Of a stretch of DNA of 64,000 bases, positions 1-64,000 are shown one piece after another. The stretch is taken from assembly GCA_001599915.1 (NCBI GenBank), contig BCIG01000003.1, positions 186,001 to 250,000 on the forward strand, read 5' to 3'. The notes beneath the pieces were generated by a model. It made no database searches. It worked only from the letters and a program-made list of their open reading frames with translations, and was not told the origin of the DNA. Numbering within the stretch: position 1 is the stretch's first letter; each line of letters starts with the position of its first letter. Source of the DNA: Symbiotaphrina buchneri (Eukaryota > Ascomycota > Symbiotaphrinales > Symbiotaphrinaceae). Made by a program: the position numbers and the translations under genes.

Positions 1-1183
1 CGGCATCGCTACCCTAGGGCATCAATACTTCGCCGATTATCAGATGAGGTCCAATGAAGGACTTACATGTGTATAAGGGCGTTCAATTTGCTGCAAAAGA
101 CAGTTCTGTTAATATGCGGCATTTTGGTCATTGGCACAGAGGGGACGCCCACTCAGTCATTCCGTCATATCTTTTCAATGCATCATTTACGAATTTGAGA
201 TGCTCAAACTTGTGTCTGCCTATGACATTGTTTTCTTTCCCAGCCTCACGTGCCTGCTTTGCCTGTTCCCACTTTTCCTTCAACGCACCCTCTTCCAAGG
301 GCCGGAAGCCAGCACACCAGCCCTCGAAGATCACCACTTCAATTTTCTTCTGGCCTGGCCCATTGACTTCCTCCCATGTCGAGGGATCAGTGCGGTCCCC
401 TTGTCCGTTGAACGCAGATTTGTCGTAACTGGGTATCCGGGTTGGGCGATGATGTGCCAACGAGTCGAACAACGATAGGCCCAGGTCTAGATCATGTGTG
501 CTTGGTTCACCACGATGCTGGACGAGGGGATTATCTGGGTGCGCCTTGGCAAGGGCTACTTGCTGCTCGTGTGACAGATATATGTCGTCTATTGATAGGA
601 CGACGGTGGGCAGCGAATAAGGGGGTGACCGGAGAGTTGAGCAGAGCGTAGAGACCTAGAAGATATGAGCGGCCAACCCGTGGGACTGCAAGTAGAGCAA
701 CCAATTGCAATGCAAGCACACGGCAGATATCATTTAGGACATTAGACAGTCCATAGAGAACAAGAAGAGCAAAGCAAGAGAGGGCTATTGACGTCCAGGT
801 AACCTGAAATTATTTCAGGGGCCAAGTAAAAACTTCGAGCTTTTACGGCACAAACACGGCAGAATAAAAATGAACCATAAAGGGCTCTTCTAGACAATGG
901 ACATGTCACAAACAAGATTTCAGAAAGTAAACACAGTGTACAAATCTCAACAGGTCGGGTATCACAACAATTGAAGCCCAACGGGCCTCTCTCCAACATC
1001 AAAAAATTTGCAAAATCGCAACAAACCTACCAAGGTGGTCTTCCCCGCACCCTGGACCCCGTTCAACCCCAGAAAGAAGGGCGGGGGGTCGGGGTCGCCC
1101 TCGTGCTCCTTCCGATGAGCCTCCAGGCGCTCGAGGATGAAAGGGATGCAATGCTCTGACTTGTCGTCGAGTATTCCAGGCAT
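1..1183 (-). CDS. P-loop kinase, glycerate kinase / TDA10-like (partial, runs off left edge)
   Basis: Predicted ATP-dependent small-molecule kinase of the D-glycerate 3-kinase/TDA10 family. Visible exons are 1183-1031, 655-153, 90-67 and 13-1, joined by frame-consistent GT-AG introns. Exon 1 encodes a short N-terminal segment ending in the Walker A motif GVQGAGKTTL. Exon 2 begins VSTLCSTL and carries SIDDIYL and HPDNPLVQHRG, then IPSYDKS, all typical of this kinase family. The small exon 90-67 restores the family stretch after YDGMT. I chose the ATG at 1183 because upstream in-frame sequence is low-complexity serine codons. The donor after 153 (gtgggc) is weak. The 3' part lies outside the window. 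Family assignment is firm; the true substrate is not known from sequence. Confidence 0.8.
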
Positions 1184-2040
1184 TTTTTCGGTGCTGCCGC
1201 TGCTGCTGCTGCTGCTTGCTTCTCTTTGGTCGGTGCAATGGCTGCCGAATGGAGAAGCGTGGTGGGGTGCATATATGCAGAGCGCGGTGGTTTTTAGTTT
1301 AGCCGGATGGTTTAACCGGGACCCTTGGTTGATCAACCGCTAATCGATCGATAAGCCCGCCTACCTTACCTTGAACGACACCTACAACCTTTTGATTATG
1401 TTCGATGCCTGAAGATCGATCGACGAAAAAGATCAAGTGAGATATGTCGATACGATCGAGAATGAGCAACATGACTGCGATTGATCAATACAATAGACAT
1501 TGATCAATTACATGATGCTTGATCAGTTTGATCGATGCGGTGCGATGCAGATTGATTGATGTTTATGAATCATGGTCGATGAAGCTTGATCAATATCAAG
1601 ATCTTTGGCTGTCAGTGAATCTGGGAACAGGGCATTCAACAAAGGTCAGGGAGTGAACGACAGAATCTGCGGGATCATATATTCCGGCATTCCTGAACCC
1701 CTCTGTCCACCGGGCGCTTGCTTGACGCTACTCACGCTTCTCATCTCTATCAAAAGTTATTTGGTGTTTCCTGCTTTCCTATTCTCCGAGTTGATGGCAT
1801 GAGTCTTGACATTATCATTTTCTCCCGCTTGCAATTGCAATCGACTGATATCGTCTACACCCTAACCCCAGTATCTGACTCCGACGATGCCCTTAGTCTC
1901 CACTTCTCCTTGTTCCAATTGCAGTCGCTCCACTGCTTTCAACCTGTCTTTCCTAATAGTTCCTCATTGAAGGCATGTCACGTCTCCAACAAGCAAAAGG
2001 CTTCGTCCCCCGCGGCAACCGCTCTCCACACCACCGTCGC
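1184..2040. other. Spacer between kinase and transporter genes; GATC-rich block
   Basis: No gene recognised. The left part holds a short CTG-repeat stretch (around 1198-1217). From about 1330 to 1602 the sequence is strongly enriched in TGATCA/CGATCG-type words (see the repeat entry). The right part would serve as the 3' region of the sugar transporter gene, and open frames there are short and unconvincing. Confidence 0.5.
1330..1602. repeat. GATC-dense low-complexity block
   Basis: By eye, the tetramer GATC occurs twelve times in about 270 bases, mostly in the contexts TTGATCAAT and CGATCGA, against about one expected by chance. The units are not in strict tandem and spacing varies, so this is an irregular short-word repeat rather than a satellite. 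It lies in the promoter region of the leftward kinase gene. Confidence 0.6.
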
Positions 2041-4003
2041 CTACGATATTGTACCAGCTGCACGTTCTTCGACCGGCGCAGAGCCTTCCACATGGGCGAT
2101 GCTTGTCTTGTGCTGCACTTCCTGAAGCTTTTGCTCGAGATCATGAGGAGAGTAGTCGACATTCGCACGTGTACCTATGAACCAAGGAGCATGCGTGAAA
2201 AGGTAATTCATCTCCTCAAGAGGCAGTCTGGCAGTCTCAGGAAGGAACGCCCAGAAGAAGATGGCGTTCGTGAAATTGCAGATCTGCTGGATTCAGCCTG
2301 GCGCCCTCAACCCACTTTCAAGAAGACCACTCACGATGAATAGGTAATAGTATCGATAACCAACGTTGTCCATGGCAATGGGCGTCACTTGCCCTATCAT
2401 GGTGTTGAACGCAAAGCTCGTCATGGTTGCAATGGACACACCCTTCGACCGCGTACGAGTGTCAAACACTTCGGCTGGTATTATCCACGCTGGTGGACTG
2501 TCAGAAACGTCATGACATAGAGTGAGAGGACAACTAACAGAGAGGGCCGCACGTAGCGGAGAAGCTGAAATTGTATACCCATGTCATGATGATGAAGCCC
2601 CAGTGAGCGCCAGTCGAATTCTTGAAGCGATCAGTACTGTCGTCACAACTGTGGTGCATGATGGACTCACCGCCGTCGGAGGGAACAGCGCAAGCAAGAT
2701 ACAAGCAACAATGAATGTTATGCTATTAAAGCAGTTCCCGAGTATCAGCGGCCGTCTACGCCCGGTTACGTCCACCGCCATAATGCAGCAGAACTGGGCG
2801 ATCAAAGCGATGACTGAATTGATGGCCTGGTATTTCAAGGTGTCTTCACCATCAATACCAATCTGGGCCTTGGCAAGGTCAGTAAAGATGGGCAATCGAA
2901 ACCCGGAAATGCGGAGATGACGTACAAAGATCGTTACAGAATAGTACTGTATCGCTGACACTCCAGTCATCTGGACAGAGGCTTGCAGAGCGGTGGTGAG
3001 GAATACCCGACGGAAACTAGGGGCACTCCTGAACAGCTCTACATAGGACTTTGCCTCGTGTTCATGTTCATAGGTGATGCTCTCCTGTATCTGTTCGAAT
3101 TCGGCCTTGACCCAGGTATCATCAACGTTACCATGTGCGTGGAGACGACCCAGAGTTGCGAGTCCTTTCTCGGTGTGGCCATGATCAATAAGCCATCTAG
3201 GGGATTCAGGGAACAAGAGGATGAGAGCAGCCAGAATACCGGCGGGTACTATCTGCAGTCCCAGAGAGACGCGCCACTGACGAGAGTCATTTGGAGCGAA
3301 ACCGATATATGTTCCATAACTGATCCAACTGGCACAAAGGGCGCCCACACCGAGCATGAACTGCTGCAAGGCAGTTATGCGTCCACGGATGCTAGGATGA
3401 GCAAGTTCTGCTTGGTAAAGAGGGATAATCATGGTCAGGACGCCAACACTGCAAGGCTTCAGCTTAGTCGCAGCTGCCAGATGAAGGACAATTCTTGCTT
3501 ACCCGAGCCCAGCGACGAATCGGCCGCCATAGAGATATCCGAGGTTCTGGGCTGCTGTCTGGATAGCGCCTCCGAGGCAGAATATTAACGCACCCGCCAG
3601 GATCGTTTTCCGTCGTCCAAAGAAGTCGCCCGCTGGACCACCAATAAAAGCACCAAAGAATGCACCCCCGGTGAAAAGGGACACGACGGCACCCCTACAG
3701 CATGTCAATAGGGGATTTGAAATTATCCATGGAAGAAGCCACTGACTGCTCATTCGCTGTAGGGTTAAACTTGGATAGAAACGATTGAGAGGCGACCTGG
3801 ACGTGCGGATCAGCTCATACCCAGTACTGGGGCACTTGGGAATTTTTTTACCACTTCAGCGATGACACCAAGATCATAGCCGTAAAGGAAAGAACCAAAT
3901 GATGCAAAGACACCAACCAGAAACTATATCGATGTTAAACCGGGCTTTGGACTTCCGCCTCTTTGGAGTGCCCTACCTGGTACCACTTGGGAGGAAGCGC
4001 CAT
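2041..4003 (-). CDS. MFS sugar transporter (hexose/quinate-type family)
   Basis: Plasma-membrane sugar:proton symporter of the major facilitator superfamily, 532 residues. Eight exons: 4003-3977, 3923-3852, 3796-3747, 3694-3503, 3448-2671, 2620-2539, 2489-2335, 2283-2041. All junctions keep frame and use GT-AG. The start MALPPKWYQFLVGVFASFGSFLYGYD is split by the first intron and matches the usual N-terminus. Family signatures seen are GDFFGRRK, GRF, PESPRWL at the end of the first half, DVTGRRRPL in the second half, and PETARLPLEEM near the C-terminus; the segment GPLSWIIPAEVF joins exons 6 and 7. No signal peptide, as expected. It is divergent from the GH51 arabinofuranosidase across 1.2 kb, suggesting a role in uptake of plant-cell-wall sugars. 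Substrate cannot be read from sequence. Confidence 0.9.
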
Positions 4004-5186
4004 GACTATTGCACTATGGGAAACTCTTCTGATGAGGGCAGTGATGAAGGACACCCAGTGCTTAATTTCAGCAGTCAAGCAGGGGCTGGCTGGTTATATT
4101 TTCGGAGACCTAAGTACAAGAAGCCGAAGCCCTGGAGCTATATACTCCAACCCATCCCCTGCCATATTTCCCGTCCTAGATTGCCGCAACCCCACGTCCG
4201 GGGGTTGATCCTCGCCGTTTCTAGATATGGAAGGTGAAGGTGGTTTGGTATTTGTGTATACTCTTAGACGTCAGCTCTACCAGACTCTCCCTATCTCTTG
4301 TCTCCACGGCGAGCTGGAGTGGCACGGGGCAGTATTGCGGAGAAGCGTTAGTGGCCGGTCCGTGGCGCTGGTCATGGGCCATCTCTTCCCACTACCGGTA
4401 CGACGAAAATGACCGACCCATGCCAGCCATGCCACCCTTGTCTGCTATTTACCCGAAATATGCCTTTTTCGGTGACTGGTAGGAAATTCGGGGCGGATTG
4501 GCTTTCGACCTGTATGTTCCAAAAGCATGGGAATCACATGGCTGACTCCCTTCAAAGCTCCCCGGTGCGGCCCCTTTTTCCCCAGGGGGATTCTCCGCGC
4601 AGGGCCATTTCCCCACGCTAATTATCCCGACGACAAAAGTTACGCAGCTTCAAGAACCCAGGAACGAGCTGGACCATAGCTTTTGCTTTCCGCTCTCCGC
4701 TCTCCGGCCTTCTTCCTCATTCTAGTCAAGTGCCACTACCGTCATATGGGCGATTGCTGTGGATGGCCCAAGCTTCCAGAACAATAATATCCGCGATGAC
4801 GATAAGAATTTAACCGACATGGGGTTCTTTGAAGCTTGATTGACCTGCGACAGAAGCTCAGCCTAGCCGCCGGATGGTCAACGAGGGAAAAGCACCGACG
4901 TGCCGGTGTGGATTGAGCTTCGGGGAATTCAAATCTTTTCTATTCCGGCATTTACGTGCAATTTTGGAGCAAATTGCGGTCACTGTGAAGCTCCAGAGTC
5001 GTGGGCGGTGGGTCCCAGAACCGGGGGTTGACGCGGGGTACGAAGCTCGACATGGGTCTGCTCGTACGACGAGTATGACATACACTGGCCTTACCTACAC
5101 CAAGTACGAATATACTTTGTATACGCTCACATTGTGCATTTGATTTTGCAAGTTTATTGTGAGAAATATCATAATTGTGCGAGAGA
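4004..5186. promoter_or_regulatory. Divergent promoter region of sugar transporter and GH51 gene
   Basis: 1.2 kb without a credible gene between two genes transcribed outward. Two SYGGRG-type candidate CreA sites lie close together (CTGGAG 4314-4319, GCGGAG 4337-4342), and CCCC/GGGG-rich stretches follow near 4560-4615. Carbon-catabolite control is an inference from these short motifs and from the neighbouring functions. Such motifs also occur by chance. Confidence 0.45.
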
Positions 5187-7105
5187 ATGACAACCTTCAC
5201 CCGTATCTCCGACGAGGAGGTCCCCTCCATCACCATCAACCCCGCCCATCGAGTATCCAAAATAAATGATAACATCTATGGCGGATTCTGCGAGTAGAGC
5301 CTCCTGCACCCCCATGCATTCATGCCCAAAGACAGATCTCTAATTAAATTGTTTCCCAGGCACATCGGGCGCTGCATCTACGGAGGCATCTACGATCTCG
5401 GCAATAAGCTGTCCGACGACAATGGCTTCCGGAAAGATGTCCTCGAGGCCCTGCGGGAGCTGAACGTCCCCGTCATCCGCTACCCGGGAGGTAATTTCGT
5501 TGCAACGTACCATTGGCAAGATGTCGTGGGGCCCAAGGACAAGCGGCCGAAAAGGTAATGCTGAGCTGGAGCATGCACCTGCTATGTAAACACAGGCTGA
5601 TCTGGATATAAGACCTGAACTGGCTTGGTTGAGGATTGAGAGCAACCAGTTTGGTACAGACGAGTTTATGCGCTGGTGCGAGGAACTGGGCACAGAGCCG
5701 TATTTGGCTCTGAATATGGGAACTGGTAATATACCCGCCTTCTCACATGTGAATTGGACAGACAGACTGACAAGCTATTGTAGGCACCCTGGACGAAGGT
5801 TAGAATGACATCCCTTTCGCTTTCGCGACACGTGAGTTAGTTGCAGCTGAAACGCTCTGCCTTTATAGCTCTGGCATGGGTGGAATACTGCAATTCTAGT
5901 AAAGATACTTACTACGCAAACCTTCGGAGAAAGCATGGCCGCGAAGAACCCTACAATGTGCGTGGGGCTGGACTTCTTTCCGATGTTTCAACGCTCTAAC
6001 GTATTGTCTAGGTCAAGTATTGGGCACTGGGAAACGAAGTATGGGGCCCCTGGCAGGTTGAGCAGATGACAAAAGAAGACTATGCGAAGAAAGCATATCA
6101 ATGGGCCAAAGGTACTAATCTTAGGCCATCAGTGATTTTTTACTAATATGTATCCGCCCTCCAGCGTTGAAGCTCCTCGATCCAAGCATAGAACTGATTC
6201 TGTGCGGTGAAACCGGACTTTCCAGCTGGGACCATTACGTCCTGAAAAACTGCCTGCCTCTTAATGACCATGCCCTTTCAAAAGACCCGGAAGGCGCTCA
6301 GAAGCTAGAAGACGGAGCTCCCAAGCTGCGAAACACACTCATCTCGATGCATAGTATACACATCTACACAACCTCCAACGACCATCTGCCAAATGTGACC
6401 GCCCCGCTATCGGCAGAACGGGCAATCCAGATCACAGCCGGGCTCATTGATTTAGCATTGATAGAGAACGGCATCGGTCCTGAATTCAAGAAACCTACAA
6501 TCTGCTTTGATGAGTGGAATGTCTGGGACCCCGTTCGAGCCCCTGGCGAGACCGGCGCGGAAGAACTCTACACGCTCAGTGATGCCCTGGCCGTCAGCGT
6601 CTGGCTTAACGTCTTCGTGCGGCAGAGTAAGTATATTGGCATGGCGAACATTGCACAGAGCGTCAATGTCATTAGTCCTTTGATGACACACAAGGATGGC
6701 ATCATCAAACAGACGACTTGGTGGCCGCTGTTGTTGTACAGCAAGTATATGCGGGGTTGGACGGTCGCCGTGAACACCATCTGTGGCGCATACGATGGTC
6801 CTACACAGCCGCCGTGGATCCGTGGCACCCTCGACACGCCCTGGCTAGATGTGAGTGCCACAGTCAATGAGGAGGGATGGGTCAGCTTGGCGGTGGTGAA
6901 CCTCAGTGAGGACAAGGATTGGGAAGTCGATCTAAAAGGGGTAAACGGAGGCGAGGTCAAGACCTACTTAGTGACAGGGAAGAACGTGAAGGTAGTGAAT
7001 GATCAGAAGAAGCAAGAAGTAGGTATCAAGGAAGGAAGCTGGGACGGGAAAGGAAAGTATAAATTTCCCAAGCACTCAACGACGATTCTGCGCTGGAAGC
7101 AATAA
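5187..7105 (+). CDS. Intracellular alpha-L-arabinofuranosidase, glycoside hydrolase family 51
   Basis: Hydrolyses terminal alpha-L-arabinofuranosyl residues from arabino-oligosaccharides. Seven exons: 5187-5293, 5360-5554, 5613-5725, 5784-5798 (15 nt), 5869-5957, 6012-6111, 6165-7105; 519 residues. It starts MTTFTRISDEE with no signal peptide, so the enzyme should be cytosolic. GH51 landmarks are YGGF near residue 30, GRCIYGGIYD, RYPGGNFV, the acid/base glutamate in GNEVWGPW (about residue 180), and the nucleophile glutamate in CFDEWNVW (about residue 320). A C-terminal beta-domain follows. The length fits the compact, bacterial-like GH51 branch. The divergent sugar transporter next door suggests import of substrate or product. 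Confidence 0.93.
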
Positions 7106-7484
7106 AATTGGTGCGAGTGGAGGAGAATGCATTGAGAAAAATTACATCAAGAAAAAAGCATCCGATGAGCACGTTATAGAGTTTCAACACTTCGATATCT
7201 TTTAGCATAATCTGGCCAGATATCAGAAAAGGGATAATTATCTACTCGGAAAGAATATAGGACAGCGTATGAATGAGTGCGGAGTCCTCTAGAGAGTAAT
7301 GACTGGCCGAGCGTCGCTCTATCAGTGCTCGGTTGACGCGAGTGACGCGCTCGCTTGCGGAATTTCCCTCTCCGTCGCGTCCGCTGGTCAATTTGAGAAC
7401 GCGGTTCTCTCCATAGCAACCACTCGTCCTGCACAAACTCACTGAGTGTTCTTGCAACGAATTATCCCGGACTCATCAGCTGGG
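7106..7484. other. Spacer before thymidylate synthase
   Basis: 379 bases that must hold the 3' end of the GH51 gene and the promoter of the thymidylate synthase gene. No further gene or clear motif was seen. Confidence 0.4.
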
Positions 7485-8585
7485 ATGTCGCCTTCAGCTC
7501 TGCCTGTCGAGCCAACTGTGGCCTCGACTGAGATCCCTCTGAAGACAGCAAAATTGGCTCCAATGCGCCCGACTGCGGACCATGAGGAATATCAGTATCT
7601 GAACCTGATACGGTATATTCTCGAAAATGGCGAGCATCGACCAGACAGGTATTCTTAAGCCCTGCGAAGCGTCTCTGGAACCATTAATGTGGCTAATCTG
7701 ATTCACAGAACGGGAACTGGAACATATTCCGTCTTCGCCCCTCAACCTCTTCGCTTTTCCCTGTCTCAACCCTCAGATGATCCTTCTCAACCGCCCATCC
7801 CAATACTCCCTCTCCTCACCACCAAGCGCGTCTTTCTCCGAGCCGTGATAGCCGAGCTTCTCTGGTTCGTTGCGGGTAGCACATCCTCTCTCCCGCTGTC
7901 GGCCCAGGGCATCAAGATCTGGGACGGAAATGGAAGCCGGGAGTTCCTTGACAATGTTGGTCTGTCACACCGAGAGGTCGGCGACTTGGGCCCTGTCTAC
8001 GGCTTTCAGTGGCGCCATTTTGGCGCCGAGTACATAGATGCGCATGCAGACTATACAGGTCAAGGAGTGGATCAGTTGGCGGAAGTGATCGACAAGCTTA
8101 AGAATAAGCCATACGATCGGCGTATCATCTTGAGCGCCTGGAATCCAGCCGACTTGAAGAAGATGGCGCTGCCGCCTTGCCACATGTTTGCTCAATTTTA
8201 TGTTTCCTTCCCGAGATCTGGCAACGCTGGGTTGAGAGAAGATGGAAAACCCCGAGGGACGCTGCACTGCCAGCTTTATCAGCGGTCGTGCGACATGGGC
8301 CTGGGAGTTCCCTTCAACATCGCATCTTATGCGCTTTTGACGCATATGCTAGCACATGTCTGCGACCTGGTGCCTGGCACCTTTACGCATACCATGGGTG
8401 ACGCTCATGTATATCTGGATCATGTGGATGCATTAAAGGTGCAGCTGGAGAGGGAGCCGCGGAGCTTCCCTACATTGGACATTGCACGGGAGAAGGGAGG
8501 CAGCATTGATGGATGGAAGGTCGAGGAGTTTAAAATCAACGGATATGAGCCGCACAAGGGAATCGCTATGAAGATGTCGGTTTAG
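7485..8585 (+). CDS. Thymidylate synthase (ThyA type)
   Basis: Converts dUMP plus methylene-tetrahydrofolate to dTMP, the only de novo source of thymidylate. Two exons, 7485-7648 and 7709-8585, 346 residues. I start at the ATG giving [10 protein letters not shown], since no ATG lies further upstream in frame. Core motifs are all present: [25 protein letters not shown] across the intron, the catalytic cysteine in [12 protein letters not shown], and the dUMP-binding block [27 protein letters not shown] and IAMKMSV close the protein as usual. A proline-rich insert (about residues 85-95) is typical of fungal enzymes. Confidence 0.97.
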
Positions 8586-9036
8586 GAATCTCTAGAGCAT
8601 GTTGCGAGGAATGATGCGCATTTCGGCGTTGGCGTAGCATGGAAACGGGTCAGACTTGAATTGATATTGGAATGGATTATATACATGTCAGCGGCACTGA
8701 GGATGACCCCGACATGGTGCAGAAGTCAAGGCCATGAAACATGGCCGCTAAGTACTTTCAAGTTATTGATCTTGGAATGCTGACAATCCTCGTCGAGTGG
8801 AGATTGCATCGACTTGGAAATACTTGATTCCGTTGGGCAGAGAGTTCATGCCCTTTACGAGAATATTGTGAGAATGGGCAGGACAAGTATCTTTTAGTTC
8901 CCGTGAGGCATCCTATATGTACAGTCGTTGCACAACAGACGGATTCATGCAGTAAATGCATCGCCCTTCCCTAGTTCCGCCGTGCCGCAACATGGGGCAC
9001 CGAACTCAACCCAACCTCACAGCCATATTGCCCGCT
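8586..9036. other. Convergent 3' spacer
   Basis: 451 bases between the converging thymidylate synthase and ATP synthase subunit k genes. It should contain both 3' untranslated regions. No gene seen. Confidence 0.4.
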
Positions 9037-9442
9037 TCAATGTCCCGCCGCCGGTTTACCCTCTGCTTCTTTGAGGAATTCTCTAAAGTGAACAAGTGAT
9101 CAGCACACAATCCGCTAGATTGACAAGTGCGTTTGTGTCTCGTTGTCTATGATCATGTGCCTGGTTTCAACGTACTGTATGAAGTTCTCCTCGTCCTTGC
9201 TGGCAGCATTGATCGGAGGGGTCTGCGTAGGTGCCTTCTTGCCACCAAATGCCGCGAAAGTGCCCGTGAAGATAGTGGCTAGGGTAACAATTGCCAACTA
9301 GACCGAGTCAGCTTATTGATTCTATCGACATTCTAGACAACAAGGAGAAGCGAAGCCCAGCCAATTGCGGATAGACCGGCAGGACGGAACGTACTGTGTG
9401 AGAGCCAATTTGCCGGCCGGCAATGTTGTAGTATTGAACCAT
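9037..9442 (-). CDS. Mitochondrial F1F0-ATP synthase subunit k (Atp19-like)
   Basis: Small subunit associated with the dimeric ATP synthase in the mitochondrial inner membrane. Three exons: 9442-9395, 9297-9176 and 9082-9037, 71 residues. The protein begins MVQYYNIAGRQIGSHT, continues with a hydrophobic membrane segment (LAIVTLATIFTGTFAAFGG), a TPPINAASKDEENFIQ block, and ends EFLKEAEGKPAAGH. Its length and the PPIN..SKDEE.FI motif match fungal Atp19 proteins. Two introns split this tiny gene, so it is easily missed by open-frame scans. It is divergent from another mitochondrial gene 343 bases away. Confidence 0.88.
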
Positions 9443-9784
9443 CTTGCAGGAAGGAAATATCTGGAGGCTTGTAGGTGGCGAGATGAAGGACCAATGCGGT
9501 GATGAAGGACGATGTCAAACTTGCTCCACGGTTCCTCGCAGCTTGAAGTTGCGATGCCTTCAAGCTTACTAAGCCACAGCTAGACTTGAACGGTAGCCCA
9601 GAGACAGCACATGCGCAGCGGCTTCCCCACAGGAGCTTGGCGAAGCCGTCATTATTGCTTTAGGTAGCAGCGCAGGTGTGGTCCGAAGTTACCGTGAATA
9701 ATATTGTACTACTTGCACATTGCGCTGAACACTCGTGTGCGAAGCATTGGTGTTTTGCCCTACAGCATCCATTTTCATATCAAG
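9443..9784. promoter_or_regulatory. Divergent promoter of two mitochondrial genes
   Basis: 342 bases separate the start codons of the ATP synthase subunit k gene (leftward) and the MTP18-like gene (rightward), so they share a compact bidirectional promoter. No specific factor site was identified. Confidence 0.55.
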
Positions 9785-10748
9785 ATGGCAGAGAAGGATC
9801 CTAAGGATAATTTGACAGGTGCCCGAAAGGGGCCACCGCCAGATCTCAGCAAGCCTCCGCCGCGGGAGAAGCTCCCGGAAGATCTTCAAAAGCTGCTGGA
9901 TAGGCAGGATTCCTGGTATGGGCAGATCTACGAGGGGACGTAAGTTGTTGCGCATGGTCTCCTGCTACTATCTCCACTGACACGCCCTCTCTCCTATAGA
10001 GCCGGAGAGTCAACCGATTCCAACGTCCGCTATGCTGCTTATGCCAGCCGTATTCGTACGATCCTCCTCAGCGCACATCGTTATGTGGCATACACCTCGG
10101 ACATAGGCGAATCATTCCGCCCGATCGCCCATCCATATCTGGTCAAAGGAGCATATGCCGTCTCCTGGATGTACCTGGGCGGTGACGTAGCCTACGAAGG
10201 CTACAAGGCATATATCCGGAACCAGCAGGTGCTGCATCCTGATGAGCACAAGGATATGTCTATGAAAATACAATCCGAAGTCAAGCCCTTGGGTCCTGGA
10301 CTGCAGCCTCCCCATACCGCGCCCGGAGGGACCGTGCCCGCCTTGGAGGATTATCGGACCGTGATGGCGCAGAGAGCAGTATTCCAGAGCATTGCTAGCA
10401 TGGGTCTACCGGCATTTACCATCCATTCGATCGTGAGATACTCCGGACGTGCTATGAAAAACGTGAAGAACCCGAAGATCCGGACCTGGGGCCCTATTGG
10501 GGTAAGTCGTCGCCCCTCACCCGATGTACTTCAAATGTGCTGACCCACGGCAGCTTGGCTTGGCTGCGGTTCCTTTCCTCCCGATCATGTTTGACAAACC
10601 AGTAGAGGAGGCGGTGGAGTGGACTTTCCATAAGGCCTTCGAGACTTTCGGTGGACCTGGAGCCACCGGCCACACTCCTCCCACAGAACGGCATGCGCAA
10701 CGCCAGAAAGATTTGAAAGAAACCGTCAGCTTAGACAAGGAGTTGTAG
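9785..10748 (+). CDS. MTP18/MTFP1-like mitochondrial fission process protein
   Basis: Predicted inner-mitochondrial-membrane protein linked to mitochondrial fission and inner-membrane integrity. Exons 9785-9939, 10000-10501 and 10554-10748, 283 residues. The start MAEKDPKDNLTG lies at the first ATG that avoids an unlikely leader. Exon 2 opens AGESTDSNVRYAAYASRIRT and includes YTSDIGESFRP, HPYLVKGAYAVSWMYLGGDVAYEGYK and RAVFQSIASMGLPAFTIHSIVRY, all characteristic of the family. Exon 3 has LGLAAVPFLPIMFDKPVEEAVEWTF. Two to three hydrophobic segments are visible. Fungal members are longer than the animal 18-kDa protein, with a proline-rich N-terminal region as here. Confidence 0.88.
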
Positions 10749-12012
10749 ATCGCAACTCTTTGCAACTTTTGCTCATGTCTTATTTGCATCCACTGGCGAA
10801 TGACAAGGCGTTCGGTGTTTGTGTCACGAGGTAGAAGTGGTCAACATAGTAAATAAAAATCTCCTCTGAAATTTGCGCAACATTTGCACCGTACGCCCAG
10901 TGGTTGTTGCTTGTCAGTATATGCTGTATGACTGGTGAATATATTACCAGTGGCTTCGGCTTTGCGGTGGCATGACAATACCTCCTTCATGATATCCATT
11001 AAGGAGGGTTGCGAAGGGATCATGAACCAGTCTCTTATTCTGCAGACCAAAGCTATTTTCCTGATTTAGAATTCGAGTAAATCCCCTCGATACCCTGTTT
11101 TTAGCTGCATGAAGACTTCAATGCTTGCACTCTCGCTGCAGCTACAGAGTAGTTAAATTGGGTAAATCCACACGTTAACTAATAATTCTTTGTATCTAGA
11201 AATCTCTATAGAAAATATCAATGAAATCGGATCGTGAAGATAGGCTAGGATAATCGTGAAGATCTCGCGATCGTTACCTTTGGTATCGGAGTTGTTCCTT
11301 TCTCAATTTTATCCATTTTGTCATCTACAATTGTTTTGGAACTGTGATTTGTACGTAGTATGGTTTTTTATGAGTATCTGTTCCTTATAAACACGGTGTA
11401 GTGTATCCTAACTGCAGATTAGGTCTGTACACGAGTTAAAGTCAACCTAGATTCTTGCTAATCTCTACCTGGTTTCGTTGATCGCCCTTTGCAATTGGCT
11501 GAAAGTTGGGTTTCTGCTCTAAAACTTGAGGTTTTACCTGATTCACCTAGCGGCCGAAAATTGCAAGCATTGAAGTCTTCATGCAGCTAAAAACAGGGTA
11601 TCGAGGGGATTTACTCTTTAGAATTCCTACATCATTAGGACAGGGTTCTGCTGTGGTAACAAGTTTTTACATTTCAATCTTGAAGGTAAGCTACTGTAAT
11701 ATTGGCTTTAATCACCGCCAGGACCCGTCCTCGCCGTACCCTAGGACCAATGAACCCCTTTTTGGTACACGGTCCGAGCGTGATGGGATCTAGCCTGGCC
11801 GCTAGGTACCGTAGATTGCCGAGCCAGATCTACCCGCGTCATGACATCCGATGCCTCAGCAAAGGACTTGGATTCACAGAAAAAGCGCCGCGTCCAGCAT
11901 AAGCAGCATGATCACAGCATTCCTTCCTTATTCCTAACGACTTCCAAGGCACTTCGCGGCTGTTGACGTGCTATGCTGCTGCAACGATAGTGTCCCACTG
12001 CAACCGGGCAAG
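10749..12012. other. Spacer holding a Mutator-type MITE
   Basis: 1.26 kb without a gene. Its middle is the inverted-repeat element at 11075-11616 with flanking duplications. The rest is the 3' region of the MTP18-like gene and the promoter of the Rad4 gene. Confidence 0.6.
11075..11616. mobile_element. MITE, Mutator-like (55-bp perfect terminal inverted repeats, 10-bp target duplication)
   Basis: A 542-bp non-coding element. Its ends are perfect 55-bp inverted repeats: left arm 11075-11129 starting GAGTAAATCCCCTCGATACC, right arm 11562-11616 as its exact reverse complement. It is flanked by the direct repeat TTTAGAATTC at 11065-11074 and 11617-11626. The interior is AT-rich and encodes no transposase, so it is non-autonomous. 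A 10-bp duplication fits the Mutator/MULE superfamily (usually 8-11 bp); hAT (8 bp) and Tc1 (TA) do not fit. Perfect arms and flanks mean a recent insertion. Confidence 0.9.
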
Positions 12013-15000
12013 ATGCCCCCCTTCGTCCCGCGCAAACGCCACCGCAGCCCATCTCCTGCGGCGACGCCAGTGAAGAAGACCGCTGGGTCCGGCCGGGGCA
12101 AAAAGCCGACCCTCTTTGATACCCTCGATACATCAGCCAAGAAGGCTCGTAGCGTGGAAGATAACAAGGCCTTCCTTGAGAACCTTCACGATGATGACTC
12201 CGACTCTTCACTCAGCGAGGTCAGCAGTGGCGAGTTTGAGGACGTGCCTGAGGCATCTAGTTCCAAGAAAAGTCACCCTGCGGATGGCAATGATGACGAA
12301 GAACATGACGAGGAGGACGACATGGAGTGGGAAGATGCTATGGCAGCCACACCGACAACACCTGGTGCTCCCATCGATTCCCACCGTAGGCCGCTGGACT
12401 CCGAAGACACTGGGCATCTGGAACTCACGTTGAACCCGGATTTTGGAGCACGGTCGCTGCGCGACCTCCAAGGAAAGAAGAAGGGACCAAGTAAGATAGA
12501 AAGGCAGATTCGGCAGCAAACACACTGCATGCATGTACAATTTCTGCTCTTCCACAACCTTGTACGGAACGCCTGGCTTTGCGACAAGGAGGTACAGCAG
12601 ATCATGGTTTCACATCTGACGGAGGGGATGAAGAAGGAAGTAAAGAGATACCGTAGGTCTATGGGCTGGACGTCCGAACCGAAACTGGAGAAGCCCCGGG
12701 GTACAAAGGGTAAGAAGGGAACGAAGGCGAAGGATAGCGGCAGGGGCCAACGGGACTGGAGTGGTAGGGCTGAGAGGTTGGAGGATGGTAAACCAGATTT
12801 GAGCCACGGAGACCCGCTTATCCGACTGCTCAGAACGCTGTCATCTTTCTGGAAGAAGAAGTTCAAAATCACTGCGCCGGGGCTGAGGAAGCAGGGTTAC
12901 AAGTCACCTGCAAGGTTAGAAGAAGAGGTTGCATCTTTTCAGAACGATACACATGACTCTGAGCTTCATGGTGAGAAGGTTACAAGTGTTAAGGAACTCA
13001 GAGAGCTAGCAAAAAAGTGTGAAGGCAGCCGCGATATCGGGAACCAGCTCTTCGTCGCACTGTTAAGGGGGTTAAATATCGAAAGCCGGATGGTGGCCAG
13101 TCTCCAACCGGTTGGTTTTGGCTGGTCCAAATGGGAGGAGGCAGAAGCCAAGAAGACAAAGCGCAAAGCAGCTGTCAATGTGGGAGACGCTTCAGCCGAG
13201 GTTGAGAGCGAGGATGGTCTGTCTGATACGGGAGACAATCCTAACGACAAGGAGAAGCTGCCAGGAAAAGATCAGAGACGGCGAATTACAAAAAAACCAT
13301 CAAAGTCCAAGTCAACCTTGAGTGAGAGCGACGCCAGCTCTTTAAACTCATCAGCTTCTGATTCCGACTCTGTCATTGACATCACCCCATCCAAGGCAAA
13401 TGCCAGTCCTTCGAAACGGTATGACAGAGATCTACTTTTCCCTCATTACTGGGCAGAAGTCCTTTCACCGGTCTCCAACAGTTATATTCCTGTCGATCCG
13501 CTGGTTCTATCAGTTGTCGCAAACAATGCAGAACTTTTGTCGAAATTTGAACCGCGTGGAGCCAAGGCCGAAAAGGCTAGGCAGGTGCTCGCCTACGTTG
13601 TTGGATATTCTGCGGACGGAACAGCGAAAGATGTTACCGTGCGCTATCTGAAGAAGCAGGTGTGGCCGGGAAAGACGAAAGGTGTGAGAGTTATGGCTGA
13701 GAAGGTTCCTGTATACAACAAAAGGGGCAAAGTAAAACGTTGGGAAGAGTACGATTGGTTCAAGACTGCTATCAGTGGCTACTTGCGGGATGGGAAGAAA
13801 CGAACCCCAGCAGACGATATCGAGGACGAAACAGAGCTTGAACCGGTAACACCTGCCAAACAAGTCAAAGACGGCGAAGGAGAGACCCTCCAAGGCTACA
13901 AAAGCTCTGCTGAATATGTTTTGGAGCGATTTTTGCGACGAGAAGAGGCACTCAAGCCAAAAGCCAAGCATGTGAAGACTTTTATAGCAGGAAAGGGGGA
14001 GAACGCAAAGGAAGAAAAGGTTTTCCGTCGGTCCGATGTGCTAATATGCAAGACTAGCGAAAGCTGGCACAAGGAGGGCCGGGAAGTGAAGGCAGGAGAA
14101 CAACCAATAAAACTGGTGGCGATGCGTGCGGTGACCCTCAACCGCAAGAGAGAGATGGAAGAGGCGGAACGTGATGGCGGAGAGAAGTTGAAGCAGGGTC
14201 TCTATGCCAAACAACAGACTCGGTGGATAATCCCCCCTCCTATCAAGGATGGAATAATTCCCAAGAACGCGTATGGTAATATCGACTGCTATGTACCCTC
14301 TATGGTACCAGAAGGTGCCGTGCATATACCGCTCAGAGGGACGGCGAAAATATGCAGACGTTTAGAGATCAACCATGCGGAGGCCGTGGTAGGCTTTGAG
14401 TTCAAAAGTCAGCGTGCTGTTCCAGTAGTGAAGGGTGTTGTGGTTGCAGCAGAAAATGAGGCCCTGATTCGCGAGGCTTGGGCTGAAGATGAAGCCGAAC
14501 GGATCCGAAAGGAGGAAGGTAAGAGGGAGAAGATGGCACTGGCAATGTGGAAGAAATTTCTTGTTGGAATGAGAATCGTCGAGCGTGTGCGTGACGAATA
14601 CGGTGGGGACGAACAAGAGGAGGGGCGTGACCGGGTAAATCCTTTCACCAACCGCCACAAAAAGATTGAAGCAAGTGGAAGTGCCAAACCTGGCAGTGGA
14701 CACAGTGCCCACCTCCATGCGTTGGAAGACGAGGACCACTTTCACCAAGAAGATCATACCTATCGGGGCTTAGAAGACCATGAAGAAGGTGATACTGGAA
14801 GTATTGGAGGAGGGGGTTTCTTGCCGGATGATCATGAAGAAGACGGAGCGAGTGGTGGCGGTGGCTTTATTATTGAAGGGCATGAGCCATCAATCGGGTC
14901 TCATCGACAGTCCTTGACTCTGGCACAGACGCGCACGCCAATCTCCATGCAGTCTGCTCATGGCAAAGCTGCTAGCTTATCAAGCGAAGACAGCGGTTTA

Positions 15001-15423
15001 GAAGATGAAGCAGGTTTCGGGGAACTCGAACGACCCAAGATCATCACTCCTGTATCAGACAAGAAAGAGCAGAAGACGTCCAGGAGAGGCACCGGGAAAG
15101 GAAGCCAGCCAAAAAACAAAAGGTCTTCCGGCGGCCGAGGACACGCAAGGATTTCTCCACTAGATACTGACTCTGACTCGAATACCCCGGCTTCACTTTC
15201 GGAAGGCAGCCCAGTGGACGATGATGATGCTAGCTATTCTGCGCAAGATGGAGCCAAAGCTTCCACAAGTAGGAGAAAGGGAAAGGCCGCTACATCAACT
15301 TCGGTCGATACCGGAGAAGTTGCGGAGCCCAAACGGAAGCGGCCACAGCGGAAAGCTACGCGTGCTATAAGAAGTCGCTATTTTATGCCGCCCAGTGATG
15401 ATGACCTGGAGCAGGAAGACTAG
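12013..15423 (+). CDS. Rad4/XPC family nucleotide excision repair protein
   Basis: DNA damage recognition factor of global-genome nucleotide excision repair, acting in the nucleus with Rad23 and Rad33/centrin. A single 3.4-kb exon encodes 1136 residues. The first ATG in a good context gives MPPFVPRKRHRSPSP with a basic, probably nuclear-targeting start. An acidic serine-rich region follows (about residues 45-115). The transglutaminase-like fold is seen in HVQFLLFHNLVRNAWL and later in GNQLFVALLRGLNIESRMV and HYWAEVLSP. The BHD1-3 region includes LERFLRREEALKPKAKHV and NIDCYVPSMVPEGAVHIP, ending in IVERVRDEYG. The C-terminal 280 residues are low-complexity, acidic and glycine-rich with KRKRPQRK near the end. 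Larger than yeast Rad4, as is usual in filamentous fungi. Confidence 0.96.
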   Translation: MPPFVPRKRHRSPSPAATPVKKTAGSGRGKKPTLFDTLDTSAKKARSVEDNKAFLENLHDDDSDSSLSEVSSGEFEDVPEASSSKKSHPADGNDDEEHDEEDDMEWEDAMAATPTTPGAPIDSHRRPLDSEDTGHLELTLNPDFGARSLRDLQGKKKGPSKIERQIRQQTHCMHVQFLLFHNLVRNAWLCDKEVQQIMVSHLTEGMKKEVKRYRRSMGWTSEPKLEKPRGTKGKKGTKAKDSGRGQRDWSGRAERLEDGKPDLSHGDPLIRLLRTLSSFWKKKFKITAPGLRKQGYKSPARLEEEVASFQNDTHDSELHGEKVTSVKELRELAKKCEGSRDIGNQLFVALLRGLNIESRMVASLQPVGFGWSKWEEAEAKKTKRKAAVNVGDASAEVESEDGLSDTGDNPNDKEKLPGKDQRRRITKKPSKSKSTLSESDASSLNSSASDSDSVIDITPSKANASPSKRYDRDLLFPHYWAEVLSPVSNSYIPVDPLVLSVVANNAELLSKFEPRGAKAEKARQVLAYVVGYSADGTAKDVTVRYLKKQVWPGKTKGVRVMAEKVPVYNKRGKVKRWEEYDWFKTAISGYLRDGKKRTPADDIEDETELEPVTPAKQVKDGEGETLQGYKSSAEYVLERFLRREEALKPKAKHVKTFIAGKGENAKEEKVFRRSDVLICKTSESWHKEGREVKAGEQPIKLVAMRAVTLNRKREMEEAERDGGEKLKQGLYAKQQTRWIIPPPIKDGIIPKNAYGNIDCYVPSMVPEGAVHIPLRGTAKICRRLEINHAEAVVGFEFKSQRAVPVVKGVVVAAENEALIREAWAEDEAERIRKEEGKREKMALAMWKKFLVGMRIVERVRDEYGGDEQEEGRDRVNPFTNRHKKIEASGSAKPGSGHSAHLHALEDEDHFHQEDHTYRGLEDHEEGDTGSIGGGGFLPDDHEEDGASGGGGFIIEGHEPSIGSHRQSLTLAQTRTPISMQSAHGKAASLSSEDSGLEDEAGFGELERPKIITPVSDKKEQKTSRRGTGKGSQPKNKRSSGGRGHARISPLDTDSDSNTPASLSEGSPVDDDDASYSAQDGAKASTSRRKGKAATSTSVDTGEVAEPKRKRPQRKATRAIRSRYFMPPSDDDLEQED

Positions 15424-15961
15424 AGCATGCAGTGGGCAGAGCTACGTCGGGGATACGCAGCTGTTTCGTTACGGGGGCGCCTACTGTTGCCCTCCCGCTG
15501 GATGCTGCGTAAGCTCAAGCCGCAAGTGGTTGGCATTGTTTGCGTCTGTCTAGGATTGACTGTATGGATAGCTTTGATACCCAATTATCAGAAATCATTA
15601 TTGAAAGGTTCCTACGTGTTGTAACGGTAAAAAGGGACAGCTGGGCTGCAAATTGTTTGCATTGTTTTGATGGTTGCCTTGCCGAACTTAGCGCCGAACT
15701 TGTTGGCCCGCACAGCACGGGCCGGCACGGCGCTGCTGGTGGAGCTTCCCGCCTGTCAAACACTCCAAGCTTGCATGCTGCGTGTTGCATGCATTGCACT
15801 TTCCTGTTTGATTCCCTGATATACAACGAGTCGCCGCAAGTCACTACAGCTTGCACCCATCCGCCAATATTGACAACATATGTGCCCGACGTTGGTCGCT
15901 CCTTCCTCATCCCCTACACCGGACCTTACCTTCGAGGGGCTATCAAGCGGTGTAAACAAAG
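15424..15961. other. Spacer between Rad4 and a conserved fungal gene
   Basis: 538 bases holding the Rad4 3' region and the next promoter. Short open frames here show no recognisable protein. Confidence 0.4.
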
Positions 15962-17351
15962 ATGTCATCGCCACATATACCAGGAGCTTTCAACTCCGAC
16001 CGAATAACCCACGAACGTACATTGCCTCCAAAGCTGGACACCAATGTAGGAGCAAAGTCACACATCTTCCAACCACCCCGCACGCCCTCGGCTTCGGCGT
16101 CCCTCTACCGGTCCGCTTCTCAGAAATCACTTGCTTCGACCGCTGGCAAGAAACGCTCACGGAATGATTCGGCGGGCGGGCATTGATACTCGAGGACTAT
16201 CAGGAGCTTCGTGGACATCTGCAACATCGTATGGTACCCCAATGGCCGACTCGGCTGTGATAAGCCCCATGCCCTTCGTCAACACGCAGTATACGCTTGC
16301 AGGCGGGCTGGATACACCGTCTTTGGCTGTGGCTGCAGCATACGAACAAGCGGAAAACATACAAACAGGAGTGGAAGAGAGCTTCCGGAGAGGCTGGGCT
16401 CCGGGTGGACCAGTACGGGCTGCAGCTGGAATGCAAGATGGATACTTTCCAGAGACGCCGGCGGCGCTTGCGCGCGAAGGTAATGGGAAGAAGCGAGCGA
16501 GGATGTCGCCGAAGTCTGTACAGGATGGCTGGTCGAGGGCTGTATTCAGTGTTGTGGGTGGTGTAGCAAGCAAGGTCTGGGAATTCTGCGGAGGTAACGC
16601 ATTCAGAGGGTTCTACGCTGGAGGAGGGGCCGGCTTTGAGATGAGGCAGACATCGCAAAAGAGTTTTGGGGACGAGAGCGCATGGCAGGACTTCGAGGAA
16701 AAGGATGACGTGTTCCGCTCAAATGCCAGACTATCTACACCAATACCTGGTCAATCCCCTGAAGACGAGGAATATTTCCCGGTAGAGCACACACCACCTC
16801 GGGCAGCAAAGAGATTGCATACAGACACCGGCGAGGGGGAACTGAGGAAGAATTGGGTGATGGGATCTTCTAGCACCTCGCGAAGCCGGGAAAGCAGTCC
16901 GTCTCGAATACCTGTAAGGAGAGCAGGTGTGGTTGATAGCCCCGGCCGACGGGCTACTATGGCGACCGGGCGTACGTCGGCTTCTCGTGCTGGCCCAAGA
17001 CAAGCGCGATTGACAGGCCGCGCATCAACGGTGTCGCAGGCAGGCTCTCCGGCATTGCGGGCCGGTAAGCCAGCATCCATCGCTCCTACACGATCACCCG
17101 GATCTGCTGCCAAAGCTGCCAGTCCAGCTTCTGTGGAAGCCCAGCGGTTTGCGGCGCGCCGGAAAAAGGAGGAGCGAGAAGCCGATATGAGTATCCGGAG
17201 ATTCAACCAGCAGCTCAAGGCTATGATCAAGGAAGGGAAGGAGGCTTTAGGAAGCAAAGTTGAGATTGAGGACGACGATGACTTGGCTGATGATAAGTTC
17301 GAGGATGAAGGATATGATGGTGGCAGCATGAGCGACCGGCCAGTATGGTGA
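15962..17351 (+). CDS. Conserved fungal protein of unknown function, with a frame change
   Basis: Two overlapping frames read as one protein: 15962 onward (MSSPHIPGAFNSD, with HIFQPPRTPSASASLYRSASQKS) and a second frame ending at 17351. Residues in the second frame include PFVNTQYTLAGGLDTPS, then serine/arginine/proline-rich tracts and a conserved-looking tail with RRFNQQLKAMIKEGKEAL and an acidic end. No enzyme domain is recognised; composition suggests a nuclear or cytoskeletal disordered protein. The frame changes between about 16141 and 16206 without an ordinary GT-AG intron of the right length. A 49-nt GC-AG intron (16146-16194) or an extra base in the G-rich run near 16171-16180 would both explain it. 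The gene is real; its exact structure is not settled. Confidence 0.65.
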
Positions 17352-17736
17352 GGGTAGGCTCGTATGTCGGCGGACTGACGGTCCCATCGGGTTCAGTCAC
17401 ATATCCCACGGTTTGACGGATAACGAAGGTCATGATAATTCTCATCAGGGAGGCGTTGACGTCACATTTTGTCGAATACACACTAATTCAGACCCAAGCA
17501 CTCATGTGCGTTCATTGCTGAAGGGACGTTGAGGAATTGCTCACTCTTGATTCTTTAGAAGTGCAACCTGACCTGCCTGCATTTGCAGACTGTAAAGTGC
17601 TGTTGGCGGCCCATCCATTTGCATGTGTTTAAGCTTCGAGCCACCAACATTGACAAGCTCGCGCCACATCCGGAGCTTCAACAGCTTTAGAGCCGATCAC
17701 TCCCAAGGTTTCTCAACCCGGCACACCCAGACAATA
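17352..17736. other. Spacer before HIT-family gene
   Basis: 385 bases serving as 3' region of the preceding gene and promoter of the HIT-family gene. Nothing else was seen. Confidence 0.35.
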
Positions 17737-18347
17737 ATGCCTCGACCACCATTAAGCACGAAGCCGATATATTTCGGCCAATTCCTCGTAACACCACATG
17801 TACTTTCCCCCACACCGGTATCCGTTGCATCCCAACTAATCTCCACCGATTGCCACAGGTCTTCCATCTCACGCCCTCCTCCTTCGCCCTCGTCAACCTC
17901 AAGCCCCTTCTGCCCGGCCACATCCTCGTCTCTCCGCTGCGGCGCGTCCCTCGGATCGGCGACCTGACGGCCCCGGAGCTCACCGACCTCTTCAGCACCG
18001 TACAGCGGCTCTCGCGCACGCTGACGCGGGTCTTCGACGCCGCGGCGTTCAACATCTCCGTGCAGGACGGGTGGGAGGCCGGCCAGAGCGTCGCGCATGT
18101 GCATGTGCATGTGATCCCGCGCCGGAATGGCGATTTGCCCCCGGATGCGCTGTACAGTATGCTGGAGGGACCCGACAGCGATGTGGGCGTCATCCTGGCT
18201 GGCAGGGAGCGGGTGAAGTTTCCTAAGGTCGATGACGCGAATCGAAAGCCTAGGACTGAGGAGGAGATGTGCAGGGAGGCCGAGTGGTTGAGGGAGGAGA
18301 CGGAGAAGGATATGAAAGAGGAGGAGGGAAAGCAGGGCCAGCCATAA
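17737..18347 (+). CDS. HIT-family hydrolase, diadenosine triphosphatase-like (Fhit/Aph1 type)
   Basis: Histidine-triad nucleotide hydrolase that cleaves dinucleoside polyphosphates such as Ap3A. Exons 17737-17799 and 17859-18347, 183 residues. The N-terminus KPIYFGQFLVTPHVF is joined across the intron to HLTPSSFALVNLKPLLPGHILVSP, the standard Fhit-type start. The histidine triad is clear in SVAHVHVHVIPRRNGD (about residue 115), followed by the acidic extension common in fungal Fhit proteins. The second exon has noticeably GC-rich codon use (17,900-18,120), unlike the first. Confidence 0.93.
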
Positions 18348-18791
18348 TGATCAGGGTGAAGAGTGTACCATCCGGATGCAATAGCGCATGCATTGGGCGT
18401 TTTGTCACACGAGCATATTCATGGGTGTTGCACCAAGAAGCTATGGGTACTCTCAAAGGACCTTCGGAGTCAGAGGTATAGTTACGCAGAAGCAGGATTG
18501 CTCGGCAGCTATAGTGCGAAGCACATCTATATGCAGGACTTTGTTAACCGCCAGCAAGTCGCCGCTCCATGAAGTTTGTACCAAATACAAACCGCTCCCT
18601 CGCATACGAATGGCCAAAGGAGCTCTTAACCCGAAATCAGTGCGCAAGAGACATATTCAGCTGTATCATGATCCCTTCCCGATCCCAAATGCTTAACCGA
18701 GCGCCAGCCATCCCGTTATCACTTCTCTGAACCATCAAGAATTTTTCCCCGAAGGAAATGATACGATCATGGATTGTGCCGATAACACGCG
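18348..18791. other. Convergent 3' spacer
   Basis: 444 bases between the converging HIT and HD-domain genes. It should hold both 3' untranslated regions. No gene seen. Confidence 0.4.
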
Positions 18792-19613
18792 CTATCGTGA
18801 AGGCCATGGTCCAGTAGAGCTCCCGTTTCCATAGTAGGAGTCCTGCTGAGCCTTGATCTGTTCACTGAGCTCAGCCCCACTGGTTTCCTTCCCGAGCGTC
18901 TTCCAGAATTCTTCCCGTTCTTTAAGAGCCTCCCGGCACCACTGTGACACTTCTGGCAGCTCAATCCTGTCTGCAACGTTGGCAAATTCCGACAAATCGA
19001 GCCTCCCTTTGCTGGCCCTCTCATACTCCACCATCTGTAGGACCAATTCCAGTTTGTCGACATCGTGCACATACTTCGATTCCAGGGTCTTGCTGTCCTC
19101 ATATTCCTGCCACAAGGCTCGGATATCTTCGCCTGACTGGCCACTGTAGACATTGCCTAGAAGCGTCTTCGTCATGTAGTCCATTGTCGTCGCTTCCCTC
19201 CTGTTCTTTTCGACCTTTGCGACGCCATCCATAGGGGTGATGTCGCCCACTAGAGCTTCGGCCATATCATGCACTAACGCCATTTTGGTACACCGATTTA
19301 GATCCAATTTCGCCTGTAACGAAGCTGGCGCAACCATGGTGATTAGAGCCATGCGGTACATGTGATCAGATATGGATTCTCCATGATTGATGCCAAATCT
19401 CCGCCAGCCTTCTCTTTTGGTGGTCTTTAATCTCTCTAGAAGGTGGAAGAAAGGGACGGGGGATTTCGAATGTGCTTCAGGAACTGTTGCAAGAGATGAG
19501 ACCACTGAAGGCAGATGTTAGCATGCATTGGACGACACTCATATTGAGACTGTCACCAGGGCCCCACCATTTTCTACCAACCAGTCTTCTGTCTTTGCTG
19601 CATCTGCGGTCAT
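18792..19613 (-). CDS. HD-domain phosphohydrolase, HDDC2 / 5'-deoxynucleotidase-like
   Basis: Metal-dependent HD-domain hydrolase of the HDDC2/YfbR-like family, which dephosphorylates (deoxy)nucleoside 5'-monophosphates. Exons 19613-19568 and 19504-18792, 252 residues. Motifs: FFHLLERLKTTKREGW, SISDHMYRMA, the HD pair in MALVHDMAEALVGDI, and a second conserved aspartate in YVHDVDKLELVLQM. The first exon (MTADAAKTEDW) is joined by a donor that keeps the frame (gtgggg, weak) to SSLATVPEAHSKSPVPFF. The C-terminal 40 residues are polar and not conserved in my recollection. The exact 5' splice site is the least sure part. Confidence 0.85.
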
Positions 19614-20211
19614 GACGCCCGGTGGAGGCGCTTAATAAGGTAAGCATGGCACCGATTGAGGGGTGAAGATGATGCTAAACACCTTTGGAGTCCTGTGAGA
19701 TTGCCATCTGAGAGGTGGGGTTTGAGGAAGAGTAGAGAGCAGAGAGCGGCAGCGTAGCTAGGGGGCGTTTGTCGTGACGACGGTGCTCTACCCAAGGCTG
19801 AAGGCTGCAATCAGGCCTGCAGAGAATGTAGTGCTGTAGAATTGATATAGAGAAAGATCCTGAAAAATGGAGGGTGCGTAGGAGGAAGAGGGGCTCAATA
19901 ATAACAGAAGACAACAATGATGGAAGTAGGAAGCACGAGGTGAAGGCCGTTAGTCGCTTGCTCCTTCACTTCACTTTGCCCTCAGGCACATGTCAAACGC
20001 GATTGGTCACGCCAAACTTCTAGTGTGTTTACACCTTGCTCACCGCCTGGAAGCCAATGCGCGGCAGTTCACGTAGCAATCCAGGGACAAAACGACAAGA
20101 CAACCACCAGTGTGCTTTACAATTACCTCCAAGCCAAGATGGAGGAGAGGCCCAGACGGAGGAACAGCTAGATTGGGCGCCAAAGGATTCACTTCTCGCG
20201 ACTTTGGCGCA
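19614..20211. other. Divergent spacer between HD-domain gene and HAUS6-like gene
   Basis: 598 bases between two outward-facing genes, presumably a shared promoter region. Open frames here are short and use non-ATG starts. No motif stands out. Confidence 0.4.
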
Positions 20212-22680
20212 ATGCAGCCCTCCCGCAGCGCGGCCAATCCGACAAAGCCCGCCGCGGACCACAAGCATCCTGGCACATCACCAACAGGGGCACGTCCTTC
20301 CAATGTGGCCTTATTCCTGAGCAACCTGCGTTTGTTGGATTTCGACCGTCTTCCAGACTGGCCACGAATTACGGTGCAGAGTTTCTCAACTAAAGATGCA
20401 AACCAAGATCAAAAACGAAGAATCCAGTGTGTCGAATGGGCTCTCTATCAACTCTTCCGTCTCTGGGACCCTGAAGGCACAAGAAATGTAAGGACCCGAG
20501 GATTGTGCCTACGTTTGATGTCTGCAGCAAATGACTAATATGTGTCTCAGAAGCTTGACCCATTCTTTCCGCCCTTGGAACCCCTTCAGTCGGTCAACCT
20601 TCGTAATGCTATTTTCCGCTTTTTCTCAGAGCTAAAGAAAGATGGCGTCCTTGGACGTGATGTCGCGCCGCGCAGGTCAATGTTCGATGAATGTAAAGGC
20701 GAAAAGTTTGAGGAGGCGCTGGCCGCATTCTCTACCATCGTTTTGAAACGCCAATTAGCCATATCCGGATTTCATACGAGTGCAATTGCAGAACGGCTGG
20801 CTCTTGCTGACAAGACGTCGAGCCTGGAGACATGGCAGTTGGAGTCATTGATACTTGCTTACAAAAAATCTCTGGTTAGCTCATTGGCTGATAGAGAAAG
20901 CAAGAGGAGCAAGTGGGAAGATTTCGGGGGGTTACTAGGCTTGAAAGAAAGGCGCCTCATCCGCAGGACAGAGCAGCTAAAAGCAAGAAGGCCGAATCCC
21001 GACGATCAGAACGTGGGCTCGGATGAGGTTCTGAAGAATGTGAAGCAACAACTGGACGGCAGTTGGATCGGAAACAGGCAATGGTCGGAACTCTTGCTAC
21101 AGGGCGACGAACGACAAGCGGAAGATACCCTGCTGGAGACACCATTTGCGTCAATATGGCAGCATGTCAATGTAGACGATCTGACTGCTCTTGAAGACAA
21201 CAGGAAGAGAGGACTCTTGGAGGAGCTTGAAAGAAGGGTGAGAGATCAAAAGGAGAGACTCCGCAGCTGGCAGGACTATAAGAATGACCTGCAACAACGC
21301 CACAGCCATATGAAAGAGAACTCGGTTCGACTAGCACCGTCAGAAGGGCAAAGTGAGGATTTGAAGATCAAATTCAACGCACATCAAAAAATGGTGCTGA
21401 AACCGATAGAGCTCTCGAATGCGAGAAAGCAACAAAGCGGGAAGGAAGTAAATTCAGAGCCTGTGACGCTTGGTCCAGATCACAAGTACGCAAGACTTCT
21501 ATCTGCCATGACTTCGGAACTTTCAAAAGCTGGCGCATCGCGCCGGCAAGGAGGTACAGGATGGAGGGCAGGTGCAAGTGACCATAGCATGGCGCAGGAC
21601 GTCCTTAGTGACCGCCCGGATCGATCGGTGTTCCGTTTCTCACCTGCAAGAGGCGCTTTCCCAGCTGGAGGCAGCTTCCCCCTTGCAGACGTCGCTGCGT
21701 CCTCAACGGAGAGAGCCGACGAAGAAGAAGATGAGCCACCAATCTGCCACGACCGCACCCCGCCTCAACAGGACAACATTGACTCAGGGGAGGTTCTTAG
21801 CGGCGTGATACAAGGGCAGGAGAGGGATGAGGAGGAGAGGGATGAGGAGAGTGGAAGGAATGAATCGACTGACCCTGCGCTCGACAACAAGCAGGAGAGG
21901 AAGGATGGCCGAGGTGACGAGGATGAAGACACGCTAATTGCAGCTCTTCCATCTGGACCTTCGGCAACCCGGCCTACAGAGGGCCCTATCAGGGCAGAAG
22001 ACGATATACAACCCTCCGAGGGTAAGAGAAGCGGATCCGTGCGGCTCTCACTCTTTTCCAATGAGGATGAAGAGCTTCTAACGGAACGAATTATTGCCTC
22101 GGTCACCGATCCTTCTCCTCTTCAGGCAAAAGTTCCTCGTACACTGAGCGAACGGGCGCGTATGTCAATGGGGTTTGGCGGCCAACCCCTCGATGGTGAA
22201 CTGGCTTCACCCCCTCCACTACCTCCACTCATCATTGAAGAGCCTGGAGACTCTGGAGAGTTGCCCAACAGGCGAACCGCACTCCTTGAAAGAACACGAC
22301 AGTCTATGTCGCTACTCTCGACGACAGCCAATCCAACGCGGAAACCGCGCAAGTCGGGCGCAGTCGGACATACAAAGCCAAAGTACCCTGTCAATCAGTT
22401 CCAAACTCCGCCGAAAACTCGCAACCTGCATCCAGCAGGCGAACAGCAGGACGACAACATTGGATCTACAGCGTCGACACCAAGGGAGGAGCTGTTCAGT
22501 GACGAGGCGGACTATGCAAGCGTGTTCAAGAGCAGGCCAAAGATTGCACTTAGTCCGGCGCTGACGCCGAGTGGCTATGATGGGGATGGAGATGGATTCG
22601 CTGCATTGGATGATGAAAGTGAGAACGATGCTGAAGATGGTTGGCAGGCCAGCCCGTTGGTGAGGCATGGCAGGCGCTAG
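20212..22680 (+). CDS. HAUS augmin-like complex subunit 6 N-terminal domain protein
   Basis: Predicted subunit of the augmin complex, which brings gamma-tubulin to existing spindle microtubules. Exons 20212-20487 and 20551-22680, 801 residues. The HAUS6 N-terminal domain (about residues 30-240) is seen in NVALFLSNLRLLDFDRLPDWP, CVEWALYQLFRLWDPEGTRN, KLDPFFPPLEPLQSVNLR, and RRSMFDECKGEKFEEALAAFS. A coiled-coil section with LEELERRVRDQKERLRSWQDY follows. The C-terminal half is disordered and acidic, with a 15-bp tandem repeat (21820-21849) encoding ERDEE twice. I start at MQPSRSAAN, the first ATG in frame. Confidence 0.85.
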
Positions 22681-23090
22681 GCCCAGAGCTTATGACTCTT
22701 GAATTATCTTGTATTGGATCACCAATCCCTGATAGATGAATGAGAAACCCTCATTTAGTACTTCACAGTCGTGTACATGGGAGATGGGGTGTTAGTGCCA
22801 GGCAAAGCGTATAACATTAACTCATCTCAGATCGTAACCCCATTAGAATAAACGCTAAAATGCAATCGCAAGATTTCCCGCTGAAACATGGATCCTCACA
22901 CCAGTCAGGACAGCCTGACCTCCACTGGTGCATTTGCCTGTCAAGAAGCTGGAAGCACCGGCGCATGATGTGCTGGAGTCAGACAAACAGTGTAGGAGCG
23001 AGAAGGAACACCTTTCCCTAGGCTCGCAAGCATCTTAGCCTAGAAGAAAAAAAAATATTGGGAGACAAGCGCCCCTTTCGCCGGGTATCT
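22681..23090. other. Convergent 3' spacer
   Basis: 410 bases between the converging HAUS6-like and RBR ligase genes. A short A-run lies near 23045. No gene seen. Confidence 0.4.
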
Positions 23091-25058
23091 TCAGACCACC
23101 GTACCCACGATAGCATCCAAGAGGTCCTCCCATCCCAGGGAACCCCAGTGTCCAAACAAGTCAAGCCAGTCATCGCTGGTAGTGTCCTCGACAACAGGCT
23201 TCCTCCGGGTGAGGGCTTCGCCCCAAGGTCCCTTCGCCTGGAGTCCCTGCCTCTCCCTCCATTCGCGCTCCGCATCCCTCCTAGCCCGCCGGATAACCAC
23301 GTCCTCATCCTCGTTCTTGTACAGATCACACTTATCACATTCCGTGCATTCCTTTCCCGGGTCGGGGCGGAAGTGCTCACAAAAGTGTCTGTAGCTTTCC
23401 TTGCCGATCTCTTTCCGACACACATAGCACATCTGATAGCCGCAGACGCATGTCAACTTGTTGCAACCCGACGCCTTGATGAAGGACAGGTTGCAGCGTG
23501 GACAGGTGCGCTTGATAGCCTCGGCCATGGCACGCTCGACGCTAGCCCGTAACGCGGTATACTCGGATTCGTAGCACACGTGGATGTCGCGCCATTCTTT
23601 GCCGCAGGCCAGGCAGGATGAGCGACCGCAGTCTGGGTTTAGACAATTGAATTTGAGGCCACGACGTCGTCGATGGACCCGCAGGCGTGACCGGTCAACA
23701 ACAGCCAAACAGTAGTTGAGCAGAATCTGGAAAGGCGGGAAGATGATGGTAAGAAAATAAGCTCCGATGATGACCGGTAATATGAACGGCATCATACCCA
23801 GTAAGACGAGTGAGATTAGAAGATGAAGAGCTTTTGTAGGATTTCTCTGTTCTGCACCCATAGTAGGCCACGCGAGGTGTAGTGGAGGGAGCGAGATTTC
23901 GTCCACTTCTGCATACGGGCAAAACGGACATCTCACCACAGGCAACCTGCTCTTGAGGATCCCTTCCTCTGCCATTTTCTCGTTCAGTTTCGCCCATACA
24001 TCCCGCCCACCCTTCTCTTCCCTCAAGGCCCGCTCCACATGTTCACTGGGTATACATCCGTTACAATCCTCGTCCGGCATGGGCGCCAGGCATTTTATAG
24101 ATCCGAGCTCATGCTGAATATTTCTTGCCCATCCTTGGCCAAAGATGGCTTCATTCACTGCCCGGCGTATACATCTGAAACAGATCAAGTGGTTCCCCTC
24201 GGCGCATGCGGAAAGTTGTTCGAAGCTTGTCGACATGAAGCAACATTCGCAGTCGTGCATAGCGTTGCACTCCTCCGCCTCGGCATCGTTCAACTTTACT
24301 GCGTACTTCCAGTCTTGATCCTCTTGCTGTGTTCTCTCTTGAGCCAAAGCAGGTGCAATAATGGTGTCAAATATCTCTCTGTCCAGTTCCACACTCCCTG
24401 TGCGCTTGACAGTAGGGACCATCATCCCGTCCCTGCTGCTCTTTAGCGGTTTATAGATGACCAACGGATGCTGTGCGTCGCCCAGAGTGCCCGACGATTT
24501 CCGTCGAAGCAGAAAACTCGTCACCGTAAACCGCCACGATTTAGAGGATAACTCCGTAAGGGTTGGCCGGGCTCGAGAGTAGGAGTAGTTCTCCTCGGCG
24601 AGGACTGCGTTGATTGTAGATCGTGAAAGACCTCTGAACTCTTCGGAGAGAGCGGTCCTGACGGCCTTCCTGTATTTCTCGTTTCGAAAGCGGTCTTCCA
24701 AACGTACAGCCCTGTCCTGATGCGTTCTGGCCACCTCCGGCCTTTGTATCGTCGCTGTCACTGCTCGCTCGTTGCGTGGAACCGTCCATCTCCCACGAAC
24801 CCACTTCCCTTTCGCCTTCAATAGAGCCTCTGTAACCACCTGAAGTCTACTCTCCTCATCAAATGTACTCAGCATTTCCCGGAACACCTCGACCTGTATA
24901 TCCGGAAAGACCGCAGTGAGAGCTTCAAGAGCGTCATTAAGCGTCCTTAAATCCGGATCTTCCGGTTCGCATGTCGTTAGATAGTCCAGATCACCCGGGT
25001 CCACAGCATCCGAATTCGTTCTGGCACTGGACCGACGTCCAGCCAGAAATGTAGGCAT
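23091..25058 (-). CDS. RBR-type E3 ubiquitin ligase, RNF216/TRIAD3-like, with a hydrophobic segment
   Basis: RING-between-RING E3 ligase; ubiquitin passes from an E2 to a cysteine in RING2 and then to substrate. A single exon encodes 655 residues. An N-terminal CUE/UBA-like stretch (about 38-80: LNDALEALTAVFPDIQVEVFREML) is followed by RING1 (about 265-340, CECCFMS...CIRR...CLAPMPDEDC). The IBR starts CPFC (377-380) and finishes around NCLNPDCGRSSCLACG (471-486). RING2 spans about 519-560 with CPRCNLSFIKASGCNKLTC; its GCNKLTC motif is the region that carries the catalytic cysteine in RBRs. A strongly hydrophobic stretch of about 45 residues (about 409-453) sits between the two IBR halves, so the protein is probably membrane-anchored. 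The tail CEHFRPDPGKECTECDKCDL matches RNF216-type ligases. Confidence 0.92.
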   Translation of the reverse strand: MPTFLAGRRSSARTNSDAVDPGDLDYLTTCEPEDPDLRTLNDALEALTAVFPDIQVEVFREMLSTFDEESRLQVVTEALLKAKGKWVRGRWTVPRNERAVTATIQRPEVARTHQDRAVRLEDRFRNEKYRKAVRTALSEEFRGLSRSTINAVLAEENYSYSRARPTLTELSSKSWRFTVTSFLLRRKSSGTLGDAQHPLVIYKPLKSSRDGMMVPTVKRTGSVELDREIFDTIIAPALAQERTQQEDQDWKYAVKLNDAEAEECNAMHDCECCFMSTSFEQLSACAEGNHLICFRCIRRAVNEAIFGQGWARNIQHELGSIKCLAPMPDEDCNGCIPSEHVERALREEKGGRDVWAKLNEKMAEEGILKSRLPVVRCPFCPYAEVDEISLPPLHLAWPTMGAEQRNPTKALHLLISLVLLGMMPFILPVIIGAYFLTIIFPPFQILLNYCLAVVDRSRLRVHRRRRGLKFNCLNPDCGRSSCLACGKEWRDIHVCYESEYTALRASVERAMAEAIKRTCPRCNLSFIKASGCNKLTCVCGYQMCYVCRKEIGKESYRHFCEHFRPDPGKECTECDKCDLYKNEDEDVVIRRARRDAEREWRERQGLQAKGPWGEALTRRKPVVEDTTSDDWLDLFGHWGSLGWEDLLDAIVGTVV

Positions 25059-25619
25059 GGCTGAACTGGAGCCATCCGATGACGTTGAGTAGGGGGAAGG
25101 AAAGTAAGGCTGACAGGACCATTTGCGGCAGCTTTAAAGCTGCTGTTGGGGAGTTGTTCCGCTGGTCGACCCAAGTGAAATCTGTGTCCGATGGACAAGA
25201 TATAAAACACCCATCTTCAACAAATGGTCCTAGAAGCTCTTGTGTGATGCTGTTGTTGGGTAGGAAATCATCTATCGGAGGGACAGACCCTCAGTGGATC
25301 GCTTCGGCAAGGCAACTCCGCAGCGATGCAACTGAAACTGCGGAGGCAGGGGATATGCGCACCTACAACGAATGCTATTGGCTTGTTTCCTCAAATATAA
25401 GAACCGGTTTGAGCAGAAAGCTACATGATTAGATGATTATTGTCACCAGATATGATGCGCCTATATCATCCTGTTGGCTCCAAGCCTGTAGCGTCTTGCC
25501 TGGTCACGTGCGTAACGCTTGATTACTTATTATATCACCTGCATATTATTTAGTTACTAAGCTATTTGTCACCAAGCACAGGGTGACCCGCGCAATCGAG
25601 TAAACTCCTAGTCCCGTCT
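25059..25619. other. Spacer left of the accessory element
   Basis: 560 bases forming the RBR gene promoter and then AT-rich sequence (about 25430-25580) of unknown origin. No gene. No terminal repeat matching the right side of the accessory region could be found by eye. Confidence 0.4.
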
Positions 25620-25744
25620 CGCCGTGATAAATGCATACCTACTTGATGTACAGAAGGTCGCATCGAACCAGATCTGGTCAGCCCAAGACGTCTGTCCTCC
25701 TTGCAAAGAAAATCAGTATCAAAGAGACTCGTTGTCTAACATCA

Positions 25745-26720
25745 TGGACGGGCGGGCCGCGACCCGTTATAAGGAAAATGTACGAGAAAGCGACTCTTTT
25801 GGCCATATGTGACGAGAGTTCTAAGCACACTTTGGTTCGCCTTTGGATCATTGGAGTCCGTGAATCGTGATAAAAGCTCCTTAAATTGTTTGTACGGGCG
25901 AACAGCATCCTTCAAGCAGTACTCTGCCAAACGCTTCCGACCAGATGACCCATGTTGTACAGCTGTGCAATTCCGTCCGGCCGGGCATCTTCCTTTTCAT
26001 CACCCAGTACCGATGCACTAACGTCACCCAATCTGTAAGGGAATGAGAAGTGCATGCAGAAGCGGTACGCGGTCAATAGATCAACGACCTGCCTACCGCT
26101 TATATCAACTTGGGTGGCATTCCAAGTACCAGCTGCAGCAGGACTCCTATGCTGCGTTTTGAAGGAGGTGGTCTGTCCCGACTCCCAACGTCCTAGGCTC
26201 AGATTGTTGAAGAGATCCAATTTTCTGGTGCGTTTAAGCAGGCATGGCAGGTCAAAGTCCGCAATATTTCATTCTGTTATTATGTGTGGGTCGACTGCTT
26301 TAACAAAATCAACCCATGCGGCCAGCATGGCTTCTTCACTGGCGAACACCAGGACATCGGCATTGTCAATCTTATCACAGTCGCCAAAGGAAAATATAAT
26401 CCTGATGCAGGGAGCTTCTTGCCCGTTGTTCGCAACTATATTTGATATCTCTTCAGCACTGGCCTGTGGGAAGCTACCAGGTTATGCTAGGCATTCAATA
26501 TCGAAGGAGACTACGCGTATGTAAGTCGACGTCTGATATTCAGTGGCGATATATCTCCAAAAGCCGAAACGCTCGATCTGACAGTCGGACACTGGCAGTC
26601 CTACCTGCTCTTGTGTGCGGCTGCGCAATATCCAAGGCCTTTGCGGAACAAGCATTGATTCCAAGTATTTGTAAGGATCGTCTGATGAAAAGCTCTCCGG
26701 CTGGGGAAAGTCTGTCACTA
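25745..26720 (-). pseudogene. Fossil: exonuclease region of a delta-type family-B DNA polymerase
   Basis: Translated fragments resemble the N-terminal and 3'-5' exonuclease domains of DNA polymerase delta. Seen are an Exo I motif (VVSFDIEC near 26500), an Exo II region (NIADFDLPCLLKRTRKL near 26260), a block with GRQVVDLL and LGDEKEDA, and an Exo III region (YCLKDA near 25910). The sequence is far from the host replicative enzyme, which is normally very conserved, so this is not a simple copy of the host gene. The polymerase domain itself is missing here. It carries several breaks and is treated as dead. Nearest relatives could be large DNA-virus polymerases or a transposon-borne enzyme; a degraded host paralogue is less likely. 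Confidence 0.6.
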
Positions 26721-27309
26721 GGAGTAAAACAGACTGTGAGAACTGAATCTATCAGCTGGCGTTCTCAATTGATGTTTTGCTTTCTCTGTGGGCTTACTAT
26801 GGTTGTACCGAATAACGCCATGGCAGCTTTTCCATCTGGTCATCTACAACGTTCGGCTTTCAGTAGCAAGACTTGCAAATCGTTAGAATTGTATGGGATA
26901 GCATGTTGCGGTCTACTCCACGTTGTGGTGATTGCTGGTCTCTGCGCTGTTGTGGCTCCAGATGTGGAACCGACTCTGCTACCAGCTGCAACCGATGTCC
27001 TCGGTATCAAAGGACTGGCAACACCACCAACTGTCCTGCTCTCGGATCGTTCATGTCCATGTCCTCTTGCGAGGAAGGGGGATCTGAAGGGGGCTGACGC
27101 ACGATTAGATATACCCGCTATTCCTGTAAGCGTTTCTGAACATTCGCACACAAGTATATATACTTACGAGCTAGCGCTGCTGCCCCAGGGTCCTGGTCCG
27201 CACTGCAACTCGGTCCTTCCGATCTGCCTAGCCTTGGTACTTTGTTTGATCTCTCTTCTTCGCTCGGGGTCGAGATCGTCCTAGAAGGTGCGGCTGACGA
27301 TGTGGCAAG

Positions 27310-27705
27310 TCAGGCAGCTTGCAACGATGTTATCGATGACTGACGCCCCTGACGGCCTAGTGGAGTTGCTTCCTCGGGTTCCGATGGCAGCGTGGCGGCC
27401 AGGGCTGCTCGTTGAGCAGGATCCGATTGCCGCGTTTCTCCAGTATACCGGCTTGGAGCTCCCATGGATGTGGTAAGTTGTCCAGAAGTCAGTTGCTGAA
27501 GTGCTTGACCTAGTGAAGCTGACTGCTCGGTGGCCCCTGATGCTGTCACTCCTGTTGTGGGTGCGCTCGCTTGTGGGCCGCCTCCTTGACCTGATCCACC
27601 AGATGTGTGAGCTGCTCGAAACCTGCGCTGTCTTTCTCTATTTGCTACTCTCCTGGCTTCCTCTGCCTCTTCCTTGGTCGTATACTTTTTCGGTCTACCT
27701 GCCAT
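27310..27705 (-). CDS. Small basic-region protein of the accessory element
   Basis: An open frame of 131 residues starting with a true ATG (MAGRPKKYTTKEEAEEARR). The first 35 residues are rich in Lys/Arg/Glu and look like a DNA-binding basic region with an AT-hook-like GRPKK start. The rest is a Ser/Gly/Thr/Gln-rich tail. The stretch beyond its end, to about 27150, keeps a protein-like composition and a possible GT-AG intron, so the original protein may have been longer. It is read leftward, upstream of and in the same direction as the polymerase fossil, and divergent from the rightward gene at 28200. Function unknown; nucleic-acid binding is an inference from composition. Confidence 0.45.
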   Translation of the reverse strand: MAGRPKKYTTKEEAEEARRVANRERQRRFRAAHTSGGSGQGGGPQASAPTTGVTASGATEQSASLGQALQQLTSGQLTTSMGAPSRYTGETRQSDPAQRAALAATLPSEPEEATPLGRQGRQSSITSLQAA

Positions 27706-28199
27706 GGTGCGTAAGAATTACTCAAGGTTGGAACTGTACCTAGGCTGGCAAGAAGTTTGGCAGCTGCTGACTCTTAGCTTTGACGTTGAATATACCTACA
27801 AGTGGAGTTTCCTATCATTCACCTGATAGTTTGCTCTCGTGGACGTTGTTAGTCTCACGTTTTACCCCCGCTCTTCTGCACGCTGTTGCAATTCACCAAT
27901 CGAAATATCCCCTCATCCGTTCTTTGTTTGCTCTCTGCTGGATCCACAATATTCGAATTCACCAAGGCGGGGCGAAGCAATCCTGGGCGTCTGTCCGATG
28001 TAGCATATAATGGGCCTTCCTGCCTGTTGAGCTTTTATCTTTACACTACTTCTGTCTACATTGAATTGCCAGATTCAACAAACCCCCATTTGGTAGCTGT
28101 TTTCCAAGCTTTCAACAATTCATCTCTTATTCTCCACATTCATATGTGTAGAACTGTTCCGTCTTCACCTTCACTTTTGACCGACAGACACCCATCACG
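27706..28199. other. Divergent spacer inside the accessory element
   Basis: 494 bases between the start of the basic-region protein (leftward) and the first ATG of the GIY-YIG-like gene (rightward), placed where a bidirectional promoter would be expected. A pyrimidine-rich section lies just before 28200. Confidence 0.4.
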
Positions 28200-31100
28200 A
28201 TGGCTTCTAGGAGGTCTCTTACGCAGGAAGACAGAGTCTTCAAGGATAAGTATCAGAAGACCATACAGCGTGCCAAGACGCACTCTCAGTATGTTTCGTC
28301 GACGCCCGACCCACCAAACTCCAGTGCTCTGGCGTCCCGCATATTTGATCAAGTCGTTCAAAATTTGACTTCAGGGCATCTAATGTCCTCGGGTATCACA
28401 AGAAACCGCTTTTCCACAATACTACCAGTTCAAACAAGCAGTCTTAATCAAAGAAAGGTTTTCGCAGCACTCGTGCAGTCTCCGATGCTGGTGGCCCCGC
28501 AAGACTTGGGCAAGATCATGAATCTTGAGATTTCTTCTATAACATCACCTCCAACTGCGGAAGGAGAGACCCATTTCTACGTGCGGTCGTGGACTTTTGC
28601 TGATGATGAGATTAAAAACGTCATCAACCACATGGAAAGAGAAGACATGACCTTCGATGAGACGACTGAGTGGACAAATGTTGTAAATCTCAACCGCTCT
28701 CAGCAGCCTCTCACAGTTCGGTACATTGGGATGGTACAGGGACCTCGCCGCCCGTGGGATAGGTACTACAAAGATCTCCATTCGAAATCACGCGGTATGC
28801 TCAATGAGTTCCTTGCGGCTGTGGAGGTGGTTGCGCCCTGGGTTGCAGATGCCGTCCAGGTCCAAAGATTCATGACTCTATCCATCCCCAAAGAGTTTGG
28901 TCAAGCCTTCATGGACGAGACGGAGAGGTTCTTGATCGAGCTTTTCGGTCATAGAAGCTTGCTGAATCGCCAGCGTGGTGGATACTATGCCGTGTATCTG
29001 CCAACAGTTGCAGACGCCTCACTCTTCCACAATCTGCGGACGAACTTCTATGACCGTTTTGCATATTAAGCTCGTCGCCCTCCGGGTCAGATGATTGAAG
29101 CCCTTTCCGCATGGGCTCAAGCCACTCAGGATTTCGCGATGCAACATCCTGGAACGACGGGCACCGCACGCCATGTTTATACCGACAAGCTTAGAGATGT
29201 GGTTAATGAACAGACCACGCCTCTACAATTCAGGGGTCTTACATTACTGGTTTTCAACTTGAAGGATGTAACTCTTGCAGATTACAGGGAGGAAGCTTCT
29301 TTTTTTGGCGGTAATAGTCGCTCTGCCGCCCTGACAAAGGACTTCATTCGTAGGCTTGCACAGGCGGAGGCCGAGAGACTTGGTCTTCCACTATCCGACT
29401 CCGCTTTCGACGAAAAGCTTTTTACCATTGTGAATCTTTGGCCTTGGCTGAAGCACGAGGACAAAGCTCAGACGAGGGTAAGAATCTGCTCCAAATGTGA
29501 TTATGTCTTTAACACAATGCAGGAAATGTTGCGCCGATACTACGAAATCGTTAGACCGCTGATAGCGGTCTCCTACGGGCGCGATGTGACAAGCGTTATA
29601 AAAGCGGACTTTAACCATGAATTTGGCTCCCCTGCCACTTCATTTACCGTCGAGGTTGGAATTCCAACAATTCAGTACTACAGCAGTGGAGAACGTGGTA
29701 AATTTGAAGCTGAAGAGGATGCTTTTATATGCATGCCCCATATCCACCCCGGTCGAGACAAGTACAGTACGCAGGACGCACGTATGCGACGTGTCCTTGA
29801 CCTATGCATGCAAGCCACATTCCTTCTCGGCAGTTTGGGTCACGGATATAGAAAAGGCCAATGTGGAAATGCACCTGCCTGTCGAGACTCGACATCAGTA
29901 CTGCGAGGAAATCCCCAGACGCTTCAATGCTTCTATGAGGTCGACAGGGCTACACCAAGCTCTGGAAGGGGCCAAGAAAGAACTGAGAACCTATCTGTCT
30001 CAGCAACGAGGCAGAATGCCTTCAGAGGACGTACGCAGATATCTCGATAAGGCTGGACGAGACAGGCTCGCAACGTTGGGACGCGCCGAAGGGGCTCCCA
30101 ATTCTACTAAGCGGCAAGCACAGCTGCAGGAACTATGGGATGCCAAGTTCCCTGACCTGTTTCTCTCCGTGCAGCATGCACCACATGCAAAGTCCGAATG
30201 GATGGCTGATCTGGCAGGAATCCCGGAGGGTATCATCTACGGTTTGTACGTGTGGTTCAAGCTGCCCATGGACAATGACTTCGCCGCTCTGTTGAAGCCA
30301 TACCGCCCGAAAGACGCAGCTCAAGGCGATACGAAATGGCTCCAAGTGAGCCAAAAGCGCCAGGACGCCGTGGTAGAGTGCGGAGCACGTCTGATGATGA
30401 GATATGGCCAAGAGATGGCCGCAAGGCGACCCAGACGCGCTTATAGGATGTTCCCTTCCGAATGGTATGAAACACACAGGATCAATGGAACCGAGATAGG
30501 AATCCATGCGCTTGGAAAGATGATAATACGTTGGAAACGTGGCGATGGGGCGCAGCTAAGCTTGCGAATGAACGCTCCAGTCCATGCTATTCCGCAGTCA
30601 GCGGAGGAAAGACGGTATCTGTTTTTCACCCATGAGGGCATAGAAATCAGGGACGAAAAGGACCAAGTCTTTCTCGGCTTCAAGAGCAAGTCTGGCCCGA
30701 CTTTTCCAAAGGCCATATTCCTGAGCACGGAACCTGCAATGGAACTGGTAAATCTGTGGGAAGCTGTGACCGGGCAAAAGTTTCAAGAAACCATCGAAGG
30801 GTCTGTGAAGTATGACAAGACGAAAGGCGCGGCGTTTATCAAGTCCCAGCATAAGATCGCTCCGACGCAGAACTCTCCACCCCGCCGTCAAGATGCAAAC
30901 TGGCTGCTAAATGAGTTCTTGAACCATCGATTTCCTGATGGCGGGGTCTTCCGAACCGCTCCGCAGGTTAGGGTCCGTAGCTCAACAGAGGATCTTCAAG
31001 CTTTTGTGGCCTTCCTCAAGCGTCCGGAGTATAGCGATCATCCATATACCCGCGATTGGCTTGCCGAATTCGATAGAGACGACCCTCGCGTCAAGGAACT

Positions 31101-31233
31101 GTCGAGAAATTTGGCTTTCTTGAGACATTGCGTCCAGAAGAAGAAGTATAGCTCCTACCGCAATAGCGAAGGGCGGATGGCTACGACTGCTGAGACCACT
31201 TATGAACTGGGTCCTAGAAAGGATGGGTGGTAG
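28200..31233 (+). pseudogene. Fossil: long GIY-YIG-like gene of unknown family
   Basis: About 3 kb of protein-like sequence starting MASRRSLTQEDRVFKDKYQ and ending ELGPRKDGW. Roughly 500 bases in (28700-28980) it has a GIY-YIG-like signature: VRYIGMVQGPRRPWDRYYKDL, then an acidic-residue/LIELFG segment and LLNRQRGG, matching the YIG...R...E...N order of that nuclease fold. Later segments include GIPTIQYYSS and MPHIHPGRDKYSTQDARMRRVLDLCMQATFLL, then a section with SVQHAPHAKSEWMADLAGIPEGIIYGL and a C-terminal part with FLRHCVQKKKYSSYR. None belongs to a domain I can name. It has about two breaks and otherwise long open stretches, so it died later than the neighbouring polymerase fossil or was under selection longer. 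Confidence 0.5.
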
Positions 31234-32543
31234 AACAGGCCGAGCCGATGTCATTTTGCCCCTCGTCCAGCGGTCTGGTATTCTGGGTGTGATGCTGTCG
31301 ATACTATTCAGGCAAGCGTTTGGCGCTCTTTTTGATTTAGTAGTCATCACCGCTTTCCTAGGGCGCATACAATAGAGGGATATGAGTCTAAAAGTGCTCA
31401 ACGACCGTGCAAAACTTTCCGGTCTTTCTACAGGTGCAGTCAGCCTCTTCGCCGTCTTACAGGCACATTGTCCCCATGGCTTAAAGCCCATTAGTGAGCT
31501 CCAAAGCTGCGAAATAGATGTGATTTGCTTCGAACCCATGGGTCTCCTGCGTAATGAAGTGAGGCACATGCGTCTACACCTTAGAAATCTCTAGTAGCTT
31601 AGGCCATCCCACAGGTTGCCTAGAGGTTGTTGCCATCTGATTTGTGCTTGAGAAGGGCGGCATTCCGTAACTGGACGGTCAATCTCAGTAATACCTCGTA
31701 CCACTATAGTCCCGTTTACAGAGTATTTGCTGAGGTTGAAGGGTTGGACGGGGCTCCTATCTCTTACATAAATCTGTAGAGTATTTATATCACCAAGCTT
31801 CAAGTAGACTAAATCTGTATCCTCGTTAATAGGTCGAAGAAAAGTCTGTCTCAAGGGCTAGTATAGACCCCGCCTACATTCAACAAATAAACTCCCGAAA
31901 TGAACACTTATGATGCTGTCGATGCGTAGGAACTTTACTTAACATATCCTGATATACGTTTTAGTGTTATCGGCGAAGCCAGGCAAGACCGTCAAGGTTT
32001 ATAGGCTAAAATAAGCTAGAACTGTGCAAACTTCGGGCAATTGGTCTAGTGGTGTAGGTACCTCTCCAACAAAATGAATTAGAACCACCTTCTCATGCCT
32101 TCTCAGATGATTGTCGGCAAGTATTTCCGTCCGTTTAAACCTTCCGAATTACATTCTGACTGTTTCCTCAGCTTCGGGCTATGCCTCTGCATCTCAGATG
32201 CCGTGAATGTGACAGGTCTCGAGTTCGATCCTCGAATTGCCCCTCATTTTTTGGCTTTTGGAACAACCCAACTACCTTTAATACATGATTTTTGCACTTC
32301 CATCTTAATTCTGGATTGAACGTGAAAGTCCGGAATAATAACATTGTGGAACATTGATGGGGTTGATGGCCATTCGAGCGCACTTAGACTAAGAGTTGTG
32401 ATCCAGAGCGCGTCGCGTCAGCCTAGATTTACTCAACAACAACCACGCCTACTCCCATTGAAAAGCTCGGAGAACCGCCTACTCCATAACGTCTATCCGC
32501 CTGTAGCTCCACTCCTTTTAACAGTAAGGCGTTGTGGCTGAAG
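31234..32543. other. Spacer right of the element: AT-rich relics and a tRNA-like sequence
   Basis: 1.3 kb without a confirmed gene. 31234-31590 has mixed composition with a small plus-strand open frame (31382-31594, starting ATG). 31591-31854 holds an 87-codon minus-strand open stretch without an ATG start. 31860-32330 is AT-rich and contains the split tRNA-like sequence. The Fpg promoter lies at the right end. Confidence 0.4.
32035..32243 (+). tRNA. tRNA-like sequence split by an insert (probable tRNA relic)
   Basis: The 5' part GGGCAATTGGTCTAGTGGT (from 32035) has an acceptor-stem arm and a good A-box. The 3' part has a T-arm with TCGAG/CTCGA stem and TTCGATC loop (B-box) and then ATTGCCCC at 32236-32243, which pairs with the 5' arm over 7-8 bases. 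Ends look most like a tRNA-Pro. A-box and B-box lie about 165 bases apart and no proper anticodon stem can be drawn, so either a very long intron or an insertion splits it. Probably non-functional. Confidence 0.4.
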
Positions 32544-34012
32544 ATGCCTGAAATCGGGGAGGTCGCTCGTCTAGTGCATTTCCTAAGAAAGCATCTTGGT
32601 GGGAAGACCATCAAATCTGTGCAAGTCCAAGATGACCCCATTGTGTACGGCAAGGCGGGCACGACAGCTGAAGAGTTCAAGAAAGCAATGACTGGGAAGA
32701 AGGTGGTTGATGCACAACAACAGGGCAAATATTTCTGGTATGCCCCTATCTACGCTCGTTATTACACCCCTGTTACAAGAGTGCGACTCCAAAACGGCAT
32801 GCTGAGCGTAACAATAGGCTTGTGATGTCTTCTCCACCTCACCCAGGTCAGTTAAGCAAATAATGTTCCGGCAGTGGGTTACTGATTTGCGTTATAGTCC
32901 TTCACAATTCTATGACGGGCTGGATCCACCTATCAAACGAGTTTACAGGCTACAGAACAGAAAAGGCGGAAAGCTCCAAAGACGAAAGCTGGCCCCCAAG
33001 ATTCTGGAAATTCATCTTGGAGACGGATGATCCTAATGTCAAGGCTGCATTTATAGACGCACGTCGGTTGGGAAGAATCCGCCTCGTTGACTGTGCAGCC
33101 GATGCAATCCGCAAGACTACTCCATTGAAGGAAAACGGTCCTGATCCTGTCATTGACAAGGATATCTTCACCAAGGACTGGTTCTTTTCCAAAGCCAAGG
33201 GAAAGAAAGTGCCAGTCAAGGCATTCTTACTTGACCAAAGCATCATCAGTGGCATCGGCAACTGGGTCGGGTAAGTACTTTGACATCCCATATTCTCTCG
33301 TCGTCACGTGTTTCTTCATTTGCTCTTCCATTTGGTTACTGAGTCTATATCCCGAACCTTCTATGTCCTCTGCTTCTTCCATGCGGCCTAGCAAAACACA
33401 ATCCCCGAATTCTGACATGATCACAGGGACGAAATCCTCTACAATGCTAGTATACATCCTGAACAGTACACCAACAGTCTCAGCGATGAACAACTCTCCA
33501 AACTCTACGACTCGATTGTAGACGTGTGCCGGATAGCCGTCGAATCCCTGGCAGATCCCAGCCAATTCCCTGAAGACTGGCTCATGAAGTACCGCTGGGG
33601 CAAAGGCAAGAAAGGAAACACGCTGCCTAATGGTGAGAAGATAGAATTCCTCACGGTTGGTGGCCGCACCAGTGCAGTTGTCCCATCGAGGCAGAAGAAG
33701 ACTGGCCCTGTGGCTGCAGATGTGGGAGGAAATGGTAAAGAGACAAAGGGAGCAAAAGGAAAGAAAGTCAAGGCTGAGCACTCCAATGGCGTAAAGAAAG
33801 AGGCGGAAGATGACGATGACGAACCATCGGAGAAGACAAAGGTCGCCCGGACAAAGCGCAAGTCTACTGCTTCGGTGAAGGAGGAACAGAAGGAAGAGGA
33901 CAATACTCCGAAGAAGGCAAAGACAGCTAATTCCCCGATCAAAAAGGCGCAGAAGAAAGTTGGAGATGAGACGCCTAGGCGACGCTCTGGGAGGATTAGC
34001 GGTGGAAGATAG
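32544..34012 (+). CDS. Formamidopyrimidine-DNA glycosylase (Fpg/MutM family)
   Basis: Bifunctional DNA glycosylase/AP lyase removing oxidised purines. Exons 32544-32737, 32818-32846, 32898-33270 and 33427-34012, 393 residues. MPEIGEV gives the catalytic N-terminal proline and glutamate of the family. QQQGKYFW joined to LVMSSPPHP and then HNSMTGWIHLS is the canonical beta-strand/loop block; LLDQSIISGIGNWVGDEILYNASIHPEQ is the helix-two-turn-helix. As in plant and fungal members, a zinc finger is not visible; ending residues GEKIEFLTVGGRTSAVVPSRQKK form the zincless finger. A lysine/glutamate-rich, probably nuclear tail of about 100 residues follows, ending RRRSGRISGGR. Confidence 0.95.
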
Positions 34013-34195
34013 GAAGTGCAATTAGAGTCCTTAGTCCTCGATGGTTCGTTCTGACCTAGGGCGTCTTACAAGCAAAATGGCTCTTCGTTTTTCCTCGATT
34101 ACTTGCATGATGGGCGTTTTCAATGGGAAGATTGTAACGAATCCATGTTTTCTTCAACTAAACATACATTACAGCCAGTTGGAGGCACTACCACC

Positions 34196-37100
34196 CTATA
34201 GCTTGCTCTTCTCTCCAAGCAATTCTGCACCGGCGCCAGCAATGCACAACTTGCCAGTCTCCTTGACCTTCGTCTGGAACACTATCCTCGAACCTTCCTT
34301 CCACATCTCCGTGACCAATGTCTGACCCGGCACCACGGTCCCTGCAAAGCGGACCTTGATGTTTTTATACGGCCCATACTTCTCATATAAGTGCTTCCCG
34401 CTGATGCCCATAAAGCAAAGCCCATGCAAAATGGGTTCCTTAAAGCCTCCCACTTTCGAGAAGTCGGGATCAATGTGTAGCGGGTTCCTGTCCCCACTCA
34501 GCCGATATAGTGCTGCCTGGTCTTCGCTAGTCTTCTCTTCGACCACGGTATCAGGGTTCCGGGAAGGTATCTTGTACGCTCTAGTAGCCGCGCCGCGGTC
34601 AGTGCCCTTCTTCGGGCCACCGAAGCCACCAGCGCCCCGGATGAACACCGTCGACTCATTGTAGAAGATTTCTTCGCCACTTGAAGCATCCTTTGTCACT
34701 ACACCTTGGGTGATAATAGCGGCGTTTCCTTTGTCAACCACATCCACAAGCTTCGGGTAAGAAAGGAGCCGGCCAGAAGTCGGGATGGGATATTTGCGGA
34801 TCTCAAGGTATTGCTCTCCATGTAAGAGCATCATTGGCGAAAAGTTGGGGACTAGGTCATCCATATTGTACGGTGTTTGCGCACCAAATTGGGGGATGAC
34901 ACCGAAAGTTGGAAGAACTTGAAAATCGTCACTGCCTTCATATACAAGATGCAGCTGTGTGCGTCTGGCACCGACACCCAGGTCTGAAAATGATTAGCAC
35001 ACAGGTGCAGGCGTTCTAGGATTTTGGGAGCGTACTGTAGAGTATCACATCACGGTCATCGTAGGAGAATTCGGAGGCTTCGGCTTCAACTTTCTTCGCT
35101 TCTTCGATGTTTTTTAGGTAGTCAATTTCCTCAGATTCCTGAGACTAAAGTACAAATGTTATCCAAAATGCTGGATATAGTTACATAAGGAGATCAGAGA
35201 CGTGCCTTGCTCTTTGACTTGTTCTCAAGATTCGCCATAATGCTCTTCACGCCGCTGGCGTTATCAGTTGGGTGATCCGCCCTTCCGTCGTCAAAGTCAA
35301 CTATCATCTTCCAATTCTTCGCTACCGTCTCTGGCGTCAATTTCTCGTCGATTGGGAAACCGATACCACCAGCCCGTTGCCATCTTGTCATGGCTTGCCA
35401 ACCACTCCCGACTTCGAACAAGTTTCCAGTACGGTGGTCGGGAATCTTGTCGGAGGAAAGTAGTAGGACCATAGGGGCAACATAGTCAGGCTTCAAGGCT
35501 TGCACTATGTCCTCAGGCAAGATGCTCCTCGTCATATTCGTGCCTGCGTTTGGAGCGATGGTGTTGACAAGGATGTTGTATTTTGCACCTTCCAGCGCCA
35601 GACTCTTCGAAAAACCAATGATGCCACATTTCTGCACAATGTTAGCGACTAGTCATGGAAGGGAGTGTATATGACTCACGGCTGCCGCATAATTGGCTTG
35701 GCCAAAATTACCATATATACCACTTGGGCTAGTTGTGTTGACGACCCTGCCGTACTTCTGTTTCAAGAAATATGGCCACGCAGCCTTTGTGACCTTATAA
35801 GTACCTCTCAGATGCACCGACAGAACATCATCCCATTGCTTTTCATCCATGTTGGCGAAAGCCTTGTCACGGAGAATACCGGCATTGTTTATAACGATGT
35901 CGATACGACCGAAGGCGTCTATGGCAGACTTAACGACTGCATCGCCATCTTCGGCAGAAGCCTTATTGGCGACTGCCTTCCCTCCTAATTTCTCAATTTC
36001 CTGGACGGTTGTGTCCGGATTGACAAGATCATTCACAACTACAGAAGCACCATGCTTCGCGAATAGAAGAGCATAGGTTCGGCCAAGGCTGTAATTAGGC
36101 AGGCTGTCAGTAATATCCTCGCTGGTAGGTTTGATAAATCTCACCCTGCTCCTGCTCCAGTAATCAAGACGACTTTGCCTTTCAAATCGATGTTCTCTCC
36201 ACTATCATTGCTAGGAAGTTTCTGGGCTTCCTCAAGGAGCTCCAAGAAGTTTGCGGGACCCTCAGGATGGCTCGGTTCCGAGAAGTTTGTGACCTCATTC
36301 CATTTCTTCAGAATCGCTCCTGGTGTGAGGGTGGAGTCCGCTTTGAGCAGGGCACCTTTGGCACGCTCCCAGCGGAGTTTGGCCATGTGGCCACCACCAA
36401 CTTCAAAGATACCACCGGTCTCAGAAGTATTGGATTTATGGGTAAGCACAGCGACGAGAGGAACCACCCAATCAGGCTTTAACTGCTCCAATACCTCAGG
36501 GGGCATCACAGTTTGAGTCATACGGCTAGCAGCTTCAAAAATTCAGCAGCGACAGGGCCTGAGATATACGACAGCACCTACCTATTGGAGCAATAACATT
36601 GCAGAGGATGTTGTACTTGTACCCTTCTTTCGCCAAGGTCTCGGTGAAACCGACCTGCGCAAGTTTTGCTGCTGCATACCGGTTAGAAGAGCTGTCGGGC
36701 GGTATACTCGAGGACCCGTACCAGAGTAATTGCATTGCCCAAAAGATCCGAACAGACCAGCCGCAGATGCAGTGTTAATAATCCGCCCGTACTTTTGCTT
36801 CCTGAAATATGGCCATGCAGCTCTCGTGCACTAGTCCGCATGAGCTAACGAGCAGCAAGAGCACGGAATCCAAATACTAACCTTGAAGGGGCCCTTGACG
36901 TGCACTTTCATGATCAGATCCCAGTCTTGGTCCTTCATATTCTTGAAACTAATGTCCCGAAGGATGCCGGCATTATTGATGAGGACATCTATTCTTCCGA
37001 AATTCTGTATTGCGGTCTCTATGATCCTTTCTCCATTTTCCACGCTATCATAGTTTGCCACGGCTTTACCGCCGGCCGACTTGATCTCGTCGACCACAAC

Positions 37101-37317
37101 ATCTGCAGCCTAAGAATGGCTTTCAGCGATAGAGCTGTTATGAGCAGGGAAGACGGTCTACCTTTGTTGAATTGCCCTCTCCCTTGAAAGATGCACCTAG
37201 GTCATTGACAACGACATTCGCTCCGCGCGAGGCAAAGAACAGGGCATAAGCCTTTCCAAGCCCACCACCTGCGCCGGTGACGACCACGGTCTGGCCATCG
37301 TAGCGAAGATTTGACAT
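34196..37317 (-). CDS. foxA: Peroxisomal multifunctional beta-oxidation enzyme, FOX2/MFE-2 type
   Basis: Two SDR (3-hydroxyacyl-CoA dehydrogenase) domains plus a MaoC/hot-dog 2-enoyl-CoA hydratase-2, 900 residues. Exons: 37317-37162, 37109-36882, 36830-36722, 36671-36582, 36532-36145, 36088-35680, 35631-35206, 35144-35036, 34983-34196. SDR-A starts [24 protein letters not shown] with NNAGILRD and the NYSAAK active site across an intron. SDR-B starts [15 protein letters not shown] with [11 protein letters not shown] and NYAAAK. The hydratase has the [12 protein letters not shown] motif. It ends EKSKL, a perfect PTS1. The intron after 35206 appears to use a GC donor (gcacgt). Two CCTCGG motifs lie upstream. 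Confidence 0.95.
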
Positions 37318-38261
37318 GACGGACGATGTCCGGGTGACTAACGTTTCAGTCGAGGGATGCCGGCGAGGAACCCGAACTTAATCGTCTAACAGGCAAGCAA
37401 CAGCGACTGGATGGGTATGATGTTTTGAGATGCGTGAGAGAAATGACTGAAGCAACAAGAAGGCAGAAGAAGTGGTGAGTTGCTGACGCGCGATTTTGAG
37501 CACTTGAGTTGTGATGTACGAAGTTAAGAGGACGAATGATGGCATGGATACTACGCTGTACCTTTACGTTTACCTCGGCTCTCCATCCCCGCTTTAGACG
37601 GCACCCCGGATTCCCTCGGCGGGACTTCACATGAAAACCAAAATCAAGCTACAGTAGAAGCGGATTAGCTGGTCACGAGGCTCGCATCACAGCCCCCACT
37701 GTTCCGGCAACTGTATGCTACCGTACGTACAGATACCAGGTATGAGAAGCTACCGGCACAGGTGCGCTCTGACTACGAAGGAAAAAGGTATGAGACTGAT
37801 AAATGCGTTGGTGTTGATCCAAAGATATCCTCTCCGCTTTCCAGGTCTATTGACATGTTTTTCCTTTCGAAATTGCTCGAGGTCAGTGGTACCTCCAGTG
37901 TTCCCGCACGAACGTCCTGCCTATAACCAGTACCTTACCCACCATCGTCCCATATGATTGCACTTTATACTGGCACTTTGGTCGCCGAGTCGGTCTTTCT
38001 TTTGGGTGCTGCGAGCGTCTGGGGCGCTATGGGCTGACAGGACCTGAATCTTCTTCCTGATTGGTCCCTTGTAAGGTACATGAGGGTTCACTCGCTAAAG
38101 ATTCCCCGCTTTTTCTTCATGTCGAGATGGAAATCAAAATATGTGCGTCGTATGGAGAAGCTTATAAGAACTCCGAAGATTCAAGATCGGCTAGCTGAAC
38201 AGCATAAATCAACCTCTCTGATTCCCTAGAGCGACGGGGACGAGCTTCAAACCTGTTTATC
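37318..38261. promoter_or_regulatory. Divergent promoter of FOX2-type gene and TIM21 gene
   Basis: 944 bases between two outward genes. No gene inside. Contains two CCTCGG hexamers (next entry). A repeat-free stretch with CCCCGC/CCCCGG words lies around 37585-37610. Confidence 0.5.
37573..37619. promoter_or_regulatory. Paired CCTCGG motifs, candidate FarA/FarB sites
   Basis: CCTCGG occurs at 37573-37578 and 37614-37619, 36 bases apart (counting between them 35), about 255-300 bases upstream of the FOX2-type start codon. In Aspergillus this hexamer is the known target of the fatty-acid-responsive regulators FarA and FarB, found in peroxisomal beta-oxidation promoters. Binding here is inferred. 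Confidence 0.6.
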
Positions 38262-39203
38262 ATGGCATCTTTTCCATCAACGACCCCGCGGATGGTTCGA
38301 AATTCCGTATACTGCGTCAAGGCCCGACCATTATGCCGCTCGAAACCAAGGGTTAGCTTGTATATCTCGGCCTCTAGGGACGCAACGCAGACAAGTCTCG
38401 GTGGGCAGCCATCAGGGTCAACAAGGAAGCAAGTCACTATTGCGAATGATGATGGCAGGGTCAGCTGGGGTGACCTGAACGCTCGGGAGAAGGCTGCACG
38501 AACAACCCAACAGACGTTCAATCTGCTTACTGTGGTTGTCGGCGTCGTCATGACAGTATTGATTCCCTTCACCGGTCCGGGAAAAGGTCTCTCTGTTAAT
38601 ATCTATTAGGGCGCGGTTGTGACATACTTATACCTCGATGTATTCTCGCCGGATAGCGTCACGAGCCATTTCAATCAGGCCGTCAATCGGGTGAAGAAAG
38701 ATCCCAGGTGCATTGAGTTGCTTGGCAGCAGCGGTCAGATCAAGGCCTATGGAGAACCAACCTCTAATAAATGGGCCAGGGCGAGGCCAATTGCGTAATA
38801 CACCCCGTCGACACGCATTTTGAAGTCCCACTGTTAACCAGACTCATTTCATGTAGGTCCAAAGTTGAGAAGGATCGTATCGGAGAAGATCATCTACTGA
38901 TGCACTTTTATGTAAGCTTTGAACCCCTCGTTCTGGGCCCATCCGACTAAGCGATCTTCAGGTGGAAGGCCCTCTGAACAAAGGCACGGTGAATTTGCAC
39001 ATGGTCAAAAGGCCGGGAGATCCTGAGTTCACTTATAGATATCTTGCACTGGATGTCAGAGGTATCTCTTGCCCTGGTTTTTGATTGGTCGGTTGGAGAC
39101 TGACTACCGTCTAGGCCATCCTAGACTGTATCTTGAAAACGCGGAATCAAAGGCGGACAGCAAAGTCAAGGGAGGGAAGCTATTCGGTGTGCGGTGGTGG
39201 TGA
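38262..39203 (+). CDS. tim21: TIM21, mitochondrial presequence translocase subunit
   Basis: Subunit of the TIM23 complex in the inner membrane; links it to the TOM complex. Exons 38262-38555, 38610-38794, 38857-38911, 38962-39061 and 39115-39203, 240 residues. The N-terminal 60 residues are basic and serine-rich without acidic residues early on, as in a presequence. GRVSWGDLNAREKAARTTQQTFN precedes the single membrane span LLTVVVGVVMTGAVVTYLYLDVF. The intermembrane-space domain has the family blocks DPRCIELLG, IKAYGEPTSNKWARARPIA, HLLMHFYVEGPLNKGTV and FTYRYLALDVRGHPRLYLEN, ending GKLFGVRWW. Confidence 0.95.
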
Positions 39204-40449
39204 CGGCCTTAAGGATGCACCACAAATATACAACCTTCTCTAACTAACAGCACCGGATAAGTGCACCTCGCAAGGTGTCCCCAGGACTGGGATCGGGTCA
39301 GTAAGACGCTGCCTCGTTCTGCCAGCGTTCGCAGATCACCTGCAGGATCATATATGCGCGCCTCAGATAATACAAGCATCCTGCAGAGAATCGGCTTCTC
39401 TACCACGAACTCAGGGTCGGACGGTTCCGGCGAGCACTCCCGTCTGCTCCGAGCTTACGCTTTATAGCTGGACTTTGGCTGCACCTGCTATGACGCGGCG
39501 TTCTGGTCCATAGAAGGATCACAGAAAGATCCTGGTTGTCCTTGGCGACATAGTCTTTGAGCAACTTTCTCCTCAGAGCACCAGCTATCTTGGATGTCCC
39601 AGGACTGAAGAGAATATGCATCTTGTCACTGGTCTGTCATGACATGACTTCAGACTCACGCGAGGACGCGAGACTGCCGAACCTCCTTGCAAAGAATGGG
39701 GCACGTCCTCAGTTCGTGCCCAGCTATGGCCCTCTCCATTTCGACTCTACAATGGCAGCGTAATAGCTGGAGGATTACGGGTCATCGCTGTTAATTACAT
39801 TGTGCGTTCGGACTAACGAGCTATAAGCATTTGTGGTGACGGACAATGGACGTGGCCTAGTTATGGATAGCGGATCAGTTAACTATTCGTTTCCTTTACA
39901 AGATCTCGCTCGGATATTCATCGGTAGTATCGAACAGAGAATCGAAGGTTCCAAAGGCTTCAAAGGCTTCCAGACCTCTCTCTGTAGCCGCTAGAGTATT
40001 TTACTAGCAGGCATATCAACGACAACTGTGCAATTTGTGACTGAAGATCTCTGCCAAATCAACGAATTGTCATGAGGTCTTACAGTGATGAAGTGGGCTT
40101 CAATCACAGAACTAGTTTCACCTGCTAGTATGTTGGATGCCCTGTGTGCTCGACCAATCCACCACTGTCTTATGCCAGCTGAAGTCATTTTCAAATCTTT
40201 TCTCCTGAATGACCGTTCGTACTGTACCGTAGTAGCTTCACAGCTCTAGTATATCCCACTAGGCAGGGTCGGCCAGCCGGTGAGCCGGTGAGCCGGCAAA
40301 CGCCGCGTGCTAAAGCTTCGTCAAGCGGCTTGGCGAATATTTCGCCCCACGAACTTCAACCTTTCAGATTTGGCATCTCGCCAAGACAGAATTTAAACGT
40401 ATTCCCTCGCGCTCACGAGGTTACGACCACATCGATAGAACCTGTCAAG
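39204..40449. other. Long spacer before eIF3g gene
   Basis: 1.25 kb with no recognised gene. Several short open frames on both strands (for example minus 39400-39621) look faintly protein-like but match nothing I know; they may be eroded sequence. Just before the eIF3g leader, the word GCCGGTGA is tandemly repeated around 40273-40300. Confidence 0.35.
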
Positions 40450-41466
40450 ATGTCTCAAGTCGCCAAGTAGGTGCTGATGGTGTCCGTCTCTGTGATTCTA
40501 CTAATGCTTGACCATCAGCCGCCATGACTGGGCTGACGAGGAGGACTTTGATGATGCCTCCGCCCTTCCGCCTCAGCAGATAATCAACAACAAAGATGGC
40601 ACCAAAACTATCATCACCTATCGTATCAACGAGGAGGGAAAGAAAGTCAAGACTACCCGGAAGATCAAGACAACGGTGGTGCGCGAGCATGTCAACCCTC
40701 GTGTTGCAGAGAGGAGGCAGTGGGCCAAATTCGGGCTGGAGAAGGGCCACAACGCCGGACCAAGCCTGGATACCACAACTGTCGGAGAGAACATCGTCTT
40801 CAGACCTAGCATCAACTGGAAGACACAGTCAAAGGACGAAAAGCCAGAAAAGGGGAACTTGAAGGAGCAACTGAAAGACAAGAAAGTCAAATGCCGTATT
40901 TGTAATGGAGAGCATTTCACGGCCAGATGTCCCTTTAAAGATACCATGGCTCCTGCATATGAGGTGCCTACAGGCGATGGTGCTGAAGATGGTCGTGGTA
41001 CGCCAGAGCCCAGTGGAGGTACTGGTGGCAGATATATCGCGCCACATCTCAGGTCTGGTGGTGCAGGCGGTGGAGACAGGATGGGCGGCAAGTTTGAGAG
41101 AGATGACTTGGCCACGCTGCGTGTCACAAATGTAAGTCGCCTCTGGGGAAGTGTAGTGTGCCGAGAGTTTGCTAAGTCGTTGTAGGTGAGCGAGTTTGCT
41201 GAGGAGCAAGATCTGCGTGATATGTTCGAGAGGTTCGGACGTGTCACGAGAGTGTTCCTGGCGAAAGACCGAGATACTGGAAGGGCTAAAGGGTTCGCTT
41301 TTATCAGCTTTGCCGAAAGAACCGATGCTGCTCGAGCATGCGAAAAGATGGATGGATGTAAGTCGTCCCAATGCCGTGCTCTATATGCTCGTACTGATCA
41401 GTGTCTCTGCCAGATGGGTTTGGTCATCTCATTCTTCGTGTGGAGTTTGCGAAGCGCTCCCAATAG
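40450..41466 (+). CDS. tif35: Translation initiation factor eIF3 subunit g (TIF35-like)
   Basis: RNA-binding subunit of the eIF3 complex, active in scanning and reinitiation. Exons 40450-40466 (17 nt), 40519-41131, 41186-41357 and 41414-41466, 284 residues. [18 protein letters not shown] is formed across the first intron. A CCHC-like knuckle is seen in [17 protein letters not shown]. The C-terminal RRM spans [44 protein letters not shown] and [17 protein letters not shown]. Length and domain order match fungal eIF3g. Confidence 0.96.
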
Positions 41467-42089
41467 GGCATTACTTAGATAGTACCTTTACGGATGGAGT
41501 TCCTCAATGTCATTGTCTTGTTCTCGAGCGGCGTCTGCTTGTCGTGGACTGTGCACTACTTTCGGAGAAGTGTTATCGACCCAGGATGCATTCCTGTCCT
41601 ATAGTCGAGTCTATTTGCGCCAAGCCAAATTTCCCTTTAGGGAATATCGTCGCCTTCTCTCGCGGTGAATGCATCAGTAGTGGCCTCGATATCCTGCTGC
41701 TCTGCAAAAATTTCTACTTTTACTTATTCCCTTGCTCTTCAGCAGACTTCCGTTCTCACTGCACCACCGCACTTCGGCTTTTCATTGTCTGCCTCATGCT
41801 CCCTTTCTTGCAGCAGCAGACATTAATTGTCCTATGTTCTCTATTTCGTGGTAGCAAAGCCTACGACTGAACTCTCCTATTGTGAGGGAAGCAACTGGAC
41901 GCAGTCCTAGGGGTCTCTTAAAGACTCTCTAGCCTTTTATTTCACCAGATACAACTTTCTATTACCTCGATATAAGTCATTCTTACCATCTACATCAATC
42001 CGGCTACACAACTCTGCTGCAGACAACCGACAATCACGACCTTCTTATGCTTGAGGTCGTGTTCTAACTCTACGTTCTTGGTGGCAAGA
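41467..42089. other. Spacer between eIF3g and an unknown gene
   Basis: 623 bases. The plus-strand frame that continues through 41870 has no ATG start of its own and reads as the eIF3g 3' region. No other feature seen. Confidence 0.35.
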
Positions 42090-42943
42090 ATGTGTCGGAT
42101 CGATACCCTCACTTGTGAAAGCTGCAGACAGGTAACAGCATTGATCCTGAAGGAACAATGTACGCAAAAGGAGCCCGGCGTCTTGCCCATAAACTGTAGG
42201 GCAAGGCTGCTTGACGAAGAGGGTCCTCTTTCGCTAGGACAATTTCAACAGTGCATCGCTTGCGCTGTTGCGGAGTTGCGAGACGAGCATATGGGGGTGG
42301 CAGAGGGAGGACATGGTCTCATAAAATACGAGCAGCGGCGCAGTGAGTGCTGATTGTACCTCGTACGTAACTTACACTATACTAACGTCAAATGTCCCAC
42401 GTAGGTGGAGGAGAGCCTGTTCTATCAACAGAAACTGCATCAACCGAGTCTCCTTCAATGGCCCAGGACGGGCCTCAAGGTCATCTCCCGGAGCTGCCCG
42501 AGGGGGAGGCAGAAGATGCGCTGGAAGATGTCCCGATTTTCGCAGGCCGCAATCACGACTGGGGCCGAGGCTCGACTCGAGAAATGCAGATGGCGGAGAG
42601 TCACGGTGGGCACGTTTCAAGTGACCGCCACGGTAGGCGTCGAGCTTCTGTGTATGTTGCTGCGAGCTCACGGATCCAGCAGAGCGCATTGCTCAGCCAC
42701 CTAGGGGCCACTTCCGGGTTTAGCCCCTCTTCCCGCCTCCAGCAGGGCACGTCGCTCGGGACAGGTATTGGCCAAGTCCCAGCGGTCTTGGCACAGGAGT
42801 ATCAGCTGGAGAGGAGAAAGTTGGACGGGATGCATTCGAGAAAACCCAGGAAAGCAAAAGGCTGGAAATCCTGGCGGCCTGTGCGGGTCGGGATTTTGCC
42901 CACATTGGAGGAGGAGGAAGGGGAGGAGCCCCAAGAACCATGA
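42090..42943 (+). CDS. Unknown fungal protein with cysteine-rich N-terminus
   Basis: Exons 42090-42342 and 42405-42943, 263 residues. It starts MCRIDTLTCESCRQVTALILKEQC with four cysteines in 22 residues, possibly a metal-binding or redox patch, and a further CxxC-like spot at CIACA. No signal peptide is evident, since the first 20 residues are not hydrophobic. The second exon is polar and disordered-looking, rich in Glu, Gly and Ser, with a basic patch HSRKPRKAKGWKSWRP near the end and a run of glutamates. No domain recognised. The intron is supported by good gtgagt and gtag sites and by frame. Confidence 0.6.
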
Positions 42944-43435
42944 TACAATGGCTACGATGCGATGCCTTCTTGGTCTAAAGTTGGTTATGCCTGGACGACC
43001 CAGGTCGTTGCCGGAGATTGGCATATGATCATGGTTGATACACCATTGTGCCTCTTGGATTTTCCCAACTTGGATGACATCTGATCATAATCTTAAGCTC
43101 AATGGAAGTTCCTACCTTAATTGTCCCTTGATAACGGGAGGTTCCATTTCACGTTATGCTTAATATTTGGCGATCATGGTGGCCTGTGCCCGAAGTTTAA
43201 AGTTGCTAGTGCCAGATCGCGATCCAGACGCATGCAAGACAGATGACATCACGCTAAGCCCTCCATTTGACGGAAACAAATCAAAAGCCTGGAAAAATCA
43301 ACAACATCTTCATCCCATCCCATCCCATCCCATCCTTTCCTCTCCTCTCCTCTCCTGTCTTGTCTCCTCCACTCCGCTCTCTCCACTCGACCGTCTCCAC
43401 TCCGCACCCTTTCCCCGCCATCCCATCAACCAGCC
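42944..43435. promoter_or_regulatory. PNS1 promoter and 5' leader with pyrimidine-rich repeats
   Basis: 492 bases. The last 130 contain tandem CCCAT units (about 43313-43340) followed by TCTCC units (about 43345-43365) and further CT-rich sequence up to the ATG at 43436. CT-rich tracts just upstream of the start are common at highly expressed fungal genes and often mark the transcription start. Confidence 0.5.
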
Positions 43436-45101
43436 ATGGCTGCTCCACCTCCTGTTCCCAAGCATCCACAACAGAATGGCAACGGCCAATTTTACGACGG
43501 CAACCCCTACGACCCTCAATATTCGGCCCCTCCACCCAACTACGGTCAAAATTATGGTGCGCCTCCTCCAATTCCAGGAGGGAAGCCAACCTTTCAGGAT
43601 ACATTTAAGTTGCAAAAACCAAAATACAACGACCTCTGGGCCGGAATCTTGGTACGTGGCACTGTCTTGCAGACCAAAGTTTGACTGGCTAATCAGCGTA
43701 TCAGCTCATTGCAGTTTTCATCGGCTACTGTGTCGTGAGCGGCATTGCGATCAATGGTTACGCCCAGACGTATGGCTTCCAGGGAGGCGGAATCTACGAC
43801 GGAAACGACGACTTTGGGCTCTCCACTAACACCATCATCCTCTTCGCCTTCGTCCTCGTTGTGGCTCTGGTCTTCGCTTATGGCTATCTGTGGGCGGCCC
43901 GGCTCTTTACAAAGCAGTTCATCTGGCTCACTGCCATCCTCCACATCGTCTTTGGTTTGGGCACAGCTATCGTGTACTTTGCGCGCCACTATTACTCCGC
44001 TGCTATAGTCTTCCTGGTCTTCACGATTTTCTACATCATTTGTTTCATCACCTGGATACCGCGGATACCGTTCAGCGTGCTCATGCTACAGACGGTCATC
44101 GACGTTGCCAAGAGGTATGGTCATGTCTTCCTGGTTTCTTTCATCGGAGGCTTGATTGGATTGGGTTTTGCCGCATGGTGGAGCGTGACCCTGGTTGCGA
44201 TCTATGCCAAGTACATGCCTGGCAACAACCCGGCCTGCCAGGAGGGTGTCGGAGGTTGCTCAAGCGCAAAGGTTGCCGGCCTCGTCGTGTTTGTGACTTT
44301 TGCCGGCTACTGGATTACTGAGTGGCTCAAAAATACCATTCACACGACTATCTCTGGCGTCTATGGCTCCTGGTACTTCTGCGCGGGCAAGCCTGGAGGC
44401 GTTCCCCGCGGTTCTACACGTGGGGCTTTCCGCAGGTCCATGACATACTCCTTTGGCAGCATAAGTTTTGGCAGCTTGATCGTGTCAATTATCCAGCTAC
44501 TGCGCCAGGCCATCAGCGTTGCGCAAGCTCAGGAAGCACAAGAAGGCAACATGATCGCATGTGTCTTCACCTGCATCCTGGGATGCCTCATTGGGATCCT
44601 CGACTGGGCAGTCCAGTTCCTGAACCACTATGCCTTTTCACACATTGCTTTGTACGGAAAAGCATTCATTCCTGCAGCCAAGGACACATGGCGGTAAGTT
44701 CTTTCCATGAAGGAACCAAGTTATGCTGTTGCTAATTATTCATCAGCATGATCAAAGATCGTGGCATTGACGCTCTGGTCAATGACTGCTTGATCGACCC
44801 GGTGCTGACCATGGGCTCCACGTTTGTCGCATATAGCACGGCCTTCCTTGCGTACCTGTACCTTGAGTTTACCAGCCCAGCCCACAATTCTTCTGGCGAA
44901 TATACGCCGTTGGTAATGGCCTTCTCCTTCCTCGTTGGCCTTCAGTCCGCGAATATCTTCCTTGTCCCGCTCAAGAGCGGTACGGCCACATTCTTTGTTG
45001 CGGCAGCATGGGACCCCCAGGTCCTGATGACAGACCATCCGGATCTGTACCAGAGGATGATCACCGTATATCCTCATGTCCAGCAGGCGATTCATGCTTA
45101 A
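43436..45101 (+). CDS. pns1: Choline transporter-like (CTL) family protein, PNS1-like
   Basis: Multi-pass plasma-membrane protein of the CTL/PNS1 family. Exons 43436-43651, 43705-44693 and 44747-45101, 519 residues. The first 50 residues are Pro/Asn/Tyr/Gln-rich and cytosolic. Membrane segments follow from LIAVFIGYCVVSGIAI onward; about ten are visible. Family blocks are KNTIHTTISGVYGSWYF, FGSISFGSLIVSIIQLLR, HYAFSHIALYGKAFIPAAKDTW and IDALVNDCLIDPVLTMG. A loop with NPACQEGVGGC offers a pair of extracellular cysteines. Yeast PNS1 is not itself a proven choline carrier, so the substrate is open. Confidence 0.94.
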
Positions 45102-48100
45102 ACGCGTTGCGATATTTATTCCGGTGCTGATAAGGGTCCTCGTCTTCGGGAACTGTCTTCTGTCAACGGCGACTTTTTACTGCGGCATCAAGGCAAAAGG
45201 AGCTTTGCACATTTAAGTATCTGTGCAGTCACCTCCTTGTAGAAGGCTTGCAATACCCTACCGGGATGGAAAAGTGCAATATGGCGCTGGGTGTTCTCTA
45301 GTTGTTGTGGATGCAACAATTCTGAACACATTATACACAGCCAGGAATGGGCAGGCTATGGTGAGATTGCCTTTTAAGGTTCCAAAATAGCGGCTCTCTT
45401 TCTTTTTGTTCGAATTGAAGCGAAGGAAGCAGCCACAGCTCATTGGCTTTGCACTCCGTTGGAAGCGGACCACGCTGTATACAGAAGGTCATTAATGGGA
45501 CTAAAATTTGAAAACACATTGGATATGAACAATTGTGAAGAATGTACACTGAATGGGCTGTATGCTTCAGTTGAATTTGTTAGCAGAAAATGCACAAGTA
45601 ATCACGAGGTGCCAGACGTAGTGCTTCTAGCCCACGATCTAGAGAGACCCAAGCCCTTTCCTCCCTTAGATCGGCATAAGTCGTGACCCAGACACTGTTC
45701 CCAGACATCTTCCTTCTTGCCTGAGCCTGGAGCTTCCTACGTTGATGCCCTGAGAGTCAAATCTGCAGCTGAACCTTCAGCTCCCGATCAGCGCCATCTT
45801 TCAATGTCTCAGGTCAAGTAAACAACTAAACAAACGATAGGAGCAGAATTCACGGACGCTCATCTCGAGCCGCCCCCACCTTCCAAGGACCACGCGGCCG
45901 CTGAGAGGAAGCCTCAGAACAGGGCAAACATCATGACACCACTAATTGAGTCACGGTCTGGGCCCGACCCCACCTCTGCACATCGCGGTTTGCACGATTT
46001 AGGGACAGTAAGAGTGGGGACGAGCCCGCGGGATGCCAACTCCTTGCAGGAACCAAGAAGCAAACGACCAGGCCGGTTTGATGGAAGGAAAGGAAGGCTG
46101 CTGCAGACAAGACAAGGGGAGAGGCCGAGCGCTAGGTGATTATGCCTCTTCCAGACCTGGTCTCCGTTGCCTGTCCATTTCACCATGCAGGTAGATATAA
46201 AAGAGACCCAATTAGACTCTTCTGGAATAGAGATGCGGCGGGTTAGCTGCGCAGGTAACGTTAGCTGCGAAGGCGTCCCTGCTCTAGGCGGCGGTCCACT
46301 ACGTCAGAGATCACGCAGACACTATGGGCCGGAATCTGTGGAGCATAGCCTTGCCCGGACAGCCGCCGGTCGGGCTCAGGGGCTATCCGTCCTCGTCCTC
46401 ATGATAGTCCCGAGCACATGTTGTGAGGAGTTGGGAACAAACAATTCACAAATTCGTGAGACTCGGCCCATTTGGGCCCAATGGGAAGAAGCAGGTTCGC
46501 GGTAGGCATGCCAGGACGCACGAGTAGGTTTCCGTAGGTGATAGTGGACCCGGGCCACGCTCGAACTGCTGTTGATATTAGCCTCGGAGTCCCCGATGCC
46601 CTACCCGCCTTCAGCCAGATCCTAGACGTAAGGCAAATGATTGGCTGCTATGAATGGAGGAAGGAAAGCAAAAGGGGTCCCAGGACGAACATGTTACGAT
46701 ATGGTACGAACTCGTCGCACAAACACGCCATGGCCGCGGCAGGAAGTTCCATAAACCAACCTCCGTCACAGGTACATACCTGTCCTTTCATGCTGTGTCC
46801 CTCCAGCATGCAATATAGCCCGTGGCCGGAGAATAAATGGTCCTCGGTGAGATTCAAATGCCAGTGCACGACGCCGACGCCCCACCGGATGGCGCGGATT
46901 TCCCACACCTCCGGTCTCGTGAGCATGACAGCTTGGTGTTGAAGCCCGGAAAACGTCACCAATAATAGCTAAATAAAGCCCGAATTGGTTGACACTCTGC
47001 ATCCTCTGTCATGCTCAAATGATTTGCATAGCGGGTAGTTGCATGCGTTGGGTCTCAAACCTCGTGCCACGGGCAGTGACTGACTCTGGACGAGCCGCCT
47101 GATGGCTGCAGGGTCATGACTCGGCCATGTGGAGGATGCATCGGCACGGAGGATATCAGGTAGTGGTGGTTGACCGATGCAATGAATCTCGGTCGATAGC
47201 CTACCCGAAGGCGAGTGAGTCGAGAATTGATCCTTCTGCTTGCAATGGCTATAACGAAAGGTGCGATGGGTTATGGTCGATGTGAACGGTCTGGAGCAGG
47301 CAAATAGGTATCACGGGCTTTGACCAAGCGAATGGGTAAGCCGCAAATCGTTTCAGAAGAAGAAATCGAACATCCATACCATTTACTCCTTGATTTGGTT
47401 TTGAAGACAGCAGAGAAAAGGAATGTTGTGTTAGCAAATAATGGGATCAAAAGTTGTTGCTTTGAACATTTATGGTGCATATTGTTCTGACCATTAGAGC
47501 AAGCGGTGCCTGACCAGATACTGTACTTCCTGGCCTTCGACCAAGATTCCAAGATTGACAGAAGACCAAGAACCAAGGATGTTCACCCTTACCTATCTCT
47601 GCAGTGATGCCTGCCGACACTACAGGAAAGTCACCGGCAGCTATGTAAGCAGCTTGCGGTGGATTGGTCGGTTTCGTCAGTAGAAAGCAATGGACGCCCT
47701 TGAACACACTGCCGCCGGCACATGCTGGGCCACTAGCCAATAGATGCAGCTTGCAAGGGGTGTATGAAGTATGAAGGCACGCCCCTCCTCGAAGAGATTC
47801 GGGGGCAACTTGGAACGCTACACAGTCTGTCCACGTCACCTGCCACAAGATCGCCGGGCTGCAGCTCAGGACAATTAGGTTCGTAGCATTGCGTCTCGAT
47901 GCCCCCCGGTCGTCTTCACAGAGACCATCACGCGCCAGAGGGCAGAGATTTCAACCCGGAGGCTCCTGTTGAGACGTCTGCAGCCCTTAGCAGCGCCACT
48001 ACCCAATGGAGTGTAAGCAACGGTAGACCTGGCTTTAAGTGTCGGAGGATAATCTCCCAGTTTGGACGGGCCGCACCGTTGCTTGCTCCGACGGTTTCAC

Positions 48101-51100
48101 AGACCTGGCCGGCTACGGAAATCATGTCTCTTTAATATGGCGCCCTTGCGTCCAAGCTATGCTGAAGACAGTGCGAAAGCCCGTGCTCTTCAACGGTGAT
48201 GAGAAGGCATTAAGAGGCCAAAGATGGCATCGCTCAGCATGACCATGTCAGACGGTTTCAGCTGCCGTCGCCTGTTACGATGCCTGCTGCAAGCAAAGCC
48301 AGCCCCCTTGTTTCCGCTGAGTGGATACTGAGACTTTCGAATATATCATGTACATGCGAGATACGTGGCGGCAGACCTCTGCTGCGAACAGTAAGGTGGC
48401 AGGTAGTAAAATCCGACCTCGAAGCAGCCCGACATGGCCGATGTGCGGATGTCAAAGCGGGCTGTAGTGAACCTTATCGCCAATTGGCTCAAATTCTTCC
48501 ATGGTTTTGCTCTGGATGCCCGCACTAGGGCGAGTAGATGCGGACGCCGGCATCCGAGCTCTTGTTGTTCTAAGTTTCGAATCGGCCAGCCCTGCACGCT
48601 TGCGTGGAGGATGAGCTGGCCGCACGGAGGCACGGTCAATAAAGCGGCGATCTCGTGTGGAGGAGATCAGCTGGTTGAAAGACAAAGGAAGTCGTGAGCT
48701 ATAGCGTTCGCTTCCTCCTGAAAGTTCCGTCATGTAGGGGACATGGCGCTCGCACTTTAAAGGTTATCACCACTTAACTCCGGCACTCCTGGTGAGCACG
48801 GTCGTAGAGCAACGATACCAAGGTATGTTGAAGAAAGCAACGAAGTAACTACCATACCTTATCCACGGATCCATCGAGGATGCACCAAGTTTATCCACCA
48901 TGGCAGTCGGCTTTGGATGAAGTGCGAGTATCATCTTCGATGGAGCGTGCCAATCGCGGAATAGGGGCCCGGTCATTGGACAACGGGGCAGATCAATAAG
49001 ACACACAAAAAACTACGAATAGGTGCGTCAACCTTGCAGGTCTGCGTGCCCCTGCTCCCCCTAAGGCGGATTGGTGCTGTACCTCAACGTAACAAGTTGA
49101 GTATTGGACTGCATACTACCGTAGGTACCTTTGTAGACATACGGGGGGAGTCAAAGTTCAGTAAGATAGGTAGCTGTACCCAAGGTAAGGTACCAAAGGT
49201 AGACTTAGCTGTGTGCTGAAGTATCTTGGCTTTGACCGGAGAGTTCCAACTACAGGTCCAAGTCGCAGGTGTAGGTATCGGTACATCTGCGAATAGTCGG
49301 CTCACTCTTGAGGAGATTTCCGTGTTGATGGTCTCCTGCTGGGTGGGAAAGAAGACAAGAAGCATTTCGATAATTCCTGGAATGCAAATGCGCGCGACCT
49401 CGAGGACACAGCAGGCAGGGTTAACAGGGTTAACAAGGTCGGTGCGGCAAACGAGGGCGGCAGCCCCTGGCTCGTGCTGGGATCATCGATTAGTCTGCCG
49501 GATTTAGGCCGTGCGGGTGATTGACCCACTAAGGTAGCGCCCGCCCCCTACGGTAATCGTCGAAGATCTCATTCCCCCGTCATCCGATACCAATCGCATT
49601 TGCCCATCCATACCGCTAGTGCTGCACTCGACTTGCTTCTCCAAGATCTGAAAGGAAACGATCGATGCCTCAACGGAACGATGAACGCACAGAGCACTAC
49701 CAGCATACCCTCTTCCCTTTACCATCAACAAGCCCTCGACATCAGGTCTGGCTGCAGCACGCAAGGCGCACTCCGTTGCCAGGCCTCGAAAAGCCGTGCA
49801 CGGGCCAGAGGCTACCGGGGTAGAAAGTCCATCCCCCAGCGAACGCATTTCCCCCTAGCATCGCCTTCTGATTATGAGCTCGTCCTTTCCAGGTTTCTGT
49901 GCCTTGAGTGAGGCTTTAGGCGGACAACAGAGAAATCCTGGCGCCTCGGCTTTCGGAACGGCCTTCCGGGCGCTTTTATGGAAGGTTAGTGTAGACGAGA
50001 ATGAATAAAAGAAACGGAGACAGGACGGGCCATTCTCTATCTCGAGACCAACAGATTCCCCTCTCCAGCACCCACCTGATGCACTTCCGAGGCTTCGCTA
50101 TCTCAGACAACCCCCATTCTTGCTTCTGTCGCTCCCTTCAGCTGAACCCAGCCAATCCCCCCATCTCCCATATTTGATTGCTTCGAACTTTTAGTAGGCT
50201 AGCGACTTACCTACAGGTAGAAACGACCGGATGCCAGGGATGTCGGTGCGCTATTCTCGGGGAGAGCGGAGTCTTCGATGACCTGTACCCTGGCCATTCA
50301 CCTATCTTTAGCTCCAGGCCTGGCAGCGAATCCTTGCAAAGCCGGCGTTCACTACTGTCATCAGCCGTTGGTATTTGGTCTGAAGGTCGGTGCTCCTAAT
50401 TAAGATCCCGTACCTGCAGGATTATTTCCGATCATGGATGACTGGCTCTTTCTTCAGCTTTGACATATGTCAGGACATCAGTAATAGTTCCGTTTCGGGA
50501 CAGCTCCGAGTGGTCCTTGATCCATGATCGATTTCGCAGCAGATACTGAGGTGGATAGTGCCAGATCGTCCCGGATCATGGAGCATACCAACTAGCGCCC
50601 TCAAAGGCCAGATTCAGCCTTCCCCGGCCATGCAACGTTCCAATGTGGACCGATTGGATGATAACCTCCGCATGAAAGGAGGTGGTCAAGGAGCTAATTC
50701 TGAGACCTGAGGTCAAGGCAAAGCCAACGACTCCTTCGATGAGCGTATCCTACCCAACAGCGGGCCAAACCATCTCTAGCCCCGGTATAGGCATAGGGCC
50801 TTCATGTAGATATCAAAGGCTCGTCTTCCTCGATGCCTTTTCCTGACCCTTCTGCTACATCTTGTCCTCCCTCGTGCAATTGAGCCCCTTTGTTCAAGTT
50901 ATCCCAGTCCAACGGTGCGCCCGAGGTGCCAAACTCTAGATTCATTGATCAAAGCAAACGACTGAGGACCTAAGCTCAAGCTGACCAGGCTGAGCGCCTG
51001 GTACGACCCCTGCTAGATCATGCTGCCTATTCCCGATATTATGGCACCACGATGCTAAGATGAGGTCAGGATCGTGCGCTGGTAAGATATAAAGAAGCAG

Positions 51101-52150
51101 CCACTCCCAAGCAACTTTCGCAGGCATTGCCCTCCAGCTGTACAGCGTCGAACGATACCAAGGCTGCAGAACATCCTACCAAACGCGCCACTTGCGATCT
51201 GGTTTCTGCAAGAGATAACCAGGACATTCTCCCTGCGGGGTGCGGTCCCAATTCTGGCCTAATCCGTGTTGATCAACCGGGCAAGACGAACAGACAGCCG
51301 AACAGCCAACCCGCTTAGACCCGAATCGACAGGCGCAGGCAAATCAGATAGCTGGGCGCGCATACTGGACTGCAGGCTGCCCCTGGCGCATCAAAAACTC
51401 AGCCGCCTTCGCGCCATCCCTCTGCCGCTTACTGGAATCTGCGAATGCAAGTCCGATCCGCGCTTTCACCGCCGGAGATCTGACAAGAGAGAGGCCAGAT
51501 CCAGGTATCAATTCTCCTCCTGACAAGTGAGTTGTCTGTCATAGTCATTACCAGCACTAGCCCGCCATTGACCTTGGTTCTGGTGCATCAGCATGCAGCT
51601 TTAGCGGACGACTAATCCAGAGACCAATAGCGCGCAATCTCCATTCGAGCAAGGCACAGTTGCTGCCAGCCTGCCACTCACTCGACCGCTGCACCGAGAC
51701 ACACCGCATTCCCCGGCCCGAAAACAAGAACAAGAAGAACTATCTTTATTTTACTGTCCCTCTACCGCCAAAATAACCAGTCTGCCTGTGCCCCCGTATC
51801 GTCGCCCTCTTGCCAGGTCAGTCATTGACACAAGGAGTGAGCCAAAGCACAGTTGAACTGGAATATCTGTAGCCAGTGCATACAGGATACCCTGTACTTA
51901 CTCGCACCTTGCCTAGGCCGACCAGCCACTTGGCTCCCTTCGCGCAAGCAGCACCGAAAGGTCAAGCCACACGGGCTGGGATTCGGTCAGGATTTACAGC
52001 AAGGTAAGGAAGCTTAATCCGTGTTGTCTTACTTTCTGTGCTTTGTGGTGGGAAAGAGCTTCCATGGATGTTTGGTGCATTGGGCAGTTGATGTCAAGGA
52101 AGGTTTCAGCTAATTCGGCGCGAAAGGGAAGCTTAAGCAGGGACTGACAG
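45102..52150. other. About 7 kb without a recognisable gene
   Basis: The longest gene-free stretch in the window. Open frames are short, lack family signatures and mostly start at non-ATG codons. The first few hundred bases are the PNS1 3' region. 49118-49205 holds a cluster of GGTACC/GGTA(A)G-type words. 50040-50190 and 51700-51800 are pyrimidine-rich and leader-like. I read most of it as the upstream control region and possibly a long intron-bearing leader of the NDT80-type regulator downstream. Confidence 0.5.
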
Positions 52151-52612
52151 GCCGGGAAGCCGTCCAAGACTTGGAGCTCTTACCTTACCTTACCTTACCC
52201 GCAAAGCCCAAGCTCCGCACTAAACTGCGCGTCACCTTTGACCGCGCCGACCCATCGCCCCCATCAGAATCAGGCGGCGAGCCAGGCACAGACCGACAAG
52301 CGAAAACTCAATTCGTCGGCCCCTCGTGCTCCAAGACCCACGCCAATCCCGATTCTCACAAGATTCACCTTAGCGCAGGCTTCCGTCTCTCGCGCCAGCC
52401 AGCTTCCGACGCGGACGCCTTTCGCGGTGACGCTGACGGTGACGGCGGGCCGGAGGACCGTCACCACGTTCCGGGACTCTCCTCCCTCACCTCCGCCCGC
52501 CTCCTCGGTCGCGGCGGGCGGCCAGGTGCCCAAGCTGGATCAGCGTGAGCTCTCGGTCGGGGACGGGGCGGGATGGCCATCAACGGGGTATTCTTCATTG
52601 AATCACTGTAAG
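52151..52612 (+). other. Candidate upstream coding exon of the NDT80-type gene
   Basis: One frame here is open from 52148 and ends at a strong donor (T|gtaagt, exon end 52612). Its last part reads SSVAAGGQVPKLDQRELSVGDGAGW and GYSSLNH, which looks like a fungal transcription factor N-terminus. Its phase fits the exon at 53358 exactly. It has no ATG in frame, so the start codon must be in a further upstream exon or this exon is not coding. The left boundary is not determined; four TACCT units lie at about 52181-52199. Confidence 0.4.
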
Positions 52613-53357
52613 TATGGCACGCAAGACGGACCTCAGTGCTCACAGTACCTGCTTTGCCCCCGTCCGCCGCATTCTCTGCCCTACTACGTGTGCATGATGT
52701 TATGTACCTGTACTGCGCAAATCTGTATCTGCTTTGCTGAGTCGGTCTGGCCATCCTTGTTGTACAGCTACTCTCGCAGATACCTTATCCATGCTTGCGC
52801 TAGCCTTGTTTTCTCTCCCTGTCGAATGTCAGCGTCACCGTGAAAAGCCCCTGCTTGTGGGGTATTCGGAGCTTTATTTTCCCATCTGTTGGTTTTCGTT
52901 TCAGGAACTTCATTGCGAATTTGCATCCAGTTGTCCCTGTCATCCTACCATATGTTGTGCATGTGGAGTTGGGCGTGTTCTCACACACATTTGCGTTGGA
53001 TTCGTTGCTCAACCGAGCCTGCTCCTTGCTCCTCTGTGCTGGTGCTGCCTTGTATCGAATGTTTCAACTCTTCCCGAGATAGTGGCTCCGAAACGGGAGC
53101 TAAAAACGTTTTTGGTGCTACGTGCCGTGGACCTGCCAGCCTGCTGAGGGTCTTGCGAGCCACTCACCGTCCGCCTTTCCTCGTCCTTCTGCTTTTCCCG
53201 ACCCCGCAAGCGTGAAGCTGAAAGGGCGCACCTTGACGATCCTTGTTGGCCATGTACTTTCCTGCCTGCTTTGTCTCGCTGCCTTATCCTTCCTTGGTCC
53301 TGAGAGGTCCAACTTAGCAATCAACCGGCCGCTAATTCTTCCGTGTTGCCGACATAG

Positions 53358-55918
53358 CTCTTGTGCACGTTCCGCTCCAGCCCGAGTATCCTCTACACTC
53401 GGATCACGAGTCGTTGGAGCAAGCTGCCAGCGCCTACTCGAGGCATGCCTCCATCACTGGCGGGCCCGCTACCGACTTGCTTCGTCATGACGGCTTACAT
53501 GTGCTGGGCCCGCAGCCCGTGCACCCCCTGTCGTTGCCTACTCGGTTCAACAATGGTGTCGCGACGACTGGACCTTATTCGAGCATGCAAGATGTCTAGT
53601 AAGTAATCTTCATTCGCTGCTTACGCTCAACCGCCGGCTCTTTACCTGGCTGGTCCCTACCGAATTGTTTGCCTGTCTTTCTGCAACCTAGCACACCCGC
53701 GGAGCCTGTCATTCGCCTCAATCAATTTCCTTTCTTTTCACGATGACCCACCCCCATTCCTGTTGCTGGTGTTGCGGGTCGACAACACAGACCTCCCAGC
53801 CGGCTTGCTTCAATTCTGCTTCGTGAGGTCACACTGCATAGCGGCCCGATCTTGGTTGACTCCACGTCGCTGCACCGCGGATCACACGACAGACTTTGGG
53901 GTCTTTTTTCTATCCTTTTCGCGCTGCAGCATTAGTCCTGCCAGCCGCATTGTCTCCGCACAGACTGGCTTCATTTCTCTCGTGCTTGTGTCACCGTACT
54001 TCCCGGCGGCTGTGGAGTACAAGGCTGATGTAGAATTCACATATCAGCTACCATGCGGGACCTGGCGACACAGTCAACCCAGGTTGTGAATCGCTGTCGA
54101 GCACCAATCCACAGTCGGTCATCTCGAGCCTTGTTGTCCCCTCCTTCAATGATGACTACCAATCAGGATTGAGCACTGTCGGTACATGCTCCTCGACAGT
54201 GGCTTCATCATATACAACGGCAGCGGGCTATTCCCGGTCTTACAACATGTCAGACGTCAAATCGCGGATGCCATCTATGTACGAGCTCATTTATTCCCCG
54301 ATCTGGCCCCTTTTTCTCCACCTGTGTCGTTTCACGTTGAATGGCACAAGTCCTGAAACTGACCTCGGTCGTGCTTCTCAGTCATCAATATTCGGGGATG
54401 CCGCCCCCTTCTCGCGGCCCTGGGGAATCATATTCAGATACCTTGTCTTTTGGAAACGCCAGGGAAAATTACACCACCGCCACTCCGCATCTTTCCCGGC
54501 ACGCCTTCAGTCGTGCTCCTGTGGAGCTGATTCCACGCTCACCCCAGTCCCCCCTTTCTATGACGGAACGGAGCACGGATTCTTCGGTCAACACCATGTC
54601 TTCGGCATCGAGTACGGCATTCAGTAGCCCGCCGACTCTGTTGTCCCTTGATCCACCGTTCGGCGTGCATAATCAAGGACCCTCATTTGAGGAGACGAAA
54701 ACACTACTTCCAATCCGGTCAGCCGATGGTCAGACGATTCGGCCTGAAATCTACGCTCGTATTGACAAGGGGTTCTTCAAAGTTGACTCCGAGTGGACCT
54801 GCTATCGGCGGAACTATCTGTCGGTCGCATGCTCTTTCACGCTGGCTCCTTCCGCACACACGCAACCGCTGTACTTAAACCGCACAAACACCGGAGGCAT
54901 GAGTGAGCCTATCCACCAATGGGCCTTCCTAATATCTGCGGTTACTGAAGGCCTGGATGGGAAGCCGATCGAGCTGGTGAAGCACACCGCTAAGCGCGAT
55001 AAAGGCCCCTTGAGTCATCCGGAGAGGGAGGTGGTGGTGCCTCATACTGGTGGGTCGCTCGGCATGTTCTCTGTTGCTGGAAATGGTCCGGCTACGATGT
55101 TGGCCGGTTCGCAGCTGCGGTCTGCTGGCAAATATGATTCAGCATACCCGGCGACAGGACCCTTACCTGCGGTGACGCAGCAACCTTCTAAGGTTGCCCA
55201 CTTTGAGCGGATTCAATTCAAATCGGCAACAGCGAACAATGGAAAGCGTCGAGCACAGCAGCAGTTTTTCCACCTCGTCGTTGAGCTGTATGCACAGGTC
55301 ACCAACCCCCGGGATCAGGAGACCACCGAATGGGTGCGGGTAGCGACACGGCTTTCGGCTCGCATGGTCGTACGTGGTCGCTCTCCCGGACATTACAACG
55401 ACGATGGCCGTCGAAGCACCAGTGCCGGGCCTGGCGGTGGAGCCGGCGGAGGTAGCAGCGGGCGAGGTGATAGTATAGGTGGGAGAGGGAGCGGTTCAGC
55501 AGGAGGGTCTATGCGCGGTACTGGAGATTACCCCTACTATGGCAATTCCGCTTCCATACTCGGGAGTAGCAGTTATCATACGTCGTATGGAGCTGGGCAG
55601 CAACCGCAGAATCGACTGGCCAGCAACCTTGACAGCCCTTTGCGCACTCCCCTCAAACCGGAGCCCAGAACTCCGGCCGACTACCGGTATTACGTTTCAC
55701 CTAGCTATGATGGGAACCGTTCTCCGCATGACGTCGCGGGATTCAGCATCCCTTACGACCCCACTAGGACGTCGTATAGCAGCCCGCAGAACGTGAAAGA
55801 GGACTATGGGCAGACTTCACCCGGTAGCGCTGGTCGTGATGCACGGTGGAGTCAATGCGGGCGCTACGAGACCATGGACACGAACAAAGGCTACTTCAAT
55901 GGCCTTTCGGCCATCTGA
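53358..55918 (+). CDS. NDT80/PhoG-type transcription factor (N-terminus incomplete)
   Basis: DNA-binding regulator of the NDT80/PhoG family, whose fungal members (XprG, Vib-1, NdtA) control starvation response, proteases, programmed death or sexual development. Exons 53358-53598, 54048-54278 and 54382-55918. The DNA-binding domain shows PEIYARIDKGFF, WTCYRRNYLSVACSFTL, FERIQFKSATANNGKRRAQQQFFHLVVELYA and WVRVATRLSARMVVRGRSPGHY. The N-terminal part is Ser/Thr/Pro-rich; a glycine-rich linker and Tyr/Ser/Pro-rich tail follow. An ATG at 54341 looks like a start but lies in the intron before the third exon. No ATG opens exon 53358, so the protein starts further upstream. I do not assign which paralogue it is. 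Confidence 0.85.
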
Positions 55919-56900
55919 TGTCCTACACATGTGCGGCCTGATTTACGACTTTCAACGATATATGAGGTCGAGACTTGACAGAATGACGGGGAATACCGTG
56001 CGCTCGCATATCATTGACCTTCTTCATGTTCGACAATGTGTTATTTTTTGCATTTTTGCCCAATCGATTCCTTTGTCTTCCATCTCGATTCTGCAACAAT
56101 TAACGGCCACAATTGCATGCAAACGGCAGCGGCGCATGATTTTGAGAGTCAGGGTCTTTTCATTCGTTCTAGCTTACTACTGATGAAGGAACACATAGGC
56201 GCACAATGTCGCAGGGGGCGCTTGGACAATGACATGAGCTGGCAGCTCCTAGAGGGAAGAACAGGACTCTATGAGTTCGTCCAAAAAGTTATTCAAACGG
56301 GTCTCAGAAGATTGACACTTCCAGGTCGAACCTGATGTGGTAATGACAGGGTCTGTACGCCGCCTTGTTGAAGACGATCTTGTTTCAGGAGTGCATGGCC
56401 TGCCTTTGCATCATACGGGCTTTACAATGTCATGAAAGAAAGACGATGGTCTTGAAGATCTCTCACGTCTGGTACCGGTGACCGATTAAGTTAGTTTGTG
56501 CTTGTAACAATCAATGGCATTGCTTTCAGCTTGAAACGGAGTCAATTGCTAGCCATCTCCGTCAGCAATGAAATATTACATGGCTCAAGCCGGCCATCGC
56601 AGAGCAGTTCTTCTCTAGAGTGAATGGCCAGGCTACTTGGTGAAGGGGGTTCAGATTCCATCAAATGAGAGCTCAGGGACTGTGATTGATGCTACTTTGA
56701 TAGTGATACAGTTTGCTTGAATGTGACTCAATGATGCTTGGACCAGTTGACGCCGTGCTGAAATCCATGTGCCGGGTCAGAAGACACAAGCCAAACCTCT
56801 CTGTCGCACATGAAATTCTGGAATCTGTGTAATCTTCTAGTTGCTTAACCCGGATGCAACGTAGCTCAGTGAGAACGCGGTGCTCATCAAACCTTGGCTA
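55919..56900. other. Convergent 3' spacer
   Basis: 982 bases between the converging NDT80-type and SDR genes. Likely holds a long 3' untranslated region. No gene seen. Confidence 0.4.
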
Positions 56901-58139
56901 TCATAGTTCAGACTTGTAGGGAAGATCTCCCAGCTTCTGCTGGAGTATCTCTGTGTTAAGCTTCCACAGGCTTTCCTGCAAGGTCTCGACGAGAACTTGG
57001 CTGGAGGGACTGGTCACCTTCCGCTCCGGCACGATCTTGATGTCCAATATTAGTAGTCCACATCTATACATAGCTCCCGCTGATACGGCAAATGGCATTA
57101 GACTCACATATTGCCCCTGAATAGCCTCCTTTTCCACGTCCGGGCTGGTGGCAGCGAAAAGCGCGGTCCGACAACCTTGATCGATCGGCTCCTTCATGAA
57201 CGGTTTGATCATGGTATATCCGATGGCGGCTGGGGTCCCGTACGCCTCGATGGCCTGATTTGGTTGATCAGTATCGACAGCGCCGGGGTGTGTGGCGTTC
57301 ATCCATGGTCCCCCAGCGCCGGCGCCTGTGCTAAAGCCTAGCTTGCCCTGCTCCATGCGGCGCACAAGAGCTTTGATGAAGAGAATCTGAGCCAACTTGC
57401 TGCGATTGTAAAGATAAGAGGGGCCAATGTCTTGATTGATCTCTGTCGTGCTGGCAAATGCCACGTCTGAAGGAGCATAGGCATGCAGGGAAGAGGCCTG
57501 CACCACCAGGCGAGAATTCGGCGTTTTCTGAAGGATGGGAAGGAGTGTTAATGCAAGGTGGAATTGTGAAAGAACATTGATTTGGAAGTGGGAATCTGCA
57601 GCACGTCAGCCCCTGAAAAAATTCAGGGGTTCATCATGGCAGATGACATACCAAGGCCATCCACGGTTTCGGAGTACTTCCCCACACCGACCCCGGCATT
57701 GCAAATCAACTGTAAGTGCAACGGTCAGCAAGGTTTCTGCTCAAGTTAATGTGGGACATACGGCGTCCAGTCTGTTAAGCTTCTGCTTCAAGTTTTTGGC
57801 AACCTCATCTGTTTGCTTCAAATTGCTCAAATCGCACTTCATCCACTCCACCTTGGCAACATCACCCCATTTCTTCAGACCCTCTTGAGCTTCATCTGCG
57901 TGCTTCTCCTTGTTCGAGAGAAGGTATAGCTTGGCTGGGTTGTGCTGCAATATATGCGCACAGATCCCGAAGCCAATACCTGCCGAACCGCCGGTCACCA
58001 CATAGACCTATTTGTTGTCAGCAACAGTCACTCGCATCTACGCCTCAGGATTCGATAAGAAACGGTTTCAACTTGCCTTTCCATTAAGATCGGGAATGTC
58101 TTTGTTAGGATCGAAAGTGTTGCCTGTGAGTGTATTCAT
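56901..58139 (-). CDS. Short-chain dehydrogenase/reductase, bli-4-like
   Basis: NAD(P)-dependent oxidoreductase of the SDR family, similar in character to Neurospora bli-4 and fungal retinol-dehydrogenase-like proteins; substrate unknown. Exons 58139-58077, 58007-57762, 57709-57652, 57595-57108 and 57035-56901, 329 residues. VYVVTGGSAGIGFGI is the cofactor-binding glycine motif, LDALICNAG the NAG motif, and YLYNRSKLAQ the catalytic YxxxK. The first intron uses a GC donor with the classical sequence gcaagt (GC-AG). The third intron, only 56 nt, holds a perfect hairpin. The C-terminus YKSEL resembles a retrieval signal but there is no signal peptide, so I give it no weight. Confidence 0.9.
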
Positions 58140-58902
58140 CTTGGCAATTCGGAGGAAATAATGTGTCGGTTTCAAGGTTCTGCCCCGTCTCAGCGCACAA
58201 AACATCTTCCACCTTGTACAAGCGGAGCAGCATATGAGAGAGATTTACCACATCTAATGAAGGAGGATTCTTCGGACCACTACAAGACCGTAATATCGGG
58301 GAGAACTATAGACACATGTCAAGGCTCATATTGTGTGCGCACAGGCTGCCCGTTCCATGAGGTGTAGACTTGGAGTGATGACGTAGTGGATCGCGAATGG
58401 GCCAGACAAGGCAAAGTAAGGCACGAACTACTCTGTGCAACAATGCTGAACATATCGCCTTCCGCTGGGCTATTCTCAAGGCAATCTCAGAGGGTTGACA
58501 TTTAAGCACTACAACGGAGATGTGAAGCAAGGGTGTAGACGAACATGTGCCGTACTCCCTGAACTGACTACTCGGTTGATACTTCTTCGATTCTCCCTAG
58601 GCGACGTGAGGATTTTGATACGGGTACGCCGCGAGAAGGAAACTGTGGTACTTGACAACAAGCCCTGCCAGTGCAGATAACCAAAGTGAAGCCGTGCTCC
58701 ATGCCCCAAGTAACCCATAACGCCAACAAATGCATGGAATGCACAGGAATCAACCATGAACACGACAGCCATCATGCAAGAGCCCAGACCAACTCGTAAA
58801 GCAACCATGCCCGCTACCAACGAGACGAAAGAACCCCAAGAGAGGAAAAGTCCTCGCAGTGAACAATCCTTCCTAGAATCGTAAAGCCCAGCAGCTTGCA
58901 AG
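58140..58902. other. Spacer between SDR gene and DUF2415 gene
   Basis: 763 bases forming the SDR promoter and the 3' region of the DUF2415 gene. A minus-strand open frame (58509-58961) overlaps the last DUF2415 exon in another frame and contains hydrophobic runs but no known domain. I do not count it as a gene. Confidence 0.4.
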
Positions 58903-61287
58903 TCATTTATGAACAATGTGAGGAAATTGCTGCCGCCCTCGGATATTGACTCGGTACTCAAACACGCCCTTGATAGTCCCGACGTATCTGCAACATACGA
59001 GTTAGCTCTTACGGTAGATCTCGAAGAGCCATAAGCGAATAGAGCAAGACTTACAGGACTCTACCATCTTCACTCACAGCAACCCCAGCAGTACCATGGC
59101 CTGAGTCCAGATTCTCAAAGCCAAACATCCTCACAAAGGGGACGTCATCCAAATCATACCTACTTGAAGCTCTCGTAAGATCTGGCAGCGGACTCACTGG
59201 GACGCGGGTCCTGTCTCGCCTTACATGCTCCGCTAATCGTTGCCGCCGCTCAAAGTTGGCCTCAATCGCAGCCTCTCGCTCGCGACGAATGCGGGCAGCC
59301 GCGTCCGATAAGCGCCCGGTAGCCATGGCCGCTTGGATAGTCCGCCATGGGTCAGAACCATCGGACGACTGCTCAGAGGGTTGGATACGCGGAGGTGAGA
59401 CTGTAAATTGCGGTCTCATCTGAGCAGCGCTGGTATCCCGGGCGGCAGACGTCTCGTTCTCGGGAAGGAAAATTGAGCTTCGCCGTCGAGGAGTATAAGC
59501 ACGCTCGGCACTGCTGTTTTCAGAGGTCCGCTCACGCAAATAATTCCGTAATGAAATGATACTGCGGTCTGGCCTGGTCTGCGTCGAGGTGCCGCGAACG
59601 CTACGATCATCCTCAGACCAGTTATCAGAAGCATTGTTCGTATCCCTTCGTGCGCTAGGAGGTATGTAATTAACACTGTACGGCCTCTGCAGTTGCTCAA
59701 GGGCTTCTCTCCTCTCGCGTGATGTACGGATAGCGTCCAAAATCTGCCGCTCGTCGTCGGTAAGACCGGGAAGACTGGAGGATCCGTCATCTCCAGGAGG
59801 GCGGCCAGTCAAATGCCTTCTTATATTCGCCGAATTACTCCAGACATTGGGCGCGGAGCCGGTTGCTGAACCTCCATCATCCTGCATAGCTGAATTCAGA
59901 TGTCGATGGTAACGCCTTAGGAAATCGATCGCAGTGGTAGACTCTCGTAATTGAGGATCAAGTAATGTGTCAGCAATATCTGAAATGTCGGCATGCTCAA
60001 GATCTTCAGCTTCGCTATTGAGCTCAATTGTCTGGCGCGTCCTAAATCCGGCCCGTAAATCGATTATGCAGACTCTTTCCTGATCCTCTACAAGGAACAG
60101 TAAATCCCACGGCTCCGGTGAAAAGACCATACTGCGGATAGCGCCGGCTTTGGAATTTGGTCTTGATGAGCGCAGTGTCTCCACAATAGCGTCTTCATCA
60201 TCCTCGGTGGTGCCTATGAGGCTGGTATCGAATATGGTAACGACTCCATCTTCTGAAGCCACGGCACAAAGGTGGCCTGATGGAGAGTATGCGGTTGAGA
60301 AGCAACCGCTGTCACGGACTGCTCTTAATCTTATCTGCGCGACCAGTTCCCAGTCTTGCCCACGGCTGGTCGGTCCCTCATCATCCACGTCTTCTGAGAT
60401 GACCCTTTCGTAAAAGTATACAAATGGCTTATCTCCCACTATTACTAATTGTTCTCCGTCCGGTGAGATGGTGGCATGATTCATAGGAAACGGAAATTCC
60501 ATTGATTTCAGTATTCGAAAGTGAGTCAGAGAAAAGACCCGGACCGTCTTGTCGTTGTTACTAACACAGGATCAGCGAAGGTGTCGCCAAATTCGTCGTG
60601 ATGTGCTCACGTCAGGACGGCGATCGTTTCCATCTTTCCAGAATCCCCACTATCGACCACCTGATGAACGGAGACGGAGTTCACAATTTCCCCGCCATGT
60701 TCTTGTATGCGGACCTCTGGTCTAGGCGTGAGCCGCGGGCAAGCTCGAGGAATGAGCGCACCACGTGTGGAGGTGGTCGCATTTCGTAGCTCTGGGTCCA
60801 GATCGAGTGGTAGCAAGGCATCCACGTCGGCAAATTGATTGCCTCGGCCATGGGTCGACTGTGTATAACCACCCTGCCGAGCTTCACTGTCATCCTGGGT
60901 GTACCTCAAAGCTGCGAAGCGGCCTCTGTCTTCTCCACCAATGCATACCCAGCCATGCTTAGCATCGAGACATCTCGGACTAAAGCTGATGGTGGATATT
61001 AGTTCACGGGTACGGGCGTGTGTGTCAAGCCTGTAGATGTTTCTGTCCGATGCATATATCACGACGTTAGGTTCCGGCGAGCTGATCAAGTGTCGAAGCT
61101 GCCAATGTCTGCCGGACCTATCAGATTCTTCTCTTCAACAGTCCACACGGCGGGGAAATGGGACCTACCTGACAGATATTTGTGCGGGATAGAAGACGCG
61201 GGGTGAGGGCAAAACCAGCGTATTCGTCTCTTGCAGCCTGAATCGTCCGTTAGAATTGATATAAAGCGGTCCTCGAGCAATGGACAT
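58903..61287 (-). CDS. DUF2415 WD40-like protein
   Basis: Fungal beta-propeller-like protein of the DUF2415 family; molecular role not established. Exons 61287-61169, 61108-60611, 60560-59055 and 58987-58903, 735 residues. The N-terminus leads via YPAQISVRHWQLRHLIS into repeat-like blades: IYASDRNIYRL, GWVCIGGEDRGRFAAL, NNDKTVRVFSLTHFR, MNHATISPDGEQLVIVGD, CFSTAYSPSGHLCAVASEDGVV, AIRSMVFSPEPWDLLFL. A long disordered Arg/Ser/Asp-rich region (about residues 390-680) precedes the final PFVRMFGFENLDSGHGTAGVAVSEDGRVLYVGT. Upstream in-frame ATGs exist, so the N-terminus may be about 20 residues longer. Confidence 0.85.
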
Positions 61288-63127
61288 ACGGGGTCTCCTC
61301 AATAGCCATGCTACCGATCGAAGGCACCGGTGAGGAAGAACCATGCGACAACGGGCCGGTCTTGGATGGAGGAGAGGGTCGCGTGGTAATAATGCCTCGA
61401 TGAAAGACAGCGAGTTACACCATATGGCGAGGAACTGGTTGCTATGCACGGGAGGGAAAGACACAGCAACCGCGGTAGGTGATAATGATAACGAGCCGGC
61501 TTTCCCTCTCCACAGTTGTGGACCACCGGATATCCAGCCCAAACTGATGACGTTCGGGGCTCGGTGCTCGGTTGTTCTGGTATGATTGTGAGCGGGTACT
61601 CGATACTTCATCTTGTAGGTTAGACATCGATTCTGGAGGTACCTATACGCAATGGCGGTGCTTATGGTCGTCCCGGTGCACCGTACTCCGTAGCCCTTCG
61701 AGCACTTTCTGTTCGTCAACCCTCAACTGGTCGTAGCGTCATTTGGCCGGAAAACTGGATTAAAAAACCTCATGTACCTCGTAGTGCTGTACCAGGTAAT
61801 AAGGGTGTGCAGACCTGGAATACAATAAGGGAGGAAGAGTCTAATGGTACTTTAAGACGTAGCCCGGATGTAAATAATACCTTAATAATGTCTTGTCTTT
61901 GAGGTACTGGTGCGACTTTCCTACCGAGCAGGATTATGTTCCTGAAGGACAAAAAAGCATGACATTGTGTGGAAAAGAAGAGAAAGGAGAGGTCCGTCAC
62001 ACAAGCAATCATTACCAATATAAGCGTTTGGGAGGGCAAAGCACTGCGCTGCATTGCGGGAGCGCATGCAATGTTTATCAGCCACCTGCAGCGCACATGG
62101 CAGGTACGGTGTAGGGAGAACACGCGGTTGCATATCATTAAGGAGACATTTCGATGTTGTGCTGTCCCAAGAGTACCTTAGGTACCTAAATGGGCAGCAG
62201 CTTTCGGGGACCAGGCTGAGGCTCAGGCTCGGGAGAGATTAATACATACTGGGAAAAGGTTCCTCTTTTAAAAGAAGGAGCTGTGGGGAGTGAAAGAGAT
62301 TACCTTTTGGCGGGTATTATTGGCTTGTACAACTGGTGGATGCATTTGAGGGGGTAACATATCATCCTTTTGCTCCTTTCGGCTTGGGCTGATCCTAGTA
62401 AATGTCTTGGTTCCGAAATTTCCTCTCTGTTCAATTTTGCTCGGAGCGCGGACCACACTAAACAAGAGGAGAGCTGGTCACTGCTGGTGTTGTGCTCGTA
62501 CCTACGGAGTACGGTAAGACGGTAAAGAGACAGATTTTGAGTGGTGCCTCCTCAGTAAATTACAAAGTCCCCAAGCGCACCGCACACACAACCGCACGCT
62601 CTTTACTCCACTCCTCCTCCAGGCTCGGTGGTACGGCGTAAGGTTAAGTACGCACGGTAGTGGTAGTGCTTCTCTACTCCGTTTACCTCGTTCTTCACTC
62701 GCCGTCTCTACTTCCTTCCTTTCTGCCCCTTTCACTTCCACCCTCCTCCAACTCTCCTACCTCCTCGCAGCTGCAACGACGACAGACGACCGGAAGAGCG
62801 ACCGGTTTCTGTTCAAGCCTGCCAATTGCTCGCTCGTCGGCTTCCGCTCGTTTGACCCAACTAATTAGCCGGGTACGTCTCAAATTTTCACCCTATGCAC
62901 CCCGTCTGAAGGCCCAATGAGCGCCTCCTGCAACCTTCGCCTACAAACAATTAATGCGCCAGCTCCCGCCGCACAATCCTTCCGCCTTTTGTAACTGTGA
63001 CTTCAGGCCATGCTAATACATCCTTCCCCTCCATAGTCCTCCCGTCGGCTTCATTGGGCTTGTCGTCTCGTCAGTCCTCCGGATAACTACCTCGACATCT
63101 GAGGATCTGTGTCTCGCTGCAGCCAAG
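61288..63127. promoter_or_regulatory. Divergent spacer, 1.8 kb, with CT-rich leader
   Basis: No gene recognised between the DUF2415 gene (leftward) and the right-edge gene. A 12-bp perfect palindrome TTAGGTACCTAA lies at 62178-62189. The section 62660-62770 is pyrimidine-rich and probably marks the transcription start region of the rightward gene, implying a leader of about 400 bases. Short open frames show no family resemblance. Confidence 0.45.
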
Positions 63128-64000
63128 ATGTCCTACTACGACAACCAGGCATGGCCAAACTCTGCACGGCAACCGTCATGGGAGCAGCCGGCACCCCCAT
63201 CTCGCTCTGGTATGCTCTTTGTCCTTGAAGCGAAAGGGGTAATAGATACTAATGAGCCGGTAGGAGCCAGTTCTGCGGTCCAGCGTGAGGAGCCGAATGC
63301 TTTTCAGGCACAGTTCGAAGAGGTGGATAGAGCCATGGACAACCTCGTCAAGAGTGGCAAGCTGTTCAATGTGCCTGGTCGCCGTGACTCTATGCCGCCT
63401 GTGGGACCGGGAAGGACATTCGGTGAATATGGTAAGTCTGACATAAATCTTCGAGGGTCACAATGTTAATGTATACTCTAGATCCTCGTCTCGGCGGCGC
63501 CGCGCCCCCTCAACGCCATCACTCTGTGAGTGACTTCGAGCCGATGCGGACTCACTCTGCCGGCAATGTCCAGGGGTTTTATGCCAGCCAGCGCTACGGG
63601 GGCCGCCCTAGTGAGGTGGACCAGATGATGCAGGGCAAGCGTCGTTTGGCCGCACAACGTGAGCGTGAGTTGCGCAACTATCATCAGGAGCAGCAGTACA
63701 ATCGAAGTACGTCTGGTCAGTGACGGTACGAACCTGGACAAGTTGGCTAATACGTGGGGAAGGTCTCCTGGCCGAGATCGCTACTCAAGGGAAGACTGAC
63801 CGCGCTTTGAGTCCCGGCATGATGTCGGAGGAAGAACGCCGAGAGCTTATTGCACGTCAACATCGAGCTCTATATGGGAACGATGCGCCTGCCTATTATG
63901 GCAGCGGTGGGCTCGGCAGTGAGACCCACACACCTCGTCCTGGGACTCAAGCTGCCAGCGTTCCCGCCTCTGCCGCCACCAGTGCTCGCGGCCAGTCTCC
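63128..64000 (+). CDS. Conserved fungal low-complexity protein (partial, runs off right edge)
   Basis: Exons 63128-63209, 63264-63431, 63482-63706 and 63763 to the window end. The start MSYYDNQAWPNSARQPSWEQPAP is Gln/Pro/Tyr-rich. A helical, possibly conserved segment NAFQAQFEEVDRAMDNLVKSGKLFN follows, then GNVQGFYASQRYGG and a charged helix QMMQGKRRLAAQRERELRNYHQEQQYN joined to SLLAEIATQ across an intron. MMSEEERRELIARQHRALYGND comes next. No catalytic domain is recognised; composition suggests an RNA-binding or scaffold protein. All four visible exons join in frame with ordinary GT-AG sites. Confidence 0.8.

Follow-up and report, generated by a model that had tools for sequence, protein, structure and literature searches.

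On the two strands of a 7.4-kb gap between host-type frames, one IBR-like and the other Fpg-type, we find a pair of broken coding remnants. The one on the plus strand we read as a recently broken copy of an undescribed and dispersed gene family that would supply the main protein of a mobile element, and the one beside it, on the minus strand, as the decayed exonuclease half of a DNA polymerase of the Pol delta lineage. On balance, we lean toward this account. The undescribed fungal nuclease-like family is the more solid find, and the polymerase remnant is a genuine oddity.

The gap lies within the window, by which we mean the whole stretch of 64,000 nucleotides that was analyzed (C3:186001-250000 of a 23.4-Mb genome in 82 contigs). 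Ten of the 24 long frames of the window were scanned, and all proved to be ordinary genes, including Rad4, HAUS6, thymidylate synthase, and an Ndt80-type factor. Rfam at the gathering score gave no match over 22-34 kb of the window, and a plasmid comparison gave no DNA match. The features of the segment, in window coordinates, are the following.

23091..25133, minus strand: flanking host gene, IBR-type frame (Pfam IBR match below the cut-off)
25742..26748, minus strand: exonuclease part, decayed, of a family-B DNA polymerase of the Pol delta type (PF03104; tblastn with host POL3; PDB matches)
25907..25921, minus strand: Exo III (Y-C-L-K-D), read in frames
26251..26268, minus strand: Exo II (N-I-A-D-F-D), read in frames
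26494..26502, minus strand: Exo I (D-I-E), read in frames
27310..27705, minus strand: basic open frame (GRPKK...) of 135 aa, about 131 aa from the ATG; a putative gene, as an open frame only
27706..28199, no strand: 0.5-kb spacer between the divergent frames (first ATG on either side at about 27705, minus, and about 28200, plus)
28200..31250, plus strand: nearly complete but broken copy of a gene from an undescribed fungal family (alignments to P0002 and P0001)
28563..29009, plus strand: GIY-YIG-like nuclease domain of the plus-strand gene (Y, YIG, R, E, and N positions conserved; fold support weak)
32490..32825, plus strand: flanking host gene, N-terminal part of a formamidopyrimidine-DNA glycosylase (PF01149, E 4.3e-16)

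The plus-strand gene and its family

With 29602-31233 as the query, two proteins out of 6355 candidates were found in the database at E ≤ 0.1, namely, P0001, a JGI protein of 641 aa (E 9e-76), and P0002, the open and uncharacterized 905-aa protein SCUP515_06140 of Seiridium cupressi (E 4e-39). P0002 aligns to 28284-29840 (37%) and 29887-30309 (29%) at E 5e-108 and, in a third alignment, to 30787-31215 (46%, E 1e-29), so that it covers 28284-31215 in three pieces and bears out the roughly 3 kb of protein-like plus-strand sequence proposed in the preliminary description. It belongs to the same family as the window copy over nearly the whole length but is open. P0001, which is likewise open, aligns to 29604-29828 and 29839-31215, i.e., it shares the C-terminal half of the family, and about 160 aa common to P0001 and the window copy are missing from P0002.

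The window copy is damaged at 29067, where a TAA stands in frame, and near 29.83-29.84 kb, where the frame changes. A TAG at about 31231, still within the match but close to its end, could be the genuine stop of the gene or further damage; one alignment runs a few codons beyond it. Over the roughly 800 codons aligned to P0002 at 29-46% identity there is 1 internal stop, compared with the approximately 28 per 850 codons predicted for neutral drift to 35% identity. The gene was under selection until recently.

The family appears to be new. Scans of its members in Pfam and NCBIfam returned nothing, PHROGs gave nothing below E 0.12, and the conserved-looking blocks that the preliminary description could not name now fall into a dispersed, decayed family that has no name in these three collections. 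A search of the PDB yielded no match for P0002 and a single match, at E 1.7, for the related frame on C11 (see below). Likewise, 53 pattern stretches from prokaryotic genomes included no relative of P0002.

The YIG...R...E...N pattern remarked on earlier is conserved. In an alignment of three sequences, in which the other two are 38% and 32% identical to the window row, 32 columns are invariant, and the catalytic Y, Y.G, R, E, and N, with roles as in I-TevI, are all among these. When the invariant residues were shuffled, the pattern was reproduced in 36 of 200,000 trials, with spacing limits that had been chosen after the pattern was seen. PF01541 had no match above the cut-off in the family members scanned, and at E ≤ 1 its sole match in the whole genome is at C32:110259. 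The predicted structure of the whole of P0002 was unusable (mean pLDDT, 39.6). With a model of the domain, the top two rows among 992 aligned chains in VIA-align were the I-TevI catalytic domain, which is weakly suggestive of the fold.

Five more loci of the family were found in this genome, all decayed, which makes six in all, four of them short pieces.

C11:34880-37248: 25-33% amino acid identity to the window copy; open for 776 aa and broken after that
C12:612937-613074: 46% over 47 aa; found with one of six family queries
C17:33745-33852: 75-77% amino acid identity to the window copy
C27:87427-87573: 70-72% amino acid identity to the window copy
C77:11386-11517: 64-65% amino acid identity to the window copy; extends up to the last bases of its 11,518-base contig

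The C77 copy may be longer than the assembled sequence. In our reading of the list of open frames, the same contig also has retrotransposon-like frames. The open frame on C11 (L023:467-2797, minus strand) is a distant relative that stops short of the C-terminal part; with this frame as the query, none of 7993 candidates reached E ≤ 0.001. A single weak row at C4:208220 (E 0.019) was dropped as a family locus.

Six dispersed sites, mostly short pieces, make for a repeat-like pattern, and on this evidence the family looks like a dispersed mobile one. The intact gene would code for some 900-1000 aa. A GIY-YIG-type nuclease-like domain would stand at the N terminus, a long body of no assigned fold would follow it, and the protein would most likely be the principal one of a mobile DNA element. 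When active, the GIY-YIG domain would cut or nick the target DNA while the long body would bind the DNA of the element itself, and new copies would then arise, by a presumed transposition, through repair or copying at the cut.

Alternatively, the plus-strand gene may belong to a non-mobile accessory family, such as a genome-defense nuclease, that has degenerated next to an unrelated, old pseudogene of the POL3 lineage. In its favor, no element ends were found: there are no repeats of at least 25 nt over 20-40 kb, and no element boundaries or convincing terminal repeats were seen. An inverted pair at 25482-25503 and 31979-32000 (22 nt, 77%) does bracket the whole segment, yet it belongs to a set of 15 pairs within the same 7.7 kb and is therefore taken as chance, and other short repeat pairs around the segment also look like chance. 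Consistent with a non-mobile family, too, are the frame lists around the 776-aa frame on C11, in which no mobile-type neighbors were recognized, and the ordinary character of the ten window frames scanned. We nevertheless regard this alternative as unlikely, since the family is spread over six sites in 23.4 Mb, of which four hold only short pieces and one lies where a small contig that also has retrotransposon-like frames ends.

The polymerase remnant on the minus strand

The exonuclease domain model PF03104 matches C3:212062-212538 (window 26062-26538, minus strand) at E 1.2e-24, and the match is interrupted by one TGA and one TAA. Two of the polymerase pieces pass Pfam singly, one at 1.8e-8 and the other at 5.7e-5 with 23.1 bits (cut-off, 23). 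Exo I, Exo II, and Exo III are all kept, and in order, as befits a member of the Pol delta group and as the preliminary description had read them. It was also right that both arms are broken, since the polymerase, like the plus-strand gene, is interrupted: it survives as separate open pieces with two stops and one frame change between them, a count that leaves out a third stop at 25912-25914, beyond the frame change.

Only the exonuclease half is present. PF03104 occurs at five places in the genome, four of them with PF00136-positive polymerase genes (on C2, C7, C9, and C11) and the fifth in the window, and none of the eight genomic places matched by PF00136, the palm, falls in the window, so that no polymerase domain follows the exonuclease half. 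The C-terminal part, in which replicative Pol delta has its cysteine modules, is likewise missing. Likewise, the polymerase part of host POL3 matched nothing at the remnant and gave one row of E 0.16 elsewhere in the window. With host POL3 (on C2) as the tblastn query, 26589-25954 aligns at 33% over 225 aa (overall E 1e-27), and a second alignment, in another frame, covers 25939-25784 at 31% over 52 aa. On the opposite strand, a stop-free stretch of 292 aa (26406-27284, plus strand) overlaps part of the remnant and is at most a candidate gene.

Several comparisons bear on the affinity of the remnant. Host POL3 is 63% identical to its yeast counterpart and 56% to human Pol delta (280 aa), whereas the remnant reaches just 33% with host POL3, in agreement with the earlier view that it is too divergent to be the host replicative enzyme. 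In a PDB search, the top four matches were Pol delta chains for two of three pieces, with yeast ahead of human; the third piece gave a weak result, with Pol delta ranking behind a designed protein (E 0.16). For all four pieces tested, designated exoA to exoD, a cellular Pol delta outscores every one of 111 viral frames; the best match is host POL3 for exoA and exoB, and yeast POL3 for exoC and, by a small margin, for exoD. In two of the piece trees, those of exoB and exoC, the remnant falls outside the host, yeast, and human sequences, on the side of the viral rows (support, 83 and 68), and in the exoD tree it stands beside human (support, 32); the piece trees have 70, 118, and 84 columns and few rows, and their support is weak. 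Within the genome, exoB and exoC are present only in the window and, distantly, in POL3. Judged by its sequence, the remnant is of the Pol delta lineage and is no recent POL3 copy.

A large-DNA-virus origin, which the preliminary description had left open, would make the segment an endogenized piece of a Nucleocytoviricota-like virus with PolB and a GIY-YIG nuclease. PolB-bearing viral insertions are reported for the fungus Rhizophagus irregularis (PMC10640383), and two of the three piece trees group the remnant with viral rows, beyond host, yeast, and human. The better scores of all four pieces with cellular Pol delta argue against this origin, although on a thin viral sample with few frames near POL3 (a scan with the POL3-zeta alignment gave 4 loci, and pattern scans gave at least 120 stretches with one pattern and zero with another). 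Pattern scans of viral contigs made from single sequences confirmed no relative of the plus-strand gene or of exoB, and no viral marker genes were recognized in the listed or scanned frames (10 of the 24 long ones were scanned). Of the viral-contig polymerases, the five nearest, which we take to be of giant-virus types, are 31-36% identical to host POL3. We consider a viral origin very improbable.

The same holds for a decayed duplicate of host POL3 as the source of the minus-strand part. Its best matches are indeed Pol delta, with host POL3 in first place for exoA and exoB, but yeast POL3 outscores host POL3 for exoC and, barely, for exoD, and the identity of 33% is far from the 63% between host and yeast. 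The high identity to POL3 that, according to the preliminary description, would have marked such a copy is not seen. A neutral simulation starting from host POL3 predicts 3.4% stops at 33% identity (95% range, 1.5-5.8%), which for the 212 codons that align in a single frame comes to about 7, and 2 are observed; the simulation disregards insertions and deletions, and the alignment favors open stretches. These stops are too few for neutral decay out of POL3, and together with the identity they strongly disfavor a duplicate. The shortfall of stops also implies that most of the divergence probably accrued while the polymerase worked, i.e., that it was probably under constraint for most of that time. 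In the account that we favor, a Pol delta-lineage enzyme would have split from POL3 long ago while functional and would later have decayed and been truncated.

One element or two remnants

The preliminary description combined the polymerase, a basic protein, and the nuclease-like gene in one fossil element. Both remnants are real and the nuclease-like family is apparently new, but a combined self-replicating element remains unproven. If there was one, it would have been a composite, self-copying integrative element in which the divergent Pol delta-type polymerase, the basic DNA-binding frame, and the GIY-YIG-like protein were encoded together, and the window would hold a truncated fossil of it. 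The arrangement fits this. The two genes are adjacent and divergent within the 7.4-kb gap, and the 0.5-kb spacer between the two arms was described correctly. Furthermore, the polymerase is not a recent POL3 copy and drifted under constraint.

The other loci tell against the composite. No polymerase remnant was detected near the five other plus-gene loci in the stretches examined (20 kb around the C11 copy, 10 kb at C12, 10 kb at C17, 18 kb at C27, and 10 kb of C77), and host polymerases matched nothing in these stretches at E ≤ 0.1. One piece (25678-25911, minus strand) had a match about 7 kb from the C11 copy (E 0.041, 28% over 54 aa), which we take as chance. The pairing of polymerase and nuclease genes is thus seen at a single locus and was not detected at five others that are themselves decayed, and no other copies with a shared gene order or common end points were found in this genome. 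A plus-strand gene that occurs apart from a polymerase neighbor, the observation that the preliminary description had set against its own proposal, is therefore what this genome presents, in decayed copies. The absence of the polymerase beside the other copies suggests that it is a separate or an optional part. In addition, exoC has no relative at E ≤ 0.001 among 104 candidates in a search of low sensitivity, the damage per kilobase is greater in the polymerase part than in the plus-strand gene, and exoB, exoC, and the basic frame each occur once, POL3 aside. We consider the composite rather doubtful. A more specific version, in which an undescribed self-copying fungal element had a large GIY-YIG nuclease, a basic protein, and its own polymerase of the Pol delta type, and in which the other loci are pieces that have lost the polymerase arm, is a little less likely still. 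With lower probability than the rest of the mechanism, the polymerase arm might have done the copying of the element.

The basic protein, which may be labeled AT-hook-like, is putative. Its frame of 135 aa is open but finds no Pfam match and matches only itself in the genome, where it is single copy. Near both divergent starts, an 18-nt inverted pair (78%; 27699-27716 and 28217-28234, 500 nt apart) could be a shared control site or chance.

Significance and comparison with known systems

A nuclear family of this repeat-like kind, bearing a GIY-YIG signature and unmatched in Pfam, NCBIfam, and PHROGs, would mean that fungal genomes have a further class of nuclease-bearing elements. Should the polymerase belong to it, a fungal DNA element would bring along its own replicative-type polymerase, which would bear on the much-discussed traffic of polymerases between eukaryotes, viruses, and mobile elements. 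If it is separate, a functional Pol delta-lineage enzyme distinct from POL3 would have existed in or near this fungus.

In a survey of the literature at the level of titles, we recognized no description of such an element. The general idea of an element-borne polymerase combined with a nuclease is shared by Polintons, casposons, and GIY-YIG Penelope-like elements. However, their polymerases are either not known to be of the Pol delta type or are reverse transcriptases, and no terminal repeats, integrase genes, or capsid genes were recognized here.

As in GIY-YIG nucleases, the order of catalytic Y, YIG, R, E, and N is kept in the plus-strand gene, though without a Pfam match. The first Y is separated from that of YIG by 11 residues in I-TevI and by 48 in the plus-strand gene. 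The context differs too, in that the domain sits in a nuclear gene for about 900-1000 aa and not in a mitochondrial intron.

The PolB of Nucleocytoviricota (EukVir2 in PMC7544198), with the Rhizophagus irregularis insertion (PMC10640383) among its cases, offers a parallel in that a divergent Delta-like polymerase resides in a fungal genome, as here. Nevertheless, the remnant scores lower with these viral polymerases than with cellular Pol delta, and no viral marker neighbors were recognized. Compared with the family-B, Delta-like POL3/POLD1, it is an exonuclease half only, broken, and placed outside the host, yeast, and human sequences in two of three weak trees. It shares with them Exo I, Exo II, and Exo III and the adjoining sequence, and it has a cysteine in Exo I and in Exo III, both of which are features of the Delta-like clade according to Kazlauskas et al. 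(2020; PMC7544198).
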